This document shows positions 1-64,000 of a stretch of 64,000 nt of DNA, piece after piece. Below the pieces are notes generated by a model. That model searched no databases, was not told where the DNA came from, and saw nothing but the letters and a program-made list of their open reading frames with translations. Origin of the DNA: Actinacidiphila paucisporea (GTDB taxonomy: Bacteria > Actinomycetota > Actinomycetes > Streptomycetales > Streptomycetaceae); contig NZ_FRBI01000006.1 in NCBI RefSeq assembly GCF_900142575.1, positions 180,418-244,417 on the forward strand, read 5' to 3'. Each line of letters begins with the position of its first letter. Within the stretch, counting starts at the first letter, position 1. The position numbers and the translations under genes are program-made.

Positions 1-4072
<4,072 letters not shown>

Positions 4073-4106
4073 GGCTCTCCCGTCGTCGTCATTGGCTTGT
4101 ATGCAT

Positions 4107-4122
4107 TGCCTGTTTCCAGGCA
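4107..4122. promoter_or_regulatory. Short inverted repeat in the gltB leader
   Basis: TGCCTG and CAGGCA are separated by four bases, about 35-50 bases upstream of the gltB start codon. It could be an operator or a small leader hairpin. The sequence does not identify a binding protein. Confidence 0.35.
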
Positions 4123-4153
4123 TGCGCAACAGGGACGACGTTGGCCCTCTGCG

Positions 4154-4169
4154 ATTTCGTGCAGGTTAC
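4154..4169 (-). promoter_or_regulatory. Candidate GlnR box upstream of gltB
   Basis: On the minus strand the sequence is GTAAC, six bases, then GAAAT. This matches nine of the ten fixed positions of the actinomycete GlnR half-site pattern gTnAC-n6-GaAAC. It lies 82-97 bases upstream of the gltB start, within the 325-base region between gltB and the next gene, which holds no other gene. A second half-site at the usual spacing is not evident, so binding is an inference from motif and gene function. Confidence 0.4.
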
Positions 4170-4397
4170 ATGATGGCCGAGTGTTCGAGAAGCGGATACT
4201 CAATTCCAGCATGTGGACGTTCCACGGGGGTGGAGCAGCCCTATCGGGCCAGCGTCTGACCGGGGTTCGACCGACGAATCCGACGCGTGCCCTGGCGGCT
4301 CTGCCGGTGCGTTACCGGGTGATGCCCCGTGTGGTGGCGGCTGAAACGACAGGGAAACACGAGGCTTGTGGCCGACGGCCTCCCGGTGGGCGCCGGC

Positions 4398-5132
4398 TCA
4401 GCCGACGGCGGTGCCGATGAGAGCGCCCAGTACGAAGGTAACTCCGCCGGCCGCGGCACCCAAGGCCAGCTGTCGCAGACCGCCGTACCACCAGGCCCTG
4501 GCGGTGACCCGCGCCACAGCGGCGCCGCAGCCGAAGAGCCCGGCCAGGGCGAGCAGCACCGCGGGCCACAGCACGTCGGCGCCCAGCAGGTAGGGCAGCA
4601 CCGGCAGCAGCGCGCCCAGCGCGAAGGACACGAAGGACGAGCCGGCGGCGAGCAGCGGCGAGGGCAGGTCGTTCGGATCCACGCCCAGCTCCTCGCGGGC
4701 GTGGATCTCCAGCGCCTGCTCGGGGTCGACGGACAGCTGCCTGGCCACCTCGTGCGCCAGCGCCGGCTCCACCCCGCGCGCCACGTAGAGGGCGGCCAGC
4801 TCGCGCAGCTCGTCCTCGGGGTGCCGGTCCAGCTCGATCCGCTCGACGGCCAGCTCGGCCTCGACCAGCTCGCGCTGGGAGGCCACCGAGGTGTACTCGC
4901 CCGCGGCCATGGAGAAGGCGCCGGCCGCCAGGCCCGCGAGGCCGGTGACGACCAGGGTGCGGGAGTTCACCTCACCGCCGGCCACTCCGGTCATCAGTGC
5001 GAGGTTGGACACCAGGCCGTCCATCGCCCCGAAGACCGCGGGCCGCAGCCACCCGCCGGTCACGTCCCTGTGCACATGGTGGGGGACGTGGTACGGCGTG
5101 GCGGCGGCCTTCTCGACGGCGGCGCTGGTCAT
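4398..5132 (-). CDS. VIT1/CCC1-family transporter (predicted iron/manganese)
   Basis: This 244-residue protein belongs to the VIT1/CCC1 family of Fe2+/Mn2+ transporters, which move metal across membranes. Hydrophobic segments near residues 30-70 and in three stretches of the C-terminal third flank a charged cytoplasmic section (about 85-150) rich in Glu and His, as in the family's metal-binding domain. The N-terminal FGAMDGLVSNLALMTGVAGG segment is typical of the first helix. I chose the ATG at 5132, nine bases after GGAGG; the GTG at 5141 abuts that site. An iron-box-like sequence lies upstream. Substrate preference cannot be told from the sequence. Confidence 0.88.
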   Translation of the reverse strand: MTSAAVEKAAATPYHVPHHVHRDVTGGWLRPAVFGAMDGLVSNLALMTGVAGGEVNSRTLVVTGLAGLAAGAFSMAAGEYTSVASQRELVEAELAVERIELDRHPEDELRELAALYVARGVEPALAHEVARQLSVDPEQALEIHAREELGVDPNDLPSPLLAAGSSFVSFALGALLPVLPYLLGADVLWPAVLLALAGLFGCGAAVARVTARAWWYGGLRQLALGAAAGGVTFVLGALIGTAVG

Positions 5133-5220
5133 ACGGTTCACCCTCCCCCGCGCGGCCGTGCGGCCGCGTCCACTGTGAAAACGGATTCGACCGTACCTGC
5201 GAACGCGGGGTGTCCGCCAG

Positions 5221-5239
5221 CAAGGAAAGGCTGACCTGA
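5221..5239. promoter_or_regulatory. Candidate DmdR/IdeR-type iron box
   Basis: The plus-strand sequence CAAGGAAAGGCTGACCTGA matches 13 of 19 positions of the actinobacterial iron-box consensus TTAGGTTAGGCTAACCTAA; its right half AGGCTGACCTGA matches 10 of 12. It lies about 90-107 bases upstream of the VIT1-like gene, a sensible place for iron control. It is a motif match only. Confidence 0.4.
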
Positions 5240-5249
5240 CCTGCGGAAA

Positions 5250-6284
5250 CTACGGGGTGACCGGTCCGCCGGCCCCTCCGGCGGCGGCCTTGGGCTGCTC
5301 GTCACCGGCCTGCTCGGCGTCCTGCGACGGCTCCCGCGTGCCACCGGCCGCGTCCACCGCGGGATCGGCGGCGGACTCTTTCACCAGGTCGGTCGCGGTC
5401 CCGTCGGCCTCGGCCGCGGTGTCCTCGGTCCCGCCCGCGGCCACGGCCGCGTCCCCGGCGGGGACCGGCTCCACGGTCTCCTCGCGGCCCGGACGCATCC
5501 GGGCGGAGAGCACCAGGTAGACGACGGCGCCGGCGAAGACCACGATCGCCGTCCAGTCGTTGAGACGCATGCCCAGGATGTGGTGCGCGTAGTCGACCCG
5601 CATGTGCTCGATCCACGCCCGGCCCACCGTGTAGGCGGCGACGTAGAGCGCGAAGGCGCGGCCGTGCCCGAGCTTGAAGCGCCGGTCGGCCCAGATCACC
5701 AGCAGCGCGACCCCGACGCACCACAGCGACTCGTACAGGAACGTCGGGTGGTACGTGACCAGGTCCGGCGTGTTGTCGGGCCGGTGCGCGGCGTCGATCT
5801 TCAGGCCCCACGGCAGGGTGGTCGGCCCGCCGTACAGCTCCTGGTTGAACCAGTTGCCCCAGCGGCCGATGGCCTGCGCGAAGGCGATGCCCGGCGCGAT
5901 GGCGTCGGCGTACACCGGCAGCGCGATGCCGCGGCGGCGGCAGCCGATCCAGGCGCCCAGCGCGCCGAAGGCGATGGCACCCCAGATGCCCAGCCCGCCC
6001 TGCCACACCTTGAAGGCGTCGACCCAGTCCTTGCCGTCGGTGAAGTACAGCTCGTAGTCGGTGATCACGTGGTAGAGCCGGCCACCGATCAGGCCGAACG
6101 GCACCGCCCACACGGCGATGTCGGCGACCGTGCCAGCCGATCCGCCGCGGGCGAGCCAGCGCTTGTTGCCGTACCAGACGGCAACGAAGACGCCGACGAT
6201 GATGCAGAACGCGTAGCCGCGCAGCGGGATCGGTCCGAGATGGACGACGCCGTGCGCGGGGCTGGGGATGAATGCGAGTTCCAT
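5250..6284 (-). CDS. lgt: Prolipoprotein diacylglyceryl transferase
   Basis: Lgt transfers diacylglycerol from phosphatidylglycerol to the lipobox cysteine of prolipoproteins, the first step of lipoprotein maturation, in the cytoplasmic membrane. The 344-residue protein starts MELAFIPSPAHGVVHLGP, shows GGRLYHV, and carries the family signature GRWGNWFNQELYGG. Seven or so hydrophobic segments occupy residues 20-255. The last 80-90 residues form an Ala/Glu/Asp-rich tail after the final helix that is not part of the catalytic core; such tails are common in actinomycete Lgt. The partner signal peptidase LspA is encoded at 43058-43675. Confidence 0.97.
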   Translation of the reverse strand: MELAFIPSPAHGVVHLGPIPLRGYAFCIIVGVFVAVWYGNKRWLARGGSAGTVADIAVWAVPFGLIGGRLYHVITDYELYFTDGKDWVDAFKVWQGGLGIWGAIAFGALGAWIGCRRRGIALPVYADAIAPGIAFAQAIGRWGNWFNQELYGGPTTLPWGLKIDAAHRPDNTPDLVTYHPTFLYESLWCVGVALLVIWADRRFKLGHGRAFALYVAAYTVGRAWIEHMRVDYAHHILGMRLNDWTAIVVFAGAVVYLVLSARMRPGREETVEPVPAGDAAVAAGGTEDTAAEADGTATDLVKESAADPAVDAAGGTREPSQDAEQAGDEQPKAAAGGAGGPVTP

Positions 6285-6316
6285 GGCAATGTCCGACGCT
6301 ACCCTGCCGGACGGGT

Positions 6317-6332
6317 GGGCGGCATCCCGCCC
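6317..6332. terminator. Small hairpin between the dsbA-like gene and lgt
   Basis: GGGCGG and CCGCCC are separated by four bases in the 109-base gap. The hairpin may attenuate read-through from the thioredoxin-fold gene into lgt. There is no U-tract, so its role is uncertain. Confidence 0.3.
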
Positions 6333-6393
6333 GGCTACGTCTGGATAACGGCGGGCGCACGGTGCCGTGTCCCGCGGGGCGCGGGAAGCCGGT

Positions 6394-7206
6394 TCAGGAC
6401 GGGGTGGCGGTGACCTTCGCCGGCTGCTTTCCCTTGTTCGCGGTGGCCACCATCTGCTTGAGGCTGTCCGGGGTGAGCGCGGAATTCTGCCCGTAGATGC
6501 TCTTGCCGTTCAGCAGGATCGTCGGCGTGGCGTCGAAGCCCGAATTGCCGAAGGCCGCGTTGGACTGCTTCACCCACGAATCGTGCGTGCCCTGATGCAC
6601 GCAGTCGGTGAAGGTGGTGGTCTTCAGCCCGGGGACCTGGTCGGCGAGGTCCAGCAGGGTGCTCGTGTGGCCGAACTTGTCGTCCTGCTCGTCGGGCTGG
6701 TTGGCGTAGAGGACGTCGTGGTAGGCGCGGAATTTGCCGGCGTCCTGGGCGCAGGCCGCCGCATTGGCGGCGTTCAGCGAGCCGGTGCCGCCGAGGTTGC
6801 CGTCGATCAGGGTGACCAGGTGGTATTCGGTCCTGATCTGCCCGCTGTCCTCCAGGCTGTGGATGGTGGGCGTGAACTGCTTCTCGAACGCGTCGCAGGC
6901 CGGGCAGCGGAAGTCCTCGTAGATGGTGAGGGTCGAGGGCGCCTCGGGGGCTCCCACCGGGATCACCAGGCTGTCCGTCCCGGTGGCCCCGGTGGGGGCC
7001 GCGGCCGCGGTGCCGGCCCGGGCGGCGGTGTCCGAGTGGCGGTTGGAGGCCACCACCCCGATCACCGCGGCGATGGCGAGGACGGCCACCAACCCGCTCG
7101 CCACCACCACGGTCCGCCTGACCTTGGCGCGGGACGCTTCCCTGGCGCGCTGTTCCTGCAGGGCCTCGCGGGCGCTGCGCTTTCCGTCACTGTTGCGTTG
7201 GCTCAC
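6394..7206 (-). CDS. Membrane-anchored DsbA-like thioredoxin-fold protein
   Basis: The 270-residue protein has a basic cytoplasmic N-terminus, one membrane helix (about 32-53) and an extracytoplasmic DsbA-like domain with the active-site motif CPAC (Cys101 and Cys104) in YEDFRCPACDAF. It probably oxidises or isomerises disulfides in secreted proteins. The only good start is a GTG at 7206, which has no clear ribosome site and sits ten bases after a large perfect hairpin. A second protein of the same architecture, with CPYC, lies at 37342-38145. Its partner oxidase is not in this window. Confidence 0.85.
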   Translation of the reverse strand: MSQRNSDGKRSAREALQEQRAREASRAKVRRTVVVASGLVAVLAIAAVIGVVASNRHSDTAARAGTAAAAPTGATGTDSLVIPVGAPEAPSTLTIYEDFRCPACDAFEKQFTPTIHSLEDSGQIRTEYHLVTLIDGNLGGTGSLNAANAAACAQDAGKFRAYHDVLYANQPDEQDDKFGHTSTLLDLADQVPGLKTTTFTDCVHQGTHDSWVKQSNAAFGNSGFDATPTILLNGKSIYGQNSALTPDSLKQMVATANKGKQPAKVTATPS

Positions 7207-7215
7207 GCCCAGCGC

Positions 7216-7254
7216 AACGGTGGGGGGAGGCGCTCAGCGCCTCCCCCCACCGTT
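7216..7254. terminator. Perfect 18-bp hairpin between trpA and the dsbA-like gene
   Basis: Two perfect 18-base arms flank a three-base loop (7234-7236), with a T-run on the plus-strand right side. It lies downstream of trpA and ends ten bases before the GTG of the dsbA-like gene. It is a strong candidate terminator for the trp operon, though its T-run is on the side expected for plus-strand transcripts. It may also limit translation of the next gene. Confidence 0.7.
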
Positions 7255-7297
7255 TTTCGCTCGCGGGAGTGACAAAACCCGCTCCCACGGGTGATCG

Positions 7298-8112
7298 TCA
7301 GGCCCGCTTGCGCACGCCTTCGGCCAGTTCGGCGGCCAGCGCGCGGACCGCGGCGAGCCCGGCCGCCTCGTCGCCGCCGGCGTCCAGGATGCGCTTGACG
7401 AAGGCCGAGCCGACGATCACGCCGTCGGCGAAGGCGGCGACCTCGGCGGCCTGGACGGCGTCGGAGACGCCGAGGCCGACGCAGACCGGCAGATCGGTGG
7501 TGGCCCGGGTGCGCCGGACCAGGCCCGCCGCCTGCTCGCCGACGCTCGCGCGGGTGCCGGTGACGCCCATCAGCGAGGCCGCGTAGACGAAACCGGACCC
7601 GGCCGCGGTGATCTTGGCCAGCCGCTCGTCCCTGCTGGAGGGCGCGACGACGAAGACCGTGGCCAGGCCGTGCCGCTCGGCGGCCGCGCGCCACCCGGCG
7701 GACTCCTCGACCGGCAGGTCGGGCAGGATGCAGCCGGCGCCGCCGGCCTCGGCCAGCTCGGCGGCGAAGCGCTCGACGCCGTAGCGGTCGACCGGGTTCC
7801 AGTACGTCATCACCAGCAGCGGCTTGCCGGTGGCTTCGTACGCCTCGCGGACGGTGCGCAGCACGTCGGCGATGCGGACGCCGTTCTTGAGCGCGATGTC
7901 GTCGGCGGTCTGGATGACCGGTCCGTCCAGCACCGGGTCGCTGTGCGGCAGCCCGACCTCGACGATGTCGGCGCCGCCGTCGAAGACCGCCTTGACGGCG
8001 GCGATGCCGCCGTCAACGGTCGGGAAGCCGGCCGGCAGGTAGGCGATGAGGGCGGCGCGGTTCTCGGCCTTCGCCGTCGCGAGGGCCTCACGGAGCAGTT
8101 CGACGGTCCCGC

Positions 8113-8116
<4 letters not shown>
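7298..8116 (-). CDS. trpA: Tryptophan synthase alpha subunit
   Basis: TrpA cleaves indole-3-glycerol phosphate to indole and glyceraldehyde-3-phosphate; indole is channelled to TrpB. The 272-residue TIM barrel has the catalytic Glu and Asp in [17 protein letters not shown] (Glu53, Asp64) and the phosphate-binding glycine-rich loop GLGVSD near residue 210. The GTG start at 8116 overlaps the trpB TGA by four bases, which indicates translational coupling. It is the last gene of trpC-trpM-trpB-trpA. Confidence 0.97.
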
Positions 8117-9402
<1,286 letters not shown>

Positions 9403-9482
9403 GGGTGTCCCCTGGTCATGGTTTCTGGGGCAGTACGGCACCGCGGGCCGTACCTACGGCTGTACGCGGACTGGTGCGCGGC

Positions 9483-9635
9483 TCAGCCGCGGCGCCATCG
9501 CCTGCCGTTCACCTGGCCGGGCTCGCACCCGATCACGTACCGCACCCGGCGGCCCAGCACGCGGCGCGCGGGGGCGCGGCAGCCGCGGGGGCGGCAGCCG
9601 GGGGCGAGGCGCGATTCCAGGGACACGCCACGCAC
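9483..9635 (-). CDS. trpM: Tryptophan biosynthesis modulator TrpM
   Basis: This 50-residue, Arg- and Cys-rich peptide begins MRGVSLESRLAPGCRPRGCR and ends WRRG. It occupies exactly the trpC-trpB interval where Streptomyces carry trpM (formerly trpX), a small protein known to modulate tryptophan synthesis in S. coelicolor. The GTG at 9635 begins one base after the trpC TAG; a GTG at 9626 is an alternative and neither has a strong ribosome site, so translation may depend on coupling to trpC. Confidence 0.75.
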   Translation of the reverse strand: MRGVSLESRLAPGCRPRGCRAPARRVLGRRVRYVIGCEPGQVNGRRWRRG

Positions 9636-9636
9636 T

Positions 9637-10449
9637 CTACTGGTCGCGGCCGGGGCGCAGTGCCGGGTGGGCCCCCGCGGCGACCAGATCGGCCACCGCC
9701 GTGCGGGGGTCGCGCCCGGTGACCAGCGACTCGCCGACGAGCACCGCGTCGGCGCCGTCGTTCGCGTACGCGATCAGGTCGTGCGGGCCGCGGACACCGG
9801 ACTCGGCGATCTTCACGATGTGGTCGGGGATCTCGGGGGCGATCCGCGCGAAGTTGCCCCGGTCGACCTCCAGGGTCTTCAGGTCGCGCGCGTTCACACC
9901 GATGATGCGCGCGCCCGCGTCCACCGCCCGGCCGGCCTCCTCCTCGTCGTGGACCTCGACGATCGGGGTGAGCCCGATGGACTCGGCCCGCTCGATGAGC
10001 GAGACCAGCGCGGGCTGGTCGAGCGCGGAGACGATCAGCAGCGCGAGGTCGGCGCCGTAGGCGCGGGCCTCCCACAGCTGGTAGGCGGTGACGATGAAGT
10101 CCTTGCGGAGCACCGGGATGTCGACCTTGGCACGTACGGCTTCGAGGTCGGCCAGCGAGCCGCCGAAGCGGCGCTGCTCGGTGAGGACGCTGATGACGGC
10201 GGCGCCGCCCGCCTCGTAGTCGGCGGCCAGGCCCGCGGGGTCGGCGATCGCGGCGAGCGCGCCCTTGGACGGGCTGGACCGCTTGACCTCGCAGATGACC
10301 TTGACGGCCTCGCCGCGCAGGGCGGCGACCCCGTCCTTGGCGTCCCGCGCCCTGGCGGCGCGCTCCTTGAGTTCGTCGAGGGAGACCCGTGCCTGCCGTT
10401 CGGCGAGGTCTGCGCGGACTCCGTCGATGATCTCGTCGAGCACACTCAC
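9637..10449 (-). CDS. trpC: Indole-3-glycerol phosphate synthase
   Basis: TrpC closes the indole ring from carboxyphenylaminodeoxyribulose phosphate. The 270-residue TIM barrel shows the signature [12 protein letters not shown] with the catalytic lysine, LRKDFI, and GVNARDLKT. The GTG start at 10449 follows GGGAG by about six bases. It heads the trpC-trpM-trpB-trpA operon; the 155 bases upstream probably hold its promoter. In S. coelicolor this operon is controlled by growth phase. Confidence 0.97.
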
Positions 10450-10604
10450 GCGAGGCTCCCTTTCCGGCCGGCCGTGCTGCGAAATGTTCGGCCGGTGGCG
10501 GAAACCTCCGGCACTGCGATGGTATCGGGCGGCGACCCGCCATCCCTCATCCGGTGATCGGCGGTCCCATCCCCTGGACAATCTTGCCCCGCCCGGTGGA
10601 CCGG

Positions 10605-11066
10605 TCAGGGGACGAGCGCGGCACCGAACGGCAGGTTCCTGACCACGGTGAAGGCCAGCAGCAGCCCGCATAGCGCGTAGAGCGCGCCCGGGGACAGTGC
10701 CGGGTCGAAGCGCCTGCCGCGCAGGGTGCGGCTGAACCAGAGCGTCCACACGACGGCGAAGACCGCGTATCCGGCGACGGCCGCGGCATTGCAGCCGATC
10801 GCGGTGCCGAGGTGGCCGTGGGCCAGCGCGTGGGCGCCGCGCAGGCCGCCGCAGCCGGGGCAGTAGACGCCCGTGTAGTACAGCAGCGGGCAGGCCGGGT
10901 AGTGGCCGGGCTGCCCGGGGTCGACGGCGGCGACGTAGCAGAAGCCCGCGGCGACGGCGCCGAGCACGCCGAGCGGTACGGCGACCGCCCGCAGCGTGCC
11001 GTGCCGGCCGGTGGTGGCCGCCGCGGCCCGGAGAGTGGTCACGGCGACGATTCTGCCCCCGGACAC
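10605..11066 (-). CDS. DUF2752 family membrane protein
   Basis: The 153-residue protein has three or four hydrophobic segments and the DUF2752 signature [20 protein letters not shown] followed by HALAHG, with a paired-cysteine cluster on one face of the membrane. Its function is unknown. It lies between the HGxxPAAW gene and trpC in the trp region. The GTG at 11066 has no clear ribosome site; the GTG at 11042, downstream of a GGGGG run, is a possible shorter start. Confidence 0.8.
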
Positions 11067-11112
11067 GCGAAGGCGCAGCGGACCGCTGCGCCAGGTGGCG
11101 GGACGGGCGGGG

Positions 11113-11385
11113 TCAGGCGCCGGCGTGCGCGGCGGCCTGCTCCTGCGGCTGCTCCTCGGTGCGCACGGCCTCGCTGTGCGCGTACGGCTCCACCTTGCGG
11201 CCGAGACCCATCATCTTCATGATCCCGCCGACCAGCGGGCCCAGCAGTATCACGCCCATGCTGCCCCAGAAGGGGACCGGCTGTGCGGCGACCATGAACG
11301 CCCCGCCGGCGCAGAAGCCGACGAAGGAGATGATCGATCCGGTCCACGCGGCCGGGGTGTGTCCGTGGTCGTAGTGGGCCGCCAT
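11113..11385 (-). CDS. HGxxPAAW family protein
   Basis: This 90-residue protein starts MAAHYDHGHTPAAW, which contains the HGxxPAAW motif that names an actinobacterial family. Two membrane helices follow (about 15-35 and 40-60), then a charged, Glu/Gln/Ala-rich cytoplasmic tail. GGGAG precedes the ATG by five bases. The function is unknown. The location between trpE and trpC suggests a shared transcript with the neighbouring membrane-protein genes. Confidence 0.85.
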   Translation of the reverse strand: MAAHYDHGHTPAAWTGSIISFVGFCAGGAFMVAAQPVPFWGSMGVILLGPLVGGIMKMMGLGRKVEPYAHSEAVRTEEQPQEQAAAHAGA

Positions 11386-11521
11386 GAATACTCCCTGATG
11401 CTCCCGGTGGGAGGCGACCGTCGCCTTCCACGTCGTCCCCCATTGTTGCGCGTATCGGCAGCGAACCTCGCACGGGGGTCGGGCGCGCCGTCCGCGCGGG
11501 TCCCGCGTGCGCCGACCCGGG

Positions 11522-12217
11522 CTACGCCTGGGTCGGGTCCTCGCCGCGGTCGAGGGCCTTCCACAGGTCCTCGGCCCGGTCCGGGTCGACGGCGGCCGGG
11601 CGGCCCGCCGCGGCGGCGGAGGCGGCGGCCCTGGCGCGGACCGGGCGGCGGGTGCCGGGGCGGTCGTAGCGGCTGGACATCGCGGGCCAGGCCGGTCCGT
11701 AGCGCAGCGCGAGCAGGCCGGCCAGCAGCAGCAGGGCGCCGCCGGCGGCGGAGACCAGCGGCCAGGCGGTGGTGGAGGTGTGCTCGGCGGTGGTGCGGGC
11801 GATGCCGGCGGCCGTACCGGCGGCGCTGTTGATCGCCGCGTGGTCGCCGCGCCTGGACAGCGCCGTGACGACGACGCCGAGCCCGCTGAGGGCGAGCAGC
11901 GCGGCGACGGCGTAGCGGCCGGCCCTGCGGACGGCGAAGACGGCGACCAGCGAGGCCAGCCCGACCAGGGCGAGCGCGCCGGGCAGCGCGGTGGTGTCGG
12001 TGCCGGTGGCGTGCACCGGCAGCCGGGTGGCGCCGAGGGCGGCGGCACCGCGCGACCAGGTCTTGCCCGCCGCGACCAGCACCAGGCTCGCCCCGACCGC
12101 GCCTGCGGGCAGCGCGACGGCCAGCGTCCGCGTCCCGGCACGCCGGGGCGCGGTGTCCGGCTCGGTGGTGGGCGCGGGGTCCGGGGCTGGGCGGGACTGC
12201 TGCGGGACGGAGGTCAC
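11522..12217 (-). CDS. Trp biosynthesis-associated membrane protein (TIGR02234-like)
   Basis: The 231-residue protein has a Pro/Thr-rich N-terminus, about four membrane helices between residues 35 and 185, and a basic Arg/Ala-rich cytoplasmic tail. It fits the actinobacterial Trp_oprn_chp family found next to trpE in Streptomyces and mycobacteria; its biochemical role is not known. The GTG at 12217 follows AGGGGA by ten bases. The next gene upstream is trpE, 95 bases away. Confidence 0.85.
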   Translation of the reverse strand: MTSVPQQSRPAPDPAPTTEPDTAPRRAGTRTLAVALPAGAVGASLVLVAAGKTWSRGAAALGATRLPVHATGTDTTALPGALALVGLASLVAVFAVRRAGRYAVAALLALSGLGVVVTALSRRGDHAAINSAAGTAAGIARTTAEHTSTTAWPLVSAAGGALLLLAGLLALRYGPAWPAMSSRYDRPGTRRPVRARAAASAAAAGRPAAVDPDRAEDLWKALDRGEDPTQA

Positions 12218-12311
12218 CGGTCCACTATCCCCTGCCGGCAGCCGGACGCCTCGACCGGGGTCCGGGGCGGGGCGGTGTGGCGGCCGCCCCCCGCAGGTCA
12301 ACGGCGGGGCG

Positions 12312-13808
12312 TCAGTGGTTCATCACGTTGGCCGTCGCGACCGCCCGCAGCACCGCGGCGGCCTTGTTGCGGCATTCGGTGTCCTCGGCGTCCGGGTCGG
12401 AGTCCGCGACGATGCCCGCGCCCGCCTGGACGTAGGCCACGCCGTCGCGCAGCACCGCGGTACGGATCGCGATGGCCGTGTCGGAGTCGCCGGCGAAGTC
12501 CAGGTAGCCGACGCAGCCGCCGTAGACCCCGCGCCTGGTCGGCTCCAGCTCCTCGATGATCTGCATCGCGCGCGGCTTGGGCGCGCCGGACAGGGTGCCG
12601 GCCGGGAAGCACGCGGTGAGCACGTCGAAGGCGGTCTTCCCCGGGGCGACCCGCCCGGTGACGGTCGAGACGATGTGCATCACGTGCGAGTACCGCTCGA
12701 CCGACATGAAGTCGACCACCTCGACGCTGCCCGGCTCGCACACCCGGCCCAGGTCGTTGCGCCCGAGGTCGACCAGCATCAGGTGCTCGGCCCGCTCCTT
12801 GGGGTCGGCGAGCAGCTCCTCGGCGAGCGCCGCGTCGGCCTGCGGGGTCGCCCCGCGCGGCCTGGTGCCCGCGATCGGGTGCACCATCGCCCGGCCGTCC
12901 GCGACCTTCACCAGCGCCTCGGGGCTGGAGCCGACCACGTCGAAGCCGTCGAAGCGCAGCAGGTACATGTACGGCGACGGGTTGGTCGTCCGCAGCACCC
13001 GGTAGACGTCCAGGGCACTGGCGGTGCACTCGGTCGTCATCTCCTGCGACAGGACGACCTGGAAGGCCTCGCCGGCGTGGATGCGCTCCTTGATGTCCTT
13101 GACCGCGTCCGTGTAGCGCGGGCCGCCGAAGCTCCAGCCGACGCCGAACTCGATCGACGCGGGAAGCGCCGTCGGCCGCTGCGGCACGGCGCGGCCCAGG
13201 TCCGCCTCCATCGCGTCGAGGCGGGCGACGGCGTCGGCGTAGGCCTCGTCGACGCCGGTGTCCTGGTCGTTGTGGTTGATCGCGTTGGCGATCAGCAGCA
13301 CCGTGCCGTCCCAGTGGTCGAGCACCGCGAGATCGGAGGTCAGCAGCATCGTCAGTTCCGGCAGCCGCAGCGAGTCGTGCGTGCTGTCGCCGATGCGCTC
13401 CAGGCGGCGCACGATGTCGTAGCCGAGATAGCCGACCATGCCGCCGGTGAAGGGCGGCATGCCCGCGGTCAGGTCGCGCGGGGTGTGCAGCGCCTCGACG
13501 GTGGCGCGCAGCGCGGCCAGCGGGTCGCCGTCGACCGGGACGCCGACCGGCGGGGTGCCCAGCCAGCGCGCCTGCCCGTCGACGGCGGTCAGCGCCGCGG
13601 CGGAGCGCACGCCCACGAAGGAGTAGCGCGACCAGGAACCGCCGCCCGCGCCGCTGGTGTCGGCCGACTCCAGCAGGAAGGTGCCGACGCGCTCCGCCGC
13701 GAGCTTGCGGTACAGCCCGACCGGCGTGTCGCCGTCCGCGAGGAGCCGCCGGCTGACCGGGATGACGCGGCGGTCCACCGCCAGCTTGCGGAACGTATCG
13801 AGGTCCAT
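12312..13808 (-). CDS. trpE: Anthranilate synthase component I
   Basis: TrpE converts chorismate to anthranilate using ammonia from a glutamine amidotransferase subunit; no trpG is in this window. The 498-residue protein carries the tryptophan feedback-site motif LLES (residues 45-48) and the chorismate-binding C-terminal domain with MVDLGRNDLGRVC, GAPKPRAMQIIEELEP and YGGCVGY. The ATG at 13808 lies 48 bases after the hisI stop, so hisI and trpE probably share a transcript. No Trp-rich leader peptide fits in that gap. Confidence 0.96.
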   Translation of the reverse strand: MDLDTFRKLAVDRRVIPVSRRLLADGDTPVGLYRKLAAERVGTFLLESADTSGAGGGSWSRYSFVGVRSAAALTAVDGQARWLGTPPVGVPVDGDPLAALRATVEALHTPRDLTAGMPPFTGGMVGYLGYDIVRRLERIGDSTHDSLRLPELTMLLTSDLAVLDHWDGTVLLIANAINHNDQDTGVDEAYADAVARLDAMEADLGRAVPQRPTALPASIEFGVGWSFGGPRYTDAVKDIKERIHAGEAFQVVLSQEMTTECTASALDVYRVLRTTNPSPYMYLLRFDGFDVVGSSPEALVKVADGRAMVHPIAGTRPRGATPQADAALAEELLADPKERAEHLMLVDLGRNDLGRVCEPGSVEVVDFMSVERYSHVMHIVSTVTGRVAPGKTAFDVLTACFPAGTLSGAPKPRAMQIIEELEPTRRGVYGGCVGYLDFAGDSDTAIAIRTAVLRDGVAYVQAGAGIVADSDPDAEDTECRNKAAAVLRAVATANVMNH

Positions 13809-13856
13809 GGCCGCAGACCTTACTAGGGCCTGTGACGGCCTGACGGACGGGACTTG

Positions 13857-14225
13857 TCAGCCCGCGCCGAGGCCCGGCGCGGGCAGCAGCACGCCCGAGT
13901 CGAAGCATGTGCGGTCCCCCGTGTGGCAGGCCGGGCCGACCTGGTCGACCTTCACCAGCACGGTGTCGCCGTCGCAGTCCAGCGCGACCGACTTCACGTG
14001 CTGCACGTGCCCCGAGGTGTCGCCCTTGACCCAGTACTCGCCGCGGCTGCGGCTCCAGTACGTGCAGCGGCCGGTGGTCAGCGTGCGGTGCAGCGCCTCG
14101 TCGTCCATCCAGCCCAGCATCAGCACCTCACCGGTGTCGTACTGCTGGGCGACGGCGGGCACCAGACCGTCGGAGGTGCGCTTGAGGCGGGCGGCGATGG
14201 CGGGATCGAGCGAGGTCGCGGACAT
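13857..14225 (-). CDS. hisI: Phosphoribosyl-AMP cyclohydrolase
   Basis: HisI opens the adenine ring of phosphoribosyl-AMP, the third step of histidine synthesis. The 122-residue protein has [16 protein letters not shown], the metal-binding DCDGD, and zinc cysteines in [10 protein letters not shown]. It is monofunctional, without the HisE domain. The ATG at 14225 matches the family start ([10 protein letters not shown] follows). It sits apart from the other his genes and leads into trpE. Confidence 0.95.
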
Positions 14226-14443
14226 GCCCCCATGATGCCGCCGGACGCGCCCGCGGCCGAAACCGCGTCCGGCCGGCGGTCCCGCGGCACGGCCCGCCGC
14301 CTCCCCTCCCGGCCGAGCCCGATGCGCCGTCCGGCTGAGAAAGATGTCGACAACCGGCAAAAAGGGTAAGCACATTGAGCCGTCACCCACCTGTCGCGGG
14401 GTTGTTACCCGCCGACGTCACCCGTATGGGGCATCCTTCCACC

Positions 14444-15322
14444 ATGGGTTTTCCACCGCCGCCGCACAATGGACCGCCGCCGCCTCCCGAGCAGGGCGGT
14501 GGGTTCGGCCCGCCGCCGCAGGGTTTCGGCCCGCCGCCGCCCGCCGACGGCTACGGCCCGCCGCCCGCCGACGGCTACGGCTACCCGCCGCAGGGCGGTG
14601 GCTACGGGCCGCCCGGACCGCCCGGACCGCCGGTCCCGCCCGCCGGTTACGGCTATCCCGGCGGCGGTTACCCCGGCGGCTACCCGCCGCCGCAGCCGCC
14701 GCGCAAGCACACCAAGCGCAACGTGTGGATCGCGGTCGGCGCGGTCGCCGTGGTCGGCGCGGTCGTCGGCGGCATCGCCGCGTCCGGCGGCGGCAGCGAC
14801 AAGCCCAGCGCCAAGGACACCCCCAAGGCGTCCACGCTCACCACGCTGCCGACGATTCCGACCGTGCCGATGCCCACCTTCACGCTGCCCTCGGACTTCC
14901 CGAGCCTGGACCTGCCGACCGACTTCCCGTCGAGCAGCGACGAGCCCCGGCCGTCGGCGACCAGCGGGGAGGAGATGCCGTACGTGGTGGTCGACCCCGG
15001 CAAGTGCTTCGACGCGCCCTCGATGACGCCCGGCATCTCCACCGTCCGGACGGTGTCCTGCTCCTCGGCGCACGACGCGCAGGCCATCGCCAACAAGACG
15101 CTGTCCGGCACCTTCGCGACCGAGGACGCCATCGAGAAGAAGGCGTTCGCGCTGTGCGAGGCCGACGCCACCAAGCACGCGCCGGCCGGCGGCGACTACT
15201 ACTCCTACGTGCTGTTCCCGCAGCTGATCACCTATCAGCTGCAGGGCCGCAACACCGTCACCTGCTCCCTCACCCTCAACGACGGGACCAACGGCAAGAA
15301 GCTGCACAGCAAGCTGAGCTGA
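14444..15322 (+). CDS. Pro/Gly/Tyr-rich single-pass membrane protein, function unknown
   Basis: The protein (292 residues from the ATG at 14444) has a low-complexity N-terminus of PPPADGYG-like repeats to about residue 85, a KHTKRN stop-transfer flank, one membrane helix (about 93-113), a Thr/Pro linker and an extracytoplasmic domain of roughly 100 residues. That domain has cysteines in GKCFDAP, TVSCSSAHDAQ, ALCEAD and VTCSL, which could form two disulfides; it resembles the septum-formation or DUF4190-associated extracellular modules of actinomycetes. The ATG at 14426 is an alternative start. It diverges from hisI. Confidence 0.75.
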   Translation: MGFPPPPHNGPPPPPEQGGGFGPPPQGFGPPPPADGYGPPPADGYGYPPQGGGYGPPGPPGPPVPPAGYGYPGGGYPGGYPPPQPPRKHTKRNVWIAVGAVAVVGAVVGGIAASGGGSDKPSAKDTPKASTLTTLPTIPTVPMPTFTLPSDFPSLDLPTDFPSSSDEPRPSATSGEEMPYVVVDPGKCFDAPSMTPGISTVRTVSCSSAHDAQAIANKTLSGTFATEDAIEKKAFALCEADATKHAPAGGDYYSYVLFPQLITYQLQGRNTVTCSLTLNDGTNGKKLHSKLS

Positions 15323-15377
15323 CCGGCGGTGGCGCGGGAAGCGGGCGCCGGCGCCCGCCGGTCGTTAACCTGGCGGC

Positions 15378-16010
15378 ATGACGACCCATGCGCAGCGTGA
15401 ACGTCTGCTTCTCGCCGACCTGCTGGAGAGCGCGGGGCCCGAAGCGCCGACCCTCTGCGAGGGTTGGACCGCCCGGGACCTCGCCGCGCACGTCGTGGTG
15501 CGCGAGCGCCGCGGGGACGCCGCCGCCGGGCTCATCGTCCCGCAGCTCGCGGCCCGGCTCGAACGCGTGCGCGGCGAGTATGCGCGGCGGCCGTACGAGG
15601 AGCTGATCCAGCTGATCAGGACCGGGCCGCCGCGGCTGTCGCCGTTCGCGCTCAAGCAGCTCGACGAGGCGTCCAACACGGTGGAGTTCTACGTCCACGC
15701 CGAGGACGTGCGTCGGGCGCAACCCGACTGGGCGCCGCGCGAGATCGACCCGGTCTTCGCCGACGCGCTGTGGTCCCGGCTCGAACGCGTCGCGCGCGTC
15801 ACGGGCCGGCGCTCGCCTGTCGGCCTCGTGCTGCGCCGGCCCGACGGCCAGACGGTGGTGGCCCACCGCGGCTCCCCCGTCGTGACGGTCACCGGCTCCC
15901 CCGCCGAGCTCACCCTCTTCGCCTTCGGCCGCCAGGACGCCGCCGACGTCGTCGCCGAAGGCGACAAGGCGGCCGTGGGCGCAGCCCACGCCGCCAAGCT
16001 CGGGCTGTAA
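15378..16010 (+). CDS. TIGR03085 family protein (maleylpyruvate isomerase/DinB-like fold)
   Basis: The 210-residue protein starts MTTHAQRERLLLADLLESAG and contains LCEGWTARDLAAHVVVRERR and NTVEFYVHAEDVRRAQP. These place it in the actinobacterial TIGR03085 group, whose four-helix bundle resembles mycothiol-dependent metalloenzymes; His residues at about 38 and 107 are candidate metal ligands. The reaction is unknown. A TAACCT -10-like element sits just before the ATG, so the mRNA may be nearly leaderless. Confidence 0.85.
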   Translation: MTTHAQRERLLLADLLESAGPEAPTLCEGWTARDLAAHVVVRERRGDAAAGLIVPQLAARLERVRGEYARRPYEELIQLIRTGPPRLSPFALKQLDEASNTVEFYVHAEDVRRAQPDWAPREIDPVFADALWSRLERVARVTGRRSPVGLVLRRPDGQTVVAHRGSPVVTVTGSPAELTLFAFGRQDAADVVAEGDKAAVGAAHAAKLGL

Positions 16011-16059
16011 GCCGCCCGTTCCCCCTTCCCGCCTGCCGCGGGGGCCCGTTCTGTTGCGT

Positions 16060-16182
16060 GCACAGTGCCGGTGCGGTGTGGCTGGGGCGCAGTTCTCCCC
16101 CAGAGCAACGCCTGGGGGTACCCCCACGCGCCCCTGAGGTGGCAGCCCCGGTCTGTCGCCGGCACAGTGCCGGTCCGTCGTG
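16060..16182. repeat. Degenerate Streptomyces-type intergenic repeat
   Basis: GCACAGTGCCGGT occurs at 16060-16072 and again at 16162-16174, each followed by a similar CG.GTGGCT string. Between them lies a variant of the GCGCAGTTC...GCGCCCCTGA core also present at 27.9-28.2 kb, here split by a C-rich stretch. With the adjacent MITE-like element this fills the 339-base gap; no gene is visible in it. Confidence 0.6.
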
Positions 16183-16183
16183 G

Positions 16184-16353
16184 CTAAGGGCTGTCCCGTA
16201 ATCCGCGGCGGGCGCGCGACGACAGCTACGGCACCTCGCTGCGTTGTCGGGCTCGTCCGAATACGACCCGGTATGAGGGCGACCCTTCGCCTTGCGATGC
16301 ACCGCATCTGACGCCGCGCGCTGGTCCACCGCGGATTACGGGACAGCCCTTAG
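16184..16353. mobile_element. MITE-like element with 25-bp perfect terminal inverted repeats
   Basis: The arms at 16184-16208 and 16329-16353 are perfect inverted repeats whose inner sequence begins AGGGCTGTCCCGTAA. The 170-base element encodes no protein. A TA at each edge fits target-site duplication of TA. Its right end overlaps the TAA of the MFS gene. It looks like a non-autonomous derivative of a DDE-type insertion sequence; no cognate transposase is in the window. Confidence 0.75.
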
Positions 16354-17594
16354 GAGGGGAGTTCCGCGGAGCGGAGGTGGGGGAGGAAGGCGGTGAAGGT
16401 GCCGCCCAGGGCGGCGAGGGTGGCGCTGGTGAGGAAGACGTGGGGGGCGCCGAAGGTGCCGGTCGCGGCGGCGAAGAGGGGGTAGGCCAGGGGGGCCAGG
16501 CCGAAGCTGGTGAGGCTCATGACGGAGGTGACGCGGCCGAGGTACGCGGCGTCCGTGGCCGTCTGGATGAGGGCCGCGGCCAGCCCGCCGCAGATGCCGC
16601 AGACCAGGCCGGCCACGAAGGCGACGGCGACCGCGGCGGTCAGGACGGGGGCGACGCCGATGGTGCCGACGGCCGCGGCCCCCACGAAGACCGCGGCTAT
16701 CTGCACGGCGCCGGCCCGGCGCACCCGGCCGCGTACGGCGAGCAGCAGCGCGCTGGCCGCGGCCCCGGCGCCGAACGCCGCGATGATCCAGCCATATCCC
16801 GCGGCGCCCCATCCGCGTTCCTGCGCGAGGAGCACCATGCCGACGTTGAGCGGCCCGACGAGGCCGAGTTCGCAGAGCGCGCCGGACAGGACCAGGGGGC
16901 CGACCACCCGGTGGCGGCGGATGTAGCGCAGCCCGTCGCGCAGCTCCCGGGCGGCCGGCGCCCGGGTGCCCGGCGCGGTGGTGGGCAGCGGGGTGATGCG
17001 GGTGCCGAGCAGCAGCGGGACGGACGTGGCGAAGAGCAGGCCGGCGACCGCGAAGGCGGCGGACGCCCCGCCGAGGCCCATCGCGAGGCCGCCGACCGGG
17101 GGCCCCACGACCGTGCCGAGCCGTACGGTCAGCGCGCGCAGGCCCTGCAGGCGTGCCAGTTGGTCGGGTGTGGTGATCCGGGGCGGCAGCGCCCCGACCG
17201 CGGGCATGAACAGCGCGTCGACGGCGCCGAAGACCAGCGCGACGGCGACCAGCAGCCACAGTCCGGGCGTCGCCAGCGCGAGCGCCGCGGCGGCGGCGAC
17301 GATCAGGGCGCAGCGGACGGCGTCGCTGCCGATGACGACCAGGCGCGGGCCGAAGCGGTCGGCGATCACTCCTCCGCCGAGCATGAGGACGGCCCTCGGC
17401 ACCGCGCCCGCGGCCATGACGAGGCCGACCTGCGCGGGCGCCGCGACCTTGGCGGCGGCGAAGCCGAGGGCGACGAAGTAGACGGAGTCGCCGAGGAGGG
17501 ACGCGGTGTAGGCGGTGAGCCAGCGCAGGACGTTGCCGTCGCGGTACGCGGGCCGTGCGGTGGAGCCGGTGGCGGTTGTCACGGTCGCCGTCAT
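16350..17594 (-). CDS. MFS transporter (drug/siderophore exporter-like)
   Basis: The 414-residue protein has about 12 membrane helices and the MFS loop GGGVIADRFGPR after the second pair of helices. Its overall look fits the MefA/EntS-type subgroup that exports drugs or siderophores. The ATG at 17594 follows GAGGA by six bases and lies 14 bases after the stop of an ArsR-type regulator, so the pair is probably co-transcribed and controlled by it. Its TAA stop comes from the terminal repeat of the MITE-like element. The substrate is unknown. Confidence 0.88.
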   Translation of the reverse strand: MTATVTTATGSTARPAYRDGNVLRWLTAYTASLLGDSVYFVALGFAAAKVAAPAQVGLVMAAGAVPRAVLMLGGGVIADRFGPRLVVIGSDAVRCALIVAAAAALALATPGLWLLVAVALVFGAVDALFMPAVGALPPRITTPDQLARLQGLRALTVRLGTVVGPPVGGLAMGLGGASAAFAVAGLLFATSVPLLLGTRITPLPTTAPGTRAPAARELRDGLRYIRRHRVVGPLVLSGALCELGLVGPLNVGMVLLAQERGWGAAGYGWIIAAFGAGAAASALLLAVRGRVRRAGAVQIAAVFVGAAAVGTIGVAPVLTAAVAVAFVAGLVCGICGGLAAALIQTATDAAYLGRVTSVMSLTSFGLAPLAYPLFAAATGTFGAPHVFLTSATLAALGGTFTAFLPHLRSAELPS

Positions 17595-17608
17595 GAGCGG
17601 TCCTCAGG

Positions 17609-18202
17609 TCAGGGGCGGTAGGGGAAGCCGTACATCTGGACGGCCACGTGCTCGCGGCCCTCGGTGTCGCCCGCGTCCTCCGCGTCCCGGCCGCGGTCGG
17701 TCCAGCGCTGCATCAGCTCGCCGATCTCTTCGGCCATCTGCTGCAGTTCGGCCGCGGTGAGCAGCGGCATGAACTCGGAGGAGAAGGACGCGTTGGTCCA
17801 TTCGCGGGGCCAGGCGGACTGCTGGTCCAGGTACTGCTCGTAGCGCTCGGCGCGGGTGGCGAGCAGCTGCCTGGTGACCTGGGCGAGCACGGCCGCGCCT
17901 TCCGGCCGGTCGTCGAAGTCGGCGCTGCGGAAGGAGAACCCGCGCTCGGCGGAGACCTTCCACCAGCGCTCGCGGCCGTCCGTGCCGTGCTCGGGGGCCT
18001 CGACGATGAAGCCGTGCGCGGCCATCTTCCGCAGGTGGTAGCTGACCAGTGAGACCGCCTCGTCGACCTGGTCGGCGAGGTGGGAGGCGGTCGCGGTGCG
18101 GGCCGTGAACAGCGCCCGGTAGAGGCGGATGCGCAGCGGGTGGGTGAAGACCTTGAGGGCGTCGAGGTCGGTGATGCGCTGGGAGCGTTCCTGTTCGGTC
18201 AC
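17609..18202 (-). CDS. ArsR/HTH_20-type transcriptional regulator
   Basis: The 197-residue protein has an N-terminal winged helix-turn-helix (ALKVFTHPLRIRLYRALF, then ASHLADQVDEAVSLVSYHLR) and an alpha-helical C-terminal domain. This layout is common in Streptomyces regulators that control an adjacent MFS pump. No arsenic-type cysteine pair is present, so it probably senses an organic ligand. The GTG at 18202 is near the transcript start. Two TTGCGCAA palindromes upstream are likely operators. Confidence 0.88.
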   Translation of the reverse strand: MTEQERSQRITDLDALKVFTHPLRIRLYRALFTARTATASHLADQVDEAVSLVSYHLRKMAAHGFIVEAPEHGTDGRERWWKVSAERGFSFRSADFDDRPEGAAVLAQVTRQLLATRAERYEQYLDQQSAWPREWTNASFSSEFMPLLTAAELQQMAEEIGELMQRWTDRGRDAEDAGDTEGREHVAVQMYGFPYRP

Positions 18203-18229
18203 GCCGCCAGGCTAGGTGTGCAAGTAAAT

Positions 18230-18251
18230 TTGCGCAATGGAAGTTGCGCAA
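18230..18251. promoter_or_regulatory. Paired TTGCGCAA palindromes, candidate operator
   Basis: TTGCGCAA occurs at 18230-18237 and 18244-18251, with centres 14 bases apart, in the AT-rich gap between the ArsR-type gene and the divergent methyltransferase. The placement suits autoregulation by the ArsR-type protein. Confidence 0.5.
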
Positions 18252-18310
18252 TATTTCTTTCTCACCTGATCGCGCCCGTCCGCCCCTGCCGCCCCGGCAG
18301 GATGACCGCC

Positions 18311-18910
18311 ATGTCTCTCGACGGCACCCGTGCGCATCTCAGCGGCCCCGGTGATCTGCCGCCCCTGGTGGAGCGCGCCGCCCTCACCGCGACCCGGCTG
18401 GACTTCCCCTACTCCTGCCGGCCCGAGCAGGGCCGGCTGCTGCGCGCGCTCGCCGCGGGCGCGGAACGCATCGGCGAGACCGGCACCGGCTGCGGGGTCG
18501 GCCTGGCCTGGCTGGTCTCCGGCATGCGGGGCGGCGCCTCGGCGGTCAGCGTCGAGCAGGACGCCGCCCGGGCCGGGGCCGCGGCGGACCTCTTCGGCGC
18601 CCTCGCGCCCTGGGTCACCGTGCGGCACGCCGACTGGACGGCGATCGCCGAGCACGGCCCCTTCGACCTGCTGGTCCTGGACGGCGGCGGCCAGGGCAAG
18701 GGGGACGGCCCGGCGGCCGACCCGGCCGCGCTGCTGCGGCCGGGCGGCGTGCTGGTCATCGACGACTTCACCCCGTCGCGGGGCGGGCCCCCGGTCCACG
18801 ACGGCCGCCCCGACACCGCCCGCCTGCACTGGCTCGACCACCCGGCACTGCGTACGGTCGAGGTCCCGCTGGCCCCCGACCTGGCGGTGCTGGTCGGGAC
18901 GCGGCGCTGA
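18311..18910 (+). CDS. Predicted class I SAM-dependent O-methyltransferase
   Basis: The 199-residue protein has a Rossmann-type core: GETGTGCGVGLAWL as motif I, VSVEQD as the acidic strand-2 end, and DLLVLDGGG and VLVIDDF later. This order is typical of small-molecule O-methyltransferases. The substrate is not indicated by the context. AGGA lies eight bases before the ATG at 18311; the ATG at 18302 is an alternative. The stop codon lies inside a hairpin shared with the convergent hisF. Confidence 0.78.
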   Translation: MSLDGTRAHLSGPGDLPPLVERAALTATRLDFPYSCRPEQGRLLRALAAGAERIGETGTGCGVGLAWLVSGMRGGASAVSVEQDAARAGAAADLFGALAPWVTVRHADWTAIAEHGPFDLLVLDGGGQGKGDGPAADPAALLRPGGVLVIDDFTPSRGGPPVHDGRPDTARLHWLDHPALRTVEVPLAPDLAVLVGTRR

Positions 18911-18923
18911 CCGGCCTCAGCGC
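18904..18923. terminator. Convergent hairpin containing both stop codons
   Basis: GCGCTGA and TCAGCGC flank a six-base loop. The TGA of the methyltransferase and the TGA of hisF each lie in one arm. It could act as a compact bidirectional terminator between convergent genes; there is no U-tract. Confidence 0.4.
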
Positions 18924-19675
18924 ACCGGGTGCCCGGCTTCGCGCAGCGCGGACTTGACCTCGGGGATGCGCAGGTCGCCGAAGTGGAAGACGGACGCGGC
19001 CAGTACGGCGTCCGCGCCCGCGGCGACGGCCGGCGGGAAGTCGGCCAGCCGTCCCGCGCCGCCGGAGGCGATCACCGGGACGGACACCCGGGAGCGCACC
19101 GCCGCGATCATCTCGGTGTCGTAGCCGTCCTTCGTGCCGTCCGCGTCCATCGAGTTGAGCAGGATCTCGCCGGCGCCCAACTCGGCCGCCCGCTCGGCCC
19201 ATTCGACGGCGTCCATGCCGGTGCCGCGGCGACCGCCGTGCGTGGTGACCTCGAAGCCGGCGCCGGAGGCGGCCCGCCGCGCGTCCACCGACAGCACGAG
19301 CACCTGCCGCCCGAAGCGCTCCGCGATCTCCCGGATCAGCTCGGGCCGGGCGATGGCCGCGGTGTTGACGCCGACCTTGTCGGCGCCGGCCCGCAGCAGC
19401 TTGTCGACGTCCTCGGCGCTGCGCACCCCGCCGCCGACGGTGAGCGGGATGAAGACCTGCTCCGCGGTGCGGCGCACCACGTCGTAGGTGGTCTGGCGGT
19501 CGCCGGAGGACGCGGTGATGTCCAGGAAGGTCAACTCGTCGGCGCCCTGGGCGTCGTAGAGCCTGGCCATCTCGACCGGGTCGCCCGCGTCCCGCAGGTT
19601 CTGGAAGTTGACGCCCTTGACGACCCGGCCGCCGTCCACGTCGAGGCAGGGGATGACGCGCACCGCGAGGGTCAT
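18917..19675 (-). CDS. hisF: Imidazole glycerol phosphate synthase, cyclase subunit
   Basis: HisF uses ammonia from HisH to turn PRFAR into imidazole glycerol phosphate and AICAR. The 252-residue TIM barrel starts [21 protein letters not shown] with catalytic Asp12, and has [25 protein letters not shown] (second catalytic Asp) and PVIASGGAG. The ATG overlaps the ridA TGA by four bases. It is the last gene of the his operon. Confidence 0.97.
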
Positions 19676-20076
19676 TCGGTGTCTCCTCGGAAAGCTTCGA
19701 TCTCGACTTCCACCAGCACCCGGGAGTCCATGAAGCCGGCCACCAGGACCATCGTGGTGACCGGGCGGACGTCACCGAACAGCTCGCGGTGGGCGCGGCC
19801 CGCGTCGTCGGCGTCCCGGGCGTGGCTCAGGTACATCCGGGTGCGGATGACGCTGTCCGGCCCCAGGCCGAACGGTTCCAGTGCCGCCAGCGCGTTGCCG
19901 AAGGCCAGCAGCGTCTGCTCGTACGGGCTGCCCTCGCCTCTGACCGCGCCGTCGACGAGCGGCATGGTGCCGGCGACCAGCACCGTGTCCCCCGCGGCGA
20001 CGGCACGGGCGAAGCCGATCGTCTCCTCCAGCGGACTGTCGGACTGCTCGCGCCGTACTGCGGGGGTTCCGGTCAT
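19672..20076 (-). CDS. RidA-family protein (YjgF/UK114)
   Basis: The 134-residue protein has the RidA fold features [20 protein letters not shown] and [17 protein letters not shown]. The conserved arginine is present (IRTRMYL). RidA enzymes hydrolyse reactive enamine or imine intermediates made by PLP enzymes. It overlaps priA upstream and hisF downstream by four bases each, so it is translated with the his operon. It may belong to a Rid subgroup other than archetypal RidA. Confidence 0.85.
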
Positions 20077-20798
20077 CGTGACACTGCCTCCAAGGCCTCT
20101 TCGAGCGTGAACGCCTTCGCGTAGAGCGCCTTTCCGACGATCGCGCCCTCCACGCCCTGCGGAACAAGAGACGCGATGGCCCGCAGATCGTCAAGGCTGG
20201 ACACGCCGCCGGACGCGACGACCGGGCGGTCGGTGGCCGCGCACACACCGGTGAGCAGCTCCAGGTTCGGGCCCTGGAGGGTGCCGTCCTTGGCGATGTC
20301 GGTGACGACGTAGCGGGCGCAGCCCTCGGAGTCCAGCCGGGCCAGCGTCTCGTAGAGGTCGCCGCCGTCGCGGGTCCAGCCGCGGCCGCGCAGGGTGGTG
20401 CCGCGCACGTCCAGGCCGACCGCGATCTTGTCGCCGTGCTCGGCGATGACCTTGGCGACCCACTCCGGGGTCTCCAGCGCGGCGGTGCCCAGGTTGACCC
20501 GGGTGCAGCCGGTGGCGAGCGCCGCGGCGAGCGTGTCGTCGTCGCGGATGCCGCCGGACAGCTCGACCTTGATGTCCATGGTGCGGGCCACCTCGGCGAT
20601 ACGCGCCCGGTTGTCGCCGGTGCCGAAGGCCGCGTCGAGGTCCACCAGATGCAGCCACTCCGCGCCCGCGCCCTGCCAGGCGAGCGCCGCGGCGAGCGGG
20701 TCGCCGTACGACGTCTCGGAGCCGGACTCGCCGTGCACGAGGCGTACGGCCTGGCCGTCGCGTACGTCGACGGCGGGGAGCAGTTCGAGCTTGGTCAT
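20073..20798 (-). CDS. priA: Bifunctional HisA/TrpF isomerase PriA
   Basis: PriA isomerises both ProFAR (histidine) and phosphoribosyl anthranilate (tryptophan). This dual activity is established for Streptomyces and mycobacteria, which lack trpF. The 241-residue barrel has Asp11 (LLPAVD), Arg19, Ser81 (LSGGIRDDD), Asp130 (GLDVRG) and Asp171 (DIAKDGT), the positions important in the known enzymes. No separate trpF occurs in the trp cluster at 7.3-13.8 kb. Dual function is inferred from family and context. Confidence 0.93.
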
Positions 20799-20840
20799 CG
20801 GGGTGCGTCCTCGCGGGTGGGGTCGGGTCGGGTCGGTGGG

Positions 20841-21476
20841 CTAGAGGGTGTCGAGCCAGTTGGCGAGCAGGAGGGCGCCGGCCTCACCGGACTTCTCCGG
20901 GTGGAACTGGGTGGCCCACAGCGGGCCGTTCTCCACCGCGGCCACGAAGGGCTCGCCGTGGGTGGTCCAGCTGACCTTCGGGCTGCTGATGCGCTCGCTG
21001 CGCGCCTCCAGCTCCCAGCTGCGGACCGCGTAGGAGTGCACGAAGTAGAAGCGGGCGTCGTCGTCGGTGCCCGCGAACAGCCGGGAGCCCTCGGCGGCCT
21101 TGACCGTGTTCCAGCCCATGTGCGGGACGACGGGGGCCTGCAGCGGCTCGACGGTGCCGGGCCACTCGTCCAGGCCCTCGGTCTCGACGCCGTGCTCGAT
21201 ACCGCGGGCGAAGAGGATCTGCATGCCGACGCAGATGCCCATCACCGGCCGCCCGCCGGCCAGCCGGCGTCCGACGATCCACTCGCCGCGTACGCCCCTG
21301 AGCCCGGCCATGCACGCCTCGAAGGCGCCGACGCCGGGCACCAGCAGGCCGTCGGCCCGCATCGCCTTGTCGAAGTCGGCGGTGATCTCGACGTCGGCGC
21401 CGGCGTGCGCGAGGGCGCGCTCGGCCGAGCGGACGTTGCCGAATCCGTAGTCGAGGACGACGACGCTCTTGCTCAT
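20841..21476 (-). CDS. hisH: Imidazole glycerol phosphate synthase, glutaminase subunit
   Basis: HisH hydrolyses glutamine and passes ammonia to HisF. The 211-residue class-I amidotransferase has the triad Cys82 (GICVGMQ), His192 and Glu194 (QFHPEKS). The ATG at 21476 follows an AGGGGG site. It is separated from priA by a 42-base gap containing a short GGGTC tandem run. Confidence 0.97.
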
Positions 21477-21485
21477 CCCTGCCCC

Positions 21486-21638
21486 CTAGAGCTGTAGCAG
21501 GCCGGTGACGAGTGCCGTCACCGAGCCGATGGCGACCAGCGCGATCAGGCTCTTGGACATCTTCTGCTGCCAGAACGAGTACACCCCGCCGGCCAGGAAC
21601 AGCCCCAGCAGGATGAAGAGGGTCGATCCCTTGTTCAC
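21486..21638 (-). CDS. Small two-helix membrane peptide in the his operon
   Basis: The 50-residue product (MNKGSTLFILLGLFLAGGVY, then FWQQKMSK and a second hydrophobic stretch) is predicted to cross the membrane twice. It sits between hisB and hisH, nine bases before hisH, where Streptomyces his operons carry a similar small gene. The GTG at 21638 is the only sensible start; the ribosome site is weak. The function is unknown. Confidence 0.7.
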   Translation of the reverse strand: MNKGSTLFILLGLFLAGGVYSFWQQKMSKSLIALVAIGSVTALVTGLLQL

Positions 21639-21723
21639 TGTGTTTGTCCGTTCGCTTCTCCGCCCGCGCGGCGACAGCTCGCGCGGCGTCCTGACTGCGG
21701 CTGAGTGGCCTTGCGCGCGTCGC

Positions 21724-22317
21724 TCACAGCGCGCCCTTCGTCGACGGCAGGATCCCGGCGGCGCGCGGGTCGCGCTCGCTGGCGTAACGCAGGGCCCTGG
21801 CAAGGGCCTTGAACTGGCACTCCACGATGTGGTGCGCGTTGCGCCCGTAGGGCACGTGCACGTGCAGGGCGATCTGGGCCTGGGCGACGAAGGACTCCAG
21901 GATGTGCCGGGTCATCGTGGTGTCGTACGAACCGATCATCGGCGCCATGGTCTCCGGCTCGGTGTGCACCAGGTAGGGGCGGCCCGAGAGGTCCACGGTG
22001 ACCTGGGCGAGCGACTCGTCCAGCGGGACCGTGCAGTTGCCGAAGCGGTAGATGCCGACCTTGTCGCCGAGGGCCTGCTTGAAGGCGGCGCCGAGCGCGA
22101 GCGCGGTGTCCTCGATGGTGTGGTGGGTGTCGATGTGCAGGTCGCCCTCGGTCTTCACCGACAGGTCGAACAGCCCGTGCCTGCCGAGCTGGTCCAGCAT
22201 GTGGTCGTAGAAGCCGACGCCGGTGGACACGGCGACCTGCCCGGTGCCGTCGAGGTCGATCTCGACGACCACCGACGTCTCCTTGGTGGTGCGCTCGACG
22301 CGGCCCACGCGGGTCAT
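21724..22317 (-). CDS. hisB: Imidazoleglycerol-phosphate dehydratase
   Basis: HisB dehydrates imidazole glycerol phosphate. The 197-residue protein has the two His-rich manganese motifs DTHHTIED and GRNAHHIVE, plus GFYDHMLDQ and PYLVH. It is the monofunctional form without the HisB phosphatase domain. The ATG overlaps the hisC TGA by four bases. Confidence 0.97.
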
Positions 22318-23465
22318 ACCTGCTCCTCAGTAGTGCGGTGTTCCTTGGTGCTGTGCTCCTTGGTGCTGTGCTCCTTGAAGACGGCTCGCGCCGCGTCCAG
22401 GAACGCGTCGTTCTCGGCGGGCGTGCCGACCGAGACCCGCAGCCAGCCGGGCACGCCGTTGTCCCGTACCAGCACGCCGTGGGCGAGCACCGCCTCCCAC
22501 GCGGTGTGGCTGTCGGCGAACCGGCCGAACTGCACGAAATTCGCGTCGGAGTCGACCACCTCGTAGCCGGTGGCGCGCAACTCGCGGACCACCCGGTCGC
22601 GTTCGTCCTTCAGCTGGTTCACGTAGCCGAGCAGCGTGTCGGTGTACTCCAGCGCGGCCAGCGCGGTCGCCTGGGTGACCGCGGACAGGTGGTAGGGCAG
22701 CCGGACGATCTGCACCGCATCGACCACGGCGGGGTCGGCGGCCAGGTAGCCCAACCGCAGCCCGGCGGCGCCGAAGGCCTTGGACATGGTGCGGGTCAGC
22801 ACCAGGTGGGGCCGGCCCTCGATGAGCGGCAGCAGCGACGGCCGGTGCGAGAACTCGCCGTAGGCCTCGTCCACCACGACCAGGCAGGGGCGGGCGGCCT
22901 GCGCCGCCTCGTACAGCTCCACCACCGTCTCCGCGGCGACCGCGGTGCCGGTCGGGTTGTTGGGCGAGCAGACGAAGACGACCTCGGGGCGGCGCTCGGC
23001 GATCTCCCGCACGGCCGCGGCCACGTCGATGGTGAAGTCGGCCCTGCGCGGCCCGGAGATCCAGCCGGTACCGGTGCCGCGGGAGATCAGCGCGTGCATC
23101 GAGTACGACGGCTCGAAGCCGATCGCCCGGCGGCCGGGGCCGCCGAAGGTCTGCAGCAGCTGCTGGATGATCTCGTTGGACCCGTTCGCCGCCCAGACCT
23201 GGGCCAGGCCGACCCGGTGGCCGGCGGTCCTGCTGAGATACGCCGCGAGCGCGGTGCGCAGCTCGACCGCGTCCCGGTCCGGGTAGCGGTTCAGGCCGCG
23301 CGCGGCCTCCGCGACCCGCTCGGCGATCCTGGCGACCAGGGCCTCGGGCAGCGGGTACGGGTTCTCGTTGGTGTTCAGCCGCACGGCGACATCCAGCTGC
23401 GGGGCCCCGTAAGGGGACTGGCCGCGCAGCTCGTCCCGGATGGGCAGGTCCTCGATGCGCGTCAC
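22314..23465 (-). CDS. hisC: Histidinol-phosphate aminotransferase
   Basis: HisC is the PLP aminotransferase that makes histidinol phosphate from imidazole acetol phosphate. The 383-residue protein shows [27 protein letters not shown], the PLP lysine in [10 protein letters not shown], and RLGYL. The GTG at 23465 overlaps the hisD TGA by four bases. The last dozen or so residues carry a KEHST tandem repeat beyond the normal fold end. Confidence 0.96.
22342..22378. repeat. 15-bp tandem repeat in the 3' end of hisC
   Basis: About 2.5 copies of a 15-base unit (TCCTTGGTGCTGTGC on the plus strand) encode [13 protein letters not shown] at the C-terminus of HisC. The unit is a multiple of three, so copy number can change without a frameshift. 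Confidence 0.8.
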
Positions 23466-24778
23466 GCGGCGTCCCCTCCGCCGAACCGCACCCGTACCGC
23501 CTCGCCGTGCGCGGGTAGGTCCTCGGCGTTCGCGAGCGTCACCACGTGGGCGGCGACCTCGGCCAGCGCGTCGCGCGAGTAGTCCACCACGTGGATGCCG
23601 CGCAGGAAGGACTGCACGGACAGGCCCGAGGAGTGGCAGGCGCAACCGCCGGTGGGCAGCACGTGGTTGGACCCGGCGCAGTAGTCGCCGAGCGAGACCG
23701 GGGCGTGCGGGCCGACGAAGACCGCGCCGGCGTTGCGCACCCGGGCGGCGGTCGCTGCGGCGTCCCTGGTCTGGATCTCCAGGTGCTCGGCCGCGTAGGC
23801 GTCCACCACCGCGAGGCCCTGGTCGAGCGTGTCGACCAGCACGGTCGCGGACTGGCGGCCGGACAGCGCGGCGGTGATCCGCTCGCGGTGCCTGGCCGCG
23901 GCGACCTGCACGTCCAGCTGCTTGTCGACCGCGTCGGCCAGCTCGGGCGAGGTGGTGACCAGCACCGCGGCGGCCAGCGGGTCGTGCTCGGCCTGGCTGA
24001 TCAGGTCGGCGGCGACGAAGGCGGGGTCGGCGGAGTCGTCGGCGAGGACCGCGATCTCGGTGGGCCCGGCCTCGGCGTCGATGCCGACGCGGCCCTTGAG
24101 CAGCCGCTTGGCGGCGGCCACGTAGATGTTGCCGGGGCCTGTGACCAGATTCACCGGGCGGCAGTCCTCGGTGCCGTAGGCGAACATCGCGATCGCCTGC
24201 GCGCCGCCGGTCGCGTAGACCTCGGTCACACCGAGCAGGGCGCAGGCGGCCAGGATGGTGGGGTGGGGCAGGCCGCCGAAGGCCTTCTGCGGGGGCGAGG
24301 CCACCGCGATGCCCTCGACGCCGGCCTCTTGGGCGGGCACCACGTTCATCACCACGGAGGACGGGTAGACCGCCAGGCCGCCGGGCACGTACAGCCCGAC
24401 CCGCTCGACCGGCACCCACCGCTCGGTGACCGTGCCGCCGGGCACCACCTGGGTGGTGACGTCGGTGCGGCGCTGCTCGCGGTGCACGATCCTGGTCCGC
24501 CGCACCGACTCCTCCAGCGCGGCCCTGACGGCCGGGTCGAGGTCGGCCAGCGAGCTCTCCAGCGCCGCCGCGGGCACCCGCAGCGAGGCGGGGCGCACCC
24601 CGTCGAAGCGCTCCCCGTGGTCGAGCACCGCCGCCGAGCCCCGACGGCGCACGTCCTCGCAGATCGGCCGCACTGCCTCCAGCGCGGCCTCCACGTCGAA
24701 GTCGGCACGGGGCAGCAGGTCGCGGTCGATGCCGCCCTCGGGGAAGGCGGCGCCGCGCAGGTCGATTCGGGAGATCAC
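23462..24778 (-). CDS. hisD: Histidinol dehydrogenase
   Basis: HisD oxidises histidinol to histidine in two NAD-dependent steps. The 438-residue zinc enzyme has [21 protein letters not shown], the catalytic pair in YAAEHLEIQ, and [11 protein letters not shown]. It is the first gene of the his operon. The GTG at 24778 lies seven bases after TACACT, a likely -10 element, so the mRNA may be leaderless. No attenuator or leader peptide is evident. Confidence 0.97.
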
Positions 24779-24893
24779 CCTGCCAAGTGTAGAGACCCAG
24801 GTCTGCGGGCCGGTCGCAGGTTCCACTCCGTGATACGCCGCTGTCGCCCCGACCCGCTACGGTGTGCGGCGCGACGACGGGGAGGGGAATCGG

Positions 24894-26501
24894 ATGGCAG
24901 GGGCGGCCGGCGGGGCACCGCCGGATGACTGGACGCCGGTGGAACGCCGCATGTGGCAGGCCTTCCGCGAGGGCCGCACCTGCGACCTGCGCACCGGGCG
25001 CGCCGCCCCGGACGACCCTCCCCCGTGGCTGGGCCCGGGGGCACCCCAGGACGACCCCGGCTGGGGCGTCGGCCGTACCGTGCGCGCCCAGGCTGTCGCG
25101 GAGCTGCTGCTCGACGGGCCGCCCGCGGTGCCGGGGCGGGTGGCGGCGCTGAAACTCGCCGGGATGCGGATCAGCGGGCGGCTGATGCTCTCCGGCGGCA
25201 CGGTGACGCCGTACGTCCAGCTCGACGACTGCCGCTTCGACGACCCGCTGATGCTCCAGGAGTGCCGGGTCGGCAGCATGCGCATGGTGCGCTGCCGGAT
25301 GCCCAGGATCGAAGCGGCCAGGATCCAGGTCGGCGGCGACCTGCACCTGCCGCAGTGCCTGGTCACCGGGGGTATCCGGATGGCCGACGCGCAGATAGGC
25401 ACCGACCTGCTGCTCAACCAGCTCACCGTGCGGCGCGGCCGGGCCGCCCAGGCGTTCGCCGCGGACGGGCTGACCGTCGGCCAGGACGTCGACGCCGAAC
25501 TCATCGACGTCACCGGGGAGTTCAGCCTGCGCAGCGCCCGCATCGGCGGTCGGCTCAGCCTGCGCGGCGCGACCCTGCGCAATCCCGACGGCCGGCAGGC
25601 ACTCAACGCCGCCCGTATCGCCGTCGAGCACACGCTGTACCTGTCCGGCGGGTGGAACGCCAGGAGCGCCGGCGGCTCGTCCGCGCCGCCGCCGGAAGGC
25701 GTCACCGTGCGGGACTTCACCTGCCACGGCGGGCTCCGCCTCGACGACGGGCGGTTCGGCAACGCGATGATCATCAGCCGGGCGCGCTTCTCGCTGACCG
25801 GCGACCAGCAGGTCTCGCTGCGGCGCATCCAGACGCCCGAGCTGTGCTTCACGCTGCCGCGGGCGCCGGAGGGCCCCGTCGTGCTGTCCGGCTCGAAGAT
25901 CGGCAAGCTCAACGACGCCGTGGGTGCGTGGCCCGCGCCCGGGCGGCTGCGGATGACCGGCTTCAGCTACGACACCCTCACCCCGCTCGCCGAATTCCCG
26001 CTCCGCGAACGGCTCGCCTGGCTCCGGGCGGCGACCCCGGAGTTCCGGCCCGAGCCGTACGAGCGGCTGGCCGCGGCGCTGCGGGCCGCGGGCGAGGACG
26101 CGGAGGCCCGCGAGGTGCTGCTCGCCCGGCAGCGCCGCCGCCGCGACACGCTGCCGGTCGCCGGCCGCGTCTGGGGCTGGCTCCAGGACATCACCGTCGG
26201 CTACGGCTACCGCCCGGGCCGCGCCGCGGTCTGGATGGGGGTGCTCTGGGCGCTGGGCGCGCTCTACTTCGCCCTCCACCACGCTCCCCCGGCGGCGGAC
26301 GCGGGCGGTTACCGGCCGCACTGGAGTCCGGCCCTCTACGCCCTGGACCTGCTCCTGCCGGTCATCGACCTGGGCCAGGACAACGCGTGGCGCGAGTCCG
26401 GGTCCGCGCAATGGGTCGCCTCCCTCCTCACCCTCCTCGGCTGGATGCTCGCCACCACCGCCGCGGCCGGCGCTACCCGCCTCCTGCGCCGGTCCTCCTG
26501 A
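24894..26501 (+). CDS. Actinomycete membrane protein with repeat domain, function unknown
   Basis: The 535-residue protein starts after a strong GGGGAGGGG ribosome site. Residues 70-330 contain loosely repeated strands ([47 protein letters not shown]) that look like a beta-helix of about 20-residue rungs. A basic helical linker follows, then two membrane helices near residues 440 and 515. Relatives in Streptomyces are often labelled 'membrane-associated oxidoreductase', but no cofactor motif is visible. It diverges from hisD. Confidence 0.75.
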
Positions 26502-26614
26502 TCCCGGGTGCCCCCGCCCCGCCCTCCCCCCGGCCGCCGGGGACGGGGCCGGCCCCCTGGGGGAGAGGGAAAGGGGCGTACTGGCCCGCGGAAGAGGCCG
26601 TACGCTGGCTCACT

Positions 26615-27334
26615 GTGACCGATCGGATTCCGCTCTTCCCCCTGGGTACCGCACTGTTCCCCGGCCTCGTGCTCCCGCTGAACGTCTTCGAGGAGCGCTA
26701 CCGCGCCCTGGTGGCGGATCTGCTGGCCCTCCCGGAGGACGCCCCGCGGCGATTCGGCGTGGTCGCGATCAAGAACGGCCAGGAGGTGGCCCCCACGGGG
26801 CAGGAGGGCAGGGCCGCGGGCCCGGCCGCGGGCCTCGGCGAGGACCCGCTCGCCGCCCTGCACGGCATCGGGTGCATCGCGGACGCGACGGGTATCGCCG
26901 AGCGCGACGACGGCGGCTACGAGCTGGTCGCCACCGGCCTGCTCCGCTTCAAGCTGCTCTCGCTGGACGCCAGCGGCCCGTTTCTGACCGCGGAGATCGA
27001 GGAGATCCCGGAGGACCCGGGCGGGGGCGCGGGTGCGCTGGCCGCGGAGGTGACGCGGGTGTTCGGCGCGTACCAGAAGCGGCTGGCGGGCGCGCGGGAG
27101 CGCACCCTGGCGCCGGGCCAGGACTTCCCCGACGACCCGACCGTGCTGTCGTACCTGGTCGCGGCCGCGCTGATCGCGGAGACGCCGACGAAGCAGGCGC
27201 TGCTCGAACAGCCGAGCAGTGCGGCCCGGCTGGCCGCGGAGCTGCGGCTGCTGCGCCGCGAGACCGCGGTCATGGAGAAGCTTCCGTCGCTGCCCGCGGT
27301 CGATCTGACCAGCCAGCCGATCAGTGCGAACTGA
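26615..27334 (+). CDS. LON substrate-binding domain protein
   Basis: The 239-residue protein consists of the N-terminal domain of Lon protease (IPLFPLGTALFPGLVLPLNV, then FEERYRALV) with no ATPase or protease domain. Such stand-alone LON domains are widespread in actinomycetes; their role is unclear. The GTG at 26615 is eight bases after TACGCT, which suggests a leaderless transcript. The ybaK-like gene starts one base after its stop. Confidence 0.88.
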   Translation: MTDRIPLFPLGTALFPGLVLPLNVFEERYRALVADLLALPEDAPRRFGVVAIKNGQEVAPTGQEGRAAGPAAGLGEDPLAALHGIGCIADATGIAERDDGGYELVATGLLRFKLLSLDASGPFLTAEIEEIPEDPGGGAGALAAEVTRVFGAYQKRLAGARERTLAPGQDFPDDPTVLSYLVAAALIAETPTKQALLEQPSSAARLAAELRLLRRETAVMEKLPSLPAVDLTSQPISAN

Positions 27335-27335
27335 C

Positions 27336-27837
27336 GTGGGCGGGAAGAGGGGCGGCTCCGCCGGGGGGACTCCCGCGACGGTCGCGCTGGAGAAGGCCGG
27401 CGTGGCCTTCACCCTGCACGCCTACGAGCACGACGGCTCGTCCGGACTGTCCTACGGCGACGAGGCCGCAGCCGCCCTCGGGACAAGCCCCGAGCGGGTG
27501 TTCAAGACGCTGATCGCGGAGGTCGACGGCGTCCTGACCGTCGCGGTCGTCCCGGTCGCCGGCTCACTCGACCTCAAGGCACTGGCCACGGCGGCCGGCG
27601 GCAAGCGGGCCGCGATGGCGGACCCGGCAGTGGCCGAACGCACCACCGGCTACGTCCTGGGCGGCATCTCCCCCCTGGGCCAGCGCAAGCGCCTCCCCAC
27701 GGTCCTGGACGCCTCGGCCCTCCCCTTCCCGACGATCTTCGTCTCCGCGGGCAAGCGCGGCCGCGAAGTCGAGCTGGCGCCCGCCGACCTCCAAGCCCTG
27801 ACGTCCGCGACGTCCGCCCCCATCGGCCGCCCCTTAG
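27336..27837 (+). CDS. Cys-tRNA(Pro)/aminoacyl-tRNA deacylase (YbaK family), expected stop out of frame
   Basis: YbaK proteins hydrolyse mis-charged aminoacyl-tRNAs such as Cys-tRNA(Pro). The first 166 codons give a complete domain (TPATVALEKAGVAFTLHAYE, FKTLIA, KRAAMADPA, GGISPLGQRKRLP). The family usually ends here, but the TAG at 27835-27837 is one base out of frame after a CCCC run. The frame then stays open to 29309, through repeats and antisense to two minus-strand genes. One base fewer in the C-run would restore a normal 166-residue protein. I therefore give the coordinates of the probable ancestral gene; the true end is uncertain. Confidence 0.75.
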
Positions 27838-27882
27838 CCCCTGCGCGTCGGGGGGCCGCCCCCCAGGGGCGCGTGGGGGCCT

Positions 27883-28026
27883 GCGCGACCAGCCGTCAAC
27901 CGGCGCACGGGTCGCCACCGACCCGAAGGGGCTGCTCGGTCCGCGTCGGACCACCGCCCGGTGATGGGCTGGGCGCGCAGTTCCCCGCGCCCCTGACGTG
28001 GTGGCCGCCCGTCACCACACAACGGC
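27883..28026. repeat. Intergenic repeat unit A
   Basis: This is the first of two units of about 144 bases, repeated at a 202-base offset and nearly identical by eye. It starts GCGCGACCAGCCGTC and ends CACAACGGC. It contains a hairpin core with arms GGGCGCG (27971-27977) and CGCGCCC (27987-27993) around CAGTTCCCC. It lies in the 443-base gap after ybaK; the rest of the gap is similar GC-rich sequence with no gene. Confidence 0.8.
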
Positions 28027-28084
28027 CCCGACCTAGGAGCCCCCTCCGCCCTGGAGGGCAACCCCCCCAGGGGAGCGGGGAACG

Positions 28085-28227
28085 GCGCGACCAGCCGTCG
28101 ACCGACTGCACGTCGCCACCGGCCCGAAGGGGCTGCTCGGTCCGTACCGGACCACCGCCCGGTGACGGGCCGGGCGCGCAGTTCCCCGCGCCCCTGAGGC
28201 GGTGGCCGCCCGTCGCCGCACAACGGC
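28085..28227. repeat. Intergenic repeat unit B
   Basis: This is the second copy of the unit at 27883-28026, with the same hairpin core at 28172-28193. The family resembles the dispersed intergenic repeats with the core GCGCAGTTCCCCGCGCCC that are common in Streptomyces genomes. Confidence 0.8.
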
Positions 28228-28280
28228 ACCGGCCGGCTGGGCACGCAGATTCGGCACCCCGCAGGGGGTGGGCCCCCGGG

Positions 28281-28940
28281 CTATTCGTCCTGGGCCGGAG
28301 GGGGCGGCGGCGGTGGGGGCCACTGCGGGGTCTGGGAGTCGGCGAAGTCCGTATCGTGCGGCTCACGCGGGCCGAAGGCGGAGGTCAGCGCCAGGTGGAC
28401 GATCATCGCCGCGACGGACCATGCGACGAGCGCGGACTTGGCCCGCAGTTCGAGGGGCGCGTCGAAGACGACCTTCGGGCCGACCGCCGTGGCGTGAGCC
28501 ACGATGTCGGTGTCGGGACCGAGCCAGACGCCGAGGCGCCAGCCGACGACGGAGGCCAGGATGCCGCCGGCGGCGAGGCCGAGGACGACGCCGACCCCGC
28601 CGCGGCGGTAGCGCCAGAAGACCGCCGCGGCGGTGAGCACGCCGAGCCCGGCGGCGATGAGCGCGAAGGCGCCGTCGCCGCCGATCGCCTCCTCGCCCTC
28701 GGTGTCCTTGAGGTAGACCGCCTTGCCGTCGGAGACCAGCGGGACGCGGGGCGACAGCCACAGCCAGAGCAGGCCGAGCGCGATTCCGCACACCGTGACC
28801 AGCAGCGCGACGAGCGCGCCTCTGCCGACCTCGGAGAGCACCGCCTTCCTGCGGTCCCCGCCCTTGCCGGGGCCGGACCCGGGGCCCGGATCGGGCGGCA
28901 GGTGCGGCGAGTGGTCGTGGGGAGTCAGGGGAGCGGTCAC
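28281..28940 (-). CDS. DUF2567-like membrane protein
   Basis: The 219-residue protein has a Pro/Gly-rich cytoplasmic N-terminus, about four membrane helices (residues 38-65, 90-110, 115-140, 168-188) and a proline-rich tail with eight consecutive Pro residues. It fits the actinobacterial DUF2567 family. The function is unknown. It starts 34 bases after the ABC permease gene, so it is probably the third gene of that operon. Confidence 0.75.
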   Translation of the reverse strand: MTAPLTPHDHSPHLPPDPGPGSGPGKGGDRRKAVLSEVGRGALVALLVTVCGIALGLLWLWLSPRVPLVSDGKAVYLKDTEGEEAIGGDGAFALIAAGLGVLTAAAVFWRYRRGGVGVVLGLAAGGILASVVGWRLGVWLGPDTDIVAHATAVGPKVVFDAPLELRAKSALVAWSVAAMIVHLALTSAFGPREPHDTDFADSQTPQWPPPPPPPPAQDE

Positions 28941-28974
28941 CTGCCCATCGTGCCAGGTACGGATGTGGGACGCC

Positions 28975-29811
28975 TCATCGGCAGGCGGCCCTGCGGTAGG
29001 CCCGGGTGGCGACCGCCAGCGAGGCGACGCCGACGGCGGCGCACACCGACAGGTCGCCGAGTACCGCCGCCCAGTCGGTGCCGGCGCTGCCGCCCAGCGT
29101 ACGGGCGAACGCCTCGACGCCGTAGGTGGACGGCAGCAGGTCGCGCACCCAGCCGATGGGCGCGGGAAGGTGCGAGGCGGGCAGTACGCCGAGCAGCAGG
29201 GCCGCGGACATGCCCAGCTGGCCGAAGAGCGTGGCGATCTCCTGGCGGGGCGCCAGCAGCCCGAGGGCGGCCCCGAGGCCGGACAGGGCGGCGCCGGCCA
29301 GCGGGATGACCACGGCGAGCACCCACAAGGTGGTGAGCGTCAGGTGGAAGAGCACGCACCCGACGATCGCGGTGAGCAGCGTGCCGGGCACGGTGAAGGA
29401 CGCGTAGGCGCCGGCCGCGCCCAGGACGACGGCGGCGGGCGGCACCGGCAGGGTGGCGTAGTGGTCGAGGCCGCCGGAGGCCCGCAGCTGCCCGAAGTAC
29501 TGCGCCAGCAGGTTGAGGGCGACGAAGGCCACGACGAGGACGCTGGAGCCGGCGACGACGGCCCGTGCGGCCTCGCCGTCGCCCGCGTCGACGACGCCGC
29601 GCATCATGACCATGATCCCGACGGACTGGAAGGTGGCCACGAACAACAGCGGGATCCGCGCCACCCGGGCGCGGGAGAGCTGCGCCCGGTAGACGGCCGC
29701 GAAGGCGGACCAGAACCGCGCGCGGGGCGCGAGCGGCGCGGCCTCCCCGGCGTTCACGGTGCCGACGGCGGCCCCGCCCCGCCCGGGCCCGGTCTGTGCG
29801 ATGACGGTCAT
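28975..29811 (-). CDS. ABC-2 type transporter permease
   Basis: The 278-residue protein has about six membrane helices starting near residue 50 and fits the ABC-2 permease family that works with a separate ATPase to export drugs, polysaccharides or lipids. GGGAGG lies six bases before the ATG. The ATPase gene ends 67 bases upstream. The substrate cannot be deduced. Confidence 0.88.
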   Translation of the reverse strand: MTVIAQTGPGRGGAAVGTVNAGEAAPLAPRARFWSAFAAVYRAQLSRARVARIPLLFVATFQSVGIMVMMRGVVDAGDGEAARAVVAGSSVLVVAFVALNLLAQYFGQLRASGGLDHYATLPVPPAAVVLGAAGAYASFTVPGTLLTAIVGCVLFHLTLTTLWVLAVVIPLAGAALSGLGAALGLLAPRQEIATLFGQLGMSAALLLGVLPASHLPAPIGWVRDLLPSTYGVEAFARTLGGSAGTDWAAVLGDLSVCAAVGVASLAVATRAYRRAACR

Positions 29812-29878
29812 CTGCGGCCTCCCGGCCTGGGAGCCGGGCCGGCCGGGACCGGTGCGCCCGTGCGGCGGCGAACCGTGT

Positions 29879-30931
29879 TCACGATTTCACCAGGCCCTTC
29901 GAGCGGCCGCCCAGGGCCAGGTAGACGTCTTCCAGGCTGGGGGTGGCCAGCGTGAAGTCGTCCAGGGAGGCGTAGGCGGGGCCGGCGGTGAGCTGGGCGA
30001 CGGTGGTGCGGGCGTGGTCGTGGGGCAGGCGCAGGGTCCAGCGGCGGCCTGCGATGTCGGCCAGCGGGTGGAGCGCGGCGATCTCCGGGAGGTCGAGCGG
30101 CGGGTCGGTGCGCCAGACGAGGTCGAGGCGTACCTCGTCGGCGACCAGGGCGCGCAGGCCCGCGGGGGTGTCGCAGGCGATGACCCGGCCGTGGTCGAGC
30201 ACGGCGACCCGGTCCAGCACGGTCTCGGCCTCGATGACGTTGTGCGTGACCAGCAGCACGGTGGCGCCGTTCTCCGTCCTGCGGCGGCCGAGCGCGGCCC
30301 ACACCGCCCGGCGGGCGACCGGGTCCATGCCGGTGGTGGGCTCGTCGAGGACCAGGACGGGCCGCTCCCCCACCAGGGCCGCGGCGAAGCAGGCCAGCCG
30401 GCGCTGGCCGCCGGAGAGGCGCTTGATCGGGCGGGACGCGATCGTGCCGAGTTCGAGCTCGTCGAGCACGGCGTCCCTGGCGGCGCGGGCGGCGGCCGCG
30501 CCCAGGCCGCGCAGCCGCCCGGTGGTCTCGGCGGCCAGCGACACGGTCAGCTCGTCCAGCGCGATGGACTCCTGGCCGAGGTAGCCGATCAGCCGGGCGG
30601 CCCGGTCGGGGTGGCGTACGAGGTCGTGGCCGAGCAGGTCGATGCTGCCCGCGTCCGGCCGCAGCAGGCCGGTGAGCTGGCGTACGAGCGTGGTCTTGCC
30701 GGCCCCGTTGGGACCGAGGATGCCGAACAGCTCGCCGCGCCGCACGTCGAGGTCGATGCCGTCGCTGGCCCGTACGAGGGCGGGCTCGGCGGCGGGGCCG
30801 CGACGGCGCAGCCCGCGGCGGCGCGCGCCGGAGCCGGCCGGGTACGTCCTGATCAGTCCGCGCACGGTACACACCGTGTCGCGGGCCGCGGCGACCGCCG
30901 GGGGCGCCTTGTCCTCCGTGCCCGTGTTCAC
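29879..30931 (-). CDS. ABC transporter ATP-binding protein (ABC-2 exporter)
   Basis: The 350-residue ATPase has Walker A GPNGAGKTT, signature LSGGQRR, Walker B VLVLDEPTTGMDP and the switch histidine in LLVTHN. The C-terminal 90 residues form the extra domain common in DrrA-like exporters. It pairs with the permease at 28975-29811. The GTG at 30931 lies eight bases after TAGTCT, a likely -10 element, suggesting a leaderless start; an upstream GTG or ATG is less likely. Confidence 0.9.
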   Translation of the reverse strand: MNTGTEDKAPPAVAAARDTVCTVRGLIRTYPAGSGARRRGLRRRGPAAEPALVRASDGIDLDVRRGELFGILGPNGAGKTTLVRQLTGLLRPDAGSIDLLGHDLVRHPDRAARLIGYLGQESIALDELTVSLAAETTGRLRGLGAAAARAARDAVLDELELGTIASRPIKRLSGGQRRLACFAAALVGERPVLVLDEPTTGMDPVARRAVWAALGRRRTENGATVLLVTHNVIEAETVLDRVAVLDHGRVIACDTPAGLRALVADEVRLDLVWRTDPPLDLPEIAALHPLADIAGRRWTLRLPHDHARTTVAQLTAGPAYASLDDFTLATPSLEDVYLALGGRSKGLVKS

Positions 30932-31003
30932 GAGGATCGAGACTACGCGGCGCGGACGGCTTGTGGGGCAACGGGGGTTGTACGCAGGGACCCGCACCGC
31001 GGG

Positions 31004-32299
31004 TCAGTCGCCGCCCTGGCCGTGCTCGACGCCGGTACGGGTGTCGATCTCGCGCCAGAATCCGGCCCTGATCGCGTACCGGTCGTGCTCGTCGATCTGG
31101 TCGTCCTTGTGGGCGAGCAGGCCGAAGCGGGCGGCGTATCGCAGCAGCTCGCCGTCGATGCGGTGTGGGACCCGGGGGTAGTGGGTGGACAGCTGCTGGA
31201 GCTGGCCGGTGTCGGTGAGGCGGGCGATCCAGCGGCGGGCGAAGACCTGGCCCACCTCGTAGGGGTCGCCGCTGACAGCGGTGATGTCGGCCTCCCGGTC
31301 GGCCCAGCGCTGCTCGGCGGTGGTCAGCTGGGCCAGGGTGGGCAGGCCGCTGGTGTCGGGCAGGTCGGGGCCGCCGGCGCGGTCGGTCCAGCCCTTGTCG
31401 GACGACCAGCGCAGGGTGGCGTTGGGGGCGGGGTGCGGGGCGGCCGGCGGGGCGGCGTGCTGCTTGCCGAGGCCGGCCAGGTCCTTGGGGGTGGGTACGC
31501 CCCTGCTGCCGGATCCGGCCGGCTCCGCGGGTTCGGCGGTCGGCACGGTGCCGTTGTCCGCGGGATGCGGGTGTGGGTGCGGGTGCGGGTGCGGGTGCGG
31601 GGGGTGGGGTGGATGGGCCGGGTGGTCGAGGTGGTCGAGGTGCGGCTCCTGCGGGGGCGCCCCGGCGGACTCGGGCAGCGGCGCGGACAGGATCGCGGCG
31701 ATCTCCGGGCCGATGTCGGGCCGCGTACCGCCCACCGGGGGGCAGATCCCGTCCCTCGCCCTGATCGCGGCGGTGATCCACTCCCGGTCGAGGACCCGGC
31801 GCTCGTCGGCTTCGGCGACCAGGTCCTCCGACTGGTTGTAGTCGCCGTCGGCGGCCTGGACGGCCCACAGGTGGACGGCGACGCCGTGCTCCTTGGCGGA
31901 CATCATGCCGGGCAGCAGGTCGCCGTCGCCGGTGACCAGGACGATGTCGGAGCAGGCCCGGTTGCGGGCCAGCTCCGACAGCTCGGCGTGCATGGCGGCG
32001 TCGACGCCCTTCTGCGCCCACCGGCCGTCCGTCCGGGTGAGTGCGCCGAGCCGTACGGTCACCCGCGGCATCACCCGCAGCCGGCGGTGCTCGGGTTGCG
32101 GAACGCGGTCGGGTGCGCCGTCGAACCAGTAGATCCGCAGCAGCGGCTGCCCCGTCTCGCGTTCGGCCCTTTCCCGCAGGCCAGCGACGACGCCGGCATG
32201 ATCCACGACGATCCGGGAACGGGACGGTTCACCGGCCAGAAGGCTTGCTGCTGCGCCCAGTAGATATCCGGCGTCCACCAGGACGACGCAGCGGTCCAT
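31004..32299 (-). CDS. NYN-domain (PIN-like) protein with His-Pro repeat
   Basis: The 431-residue protein begins MDRCVVLVDAGYLLGAAASL, and the NYN fold continues with DIVLVTGDGDLLPGMMSAKE; Asp residues at about 9, 100, 121 and 123 are in place to bind metal as in PIN-like nucleases. A linker of about 100 residues rich in Pro and His, including a run of HP dipeptides, leads to a helical C-terminal domain (LRWSSDKGWTDRAGG onwards). It is probably an RNA-processing enzyme, but no target is known. GAGG precedes the ATG by six bases. Confidence 0.85.
   Translation of the reverse strand: MDRCVVLVDAGYLLGAAASLLAGEPSRSRIVVDHAGVVAGLRERAERETGQPLLRIYWFDGAPDRVPQPEHRRLRVMPRVTVRLGALTRTDGRWAQKGVDAAMHAELSELARNRACSDIVLVTGDGDLLPGMMSAKEHGVAVHLWAVQAADGDYNQSEDLVAEADERRVLDREWITAAIRARDGICPPVGGTRPDIGPEIAAILSAPLPESAGAPPQEPHLDHLDHPAHPPHPPHPHPHPHPHPHPADNGTVPTAEPAEPAGSGSRGVPTPKDLAGLGKQHAAPPAAPHPAPNATLRWSSDKGWTDRAGGPDLPDTSGLPTLAQLTTAEQRWADREADITAVSGDPYEVGQVFARRWIARLTDTGQLQQLSTHYPRVPHRIDGELLRYAARFGLLAHKDDQIDEHDRYAIRAGFWREIDTRTGVEHGQGGD
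31569..31612. repeat. GGGTGC-type hexanucleotide repeat in the NYN gene
   Basis: A run of GGGTGC-like hexamers encodes alternating His and Pro in the linker of the NYN protein. Being a multiple of three, copy-number change would alter linker length without breaking the frame. Confidence 0.8.
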
Positions 32300-32590
32300 A
32301 TCGCACCTCTTCCGGTCGCCCCCCTCGGCCCTGAATCCCCCCAGGTCCTCACGAGTCTGCCCGAATGCCGGGGCGTTATGAGCTGGAACACGATCTTCGG
32401 CGTGGCGCTCATGCCGTTTCCGCCACATCCGCGTCGCCAACTGCCCGAAATGCGCGCTTCGTACTCCCGTGCAAATCTGATGTCGGCCGCTCGGCCACGA
32501 GCCCCACCGGGGCGTAGAGCCCGCTGGGCGTCAAGCCCGCAGTGGGGGCAGGCCGATGGGCCGACATCCCCTCATCAGGAAGGCACGAAA

Positions 32591-32770
32591 GTGGCTAAGA
32601 ACCGGAACCAGAACCCGAACCGCCGGCCCGAGCAGCACCAGGACCAGCAGCGCAACTCCGGCATGGAGCCGCAGGAGCAGGAGCGCGGCCACCAGGCCGA
32701 GGAGCGCATGATGCCCACCGCCGGCCAGGCGCCGCGCGGCAAGCAGCAGAAGCGGTTCGGCCACAACTGA
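32591..32770 (+). CDS. Small hydrophilic Gln/Arg/Asn-rich protein
   Basis: The 59-residue product starts MAKNRNQNPNRRPEQHQDQQ and ends QKRFGHN. It is strongly charged, has no hydrophobic core and is probably disordered. Similar small hydrophilic proteins occur near dnaE in other Streptomyces. AGGAAGG lies eight bases before the GTG. The function is unknown. The 291 bases upstream, shared with the divergent NYN gene, show no other gene. Confidence 0.75.
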   Translation: MAKNRNQNPNRRPEQHQDQQRNSGMEPQEQERGHQAEERMMPTAGQAPRGKQQKRFGHN

Positions 32771-32819
32771 ACGTGCCGCCCCTGCCGTTGGGCATGAGGC
32801 AATGAGGCACGCAGCATGA

Positions 32820-32849
32820 GCGGGGGTGTCCCTTCCGGGGCACCCCCGC
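32820..32849. terminator. 13-bp hairpin between the small ORF and dnaE
   Basis: A 13-bp GC-rich stem (one G-U pair) closes a TTCC loop in the gap between the convergent small gene and dnaE. It lacks a U-tract but is stable, as is usual in high-GC actinomycetes. Confidence 0.75.
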
Positions 32850-32865
32850 GCGCGTCGTGCGGCGG

Positions 32866-35800
32866 TCAGCCCGCCTGCTGGCCGGCGCCCAGGCAGGCCG
32901 GCCCCAGCAGCGCCTTGAGGTCGCCGAACAGCGACGGGTCGGCGGTCACCCGGTGCCGGTCCAGCCGCAGCACGGTGGTGGACCGCGCCCCCTGCAACCG
33001 CACCCGCACCTCGGTGTTGCCCTTGTGGCTGGCCAGCACCTCGCCGAGCCTGGCGACCAGCGGCGGGGTGACCTTGACCGTCGGGATGGAGATGCTCACC
33101 GGCGCGTTGGTGCCCATGTCGGTCAGGTCGGGGACCATCAGCTCCATGGCGACCAGCCGCGGGATGTCCTCGCGCTTGTCGAGCCGGCCCTTGACGAAGA
33201 CCACCGAGTCCTCCATCAGTTGGGTGGACACCAGCTGGTAGGTCGCGGGGAAGAACATGCAGTCCACCGAGCCCGCCAGGTCCTCGACGGTGGCGATCGC
33301 CCAGGCGTTGCCCTGCTTGGTCATCTTGCGCTGCAGCCCGGAGATGATGCCGCCGATGGTGACGATGGCGCCGTCCTGGTAGTCGCCGGCGAGCGCGGCG
33401 ATGGCGGCGTCGGTCTTGTCGCCGAGGATGTGCTCGATGCCGAACAGCGGATGGTCGGACACGTACAGGCCGAGCATCTCCCTTTCCTGGGCGAGCAGAT
33501 AGGCCTTGTCCCATTCGATGTCGGAGAAGACCACGTCCATGCCGAAGGCGGGCCCGTCGTCCGCGTCGCCCTCGCCCATGCCGCCGAAGAGGTCGAACTG
33601 CCCCTCGGCCTCCTTGCGCTTGACCTGCACCACGTTGTCGATCATCGACTCGAAGTGCTCGGTCAGGCCGCGCCTGGTGTGCCCCATGGTGTCGAAGGCG
33701 CCGGCCTTGATCAGCGACTCGACCGTCCGCTTGTTGCAGACCACGACCTCGACCTTGTCGAGGAAGTCCGGGAAGCTCGCGTAGCGGCCCTTGGACTTGC
33801 GGCACCTGACGACCGAATCCACCACGTTCCCCCCGACGTTGCGGACGGCGGTGAGGCCGAAGACGATCGTGTCGTCGCCGCGCGGGGTGAAGTTGGCGTT
33901 GGACTCGTTCACATCCGGGGGCAGCACCTTGATGCCCATCCGGCGGCACTCGTTGAGATAGAGCGCCATCTTGTCCTTGTCGTCCTTCACGGACGTCAGC
34001 AGGCCCGCCATGTACTCGGCCGGATAGTTCGCCTTGAGATACGCCGTCCAGTACGACACCAGGCCGTACGCGGCGGAGTGCGCCTTGTTGAAGGCGTATC
34101 CCGCGAAGGGCACCAGCACGTCCCAGACCGCCTGGATGGCCTGGTCGGAATAGCCGCGCTCGCGCATGCCGGCCTGGAAGGGGATGAACTCCTTGTCCAG
34201 GACCTCTTTCTTCTTCTTGCCCATCGCCCGGCGCAGCAGGTCGGCCTGGCCGAGCGTGTAGCCGGCCAGCACCTGGGCGGCCTTCTGCACCTGCTCCTGG
34301 TAGACGATCAGGCCGTAGGTGACTTCGAGGACCTCGCGGAGCGGTTCTTCCAGCTCCTTGTGGATCGGGGTGATCTCCTGCTGCTTGTTCTTGCGCAGGG
34401 CGTAGTTGATGTGCGAGTTCATGCCCATCGGGCCCGGCCGGTAGAGGGCCGAGACGGCGGAGATGTCCTCGAAGTTGTCGGGCTTCATCATCCGCAGCAG
34501 CGCCCTCATAGGCCCGCCGTCGAACTGGAAGACGCCCAGGGTGTCACCGCGGCCCAGCAGGGCGTACGTGTTGGGGTCGTCGAGCGGCAGCGACAGCAGG
34601 TCGATGTCGACGCCCTTGTTGGCCTTGATCGACTTGACCGCGTCATCCATGATCGTCAGGTTGCGCAGGCCAAGGAAGTCCATCTTGAGCAGGCCGAGCG
34701 ACTCGCAGCTCGGGTAGTCCCACTGCGTCACGACGGCGCCGTCGTTCTTCGGCGAGAAGATCGGCACATGGTCGATCAGCGGCTCGGCGGACATGATCAC
34801 GCCGGCGGCGTGCACGCCCATCTGCCGGACCAGGCCCTCGATGCCCTTCGCCGAGTTGATCACCTTGGTGACGTCCGGCTCGTTCTCGTACATCGCCCGG
34901 ACCTCGCCCGCCTCGCTGTAGCGGGGGTGGTCCTTGTCGGTGATGCCGGACAGCGGGATGCCCTTGCCGAGCACGTCGGCGGGCATCGCCTTGGTGATCC
35001 GGTCGCCCATCGAGAACGGGTAGCCCAGCACCCGGGCCGAGTCCTTGATCGCGGCCTTGGCCTTGATGGTGCCGTAGGTCGCGATCTGGGCGACCTTGTC
35101 GGAGCCGTACTTCTCGGTCACGTAGCGGATGACCTCGCCGCGCCTGCGCTCGTCGAAGTCGATGTCGACGTCGGGCATGGAGACGCGCTCGGGGTTCAGG
35201 AACCGCTCGAAGATCAGCCCGTGCGGGACCGGGTCGAGGTCGGTGATGCCCATCGCGTAGGCGACGATCGAGCCGGCCGCGGAACCGCGGCCGGGGCCGA
35301 CCGCGATGCCGTTGTTCTTCGCCCACATGATGAAGTCGGCGACCACCAGGAAGTACCCGGGGAAGCCCATCTGGACGATGGTGTCCATCTCGTAGTCCGC
35401 GAGCTTCTGCCGGTCCTCGGGAATGCCGCCGGGGAAGCGCCTGGCCATGCCGCGGGCGACCTCCTCGCGGAACCAGGTGACCTCGGTGTAGCCCTCGGGC
35501 ACGTCGAACTTGGGCATCAGGTTCCTGAACTGGAACATGCCCTCGGTCTCGACCCGGTCGGCGATCAGCAGCTGGCTGTTGCGGCAGCCCTCCTGCCAGG
35601 CGTCGGAGGAGTCGATCGCGTACATCTCGGCGGCGGACTTGAGGTAGTAGCCGGAGCCGTCGAACTTGAAGCGGTCCGGGTCCGACATGTTGGAGCCGGT
35701 CTGGATGCACAGCAGGGTGTCGTGCGCGGACGACTCCTCGGCATAGGTGTAGTGCGAGTCGTTGGTGACCACGAACGGCGCCTGGAGCTTCCTGGCGATC

Positions 35801-36420
35801 TCCTCCAGGCCCTGGCGGGCCCGGCGGTCGATGTCGATGTTGTGGTCCATGATCTCGACGAAGAAATTCTCCTTGCCGAAGATGTCCTGGTACTCGCCGG
35901 CGGCCTTGATCGCCTCGTCCATCTGCCCCAGCCGGATCCGGGTGGAGATCTCGCCGGACGGGCAGCCGGTGGTGGCCATCAGGCCCTCGGAATACTGGGC
36001 GAGCAGCTCGCGGTCCATCCGGGGCTTGCGGAAGTAGCCCTCGAAGGACGCCCGGGACTGTGCGCGGAAGAGATTGTGCAGCCCGACGCTGTTGCGCGCC
36101 CAGATCGTCATGTGGGTGTACGCGCCCGCGCCGGAGACGTCGTCGCCCTTCTGATGCGGTGCGCCCCATTTGACCGGTTTGTTGTACCGCCGCGACTCGG
36201 GCGCCAGATACGCCTCGATACCCATCACCGGGGTCACACCGGCGGCCTTGGCCTGGTGGAAGAAGTCGTAGGCCCCGTGCAGATTGCCGTGATCGGTGAT
36301 GGCCACATGGCTCATCCCCATCTCGTTGCACGCCTTGAACATGTCCTTCAGTCTCGCCGCTCCGTCCAGCAGCGAATACTGGGTGTGGACGTGCAGGTGA
36401 GTGAAGGGCTGATCGGTCAA
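32866..36420 (-). CDS. dnaE: DNA polymerase III alpha subunit (DnaE1)
   Basis: DnaE1 is the main replicative polymerase subunit. The 1184-residue protein has an N-terminal PHP domain (FTHLHVHTQYSLLDG, ITDHGNLHG), the catalytic aspartates in PDVDIDFDERRR, helix-hairpin-helix and OB-fold sections toward the C-terminus, and the usual family length. In actinobacteria the PHP domain provides proofreading. The best start is a TTG at 36420 (MTDQPFTHLHVHT), ten bases after GGAGG; upstream in-frame codons would add a poorly conserved leader. Confidence 0.95.
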   Translation of the reverse strand: MTDQPFTHLHVHTQYSLLDGAARLKDMFKACNEMGMSHVAITDHGNLHGAYDFFHQAKAAGVTPVMGIEAYLAPESRRYNKPVKWGAPHQKGDDVSGAGAYTHMTIWARNSVGLHNLFRAQSRASFEGYFRKPRMDRELLAQYSEGLMATTGCPSGEISTRIRLGQMDEAIKAAGEYQDIFGKENFFVEIMDHNIDIDRRARQGLEEIARKLQAPFVVTNDSHYTYAEESSAHDTLLCIQTGSNMSDPDRFKFDGSGYYLKSAAEMYAIDSSDAWQEGCRNSQLLIADRVETEGMFQFRNLMPKFDVPEGYTEVTWFREEVARGMARRFPGGIPEDRQKLADYEMDTIVQMGFPGYFLVVADFIMWAKNNGIAVGPGRGSAAGSIVAYAMGITDLDPVPHGLIFERFLNPERVSMPDVDIDFDERRRGEVIRYVTEKYGSDKVAQIATYGTIKAKAAIKDSARVLGYPFSMGDRITKAMPADVLGKGIPLSGITDKDHPRYSEAGEVRAMYENEPDVTKVINSAKGIEGLVRQMGVHAAGVIMSAEPLIDHVPIFSPKNDGAVVTQWDYPSCESLGLLKMDFLGLRNLTIMDDAVKSIKANKGVDIDLLSLPLDDPNTYALLGRGDTLGVFQFDGGPMRALLRMMKPDNFEDISAVSALYRPGPMGMNSHINYALRKNKQQEITPIHKELEEPLREVLEVTYGLIVYQEQVQKAAQVLAGYTLGQADLLRRAMGKKKKEVLDKEFIPFQAGMRERGYSDQAIQAVWDVLVPFAGYAFNKAHSAAYGLVSYWTAYLKANYPAEYMAGLLTSVKDDKDKMALYLNECRRMGIKVLPPDVNESNANFTPRGDDTIVFGLTAVRNVGGNVVDSVVRCRKSKGRYASFPDFLDKVEVVVCNKRTVESLIKAGAFDTMGHTRRGLTEHFESMIDNVVQVKRKEAEGQFDLFGGMGEGDADDGPAFGMDVVFSDIEWDKAYLLAQEREMLGLYVSDHPLFGIEHILGDKTDAAIAALAGDYQDGAIVTIGGIISGLQRKMTKQGNAWAIATVEDLAGSVDCMFFPATYQLVSTQLMEDSVVFVKGRLDKREDIPRLVAMELMVPDLTDMGTNAPVSISIPTVKVTPPLVARLGEVLASHKGNTEVRVRLQGARSTTVLRLDRHRVTADPSLFGDLKALLGPACLGAGQQAG

Positions 36421-36479
36421 GGCGGCGACACCTCCGGCGAGAACGGGCCATCGGAACGGGTTGTCTGGCGGCGTCGGTG

Positions 36480-36485
36480 AGTCTA
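36480..36485 (-). promoter_or_regulatory. Candidate -10 element for dnaE
   Basis: TAGACT on the minus strand lies about 60 bases upstream of the dnaE TTG start, in the 167-base gap shared with the divergent membrane-protein gene. A matching -35 is not clear. Confidence 0.3.
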
Positions 36486-36587
36486 CGACCCGGGTACGAC
36501 AGAGCGGGCCGCAACCCGGCGACGGCGCCCGGCCCGCCGCCGGCGCGGGCTTCAAACGCACAGGCACCCGTGGCACACTCTGTCGCC

Positions 36588-37283
36588 ATGGAGGCGATAC
36601 GACCGCGGCTGAGGGCACTGCGTGCCGCCCTCTTCGCCGCGCTGTGCCTCACGCTCTCCTCGACCTCGCACGTCCTGATGGCCAAGGCCCCGCTGCCGCT
36701 GCCCGCGGTGGCCGTGGCCTTCGCCGCGGTCTTCGCGCTGGTCTACCTGGCCACCGCCCGCCCCGAGTGCGGCTTCTGGACGCTGGCCGGCCTGATGGTG
36801 CCGCTCGAACTGGCCGTCGACACCGTGCTGACCACCGGGCAGCAGGCCTGCTACGGCGCTTTCGGCGGCCCGGTGACCGGTCCGTGGCGGTCCTTCAACG
36901 AGGCCTTCCTGTGCCACACCGGCCATGTCGGCCCGACCCCTGCCACCCCGCTCGCCGCGGTGCCGGGAGGCGCCCAGGCGGCCGCCCAGATGCAGTCCAG
37001 CGCCCTGCCCTGGCTGCTGCTGGCCGTGCACGTCTGCGTGGGCCTGCTGGCCGCCTGGTGGCTGCGGAGGGGCGAGGCGGCCCTGCACCAGACCGTACGG
37101 GCCGTCGCGCTGGCCGCCTTCCGCCCGCTGCTGTTCGCCGCTGCCGCCATCCGCAGCGTGCTCACCGCGGTGCCGCACCGGGTGCGACCGGCCGCCCGCA
37201 CCCGCGGGGCGGGCGGCCCGACCGCCCGCCGGCTGCACCACGCCGTCGTACGCCGTGGTCCGCCCGTCCCGGCCACCGCCTGA
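36588..37283 (+). CDS. Membrane protein of unknown function
   Basis: The 231-residue protein has about four membrane helices (residues 10-30, 38-58, 62-82 and 138-160) and a basic, Arg-rich C-terminal tail of about 60 residues. A loop between helices three and four contains two cysteines (QQACYGAFGG, AFLCHTGH). The ATG at 36588 follows a CACACT element closely, so the leader is probably short. It precedes a thioredoxin-fold protein gene by 58 bases, which hints at an envelope role. Confidence 0.75.
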   Translation: MEAIRPRLRALRAALFAALCLTLSSTSHVLMAKAPLPLPAVAVAFAAVFALVYLATARPECGFWTLAGLMVPLELAVDTVLTTGQQACYGAFGGPVTGPWRSFNEAFLCHTGHVGPTPATPLAAVPGGAQAAAQMQSSALPWLLLAVHVCVGLLAAWWLRRGEAALHQTVRAVALAAFRPLLFAAAAIRSVLTAVPHRVRPAARTRGAGGPTARRLHHAVVRRGPPVPATA

Positions 37284-37341
37284 CCGCGGGACCGGCACGG
37301 CACCACCCCCCACTCACCACGCGTACTCACGGAGATCCGTC

Positions 37342-38145
37342 ATGAGCAACCGCAACAGCAAGGCCAGCAAGGAAGCCGCCCGCGAGCGGCTGCGCGCCCA
37401 GCGCGAGAAGGAGGCCAAGCAGGCCAAGGTCCGCCGCCAGCTGGCCGTCGGCGGCGGCGTCGTGGCCCTGCTGGCGATAGCCGGCGGCGTCGCCTTCGCC
37501 GTCAACGAGATGAACAAGCCGAGCTACTGGTCGGCGGCCGCCAAGAACACCCTGGTCAAGCCGGCCAACACCTCGGGCACCGACGGCACCACGATCGTCA
37601 TCGGCGACGCGGGCAACAAGAACGTCGTCCACGAGTACGAGGACCCCCGCTGCCCGTACTGCGCCGCCTACGAGCAGACCGCGGGCGACGCGGTGCTGCA
37701 GGGCGCCAAGGACGGCAAGTACCAGATCAACTACACGTTCGGCACTTTCATCGACGACAAGGACAACGGCTCCGGCTCGAAGAAGGCGCTCAGCGCCATG
37801 GGCGCCGCGCTGAACGTGTCCGTGGACGCCTTCGAGCAGTACCACAAGGCTCTGTACTCCAAGGCCAACCACCCGGACGAGACCTCGGACTCCTACAAGA
37901 GCGCCGACAAGCTGATCTCCATCGCCCAGCAGGTCCCGGCGCTCAAGAACAACGCCAAGTTCTCCGACGCGGTCAAGAAGGGCACCTTCGACAAGTGGGC
38001 GCTGGTCATGACCGCCGCCTACAACAAGGACCCCGCGTCCGCGAAGGGCACCCCCTACGTCCTGGTCAACGGCACCGCCGTCGAGGTCAACGGCGTGGCC
38101 TCCGACCAGGTCGTGGCGGGCATCGCGGCCCAGCTGAAGAAGTAG
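37342..38145 (+). CDS. Membrane-anchored DsbA-like thioredoxin-fold protein
   Basis: The 267-residue protein has a charged N-terminus (MSNRNSKASKEAARERLRAQ), one membrane helix (about 33-53) and an extracytoplasmic DsbA-like domain with the CPYC motif in YEDPRCPYCAAYEQ. It probably acts on disulfides of secreted proteins. GGAGA precedes the ATG. It is a paralogue of the CPAC protein at 6394-7206, with different residues between the cysteines, so their redox potentials probably differ. Confidence 0.88.
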   Translation: MSNRNSKASKEAARERLRAQREKEAKQAKVRRQLAVGGGVVALLAIAGGVAFAVNEMNKPSYWSAAAKNTLVKPANTSGTDGTTIVIGDAGNKNVVHEYEDPRCPYCAAYEQTAGDAVLQGAKDGKYQINYTFGTFIDDKDNGSGSKKALSAMGAALNVSVDAFEQYHKALYSKANHPDETSDSYKSADKLISIAQQVPALKNNAKFSDAVKKGTFDKWALVMTAAYNKDPASAKGTPYVLVNGTAVEVNGVASDQVVAGIAAQLKK

Positions 38146-38176
38146 CCCCCGCGTGCGGCTTCCTCCGGCGGGCTAC
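38142..38176. terminator. Hairpin spanning convergent stop codons
   Basis: GTAGCCC (38142-38148) and GGGCTAC (38170-38176) form a stem that contains the TAG stops of both the thioredoxin-fold gene and the convergent hydrolase gene. It probably terminates both transcripts. Confidence 0.55.
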
Positions 38177-38739
38177 AGCTCCCGGAGGAAGTCCAGCGCG
38201 ACCGCCCAGGTGCGCGCCGCGGCCTCCTCGTCGTAGTCGGGCAGGCCGGGGTCGGTGTAGAGGTGGCCGGCGCCGCGGTAGCGGTGGACCTCCACGTCGG
38301 CGCCCGCCTTGCCCATCCGCAGATACCAGGCGTTCAGCCAGTCGTCCGGCTCGAACGGGTCGGGGTCGGCGACGTGCAGCTGCACCGGGATGTCGGTGGC
38401 CGCGTCGTCGGCGATGTCCGAGGTGCCGTGCAGGAGCAGCAGCCCGCGGGCCCGCTCGTCGCCGAGCGCCAGGTTCTGCGCGACCGAGCCGCCCAGCGAG
38501 AACCCGGCGTACACCAGGCCCTGGTCGGACAGCGGCGCCGCCGCGGCGACCGCCCGGCGCAGCAGCTCGTCCTTGCCGATCTCGTCCTTGATCCGCATCC
38601 CCTCCTCCGCGTCGGTGGTCGTCCTGCCGTCGTAGAGGTCGGGCACCAGCACCTCGTGCCCGGCTGCCCGCAACCGGTCGGCGGCGCTGTGCACGGCCGG
38701 CCGCAGGCCGTACATGGAGTGGAACAGGACGATCGTCAC
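38173..38739 (-). CDS. Dienelactone hydrolase-family alpha/beta hydrolase
   Basis: The 188-residue protein has the alpha/beta hydrolase layout with the nucleophile elbow GFSLGGS (Ser rather than the Cys of classical dienelactone hydrolase), an Asp in HVADPDPF and a His in GAGHLYTD. GGAGG lies eight bases before the GTG at 38739. The substrate is unknown. It is a single gene between the thioredoxin-fold gene and the divergent MscS gene. Confidence 0.85.
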   Translation of the reverse strand: MTIVLFHSMYGLRPAVHSAADRLRAAGHEVLVPDLYDGRTTTDAEEGMRIKDEIGKDELLRRAVAAAAPLSDQGLVYAGFSLGGSVAQNLALGDERARGLLLLHGTSDIADDAATDIPVQLHVADPDPFEPDDWLNAWYLRMGKAGADVEVHRYRGAGHLYTDPGLPDYDEEAAARTWAVALDFLREL

Positions 38740-38807
38740 AGGGTTTCCTCCGGCTGGTCGGGTACGCGTCCATGGTGCCATTGGGACGTCGGACCTGAGA
38801 GGTGACC

Positions 38808-39845
38808 ATGGAAGGCGCGTTGCGGCCGGTACTGGTGGTGGGCGTGGCACTCGCGCTCTCCCTGGCCGTGGGGTGGGCCGTGGACAGATCGCTGTCCAAG
38901 GCGGACGCGCGGCACCCGGAGACCCCGCTGTGGCACCTGCTGCGGCGCTGCGGGCTGCCACTCCAGGTGGCACTGTGCACGGCCATCCTGCGCGGCGCCT
39001 ACCGGGCCGCCCACATCGGCAAGGCGCACAACGCGGCCGTCGGACGGGGCCTCACCCTGGTGCTGATCGGCGCCACCGCCTGGCTGCTGGTCAGGGTCGC
39101 GACCGCCGTCACCGACTCCTCCTACGCGCGCTACGCGGCGGTCTCCAGGGACGTCGCGAAGATCCGCCGGCTGCGGACCCAGTCCACGCTGATCCAGCGG
39201 GTCTTCACCGCGATCGTCGGGGTGATCGCCGTCGCCTCGATGCTCTTCAGCTTCCCCGAGATGCGCACCGTCGGGGCCTCGATGCTGGCGTCGGCCGGCA
39301 TCATCGGCATCGTCGCCGGTGTCGCGGCCCAGGCCACGCTGGGGAACCTCTTCGCCGGGCTGCAGATCGCCTTCGGCGACATGGTGCGGATCGGCGACAC
39401 CGTGGTGGTGGACGGCGAGTGGGGCACGGTCGAGGAGATCACGCTGACGTATCTGAGCGTCCGCACCTGGGACGAGCGGCGGATCACCATGCCGGTGTCG
39501 TACTTCACCAGCAAGCCGTTCGAGAACTGGTCCCGGGGCGACGCCCGGATGACCGGCACGGTCTACTTCCACCTCGACCACGCGGTGCCGGTCGACGCGA
39601 TGCGCAAGCAGCTCTACGAGGTGCTGGAGCAGAGCAGGGAATGGGACCGCAGGGCGTGGAATCTCGTGGTGATCGACACCACACCCACCACCGTCCAGGT
39701 CAGGGCCCTGGTCACCGCCAAGGACGCCGACGACATCTTCAACCTGCGCTGCGCGGTGCGCGAGCAGCTGATCGACTGGCTGCGCCGCGAGCACCCCTAC
39801 GCGCTGCCGCGGGTGAGCACCACCCCCGCGCCCGGCGCCTCCTGA
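38808..39845 (+). CDS. MscS-family mechanosensitive ion channel
   Basis: The 345-residue protein has about four membrane helices, then the MscS pore helix and beta domain (GIIGIVAGVAAQATLGNLFA, then GLQIAFGDMVRIGDTV and EEITLTYLSVRTWDERRI). Such channels release solutes under osmotic down-shock. The ATG at 38808 follows GAGG by five bases. Its TGA is the first TGA of an 8-bp tandem repeat. Confidence 0.9.
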   Translation: MEGALRPVLVVGVALALSLAVGWAVDRSLSKADARHPETPLWHLLRRCGLPLQVALCTAILRGAYRAAHIGKAHNAAVGRGLTLVLIGATAWLLVRVATAVTDSSYARYAAVSRDVAKIRRLRTQSTLIQRVFTAIVGVIAVASMLFSFPEMRTVGASMLASAGIIGIVAGVAAQATLGNLFAGLQIAFGDMVRIGDTVVVDGEWGTVEEITLTYLSVRTWDERRITMPVSYFTSKPFENWSRGDARMTGTVYFHLDHAVPVDAMRKQLYEVLEQSREWDRRAWNLVVIDTTPTTVQVRALVTAKDADDIFNLRCAVREQLIDWLRREHPYALPRVSTTPAPGAS

Positions 39846-39906
39846 CCGCCTGACCGCCTGACCTCCTGACCGCCTGACCTCCTGACCGCCTGACCGCCTG
39901 ACCTCG
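39843..39906. repeat. Eight-copy TGACC(G/T)CC tandem repeat after mscS
   Basis: Eight consecutive 8-base units start with TGA and begin at the mscS stop codon. Because eight is not a multiple of three, successive TGA codons fall in all three plus-strand frames. The repeat fills nearly all of the gap to the convergent antiporter gene. Confidence 0.9.
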
Positions 39907-39916
39907 GGAGGGACGC

Positions 39917-41506
39917 TCAGCCGCGCATCGAGCGGATGTCCAGGTGCCGCAGCACCCGGTCCACCACCTCCGGGTCGTTGCCCGGCTCGCTGCGGGCCGC
40001 CAGCACCTCGTGGCGGGCGGCGGACATCATGTCGTCCTGGATGCGGCGCAGCGCCTTGACCCGCTTGACCCGGCGGGCGTGCGACTCGCGGCGCTCCTCG
40101 TCCACGATGTCGGGCGAGATGCGGGCGCCCATGTCGAAGGCCCTGCGGTGCAGCATGTCGGACAGGTCGTCGTCGATGGGCTCGCTCCGCTCGATCTCCT
40201 TGAGCCGGGCCCTGGCGGCGGCCATCGCCCTCACCGCGAGGTCGTGCTCCAGGGCGTGCTCGGCGTCGATGTCGCTGCTCACCCCGAGCCGCCTGACCAG
40301 CCAGGGCAGGGTGAGGCCCTGGACGACCAGGGTGGCGAGCACCACGGCGAAGGCGATGAAGAGCAGTTCCGCGCGGGCCGGAAAGGGCCCGTCGTGGTCG
40401 GTGTTCAGCGGGATGGCCAGCGCCAGCGCGACCGAGGCGACCCCGCGCATGCCCGACCACCATATGATCACGGTCTCCCGCCAGGTCATCGGGATGTCCT
40501 CGTCGGTGTCCCGCAGCCCGTGCAGCTTCCTGGCGATCCAGGCGGCGGGCAGCAGGTAGAGCAGCCGGACGCCGACCACCACGACCACGACCAGTGCCGC
40601 GTGCCGCGTCATCGGCCCCCAGTTGCCCGAGCCGACGCTGAAGACGTGGTGCAGTTCCAGGCCGATCAGGCCGAAGGCGATCCCCGTGATCAGCGTCTCG
40701 ATGATCTCCCAGAAGGTGGTCCCGGCCAGCCGCGCGGTCACGTCGTCGGCGGCGAAGGCGTACTCGGCCAGGAAGAGGGCGCTGGTGAGGACCGCGAGGA
40801 CACCGGACCCGGAGAATCCCTCGGCGAGGGCGTAGGACGCGTAGGGCACCAGCAGCGACAGGCTGATCTGCAGCGTGGGGTCACCGACCGCCCCCATCAG
40901 CTTGTTGGCGCCCCAGCCGAGCACCAGGCCGACGACGACCGCGACGACCGCGGACAGCACCAGTTCGAGCGCCGCGTGCGGCAGTGAGAAGTGGCCGGAG
41001 ACCACCGCCGCCACGGCCACGTGGTAGAGCACGATCGCGGTGACGTCGTTGAACAGCCCCTCGCCCTCCAGGATGGAGATCATCCGGCGCGGCAGCCCCA
41101 GCGCGCCGGCCACCGCGGTCGCCGCCACCGGGTCGGGCGGCGCCACCAGGGCGCCGAGGGTGAAGGCCGCGGCCAGGGTGATGCCGGGCACCACCGCGTC
41201 CGCCACCGCGGCGACGGCCGCGGTGGTGATGAAGACCAGCGCCACCGCGAGCAGGAAGATCGCCCGCCGGTTGGCCGCGAACTGCCGCCAGGAGGTGCGC
41301 TGCACCGCCGCGTACAGCAGCGGCGGCAGTACCAGCGGCAGGATCAGGTCGGGGTCGATCTGGACGTTCGGGACCTGCGGGATCAGCGCGAGCACCCCGC
41401 CGATCAGCGTCATCAGCACCGGCGACGGCAGGCCCGTACGATCCCCGAGCGGCACCACCACGACGGCCGCGAGCATGAGCGAGAAGAACAGGGCGAGCTG
41501 ATCCAC
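39917..41506 (-). CDS. CPA1-family Na+/H+ antiporter
   Basis: The 529-residue protein has 12 or so membrane helices and CPA1 landmarks: GALVAPPDPVAATAVAGALG, EGLFNDVTAIVLY and WWSGMRGVASVALALAIPL. A charged cytoplasmic tail of about 110 residues follows. It exchanges Na+ (or K+) for H+ to control pH and salt. The GTG at 41506 (MDQLALFFSLMLAAV) agrees with the family start; the ribosome site is weak. Confidence 0.92.
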   Translation of the reverse strand: MDQLALFFSLMLAAVVVVPLGDRTGLPSPVLMTLIGGVLALIPQVPNVQIDPDLILPLVLPPLLYAAVQRTSWRQFAANRRAIFLLAVALVFITTAAVAAVADAVVPGITLAAAFTLGALVAPPDPVAATAVAGALGLPRRMISILEGEGLFNDVTAIVLYHVAVAAVVSGHFSLPHAALELVLSAVVAVVVGLVLGWGANKLMGAVGDPTLQISLSLLVPYASYALAEGFSGSGVLAVLTSALFLAEYAFAADDVTARLAGTTFWEIIETLITGIAFGLIGLELHHVFSVGSGNWGPMTRHAALVVVVVVGVRLLYLLPAAWIARKLHGLRDTDEDIPMTWRETVIIWWSGMRGVASVALALAIPLNTDHDGPFPARAELLFIAFAVVLATLVVQGLTLPWLVRRLGVSSDIDAEHALEHDLAVRAMAAARARLKEIERSEPIDDDLSDMLHRRAFDMGARISPDIVDEERRESHARRVKRVKALRRIQDDMMSAARHEVLAARSEPGNDPEVVDRVLRHLDIRSMRG

Positions 41507-41566
41507 GCCCGTCAGCGTGCCATGCGGCGCCGCCGCGGTCCCCGGGCCGCGCCGCACCGGCCGTCG

Positions 41567-42043
41567 CTACGGCCGCCAGGTGCGCCGCATGGCGCGGTGG
41601 GCGATGCCGGCGTCCTGGAATCCCGGGCCGAAGGCGTCGTAGCCGAGCTTGCGGTAGAAGCCGATGGCGTGGACTTGGGCCTCCAGGTAGACGCCCGCGA
41701 GGCCGAGCCCGGCGGCCTCGTCCTCCAGGGCGCGCACCAGCAGGGCGCCCAGGCCCGTACCGCGGGCGGATCGCAGCACGGCGAGCCGGCCCAGCACCGC
41801 GAGGTCCGGGTCGCCGCCGTTCTTGGCGGCCGCGTCCGCGCCCAGCAGCAGCCGGCCCGTGCCGGCGCCGGGGGCCAGCGCGTGCACGGCCCTGCCGTCC
41901 TTGCCGTCCCACTCCAGCTCGGCCGGCACGCTCTGCTCCACCACGAAGACCTCGTGCCGGATCGCGCGCACCGCGGCCATGGCGTCGGCGTCGTCCGCGG
42001 CGACCACCCGTATCGCGGGCGCCGCGCGCCGCACGGCGGTCAT
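41567..42043 (-). CDS. GNAT-family N-acetyltransferase
   Basis: The 158-residue protein has the acetyl-CoA motif [21 protein letters not shown] and the C-terminal [11 protein letters not shown] element, and resembles the ElaA group ([13 protein letters not shown] near residue 30). The substrate is unknown. Its ATG overlaps the rluD TGA by four bases, so translation is coupled. Confidence 0.88.
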
Positions 42044-42981
42044 CGGCTGTCCGCCCGCACGGTCTCCAGCGCGTTCCTGAGGTCGTCCGGGTAGTCGCTC
42101 TCGAACTCGACCCACTCGCCGTCCGCCGGGTGCTCGAAGCCCAGCCGCTTGGCGTGCAGCCACTGCCGGGTCAGGCCGAGCCGCTTGGCCATCACCGGGT
42201 CGGCGCCGTAGGTGAGGTCGCCGACGCAGGGGTGGCGGTGCGCGGACATGTGCACCCGGATCTGGTGCGTGCGGCCGGTCTCCAGCTTGATGTCCAGCAG
42301 GCTCGCGGAGCGGAAGGCCTCGATGAGGTCGTAGTGCGTCACCGAGGGCTTGCCGTCGGCGGTGACGGCCCACTTGTAGTCGTGGGTGGGGTGCCGGCCG
42401 ACGGGGGCGTCGATCGTGCCGCTCATCGGGTCCGGGTGCCCCTGGACCAGGGCGTGGTAGCGCTTGTCCACGACCCGGTCGCGGAACTGCTGCTTGAGCC
42501 GGGTGTAGGCGCGCTCGGACTTGGCGACCACCATCAGGCCGGACGTGCCCACGTCGAGCCGGTGGACGATGCCCTGGCGCTCCGCGGCACCTGAGGTGGA
42601 GATACGGTAGCCCGCCGCGGCCAGGCCGCCGATCACGGTGGTGCCGGTCCAGCCGGGGCTGGGGTGGGCGGCCACGCCGACCGGCTTCATGACGACCACG
42701 ACGTCGTCGTCGTCGTGCACGATCTCCATGCCCTCGACGGGCTCGGCGACGATCCGCACCGGGGCCGCGGCCGCCGGCATCTCGACCTCCAGCCACGCCC
42801 CGCCGTGGACCCGCTCGGACTTGCCCGCGACCGACCCGTCGACGGACACCTTCCCGCCGGCCGCCAACTCGGCGGCCTTCGTTCGGGAGAAGCCGAACAT
42901 ACGGGCGATGGCGGCGTCGACCCGCTCGCCTTCGAGGCCGTCGGGCACGGGCAGGGAGCGGACTTCCGGAACGGTACTCAC
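42040..42981 (-). CDS. rluD: RluA/RluD-family 23S rRNA pseudouridine synthase
   Basis: The 313-residue protein has an N-terminal S4 RNA-binding domain ([20 protein letters not shown]) and the RluA catalytic core with the essential aspartate in [10 protein letters not shown], followed by [12 protein letters not shown]. RluD-type enzymes modify helix 69 of 23S rRNA; this assignment rests on family and on its usual place next to lspA. I chose the GTG at 42981; one at 42984 is adjacent. The transcript is probably short-leadered. Confidence 0.9.
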
Positions 42982-43057
42982 CACACGAGTATGCCGGACC
43001 TGCAGGGCGTCCCGGCCCGCTGCCCTCGCCAGGGGGCTGCCTCCCGCCGGACAGGTG

Positions 43058-43675
43058 CTAGTCGCGGTGGCGGGTGCCGTCCGGGTCGATGCCGCGGAAG
43101 GACAGCAGCACGATCAGCACGCCGCCGCAGGTGATGGCGGAGTCGGCGAGGTTGAAGACGGCGAAGTGGGCCGGGGCGATGAAGTCCACCACCCGGCCCT
43201 GGAAGCCGCCGGGGGCGCGGAAGACCCGGTCGGTGAGGTTGCCGAAGGCGCCGCCGAGCAGCAGGCCGAGCGCGATGGCCCACGGCACGCTGTAGAGCCG
43301 CCGGGACAGCCGGGCGATCACCACGATCACGCCGGCCGCGATCAGCGTGAAGACGATGGTCATGCCCTGGCCGAGGCCGAAGGCCGCCCCGGCGTTCCTG
43401 ATCGCGTCCAGCCGCAGGTAGTGGCCGAAGACGCTGACCGGGGCGTGGTTCTCCAGGCTGGTGACCACCCATATCTTCGACAGCAGGTCGAGAAGGTACG
43501 CGAAGGCCGCGACGCCGGTCAGCACCAGGACGCGGCGCCGGCGCTTGGCCGCGAGGTCGGCGGTGCCGGCGCCGGAAGCGGTGGCGGACGGCCCGGGGTC
43601 GCCGGGCGCGGACTGCGCGGCCCCGCCCGTGGTCTCGCCGTCCGGCGTGGTGATGATGCGCTCCGCTTCCGTCAC
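43058..43675 (-). CDS. lspA: Lipoprotein signal peptidase
   Basis: LspA cuts the signal peptide of lipid-modified prolipoproteins. The 205-residue protein has four membrane helices, RNAGAAFG, and the catalytic aspartates in GNLTDR and FNLADSAI. The N-terminal 45 residues are an Ala/Gly/Thr-rich extension before the first helix. GAGGGA precedes the GTG. It lies upstream of rluD and downstream of the DksA-like gene, and works after Lgt (5250-6284). Confidence 0.95.
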
Positions 43676-43752
43676 GTGGTCCCTCAGCCCTCAGCCCGTG
43701 TGTGCTCCGACGCTCGCCTGCAGACGAGGGTACGGCACACCCCGCGAGCCGG

Positions 43753-44421
43753 TCATCGGCGCTCCTGGCGCTGCTTGTCGTCCAGGCACAGGGTCGCCCG
43801 GGGGAAGGCCTGCATCCTGGCCTTGCCGATCGGGTTGCCGCACACCTCGCACAGTCCGTAGGTGCCCTCCTCCAGCCGCTGGAGCGCGTGCTCGGCCTGC
43901 ACGAGCATGTCGCGGGTGTTCGCGGCGAGCGCCAACTCGGACTCCCGGCTGATGTTCTTCGCGCCGGTGTCTACCTCGTCACCGCCGCTGTCGGCGGAGT
44001 CGCGGAGCATGCCCGCGACCGCCGCCTCCGAGGACGCGATCTCGGCATTGAGCCGCTCCACCTCGGAGACCAGCTCGGATCTCGCCTCCTCGGCCTCGTC
44101 CGCGGTCCAGGGGTCCTCCCCCGGCAGCACGGCGAGCGCCCCGGCCGCGGCCGCCCCGCGCGCCGCGGGCACGCCGCTCGCGGCCGTACCGGCCGCAGTC
44201 TTCTCCACACCCACAGTGCCAGCTCCCGTCTCGGACCCATCCATGCCAACGCTCTTCCCGCCACCGGCCGCCGCGGCGCCCGCGGCCCGCCCGCCCGCGC
44301 TCCCGGCCGCGGCTGCCTTCGCGGCCGCCTTCCCCGCGGGCGCCGCCTTCCTGGCGGCTGCCTTCCTGCCCGCAGCCTTCTTCGGGACCGCCTTCTCGGC
44401 GGCCGACTTCTTCACGACCAT
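43753..44421 (-). CDS. DksA/TraR zinc-finger protein with histone-like N-terminus, one zinc Cys missing
   Basis: The 222-residue protein has a Lys/Ala-rich N-terminus (MVVKKSAAEKAVPKKAAGRK and more, to about residue 40) like the tails of bacterial histone-like proteins. A low-complexity stretch follows, then a coiled coil (about 105-190) and a DksA/TraR finger. The finger reads CEVCGNPIG...ATLCLDDKQRQERR; where relatives have a fourth cysteine (C-x-x-C) this has Asp, so zinc binding is altered or uses Asp. DksA-like proteins act on RNA polymerase. The ATG at 44421 follows GAAGGG by nine bases. Confidence 0.88.
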   Translation of the reverse strand: MVVKKSAAEKAVPKKAAGRKAAARKAAPAGKAAAKAAAAGSAGGRAAGAAAAGGGKSVGMDGSETGAGTVGVEKTAAGTAASGVPAARGAAAAGALAVLPGEDPWTADEAEEARSELVSEVERLNAEIASSEAAVAGMLRDSADSGGDEVDTGAKNISRESELALAANTRDMLVQAEHALQRLEEGTYGLCEVCGNPIGKARMQAFPRATLCLDDKQRQERR

Positions 44422-44575
44422 GGGCGCGACCCTTCACGTCTGGGATCCCTTGCGCGGATGGCGCCGGCGACGGCGGTCCGCCCCGGACCTGCAGCGACGG
44501 GGCACTGCCTGGCGGACCCGGCCGACCCGGCGGGCAGGCGGACAGGTCTGCATCCGTTGTGCCCAGCTCGCCGCC

Positions 44576-44591
44576 AGGTATTCCGGTACCT
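44576..44591. promoter_or_regulatory. Palindrome upstream of the DksA-like gene
   Basis: AGGTA and TACCT flank TTCCGG, about 155-170 bases upstream of the DksA-like start. It could be an operator; no regulator is indicated. The rest of 44422-44700 shows no gene. Confidence 0.25.
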
Positions 44592-44704
44592 CCGTAACGA
44601 TGCGTGACGGACGCCTGCCCGGCGCGCGGAGCAGGCCATTCGGGTCAGCCCGGCCACCCGGTGCGGCCGCGCTTATCGCGGCGACGCCGCACCCCGCGCC
44701 CCCG

Positions 44705-44710
44705 TACACT
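44705..44710 (+). promoter_or_regulatory. Candidate -10 element for the ileS leader
   Basis: TACACT sits about 15-20 bases before the first T-box leader helix, where an ileS transcript would start. A convincing -35 is not visible. Confidence 0.4.
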
Positions 44711-44724
44711 GGCGGCAGCGAACC

Positions 44725-44975
44725 GCGTGGATGGGACGAGTAGCGCCGCACGCAGCCATGAGCGACCCGGGGACGGTGGAAGCCCGGGGGTGTGCGCGGG
44801 GTGAAGATCAGCCCGGAGCCGCCGGAAGAAAGCCCGCAGGGCGAGTAGAACCGGCATCGCTGACCCCAATGAGGGGGCGGTGGGAAGTCCTCCACCGCCA
44901 AGAAGGGTGGTACCGCGGGAGCGCATACGCGCCCTCGTCCCTTCGACGGAGTCTGTCCCAGTGTCCGCCGGAGGA
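44725..44975 (+). ncRNA. T-box leader of ileS (actinobacterial, translational type)
   Basis: The conserved T-box core AAGGGTGGTACCGCGGGAGC lies at 44903-44922, with the tRNA-end-binding TGG at 44908-44910. A perfect 8-bp stem III is at 44876-44899. An ATC triplet in GAAGATCAGCC near 44806-44808 could be the isoleucine specifier. The short upstream stem I region fits the ultrashort stem I known for actinobacterial ileS T-boxes, which control translation by hiding the ribosome site. The GGAGG at 44970-44974 is that site; a CCTCC at 44889-44893 could pair with it. Exact pairing is inferred. Confidence 0.88.
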
Positions 44976-44983
44976 AGTCCCCG

Positions 44984-48154
<3,171 letters not shown>

Positions 48155-48164
48155 GGCAGCCAAA

Positions 48165-48211
48165 AGGGCCGGGCCTCGCCGGGGGAAGGAATCCCCGGGA
48201 GGCCCGGCCCT
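48165..48211. terminator. Strong hairpin terminator between ileS and divIVA
   Basis: Two arms of about 20 bases (48165-48186 and 48192-48211) are almost fully complementary around a short loop. It lies between the convergent ileS and divIVA genes and probably terminates both. Confidence 0.88.
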
Positions 48212-48230
48212 ACTAGCGTGCCGTCAGCGG

Positions 48231-49463
48231 CTAGTTGTCGTCCTCGTCGATGAGGAAGCCGCGCATCGGCGTCGGAGCCTGCTGGAGCGGCGAGGGGCCG
48301 CCCTGCGGGCGGACCGGAGCCATCGGCTGGGTCATCGCGGGCTGCATCTGCTGCTGGCCGCCGTACGTCGGGCCGGGGGTGTGGCCGCCCATGCCCTGGC
48401 CGCCGCCGTAGGAGGGCGCGGAGGCGTTGTGCCCCATCGCCCCGGCGCCGGCGGGAGCCATACCGCTCATGCCGTTGCTCATCGAGCCGTTACCCATGGA
48501 CCCGTTGCCCATGGACCCGTTGCCCATCGACCCGTTGCCCATGGAGCTGCCCATCCCGGAGGAGGACGGCAGGGACGGCGCCGGCGGGGTGGTGCGCGGC
48601 GGGGCGAGCGAGTCGTCCGCCTGGTTCTCCAGCTGGCGCAGCTGGGACTCCAGGTAGGACTTCAGCCGCGTGCGGTACTCCCGCTCGAAGCCGCGCAGGT
48701 CCTCGACCTTGCGCTCCAGCGTGGCGCGGGCGGACTCCAGCGAGCCCATCGCCACGCGGTGCTTCTCCTGGGCGTCCCGCTCCAGCGCGTCGGCCTTGGC
48801 GCGGGCGTCCCGCTCCAGACCCTCGGCGCGGCTGCGGGCCTCACCGACGATCTTGTTGGCCTCGGACCGCGCCTCGGCGATGGCCTGGTCGGCGGTCTGC
48901 TGGGCGAGCGAGAGCACGCGGGCGGCACTGTCGCCGCCGGGGCCCTGCTGCTGCATCGGGTGCCCCTGCTGCTGCATCGGGTGCTGGCCCATCGGGCCGG
49001 GACCCTGCTGCTGCATCGGGTGCTGGCCCATCGGGCCGGGACCCTGCTGCTGCATCGGGTGCTGCCCCATCGGGCCGGGACCCTGCTGCTGCATCGGATG
49101 CTGGCCGGGACCGGGGCCGTGCTGCTGCGAGCTGGGGCCGGGCGGCAGCTGCGGCATGCCGCCCTGCTGCTGCGGCGGGCCCATCTGCTGCGGCATCTGC
49201 TGCTGCACCGGCTGCGGTCCCGATATGGCCGCGGGGACCGGCCGGTCCTGCGGTTCCTGCTTGCGCATGCCCTGCTGGTTCTGGGCGGCGGCACGAGTGG
49301 CTGCGGCCAGCTTGGCCCGCAGGTCCTCGTTCTCGCGGAGCAGTCGGGTCAGCTCCGACTCCACCTCGTCGAGGAAGGCGTCGACCTCATCCTCGTCATA
49401 GCCCTCTCGGAGGCGGACGGTCGTGAACTGCTTGTTCCGAACGTCCTCGGGGGTCAACGGCAT
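48231..49463 (-). CDS. divIVA: DivIVA/Wag31 polar-growth protein
   Basis: DivIVA marks cell poles and directs tip growth in Streptomyces. The 410-residue protein has the conserved N-terminal membrane-targeting domain (MPLTPEDVRNKQFTTVRLRE, then a coiled coil to about 60), a Gln/Pro/Met-rich linker with tandem repeats (85-178), a long coiled coil (about 180-280) and a Gly/Ser/Met-rich tail with GNGSM repeats. This is longer than mycobacterial Wag31. GAGGTGAAGA precedes the ATG. Confidence 0.95.
   Translation of the reverse strand: MPLTPEDVRNKQFTTVRLREGYDEDEVDAFLDEVESELTRLLRENEDLRAKLAAATRAAAQNQQGMRKQEPQDRPVPAAISGPQPVQQQMPQQMGPPQQQGGMPQLPPGPSSQQHGPGPGQHPMQQQGPGPMGQHPMQQQGPGPMGQHPMQQQGPGPMGQHPMQQQGHPMQQQGPGGDSAARVLSLAQQTADQAIAEARSEANKIVGEARSRAEGLERDARAKADALERDAQEKHRVAMGSLESARATLERKVEDLRGFEREYRTRLKSYLESQLRQLENQADDSLAPPRTTPPAPSLPSSSGMGSSMGNGSMGNGSMGNGSMGNGSMSNGMSGMAPAGAGAMGHNASAPSYGGGQGMGGHTPGPTYGGQQQMQPAMTQPMAPVRPQGGPSPLQQAPTPMRGFLIDEDDN
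48491..48545. repeat. 15-bp tandem repeat in the 3' part of divIVA
   Basis: Four or so copies of a 15-base unit encode GNGSM repeats in the DivIVA tail. The frame is kept whatever the copy number. Confidence 0.8.
48966..49100. repeat. 39-bp tandem repeat in divIVA linker
   Basis: Three full copies and flanking partial copies of a 39-base unit encode QHPMQQQGPGPMG repeats in the linker between the two coiled coils. The copies are nearly identical, which points to recent expansion. Confidence 0.85.
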
Positions 49464-49509
49464 CTCTTCACCTCAACGTGATCGTCGACATATCGGGAGC
49501 TGGCACCGT

Positions 49510-49797
49510 TCACATGAAGCTCCCAACAACGTAGATCAGGATGTAAACGATGATCATCAATACGAAGAAGGACAGGTCGAGCGCCACGCCCCCGAGGCGC
49601 AGCGGCGGGATGAACCGCCGCAGAAGCTTGAGTGGCGGATCGGTGACAGTGTAGGTGCCCTCCAGAACCACCACCATCGGCTTCCCAGGGTGCCACGAAC
49701 GGGCGAACTGGAAGACGTAATCCATCACCAATCGGAAGATCAGCACGAAGAGGAAGCAGTACAACGCGATGTACAGCACCTGGAGTGCGACACTCAT
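49510..49797 (-). CDS. YggT/YlmG-family membrane protein
   Basis: The 95-residue protein has two membrane segments around the motif PGKPMVVVLEGTYTVTDPPL and RRFIPPLRLGGVALDLSFFV, typical of YggT/YlmG. The family is linked to division and osmotic adaptation in Gram-positives and chloroplasts. GAGGGA precedes the ATG. It lies between sepF and divIVA, its conserved place. Confidence 0.9.
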   Translation of the reverse strand: MSVALQVLYIALYCFLFVLIFRLVMDYVFQFARSWHPGKPMVVVLEGTYTVTDPPLKLLRRFIPPLRLGGVALDLSFFVLMIIVYILIYVVGSFM

Positions 49798-49856
49798 CGC
49801 GCTTCCCTCTCCCCTGCTCCTCGGCCTGTTGGCCGGTCCCTACGGTTGCGTTTCGC

Positions 49857-50474
49857 TCAGCTCTGGTTGAAGAACCCGCCCTCGGCGATCCGGGCCTTGT
49901 CCTCCGCCGTGACATCGACGTTAGCAGGCGAGAGCAGAAAGACCTTCTGCGTCACCCGCTCGATGCTCCCGTGGAGGCCGAAGACGAGACCGGCGGCGAA
50001 GTCGACAAGTCGCTTCGCATCCGTGTCGTCCATCTCCGTCAAGTTCATGATCACCGGGGTGCCTTCGCGGAAGTGTTCCCCGATCGTACGGGCTTCGTTG
50101 TAGGTCCGGGGGTGAAGTGTCGTGATCCGGTAGGGCTCGCGCTCTGACACGACCTTGGGCATGATCACCGCTGCGTTCTTCTCCAGGCTGTGACGTTCGG
50201 GTGTGATGGACGCCACGGGGGCGATCCGCGGTTCGCGGGGTGCCGGGGCGTGCACGAGCCGCGGCGGCTCGACCTGCTGCGGCTGGTGCTGGCTCGGTGG
50301 CACGTGCTGGCTGGGCGGGCGGCGGGGGGCGCGCTCCTGCTCGGTGACGGCGCGCGCGGGCGGCGCGGCCATCTCCGGCTCGAACTCGTCATCCGGGTCG
50401 AAGCCCGGGCCGTCGTATCCGTCGTCCTCCACGAGGCCGAGGTAGACCGCCATCTTGCGCATCGCGCCGGCCAT
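49857..50474 (-). CDS. sepF: Cell division protein SepF
   Basis: SepF anchors FtsZ to the membrane and bundles its filaments. The 205-residue protein has the amphipathic N-terminal helix ([18 protein letters not shown]), an acidic/proline-rich linker (about 25-105) and the DUF552 core ([39 protein letters not shown]). The ATG at 50474 follows GAGAGGA. It is the main known SepF in this cluster position; Streptomyces usually carry further paralogues elsewhere. Confidence 0.94.
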
Positions 50475-50569
50475 GCTCTGCGTCCTCTCAGCGGGGTTGC
50501 GGTCCTCGGCCGCCGTCGGGGACGACCGCCACACCATATTTATGCTGTGGTCCGACTTGTTTGGTGACG

Positions 50570-51304
50570 TTACCGGAGCCCGGGACGGACTCCGAGTACC
50601 GCCGTTCCGACGCGTACATGTGTCGCTCCGGCCGTCACCGCGTCATCGAGGTCCTGGCTCATCCCCGCCGAGACCATGGTGGCAGCCGGATGAGTCTCGC
50701 GCAGGCGGGATGAGATTTCCATCAACCGGTCGAAGGCGGCACGGGGTTGGCCCGCGTATGCTCCGGCCAGCGGCGCCACCGTCATCAGCCCGTCGAGCCG
50801 CAGCCCGGGAGCCGCCGCGAGAGCGTCGGCCAGCGCGGGCACCGCGTCGGGTGCCACCCCGCCGCGCTCCCCGCGATCCCCCGCCTCCGCGTCCAGGGCG
50901 ACCTGGACGAGGCAACCGACCTGCCGCTGAACGGCGGTGGCCGCCGAGGACAGTGCGGTGACCAGCCGGAGCCGGTCGACGGAGTGCACATGATCAGCGT
51001 AACCGACCACGGAACGGGCCTTGTTGGTCTGCAACTGGCCCACGAAGTGCCAGCTGAGCGGCAGATCGGCCGACTCGGCGGCCTTCGCGGCGGCCTCCTG
51101 GTCGCGGTTCTCGGCGACCTCGCGCACGCCGAGCCCGGCCAACAGCCTTACGTCGCTTGCCGGGTAGGTCTTGGTGACCACGATCAGGGTCACCTCCCCG
51201 CGGTCCCGCCCCGCGGCCCGGCAGGCGTCGGCGATGCGCTGCTCGACCCGGGCGAGGTTCGCCGCGAGCTGCTCGCCACGGCCGGTTTGCTGCGAGCCGC
51301 TCAC
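50570..51304 (-). CDS. PLP homeostasis protein YggS (PROSC family)
   Basis: The 244-residue TIM-barrel protein binds PLP through the lysine in [13 protein letters not shown] and has the family motifs [12 protein letters not shown] and [13 protein letters not shown]. YggS proteins buffer PLP and affect amino-acid and coenzyme metabolism. The GTG at 51304 overlaps the pgeF TGA by four bases. Confidence 0.92.
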
Positions 51305-52038
51305 TCGGTGCCGTCCAGCCACACGTAGCCGGCCAGCCGGCCGGTGAGCCGGTCGCGCCGGTAGGAGAAGTGGTCGGCGGACTCCAGGGTGCAGGCCACC
51401 GGTCCCTCGACCGTGCGCACCCCGGCGCGCAGCAGCTGGGCGCGCACTCCGGCGGCCACGTCGACCGCCGGAGTGCCCCAACTCGTCTCGGCGTACGCCG
51501 CCGCTTCGACCGCGGCGACCTCGTCCCGCAGCGCGGCGGGCACTTCATAGCATTTGCCGCAGATCGACGGGCCGAGTACGGCCGTCGTCCTGGCCGGGTC
51601 CGCACCGAGTGTGATCATCGTCTCAATGGTGGCGGTGGCGATCCCGGCGACCATGCCGGGCCGCCCGGCGTGGGCGGCGGCGGCCACCCCGGCGACCGGA
51701 TCGGCGAGCAGCACCGGGACGCAGTCCGCGGTGAGCACGCCAAGGGTGAGGTCGGCGCGGTCGGTGACCAGCGCGTCGACCCGCGGTGCGGGGGCGGCGC
51801 CCCACGGTTCGCGCACGACGGCGACCTCGCTGCCGTGCACCTGGTCCATCCACACCGCCCGGCCGGGGTCGCGGCCGAGCGCGCGGGCGGCCAGGTCGCG
51901 GTTGCCGCGGACGGCGTCCGGGTCGTCGCCCACCGCCCCGCCGAGGTTGAGGCTGTCGTACGGAACGGCGCTCACCCCGCCCCACCGGTCGGTGAAGGCG
52001 AAGTGCGCGCCGTTCGCTGAAGTGCGGTGTCCTATCAC
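51301..52038 (-). CDS. pgeF: Purine nucleoside phosphorylase-type laccase-domain protein (YlmD/YfiH)
   Basis: The 245-residue protein has the DUF152 metal-site motifs QVHGSEV, VLTADCVPVLLAD and AAAAHAGRPGM, and GPSICGKCYEVP. Family members act on purine nucleosides, and the E. coli member corrects peptidoglycan composition errors. It sits directly after ftsZ (ten-base gap). The GTG at 52038 is the best start. Confidence 0.9.
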   Translation of the reverse strand: MIGHRTSANGAHFAFTDRWGGVSAVPYDSLNLGGAVGDDPDAVRGNRDLAARALGRDPGRAVWMDQVHGSEVAVVREPWGAAPAPRVDALVTDRADLTLGVLTADCVPVLLADPVAGVAAAAHAGRPGMVAGIATATIETMITLGADPARTTAVLGPSICGKCYEVPAALRDEVAAVEAAAYAETSWGTPAVDVAAGVRAQLLRAGVRTVEGPVACTLESADHFSYRRDRLTGRLAGYVWLDGTE

Positions 52039-52048
52039 GTCCTGGCGG

Positions 52049-53281
52049 TCACTTCAGGAAGTCGGGGACGTCGAGCTCTTCCGCCGCGCTGTCCTGGTAC
52101 GGCCGGGCCGGCGGCACGACCGGGGTGGCCGGGGTGGCCGGGGCCTCGGCGACCGGTTCCGAGTCCCGCTCGCCGGGTGCGGCGGACGGGACGCTGCCCA
52201 GGCCCCCGAAGGAGGGCGTGGGACGCGGGAGGTCGCCGGGGGCGCCGGTCCTCGCGCCACCCGCGGCCGGGGCGTCGTCGCGACCCGTGTAGGGCGAGTT
52301 GAGCGCCTTGTCGCGGCTGCCCTTGGGGGGCGGCTGGCCGCCGTCGAAGCCGGCCGCGATGACGGTGACCCGGACCTCGTCGCCGAGCGCGTCGTCGATG
52401 ACCGCGCCGAAGATGATATTGGCCTCCGGGTGGGCGGCCTCGCTGACCAGTTGGGCCGCCTCGTTGATCTCGAACAGGCCGAGGTCGGAGCCGCCGGAGA
52501 TGGACAGCAGCACCCCGCGGGCGCCGTCGATGGACGCTTCGAGCAGCGGCGAGGAGATCGCCATCTCGGCGGCGGCGACGGCCCGGTCGTCACCGCGGGC
52601 GGAGCCGATGCCCATGAGGGCGGAACCGGCTTCCGACATCACGGACTTCACGTCGGCGAAGTCCAGGTTGATCAGGCCCGGGGTGGTGATCAGGTCGGTG
52701 ATGCCCTGCACGCCGGACAGCAGCACCTGGTCGGCGGAGCGGAAGGCGTCGAGCACGCTGACCTGGCGGTCGGAGATGGACAGCAGCCGGTCGTTGGGGA
52801 TCACGATGAGGGTGTCGACGTTCTCGCGCAGCCCCGCGATGCCGTCCTCGGCCTGGTTGGCGCGGCGGCGGCCCTCGAAGGTGAAGGGGCGGGTGACCAC
52901 CCCGATGGTCAGGGCGCCCAGCGAGCGGGCGATGTTGGCGACCACGGGGGCGCCACCGGTGCCGGTGCCGCCGCCCTCACCGGCGGTGACGAAGACCATG
53001 TCGGCGCCCTTGAGCACCTCTTCGATCTCCTCGCGGTGGTCCTCGGCGGCCTTGCGGCCGACGTCGGGGTTCGCACCGGCGCCGAGGCCCCGGGTCAGCT
53101 CGCGGCCGACGTCGAGCTTGACGTCGGCGTCGCTCATCAGCAGGGCCTGCGCATCGGTGTTGATCGCGATGAACTCGACGCCCTTGAGACCGACCTCGAT
53201 CATCCGGTTGATGGCGTTGACGCCACCGCCGCCGATGCCGACGACCTTGATGACTGCGAGGTAGTTCTGCGGTGCTGCCAC
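52049..53281 (-). CDS. ftsZ: Cell division protein FtsZ
   Basis: FtsZ polymerises into the Z-ring, and in Streptomyces into the ladders needed for sporulation septa. The 410-residue protein has [15 protein letters not shown], the tubulin signature [12 protein letters not shown], and the T7 loop [16 protein letters not shown] Pro/Ala linker of about 90 residues leads to the conserved C-terminal peptide DVPDFLK that binds SepF. The GTG at 53281 follows AGAGG by eight bases. Confidence 0.97.
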
Positions 53282-53543
53282 GTCGAAGGCCTCTCGCCTC
53301 GATTTACGAATCGTGTGGGACGGTCGGTACGCTCGCCGGGGCCGTTCCGAACCCTGACCCTGAGGTTTAGGGTTACCAGTATGCCTGTCCCATGTGTTCC
53401 TTTGGGACGAGACACTAAGTCGACAAGCGGTGATGGTTCAACGAACACGCCGAACCTCCCGTTTTTCTTTTGACCCTATGTGATCACGCAGGCGCTCCGT
53501 GAGCCGGGGGTCGAATACTACCGAAGCGGACGTCCCGAACACA
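53282..53543. promoter_or_regulatory. ftsZ upstream region with inverted repeat
   Basis: This 262-base gap between ftsQ and ftsZ is AT-richer than its surroundings and probably holds the several ftsZ promoters known in Streptomyces, including a sporulation-linked one. AACCCT (53350-53355) and AGGGTT (53369-53374) form an inverted repeat, with GGGT direct repeats inside. Individual promoters cannot be assigned from the sequence alone. Confidence 0.55.
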
Positions 53544-54371
53544 TCAACTTACCGAAGCCGCAGGTGCGGTGGGGGCGCTGACGTCGTAGTGCGTGGCGTG
53601 CGGCTCGGCCTTCATCAGCGCGGTGAGCACCGCAGCCTTGCGGGCGCCGTCCTCCTGGCTGCCCCACATCACCTCGCGGCCGCCGGTGAGTTCGACGGTG
53701 ATCGCGTCGTAGGAACGCACCCGGATCGCGGTCGCCCGGCCGGTGAGCGATTCCGGCAGCCGTCCGGCGACGGTAATCGCGGCCTGCAGAAGTCTCTTTG
53801 TTCCGAAATGCCGATAGCTCGCCGTCTGATCCGGCGTCAATTGCACGACCGGCACTCCGCGCGGCCGCTGATCGACGGTGGCGAACCTGACGCCTTCCTT
53901 GTCGACTTCGATGAACTTCGCGCCGCTTTTCAGGATCGCCGACGGAGTGCGTTCGGTCACCTCGACCCGGATGGTGTGCGGCCACGACCGGTGCACCGAC
54001 GCGTCGCGCAGCCGGGGCAGCGCCTTGAGCAGCCGCTTCCTGACCGCGCCGGTGTCCACCGACATCAGCGGGCCGCCGAGCGGTACTGCGGCGGCCCGCT
54101 GGATCTGCTGCTCGGTCAGCACCTGGGCGCCACCGACCGCGACCTTGTCCGCCCGCAGCCACGAGGAGCCGTAGACCGCCCAGGTGCCGCCGCCGATCAG
54201 CATGGTGAGCACGACCAGCGCGACCAGGAGCGTACGCCTGTCGGGCGCGGTCAGCCGCGGGCGCCGCGGACCCGCGGCGCCCGGGCCGGCCGCCGCGCGC
54301 GGTACGCGCGGACGGTCCTGGTCGCCGCGCTCCGCGGGTCTGGCTCCGGTACCGGCTCCCGGTCCTGTCAC
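53544..54371 (-). CDS. ftsQ: Cell division protein FtsQ
   Basis: The 275-residue protein has a basic/proline-rich cytoplasmic N-terminus, one membrane helix (about 48-68) and an extracytoplasmic POTRA domain (LRADKVAVGGAQVLTEQQIQ, then DASVHRSWPHTIRVEVTER) and beta domain. FtsQ links FtsZ-associated proteins to FtsW/FtsI. GGGAGG lies six bases before the GTG. Confidence 0.94.
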   Translation of the reverse strand: MTGPGAGTGARPAERGDQDRPRVPRAAAGPGAAGPRRPRLTAPDRRTLLVALVVLTMLIGGGTWAVYGSSWLRADKVAVGGAQVLTEQQIQRAAAVPLGGPLMSVDTGAVRKRLLKALPRLRDASVHRSWPHTIRVEVTERTPSAILKSGAKFIEVDKEGVRFATVDQRPRGVPVVQLTPDQTASYRHFGTKRLLQAAITVAGRLPESLTGRATAIRVRSYDAITVELTGGREVMWGSQEDGARKAAVLTALMKAEPHATHYDVSAPTAPAASVS

Positions 54372-54404
54372 GTCGGCCTCCCGTGTGTTGACGCCCGGCG
54401 GTGT

Positions 54405-55499
54405 CTATCGTGCCCGGCGCGCGGCCACCGCCTCGTACACCATGCCGACGAGCAGGTCGTCCGCGTCGCGGCGGCCGAACTCGGCGGCGGCGCGGGACAT
54501 GTCGTACAGGCGGTGCGGATCGGTGAGCACCGGGAGCACATTGCCGAGCACCCATTCCGGGGTGAGCTCCGCGTCGTCCACCAGCAGGCCGCCGCCGGCC
54601 TTGACCACCGGCTGCGCGTTGAGCCGCTGCTCGCCGTTGCCGATCGGCAGCGGCACGTAGGCGGCGGGCAGGCCGACCGCGGACAGTTCCGCGACCGTCA
54701 TGGCGCCGGCGCGGCAGAGCATCATGTCGGCGGCGGCGTAGGCGAGATCCATCCGGTCGACGTAGGGCACCGGGCGGTAGGGCGGCATGCCGGGCATGTT
54801 GTCGGCCCTGGGCAGCTCGTTCTTGGGGCCCACCGCGTGCAGGATCTGCACCCCGGACTGCTGCAGCCTGGGGGCGACGGCGGCGATCACCTCGTTGAGC
54901 CTGCGGGCGCCCTGCGAGCCGCCGGAGACCAGCAGGGTGGGCAGGTTCTGGTCGAGGCCGAAGGCGTGCCTGGCCTCGGGGCGGACCGCGGCGCGGTCCA
55001 GGGTGGCGATGGAGCGGCGCAGCGGGATGCCGATGTAGCGGGCGTCGCGCAGCTTGCTGTCCGGGGTGGAGACGGCGACCGCGTGGGCGTACCGCGAGCC
55101 GATCTTGTTGGCGAGCCCCGGGCGGGCGTTGGCCTCGTGCACCACGATCGGCACGCCGAGCCGCTTGGCGGCCAGGTAGCCGGGCAGCGCGACGTAGCCG
55201 CCGAAGCCGACGACGCAGTCCGCCTTGGTGCGCTCCAGGATCTGCTCGGCCGCCTTGATGGTGCCGCGCAGCCGTCCGGGGACGGTGATCAGCTCGGGAG
55301 TGGGCCTGCGCGGCAGCGGAACGGCGGGGATGAGCGCCAGTTCATAGCCGCGTTCCGGCACCAGCCTGGTCTCCAGGCCCTTCTCGGTGCCGAGGGCGGT
55401 GATGCCCACGGTCGGGTCCTGCCTGCGCAGGGCATCGGCGAGCGCGAGCGCAGGCTCGATGTGGCCGGCGGTCCCCCCGCCGGCGAGTACGACATGCAC
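54405..55499 (-). CDS. murG: Undecaprenyl-PP-MurNAc-pentapeptide GlcNAc transferase
   Basis: MurG converts lipid I to lipid II at the inner membrane face. The 364-residue GT-B enzyme starts [20 protein letters not shown], and has [10 protein letters not shown] and [12 protein letters not shown] for UDP-GlcNAc, and [18 protein letters not shown]. The GTG at 55499 is six bases downstream of the ftsW stop. Confidence 0.96.
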
Positions 55500-55505
55500 C
55501 GAAAT

Positions 55506-56819
55506 TCACCGCTCTCCGGACGGCCGTCGGGTGACGTACCGTCGCATCGTCCGTGTCATTGCCCGGCTCGGGGACTTGCGCCCGCTCCGCCGCCCCCGCA
55601 CGGCCAGCGCGGCTCGTGCCGCCGGCTCGTTCTTGGCGAAGGAGATCAGCAGCCCGACCGCGAACATGGTCGGCAGGAGGGCTGAACCTCCGTAGGAGAA
55701 CAGCGGGAGCGGGACTCCGGCGATCGGCAGCAGGCCGAGCACCGCACCGATGTTGATCACGGCCTGAGCTGTGATCCAGGTGGTCACGCCACCCGCTGCG
55801 AACCTGACGAAGGGGTCCTCCGTACGACCGGCCACGCGGATACCCGCGTAGCCTAGTGCCGCGAAGAGGGCGAGTACCGACAGTGTCCCCGCAAGGCCCA
55901 GTTCCTCCCCTGTCACGGCGAAGATGAAGTCGGTGTGCGGTTCGGGGAGTTCGCCCCATTTCTCCACGCTCGCCCCGAGTCCGGATCCGAACCAGCCGCC
56001 GGAGGCGAGGGCGTAGATCCCGTGCACGGCCTGCCAGCAGCCGTTGCCGGGGTCGGAGGCGGCGATGCAGTGCAGCCGGTCCATCCGGTTGGGGCTGGTG
56101 ACGACGGCGAGCCCGGCCAGGACGGTGGCGCCGCCGAGCACCCCGGCGAACAGCCGGGTCGGCGCCCCGGCCAGCCACAGCATGCCGAAGAGGATCGCGG
56201 TGAGGATCATCGTGGTGCCCATGTCGCCGCCGAGCATGATGAGTCCGAGCAGCAGCACGGTCACCGGGATCAGCGGCACCAGCAGGTGCTTCCACTGCAC
56301 CAGCAGGCCCCTGTCGCCCTTGCGGGCCAGCAGGTCGGCGCCCCACAGCACCAGCGCGAGCTTGCCGAACTCGCTGGGCTGCAGCTGGAAGGGGCCGCCC
56401 ACCGAGATCCAGTTGGTGTTGCCGTTGACCGACTGCCCTATCCCCGGCACCTGCACCAGGCACATCAGGAAGACCGAGCCGAGCAGCAGCGGGTAGGCCA
56501 GCGCCCGGTGCGCCCTGACCGGCAGCCTGGCGGCGGCGTAGAGCAGCACCGAGCCGATCGCGACCGCGAGCAGCTGCTTGCGGAAGTAGTACGTGGACGG
56601 CAGCCCGTAGCGCAGCGCCTGGATCATCGACGCCGAGTAGACCATCACCAGGCCGAGCACGGTGATCAGCAGGGCGCCGCCGAGGATCACGTAGTAGGCG
56701 GTCAGCGGCCGGTCCCAGGCCTCCCGCAGCCGTCCTGGCAGCCTGGCGGCCCCGCGCAGGGCGCTGGGCGCCCTGGCGGGGCGTGCGGCGCCGCGCGGGG
56801 TGGAGCCGTGTGCCGTCAT
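55506..56819 (-). CDS. ftsW: Septal peptidoglycan polymerase FtsW
   Basis: FtsW is the SEDS-family glycosyltransferase that polymerises lipid II at the septum with FtsI. The 437-residue protein has ten membrane helices, the QPSEFGKLALVLW motif, GEELGLAG, and FSYGGSALLPTMFAVGLL. The tail after the last helix is basic (RRSGRKSPSRAMTRTMRR). GGAGGGGACG precedes the ATG. Confidence 0.95.
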   Translation of the reverse strand: MTAHGSTPRGAARPARAPSALRGAARLPGRLREAWDRPLTAYYVILGGALLITVLGLVMVYSASMIQALRYGLPSTYYFRKQLLAVAIGSVLLYAAARLPVRAHRALAYPLLLGSVFLMCLVQVPGIGQSVNGNTNWISVGGPFQLQPSEFGKLALVLWGADLLARKGDRGLLVQWKHLLVPLIPVTVLLLGLIMLGGDMGTTMILTAILFGMLWLAGAPTRLFAGVLGGATVLAGLAVVTSPNRMDRLHCIAASDPGNGCWQAVHGIYALASGGWFGSGLGASVEKWGELPEPHTDFIFAVTGEELGLAGTLSVLALFAALGYAGIRVAGRTEDPFVRFAAGGVTTWITAQAVINIGAVLGLLPIAGVPLPLFSYGGSALLPTMFAVGLLISFAKNEPAARAALAVRGRRSGRKSPSRAMTRTMRRYVTRRPSGER

Positions 56820-56873
56820 GCGTCCCCTCCGTCGGTGCGGTGCGCCGCGGCCCGCGGGAGGCGGCCGCGGCGG

Positions 56874-58319
56874 CTAGGAGCGCGCCGCGGAGTCCGGCAG
56901 CGCGGCGCGCACGGCGTCCGCGAACAGGTCGCCGCGCTGGTTGTAGTTGCTGAACATGTCCATCGACGCGCAGGCGGGTGCCAGCAGGACCGTGTCGCCC
57001 GCCGCGGCCAACTCCCGCGCCGCGTCCACCGCCGCGGACATCGCCCCAGTGTCGGTCCGTTCCAGGTCCACCACCGGCACCTGGGGGGCGTGTCGCGCCA
57101 GGGCTTCGCGGATCAGCGCGCGGTCGGCGCCGAAGAGCACCGCCCCGCGCAGCCGCCCGGCGGCCGCGGCCACCAGCTCGTCGAACTCGGCGCCCTTGGC
57201 CAGTCCCCCGGCGATCCACACCACGTGCTCGTACGCCGTCAGCGACGCCTGCGCCGCATGGGTGTTGGTGGCCTTGGAGTCGTCGACGTAGGTCACCCCG
57301 TCGATCACCGCGACCTCCTCGATGCGGTGCGCGTCGGGGCGGAAGGCGCGCAGGCCCTCGCGGACCGCGCCGGCCGGCACCCCGTAGGCACGGGCCAGGG
57401 CGGCGGCCGCCAGCGCGTTGGCGATGTTGTGCGGGGCCGGCGGCCGGACGTCGGCGGTCTCGGCCAGCTCCTGGGCGCTGTTGCGGCGGTCGGGGACGAA
57501 GGCCCGGTCCACCAGCAGCCCGTCGACCACGCCAAGCTCGGACATCCGCGGCGCGTCCAGGGTGAAGCCGACCGCCCGGCAGCCCTCCTCGACGTCGGCC
57601 TCCTCGACCAGGCGCTCGGTCTGCGGGTCGGCGGCGTTGTAGACGCAGGCGACCTTGTTGCCGTGGTAGATACGGCCCTTGTCGGCGGCGTAGGCGGCCA
57701 TCGAGCCGTGCCAGTCCAGGTGGTCGGGCGCCAGGTTGAGCACCGCCGCGGAGTGCGGGCGGATGCCCGGCGCCCAGTGCAGCTGGTAGCTGGACAGCTC
57801 CACGGCCAGGACGTCGTACTGCTGCTCGCCGAGGACCACGTCGAGGAGCGAGACGCCGATGTTGCCGACCGCGGCCGTGCGCAGGCCCGCCGCGGTGAGG
57901 ATGGCGGCGAGCATCCGGGTCGTGGTGGTCTTGCCGTTGGTGCCGGTGACGGCGAGCCAGGGCGCCGCGTCGGGGCCGCGCAGCCGCCAGGCCAGTTCGA
58001 CGTCGCCGATGATCTCGACGCCCGCCTGCCCGGCGGCGGCGAACAGCGGGCTCGACGGCTTCCAGCCGGGCGTGGTGACGACCAGCTCGGTGCCCTCGGG
58101 CAGGCTGTCTCCGTCGCCGAGGCGCACCGTGATGCCCAGCGCCTCCAGCTCCGCCGCCTCGGCCCGCTGCCGCTCCCCCGCGACGCCGTTGACCACGGTG
58201 ACGTGGGCGCCGAGCGCGTGCAGCACCTTGGCGGCGGGCACTCCGGACACGCCGAGCCCGGCGACGGTGACCCGTACGTCCTTGAAGGCGCCGTCCCCGG
58301 ACCCGCCGCCGGCCGTCAT
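56874..58319 (-). CDS. murD: UDP-N-acetylmuramoyl-alanine:D-glutamate ligase
   Basis: MurD adds D-glutamate to UDP-MurNAc-L-alanine. The 481-residue enzyme has [15 protein letters not shown] for the UDP end, the ATP loop [33 protein letters not shown] and [12 protein letters not shown]. The ATG overlaps the mraY TGA by four bases. Confidence 0.96.
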
Positions 58320-59380
58320 GACGCGGCCACCCACGCGGCGTAGAAGACACCGAGTCCGACGGCCATGCACATGCCCTGGATGATCCAGAACCTGACCACG
58401 ACCAGCACTTCGCTCCAGCCCTTCAGCTCGAAGTGGTGCTGCAGCGGTGCCATCCGGAAGACCCGCTTGCCGGTCAGCCGGAAGGAGCCGACCTGGATGA
58501 TCACCGACATGGTGATCAGGACGAACAGGCCGCCGAGGATGGCGAGCAGCAGCTCGGTGCGCGAGCAGATCGCCAGGCCGGCGAGCGCGCCGCCCAGCGC
58601 GAGCGAACCGGTGTCGCCCATGAAGACCTTGGCCGGCGAGGTGTTCCACCACAGGAAGCCGAAGCAGGCGCCCATCAGGGCCGCGGAGACCACCGCGAGG
58701 TCGAGCGGGTCGCGGACCTCGTAGCAGGCGCCGTTGGCGCTGACCTGGGCGCCGCACCACTGGCCGTACTGCCACACGCCGATGACGGTGTAGGCGGCGA
58801 AGACCATCACCGAGGCGCCGGTGGCCAGGCCGTCGAGGCCGTCGGTCAGGTTCACGCCGTTGGACATCGCCAGGATCATGAACAGCGCCCAGATCACGAA
58901 GATCACCGGGCCGATCGACCAGCCGAAGTCCGTGGTGAAGGACAGCTTCGTGGACGCCGGGGTCTGGTTGCGCGAGTCGGAGAAGTTCAGCGCGAGCACG
59001 GCGAAGGTGACGCCGACGATGAGCTGGCCGGCCATCTTGGCCTTGGCCCGAAGGCCAAGACTGCGCTGCTTGACGAGCTTGATGTAGTCGTCGAGGAAGC
59101 CGACCAGCCCCATGCCGGCGGTCAGGAAGAGCACCAGCACGCCGGACATGCTCGGCTTGTCGCCGGTGATGAGCTTCGTCGAGGCGTACGCGACCAGCGT
59201 GGCCAGGATGAAGGCGATACCGCCCATGGTGGGCGTGCCGCGCTTGCTGTGGTGGGTCTGCGGGCCGTCGTCCCGGATCATCTGCCCGTATCCCTTGCGG
59301 GCCAGCAGGCGGATCAGCAGGGGGGTGCCGATCAGCGACAGGAACAGCGCGATCACCCCGGAGACCAGGATCTGCTTCAT
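58316..59380 (-). CDS. mraY: Phospho-MurNAc-pentapeptide translocase
   Basis: MraY makes lipid I by transferring phospho-MurNAc-pentapeptide to undecaprenyl phosphate. The 354-residue membrane protein has ten helices and the family motifs [32 protein letters not shown] and [12 protein letters not shown], plus the His-rich [12 protein letters not shown]. The ATG overlaps the murF TGA by four bases. Confidence 0.97.
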
Positions 59381-60819
59381 CGCGCGGCACCCTCACGGGC
59401 CGCCGTACCGCCGGGATCGCCTTCGGTCAGCGCCAGGGCGACGGCCTCCAGGCCGACCGACCGTGATGCCTTCACCAGCACGACGTCACCCGGGCGCACC
59501 TCTGCGCGCAACAGGTCGATCGCCGCCTCCGCGTCGGACACGTGCACCGACTCCTCACCCCACGAACCCTCGTTATAGGCGCCCATTTGCAGCCACGCGG
59601 CTTCCGTACCGCCGACCGCAACGAGCTTGCTGACGTTGAGCCGGACGACCAGCCGCCCCACCGCGTCGTGCTCGGCTAGTGCTTCCCCGCCCAGTTCGGC
59701 CATCTTTCCCAGCACCGCCCACGTCCGTCCCCCCGCGGCCTGTGCGGACCGGCCCATCGCGGCGAGTGTGCGCAGGGCTGCCCTCATGGATTCGGGGTTC
59801 GCGTTGTAGGCGTCGTTGACGACCGTCACGCCGTCGGGGCGCTCGGTGACCTCCATCCGCCAGTGCGAGAGCGGTCCTGCCGCGCAGAGCGCGGTGGCGA
59901 TCTCCCCGGCGGGCATGCCGAGTTCACTGGCGACGGCGGCTGCGGCGAGCGCGTTCGACACGTGGTGCTCACCGTACAGGCGCAAGGTCACGTCGGCGCA
60001 CCCGGTGGGTGTTCGCAGGGAGAACACCGCCTGACCTCGGTCGTTGAGCCGGACGCCGGTGGCCCGCACGGAGGCCTGCTCGCTCTCCCCGAAGAGCACC
60101 ACCCGGGCCTTGGTGCGCTCCGCCATGGCCAGCACCAGCGGATCGTCGGCGTTCAGTACGGCGATGCCGCCCTCGTCCTGACCCGGCAGCGACTCGACCA
60201 GTTCGCCCTTGGCCTGGGCGATCTGCTCGCGGCCGCCGAACTCGCCGATGTGGGCGCTGCCGACGTTCAGCACCACGCCGATGCGCGGCGGCGTCAGACC
60301 GGTCAGGTACGCGATGTGGCCGATGCCGCGGGCGCCCATCTCCAGCACCAGGTGCCGGGTGCCCTCGTCGGCCTGCAGCGCGGTCAGCGGCAGGCCGATC
60401 TCGTTGTTGAGCGACCCGGGGGTGTAGACGGTCGGTGCGAGGCGTTCCAGGAGCTGCGCCAGCAGGTCCTTGGTGCTGGTCTTGCCCGCCGAGCCGGTGA
60501 GCGCCACCACGGTCGCGCCGAGCGACTCGATGACGTGCCGGGCCAGCGCGCCGAGCGCGGCCTGCACGTCGTCCACCACGATCGCGGGCACGCCGAGGGG
60601 GCGGGACGCCAGCACCGCGACCGCGCCGTCCCGCACCGCCCCACCGGCGAAGTCGTGGCCGTCGACCCGCTCGCCGACGAAGGCCACGAACAGCGAGCCC
60701 GGCACCACCTCGCGGGAGTCCCTGACCACCGGCCCGGTGACCAGCAGCGTGTCGTCCGGTATGTCGTACGTGCTCCCGCCGACCGCGCGTGCGACCTCGG
60801 CGAGGGAAAGGGGGATCAC
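59377..60819 (-). CDS. murF: UDP-MurNAc-tripeptide:D-Ala-D-Ala ligase
   Basis: MurF adds D-alanyl-D-alanine to the UDP-MurNAc-tripeptide. The 480-residue ligase has the ATP loop [52 protein letters not shown] and [12 protein letters not shown]. The GTG overlaps the murE TGA by four bases. Confidence 0.97.
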
Positions 60820-62600
60820 TTTGCTTTCCGGTCCTTCTCGATCGCGGCGCGCAGCACCTCTCGGTCGTCGAAGGGGCGCACCTCTCCGGCGATGTCCTGG
60901 CCCTGCTCGTGGCCCTTGCCCGCCACCAGCACGATGTCGCCCGGCTCGGCCGCGGCGACGGCGGCGGCCACCGCGGCGGCCCTGTCGGGCTCGACGACGA
61001 CATGGGCGCGCTGCTCGGCCGGCACCTGCGCGGCCCCGGCCAGCATCGCGCTGAGGATCGCCAGCGGGTCCTCGGAGCGCGGGTTGTCCGAGGTCAGCAC
61101 GGCGGTGTCGGCGAGCCGGGCCAGCGCGGCGCCCATCGGGCCGCGCTTGGTGGTGTCGCGGTCGCCGCCGCAGCCCAGCACGGCGTGGATACGGCCGCGG
61201 GTGGTGGTGCGCAGCGCCCGCAGCACCGACTCCACGGCGTCGGTCTTGTGCGCGTAGTCGACCACCGCGAGATACGGCTGCCCGGCGTCGACCCGCTCCA
61301 GCCTGCCCGGCACCCCGGGGACGGCCGCGACGCCGTCGGCGGCGCTGCGCGGGTCCAGGCCGGCGGCGGCCAGCGCGGTGATCGCGGCGAGGGTGTTGGC
61401 GACGTTGAAGGGCCCCGGCAGCGGCGCGGTGGCCCGCAGCCGCTCGCCCTTGGGGCCGAGCACCGTGAAGGTGCTGCCCATCAGGTCCGCCTCGACGTCC
61501 TCGGCCCGCCAGTCGGCGTCGAGCCGGCCCTGCGCCGAGAAGGTCACCAGCGGCACGGTGGCCTCGGCGACCAGCCGGCGGCCGTACTCGTCGTCCAGGT
61601 TGACCACGCCGAGCCGGCTGCGGCGCGGGGTGAACAGCTGCGCCTTGGCCTGGAAGTAGTCCTCCATGCCGGTGTGGAATTCCATGTGCTCGGGGCTGAG
61701 GTTGGTGAAGACGGCCACGTCGAAGACGGCGCCGTCGACCCGGCCGAGCACCAGCGCGTGGCTGGAGACCTCCATGACGACCGAGCCGACCCCGCGTTCG
61801 CGCATCACCGCGAAGAGCGCCTGCAGGTCGGTGGCCTCCGGGGTGGTGCGCTCGCTCTTGACGCGCTCCTCGCCGATGCGGGTCTCGACGGTGCCGACGA
61901 GACCCGTGGCGGCGCCGGTGGCGGCCCGCAGGCCGCCCTCGACCAGGTAGGCGGTGGTGGTCTTGCCCGAGGTGCCGGTGATGCCGATCTGCAGCAGCGC
62001 CTCGCCGGGCTCGTCGTAGACGGCCGCGGCCAGCGCGCCCGTCACCGACCTGGGCTCCGGGACGGTGAGCACCGGCAGGCCGGTCCCGGCGGCGCGCCGC
62101 TCGCCCGCCGGGTCGGTGAGCACGGCCGCGGCTCCGGCGGCGGCCGCCTGGGCGGCGAAGTCGGCGCCGTGGAAGCGGGCGCCGGGCAGGGCGGTGTAGA
62201 GGTCGCCGGGGCGGACCGCGCGCGAGTCGTGGGTGATGCCGGTGACCGCGGTGTCACCGCCGGGGTCCGGCAGGCCGAGCCGCCGGGCGAGGTCCGCCAG
62301 CGGTTGGGGGCGGACCCGGGTCGGGCGCGGCAGGCCCGGCTGGGCGAGGGTGGTGGCTTGATCAGGGTTGGGCACGGCGGTGAGGTTACCGGGCTGGCCG
62401 GGCTCCGGGCCAAAACGGGCCGGGTACGGCTGCCGCGGGTCGCGGTCGGTGCCCGCCGGGCGCGGCCGGCCCCGGTCGCGGGCCGTACCGCCGGGGGCGG
62501 CGCCGTGCCGGTCGCGGTCGGTGTCGTGACGGTCGGGGACGGTGTCGTGACGGTCGGGGACGGTGTCGTGACGGTCACGGTCGGTGCCTGTCATGGTCAC
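60816..62600 (-). CDS. murE: UDP-MurNAc-Ala-Glu:diaminopimelate ligase
   Basis: MurE adds diaminopimelate to UDP-MurNAc-L-Ala-D-Glu. The 594-residue protein has the ATP loop GITGTSGKTTTAYL, EVSSHALVLGRVDG, FTNLSPEHMEFH, DYAHKTDAVE and the diaminopimelate-specificity motif DNPRSEDP; Streptomyces use the LL isomer. The first 100 or so residues are an unusual Asp/Arg/His/Pro-rich extension containing a tandem repeat. The GTG at 62600 overlaps the ftsI TGA by four bases; an ATG at 62594 is also possible. Confidence 0.95.
   Translation of the reverse strand: MTMTGTDRDRHDTVPDRHDTVPDRHDTDRDRHGAAPGGTARDRGRPRPAGTDRDPRQPYPARFGPEPGQPGNLTAVPNPDQATTLAQPGLPRPTRVRPQPLADLARRLGLPDPGGDTAVTGITHDSRAVRPGDLYTALPGARFHGADFAAQAAAAGAAAVLTDPAGERRAAGTGLPVLTVPEPRSVTGALAAAVYDEPGEALLQIGITGTSGKTTTAYLVEGGLRAATGAATGLVGTVETRIGEERVKSERTTPEATDLQALFAVMRERGVGSVVMEVSSHALVLGRVDGAVFDVAVFTNLSPEHMEFHTGMEDYFQAKAQLFTPRRSRLGVVNLDDEYGRRLVAEATVPLVTFSAQGRLDADWRAEDVEADLMGSTFTVLGPKGERLRATAPLPGPFNVANTLAAITALAAAGLDPRSAADGVAAVPGVPGRLERVDAGQPYLAVVDYAHKTDAVESVLRALRTTTRGRIHAVLGCGGDRDTTKRGPMGAALARLADTAVLTSDNPRSEDPLAILSAMLAGAAQVPAEQRAHVVVEPDRAAAVAAAVAAAEPGDIVLVAGKGHEQGQDIAGEVRPFDDREVLRAAIEKDRKAK
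62520..62582. repeat. 21-bp tandem repeat in the 5' end of murE
   Basis: Two exact copies and a third diverged copy of a 21-base unit encode RHDTVPD repeats in the MurE N-terminal extension. Being in frame, it can vary in copy number without harming the enzyme core. Confidence 0.85.
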
Positions 62601-64000
62601 CGCGCCTTGGTGCCGGCCGCGGGGGCCGCCGGGGCGGCGGGCTCGGCCGGGTCGAAGGTGATCGGCAGCTGCGGCGCGGGCACGCCGGACGGCGGCACCT
62701 GGAGCGTCTTGAGGGCGAATTCCATCACCTGCTTGAAGACCGGGCCGCAGATCGAGCCGCCGAAGTAGCTGCCCCTGGTGGGGTTCTGGATGACGCACGA
62801 GACGGTGACCCGCGGGTTGTCGGCCGGCGCGAAGCCCATGAAGGACGCGGTGTAGCCCTTGTAGGTGCCCGTTTTCGGGTCAACCCGGTTGGCCGTACCG
62901 GTCTTGCCCGCGACCCGGTAGCCGTCGATCCGGGCGTGGATGCCGGTGCCCTGCTCGTTGCCGACCACCGACTCCAGCATGGTGGAGAGGGTCTTCGCGG
63001 TCTGCGCGCTGACCACCCGGGTCTTCTTCGGCGGCGCGGCGGGCACGAAGCGGCCGTCCGGTCCGGTGATGCCGCGGATCAGGCTGGGCTCGACCCTGAC
63101 CCCGCCGTTGGCGATCGTCGCGTAGACCGAGGTGGCCTGCAGCGCGTTCAGCGACAGGCCCTGGCCGAACGGGATCGTGTACTGCTGCGAGGCGTTCCAG
63201 TCCTGCGGCTGGGCCAGGATGCCGGGGGTCTCGCCGGGGAAGCCGACGCCGGTGGGCTCGCCGATCCCGAACTTCTTCAGGTACGAGTAGAGCACCCGGT
63301 TGGCCTGCGGCTGGGTCTTGCCGAGCAGCCCGGACGCCTCGATGGTGCCGATGTTGCTGGACTTGGCGAGCACGCCGTTCAGCGTCAGGTACCAGGTGCC
63401 GTGGTCGACGTCGTCGTGGAAGACCCGGTCGGCCCGCGGCAGCGTGCCGGGCACGGTCACCCGGGTGGTGGGCGTCGCGGTGCCGGTGTCGATGATCGCG
63501 GCCATCGACATCAGCTTGCTGACGCTGCCCGGTTCGTACGCGTCCTGCACGGCTGCGTTGCCGAGCGCCGCGGGGTCGGCGTGGGAGAGGTCGGCCGGGT
63601 CGAAACCGGGGGCGTCGGCCATCGCCAGCACCTCGCCGGTCCTGTTGTCCATCACGGTGACGTAGCCGCGGTCGGCCCTGGACTTGCTCACCTGGGCGCT
63701 GATCGCGCTCTGCGCGGCCCACTGGATGTCCCTGTCCAAGGTCAGCTCCACGTCGGAGCCCGGCACCGCGGGGTGCTCCTGGACGCCGGCGGTGGGGACC
63801 TGGCGGCCGTTGGACTGGGCGTAGCGGATCTTGCCGTTCTTGCCGGCGAGCTGCTTGTCGAGCATCGACTCCAGGCCGCCGCCGCCGGTGCCCTTGCTGT
63901 TGACGAAGCCGAGCACGCCCGCGGCCAGGTCGCCGCCCGGGTAGACCCGCTTGGTGTGCGGCTCGCTGAAGACCCCGGCCAGCACGTCCGCGCCCGGCTG
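62597..64000 (-). CDS. ftsI: Penicillin-binding protein 3, FtsI (partial, N-terminus off the right edge)
   Basis: FtsI is the septal transpeptidase. The visible 467 residues have the three active-site motifs: SVSK in EPGSVSKLMSM (catalytic Ser), SSN in KSSNIGTIEA and KTG in VAGKTGTANR. The pedestal domain precedes them and its start is cut off. There is no PASTA domain; the tail is Ala/Pro-rich. It is the first gene of this run, followed by murE. Confidence 0.96.
   Translation of the reverse strand, partial: QPGADVLAGVFSEPHTKRVYPGGDLAAGVLGFVNSKGTGGGGLESMLDKQLAGKNGKIRYAQSNGRQVPTAGVQEHPAVPGSDVELTLDRDIQWAAQSAISAQVSKSRADRGYVTVMDNRTGEVLAMADAPGFDPADLSHADPAALGNAAVQDAYEPGSVSKLMSMAAIIDTGTATPTTRVTVPGTLPRADRVFHDDVDHGTWYLTLNGVLAKSSNIGTIEASGLLGKTQPQANRVLYSYLKKFGIGEPTGVGFPGETPGILAQPQDWNASQQYTIPFGQGLSLNALQATSVYATIANGGVRVEPSLIRGITGPDGRFVPAAPPKKTRVVSAQTAKTLSTMLESVVGNEQGTGIHARIDGYRVAGKTGTANRVDPKTGTYKGYTASFMGFAPADNPRVTVSCVIQNPTRGSYFGGSICGPVFKQVMEFALKTLQVPPSGVPAPQLPITFDPAEPAAPAAPAAGTKAR

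Follow-up and report, generated by a model that had tools for sequence, protein, structure and literature searches.

Two convergent genes meet in the part of the window considered here, the window being the whole stretch of 64,000 nucleotides that was analysed: a gene for an MFS transporter on the minus strand (16350-17594; PF07690 MFS_1, E 3.5e-31) and, on the plus strand, a gene for a protein with an MDMPI_N domain (15378-16010), whose own TAA stop lies 173 bp ahead of an element placed between them. From the sequence and an inverted-repeat search, this element is a palindrome of 170 bp at 16184-16353, the coordinates first noted for it. Its arms (16184-16218 and 16319-16353) are 89% complementary across the outer 35 nucleotides, and the 170 bp align with their own reverse complement at 70% identity. 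When the palindrome was folded as RNA, it reached -121.9 kcal/mol against a mean of -71.8 for shuffled sequences (z = -12.1), and none of the 200 shuffles was equally stable.

The body of the element, AGGGCTGTCCCGTAATCC...GGATTACGGGACAGCCCT, is palindromic, has no transposase gene and occupies 16187-16350, on the assumption that the TA beside it is a duplicated dinucleotide. To the left lies one copy of the duplicated TA of a CTAG target (16185-16186), a layout that is identical in an exact filled and empty plasmid pair. To the right, the second TA (16351-16352) forms, together with base 16350, the TAA stop of the MFS gene on the minus strand. The MFS reading frame ends there (last base 16350) as ...CTC CCC TCC TAA GGG CTG, so that the stop consists of the flanking TA and the terminal base of the element, while the TA pair itself sits inside C...G. 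An earlier, sequence-only reading of this DNA had stated that the end of the element carries the TAA closing the MFS gene, which is correct, and that joining the flanks over one TA yields TCC TAG, which we also find in the sequence.

The element is a MITE: it is short, has terminal inverted repeats, is present in multiple copies, is too short for a transposase gene and shares its ends with an autonomous element, described below. In its own genome (G000), 25 stretches match it, some of them as second matches to the same place. Three copies of the window family were used from this genome (the window copy, one at 89% and one at 71% identity), two further copies are degenerate over nearly their full length (75% and 72%), and the remaining matches, limited to the core, are to a sister family. 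Among the matches listed, full-length or core matches were present in 29 of the 35 genomes of the genus that were searched, its own included, and 51 records of Streptomyces plasmids match the element, in 31 of which a single place contains 80% or more of it. We read 67 near-full-length copies of the window family in nine genomes, again among the matches listed; this set omits partial copies, the degenerate own-genome copies L004 and L010, and the duplicate L177. The element represents a MITE family that is new, though of a familiar kind, and that inserts in a stop-preserving manner.

Several further insertions were observed in the course of this survey. In G016 the MFS orthologue has a copy of the same family (L023, G016:C46:22294-22463) about 640 bp downstream, apparently as an independent insertion. 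One intergenic spot upstream of one gene is occupied by different element families in G000 (L136), G027 (L167) and G011 (L188), and G005 has a sister-type element (L310) near the stop at which G027 has a copy of the window family (L164). At L320 (G000:C37:107130-107650), CTGGGTCCTGTCCGACAGGTCCCTAG, a palindrome of 26 bp, has the appearance of two fused element ends; G027 has a window-family copy there.

The sister family of the own genome has CTAGGGCCTGTCCGGCGGATC ends and copies of 169 or 196 bp, the longer ones bearing a 27-bp insert that contains CCCCTGCCTTCGGCGGGAGGTG. Its 16 counted copies, with CTAG ends, are L005-L009, L011, L012, L014-L019, L129, L134 and L215; single ends and L013, which has a damaged right end, are left out. 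The two families share their architecture and the CTAG target, and their palindromic cores are 75-81% alike over the matched part. They differ in the first base after the TA, which is G in the sister family and rebuilds TAG, whereas the window family rebuilds TAA. The sister ends also resemble those of IS5 elements of the DUF4096 type, which are present in the genus; as a partner of the window family, these elements were rejected on account of their CTAGG... ends, which resemble the sister family instead.

A candidate partner with matching ends was found in G011, which contains four copies of an 884-bp IS (counted from CTA to TAG) with the ends CTAAGGGCCGTCCCGTAA and CTAAGGGTTGTCCCGTAA. Its transposase matches PF01609, HTH_Tnp_4 and PF13359; with IS5-family models it passes the Pfam cut-off and falls short of the one set by NCBIfam. 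A product annotated as "IS5-like element IS112 family transposase" shares 91% identity with it. The IS112-annotated copy and the four G011 copies share the ends CTAAGGGCYGTCCCGTAA / CTAAGGGTTGTCCCGYAA. IS112 is an IS5-family element of Streptomyces albus G; PMC3937824 describes it as having interrupted the SalI restriction gene of S. albus. In the annotated copy its ends read CTAAGGGCTGTCCCGTAA / CTAAGGGTTGTCCCGCAA, practically the same as those of the MITE. The resemblance does not extend beyond the ends: the window element is 170 bp long and without transposase, and it gave no match when the 884-bp IS was used as query. In the 78-contig assembly of the own genome, only broken fragments of an IS112-like transposase were found; single ends such as L147, tried as an autonomous element, were rejected because they look like fragments. 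Judging from the shared ends, an IS112-type transposase most probably moves the MITE.

Transposases of the IS630/Tc1 type also duplicate TA. Mobilisation by such an enzyme would agree with a TA duplicated at CTAG, and an IS630-family fragment adjoins one plasmid copy of the element. Since the terminal repeats match those of IS112, an IS5-family element, almost letter for letter, and since the other flank of that plasmid copy has no match to the IS630 records listed, so that the contact looks accidental, we consider an IS630-type mobilisation highly improbable and retain IS112 as the probable source of the transposase.

The target was read from two exact empty sites. For a plasmid copy of the window family, the empty site GCACCCACTAGAAAAGCC corresponds to the filled site GCACCCACTA-AGGG...CCCT-TAGAAAAGCC, that is, CTAG became CTA-[element]-TAG. 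For the sister copy L007, an exact empty site, CACTAGCCCCTGG, is present in G027 and obeys the same rule. The TA duplication at CTAG was thus seen in one pair of the window family and one pair of the sister family, with none exact for the window copy. No empty site came from four other plasmid copies: among the best 12 matches of each, only its own record covered at least 80% of the query. The same sequence would result whether TA was duplicated or the element, longer by one base on each side, went in between the T and the A; either may apply.

A TNA target duplication is known for the IS1031 group. As a direct repeat it was rejected here, the left and right ends being TAA/TTA or TGA/TCA and not an identical triplet, and inspection of the flanks by eye gave no consistent direct repeat beyond CTA...TAG. 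Separately, the AGGG anchor is much more constant among the ends of window-family copies than the two bases outside it, which vary (CTA, CTG, CTC, CCA), and in seven copies both third bases are G or C, with the two ends complementary, which a simple TA duplication does not explain. IS5 of E. coli, according to PMC5493358, inserts into Py-T-A-Pu, mostly CTAG, a word that is under-represented in bacterial genomes. IS5 and the window element thus share the CTAG preference, whereas IS5 duplicates four bases (PMC5493358) and the window family is consistent with TA only.

From these data we propose, with good confidence, that a non-autonomous MITE of the IS5 family, probably moved by IS112, inserted into a CTAG at the stop of the MFS gene and restored that stop as TAA. 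The last three letters of the target would have been the MFS stop (xxC TAG), and insertion would have turned it into CTA-[AGGG...CCCT]-TAG; the new stop would be TA plus the first base of the element, A, leaving the protein unchanged. A TAG stop before insertion is what the target specificity suggests. Several observations weigh against this proposal: the TGA stops of the near MFS orthologues, the sister and window-family sites whose relatives have a TGA or a TAG with no C ahead of it, the variable bases outside AGGG, the broken state of the IS112-like fragments in the own genome, and an enrichment of window-family copies at stops that falls short of significance.

The orthologues of the MFS gene were compared on this point. 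TGA closes each of the nine most similar ones (73-90% identity); their frames differ by -1 to +2 codons in seven and are 23 and 29 codons longer in two. Their ends read ...CCC ACC TGA (G024) and ...CTC CCC TGA (G004, G005), and in G027, the nearest relative (92% identical at the MFS locus), the TGA lies two codons later. More distant orthologues include TAG and TAA stops. A second collection of 45 loci included 35 that could be used (in the other 10 the C-terminus was not reached or the frame ran on), and these gave 29 TGA, four TAG and two TAA, four of the 35 coming from the same genomes as the first set; the four that end in TAG are only 57-63% identical. The intergenic DNA beside the MFS gene does not align with that of the relatives.

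These comparisons bear on the possibility that the insertion struck a TGA or another end that was not CTAG, and that the TAA arose by slight truncation or extension of the frame. The nearest orthologues, with a TGA at or within two codons of this position, speak for such a course, as does the sister copy L019, where both orthologues compared have TGA. Against it, the flanks of the window copy join to an exact CTAG, both exact empty sites are CTAG, and in G027 a TAG stands at 12 of the 13 sister sites. We therefore regard a non-CTAG origin as rather unlikely and a pre-insertion TAG in the MFS gene as the better reading.

At 13 stop sites that carry a sister copy in the own genome, G027 has no element and a TAG at the same codon in 12, and a TGA in one; six of the 12 TAGs are preceded by C, completing CTAG, and six by another base. 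TAG accounts for 60 of 257 gene-like stops in G027. Further comparisons gave TGA in three of four sites and TAG in one of four in G005, and in G024 a TAG at one site, a TGA at the same codon at another, and at a third a TGA three codons later. Nine sites of window-family copies in G027 were also compared with relatives. At L169, G000 and G004 have GAC TAG without the element and G027 has GAC TGA GGG; at L168, G000 has CGC TAG without the element, and G004 and G005 have CGC TGA. The TAG of G000 is preceded by G at L170 and lies one codon later, with no preceding C, at L164; L160 has TGA in all three relatives compared, and the other sites are ambiguous or bear other elements or remnants in the relatives. 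The sequence-only reading had held that an ancestral TAG was probably exchanged for TAA with no change to the protein. As a general course of events this is supported by the sister sites, L168 and L169, while at the MFS locus itself the TAG was not confirmed: the nine most similar orthologues have TGA, and the frame is longer by 23 or 29 codons in two of them. The comparison of relatives proposed as a check therefore neither bears the reading out nor clearly contradicts it, no near relative that lacks the element having TAG.

Why stop codons recur as insertion sites was approached through the background of CTAG in two genomes, G027 and G000, skipping sites at most 400 bp from the ends of stretches. 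In 400 kb of each, 60 (G027) and 68 (G000) CTAG sites were counted where base composition predicts about 1,000, a depletion of about 15-fold; some of those counted are apparent element ends (1 of 60 and 6 of 68). Genes were called with a codon log-odds score learned from 104 long G027 ORFs; the threshold, 15 bits across 60 codons, was arbitrary. By this measure 21 of the 60 and 16 of the 68 sampled CTAGs, or 24-35%, fall at gene stops, and only two (G027) and one (G000) lie inside genes. Stop codons are frequent landing sites because few CTAGs are left in these genomes and gene stops make up a quarter to a third of them.

In the nine genomes, 28 of the 67 window-family copies sit on stop codons (26 on one gene, two on two). 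This is not a significant enrichment over the CTAG sites of both background genomes taken together, 37 of 128 of which are at stops (p = 0.08), nor is it in G027 alone, where 9 of 15 copies are at stops against 21 of 60 background sites (p = 0.09). The sister copies of the own genome are at stops in 13 of 16 cases against 16 of 68 in the CTAG background (p = 3e-5), an excess that either the loss of insertions elsewhere by selection or additional targeting could explain.

Among the window-family ends that face a gene in frame, 29 of 30 contain a stop codon (21 TAA, six TGA and two TAG, the exception being TCA), compared with 68 of 104 other ends (Fisher p = 0.0004); when only ends in register are counted, the figures are 25 of 26 and 66 of 100 (p = 0.001). 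Because gene-facing ends retain stops far more than the others do, the end of the element really serves as a stop. Insertions at stops would survive because the end supplies TAA in the window family or TAG in the sister family. The insertion had been called near-neutral, which fits these results, and target choice plus tolerance explains most of the recurrence at stop codons. Such stop-codon insertion was not described in the titles and abstract openings of the matches listed in a literature search, whose scope mostly excluded subscription papers, nor in the parts of PMC3119063 and PMC9208149 consulted.

The palindrome could also be a host 3'-end element, a bidirectional terminator or mRNA-stabilising stem-loop selected after stops, and not a neutral passenger. 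The very strong hairpin (z = -12), the position between convergent genes, the over-representation of sister copies at stops and the presence of different elements at the same intergenic spot in different species are all in keeping with such a role. A simple scan of 15900-16700, with loops limited to 3-8 bases, gave no stem-loop with a T-run and no terminator-like site, and five Rfam matches in the same interval were all far below the gathering score. Many of the orthologous sites compared are without the element, and the stop bias may come from loss of insertions elsewhere as well. On balance a selected host element appears unlikely, and we return to the reading of a MITE tolerated at a gene stop.

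Taken further, and more tentatively than the insertion itself, IS5-type MITEs of streptomycetes might be regarded as stop-codon elements: avoidance of CTAG would make gene stops their main safe sites, the terminal base would guarantee an in-frame stop at either end, and the hairpin would become the 3' end of the transcript, so that gene ends are rewritten and proteins stay untouched. We hold this wider view with less than even confidence. The case illustrates how a rare target word and the right terminal base let a mobile element occupy gene ends harmlessly, and it gives a prediction of where in high-GC genomes elements of this sort should build up. Loci at which the element is present or absent at the same stop would also provide natural pairs for testing the effects of a 3' hairpin on expression.
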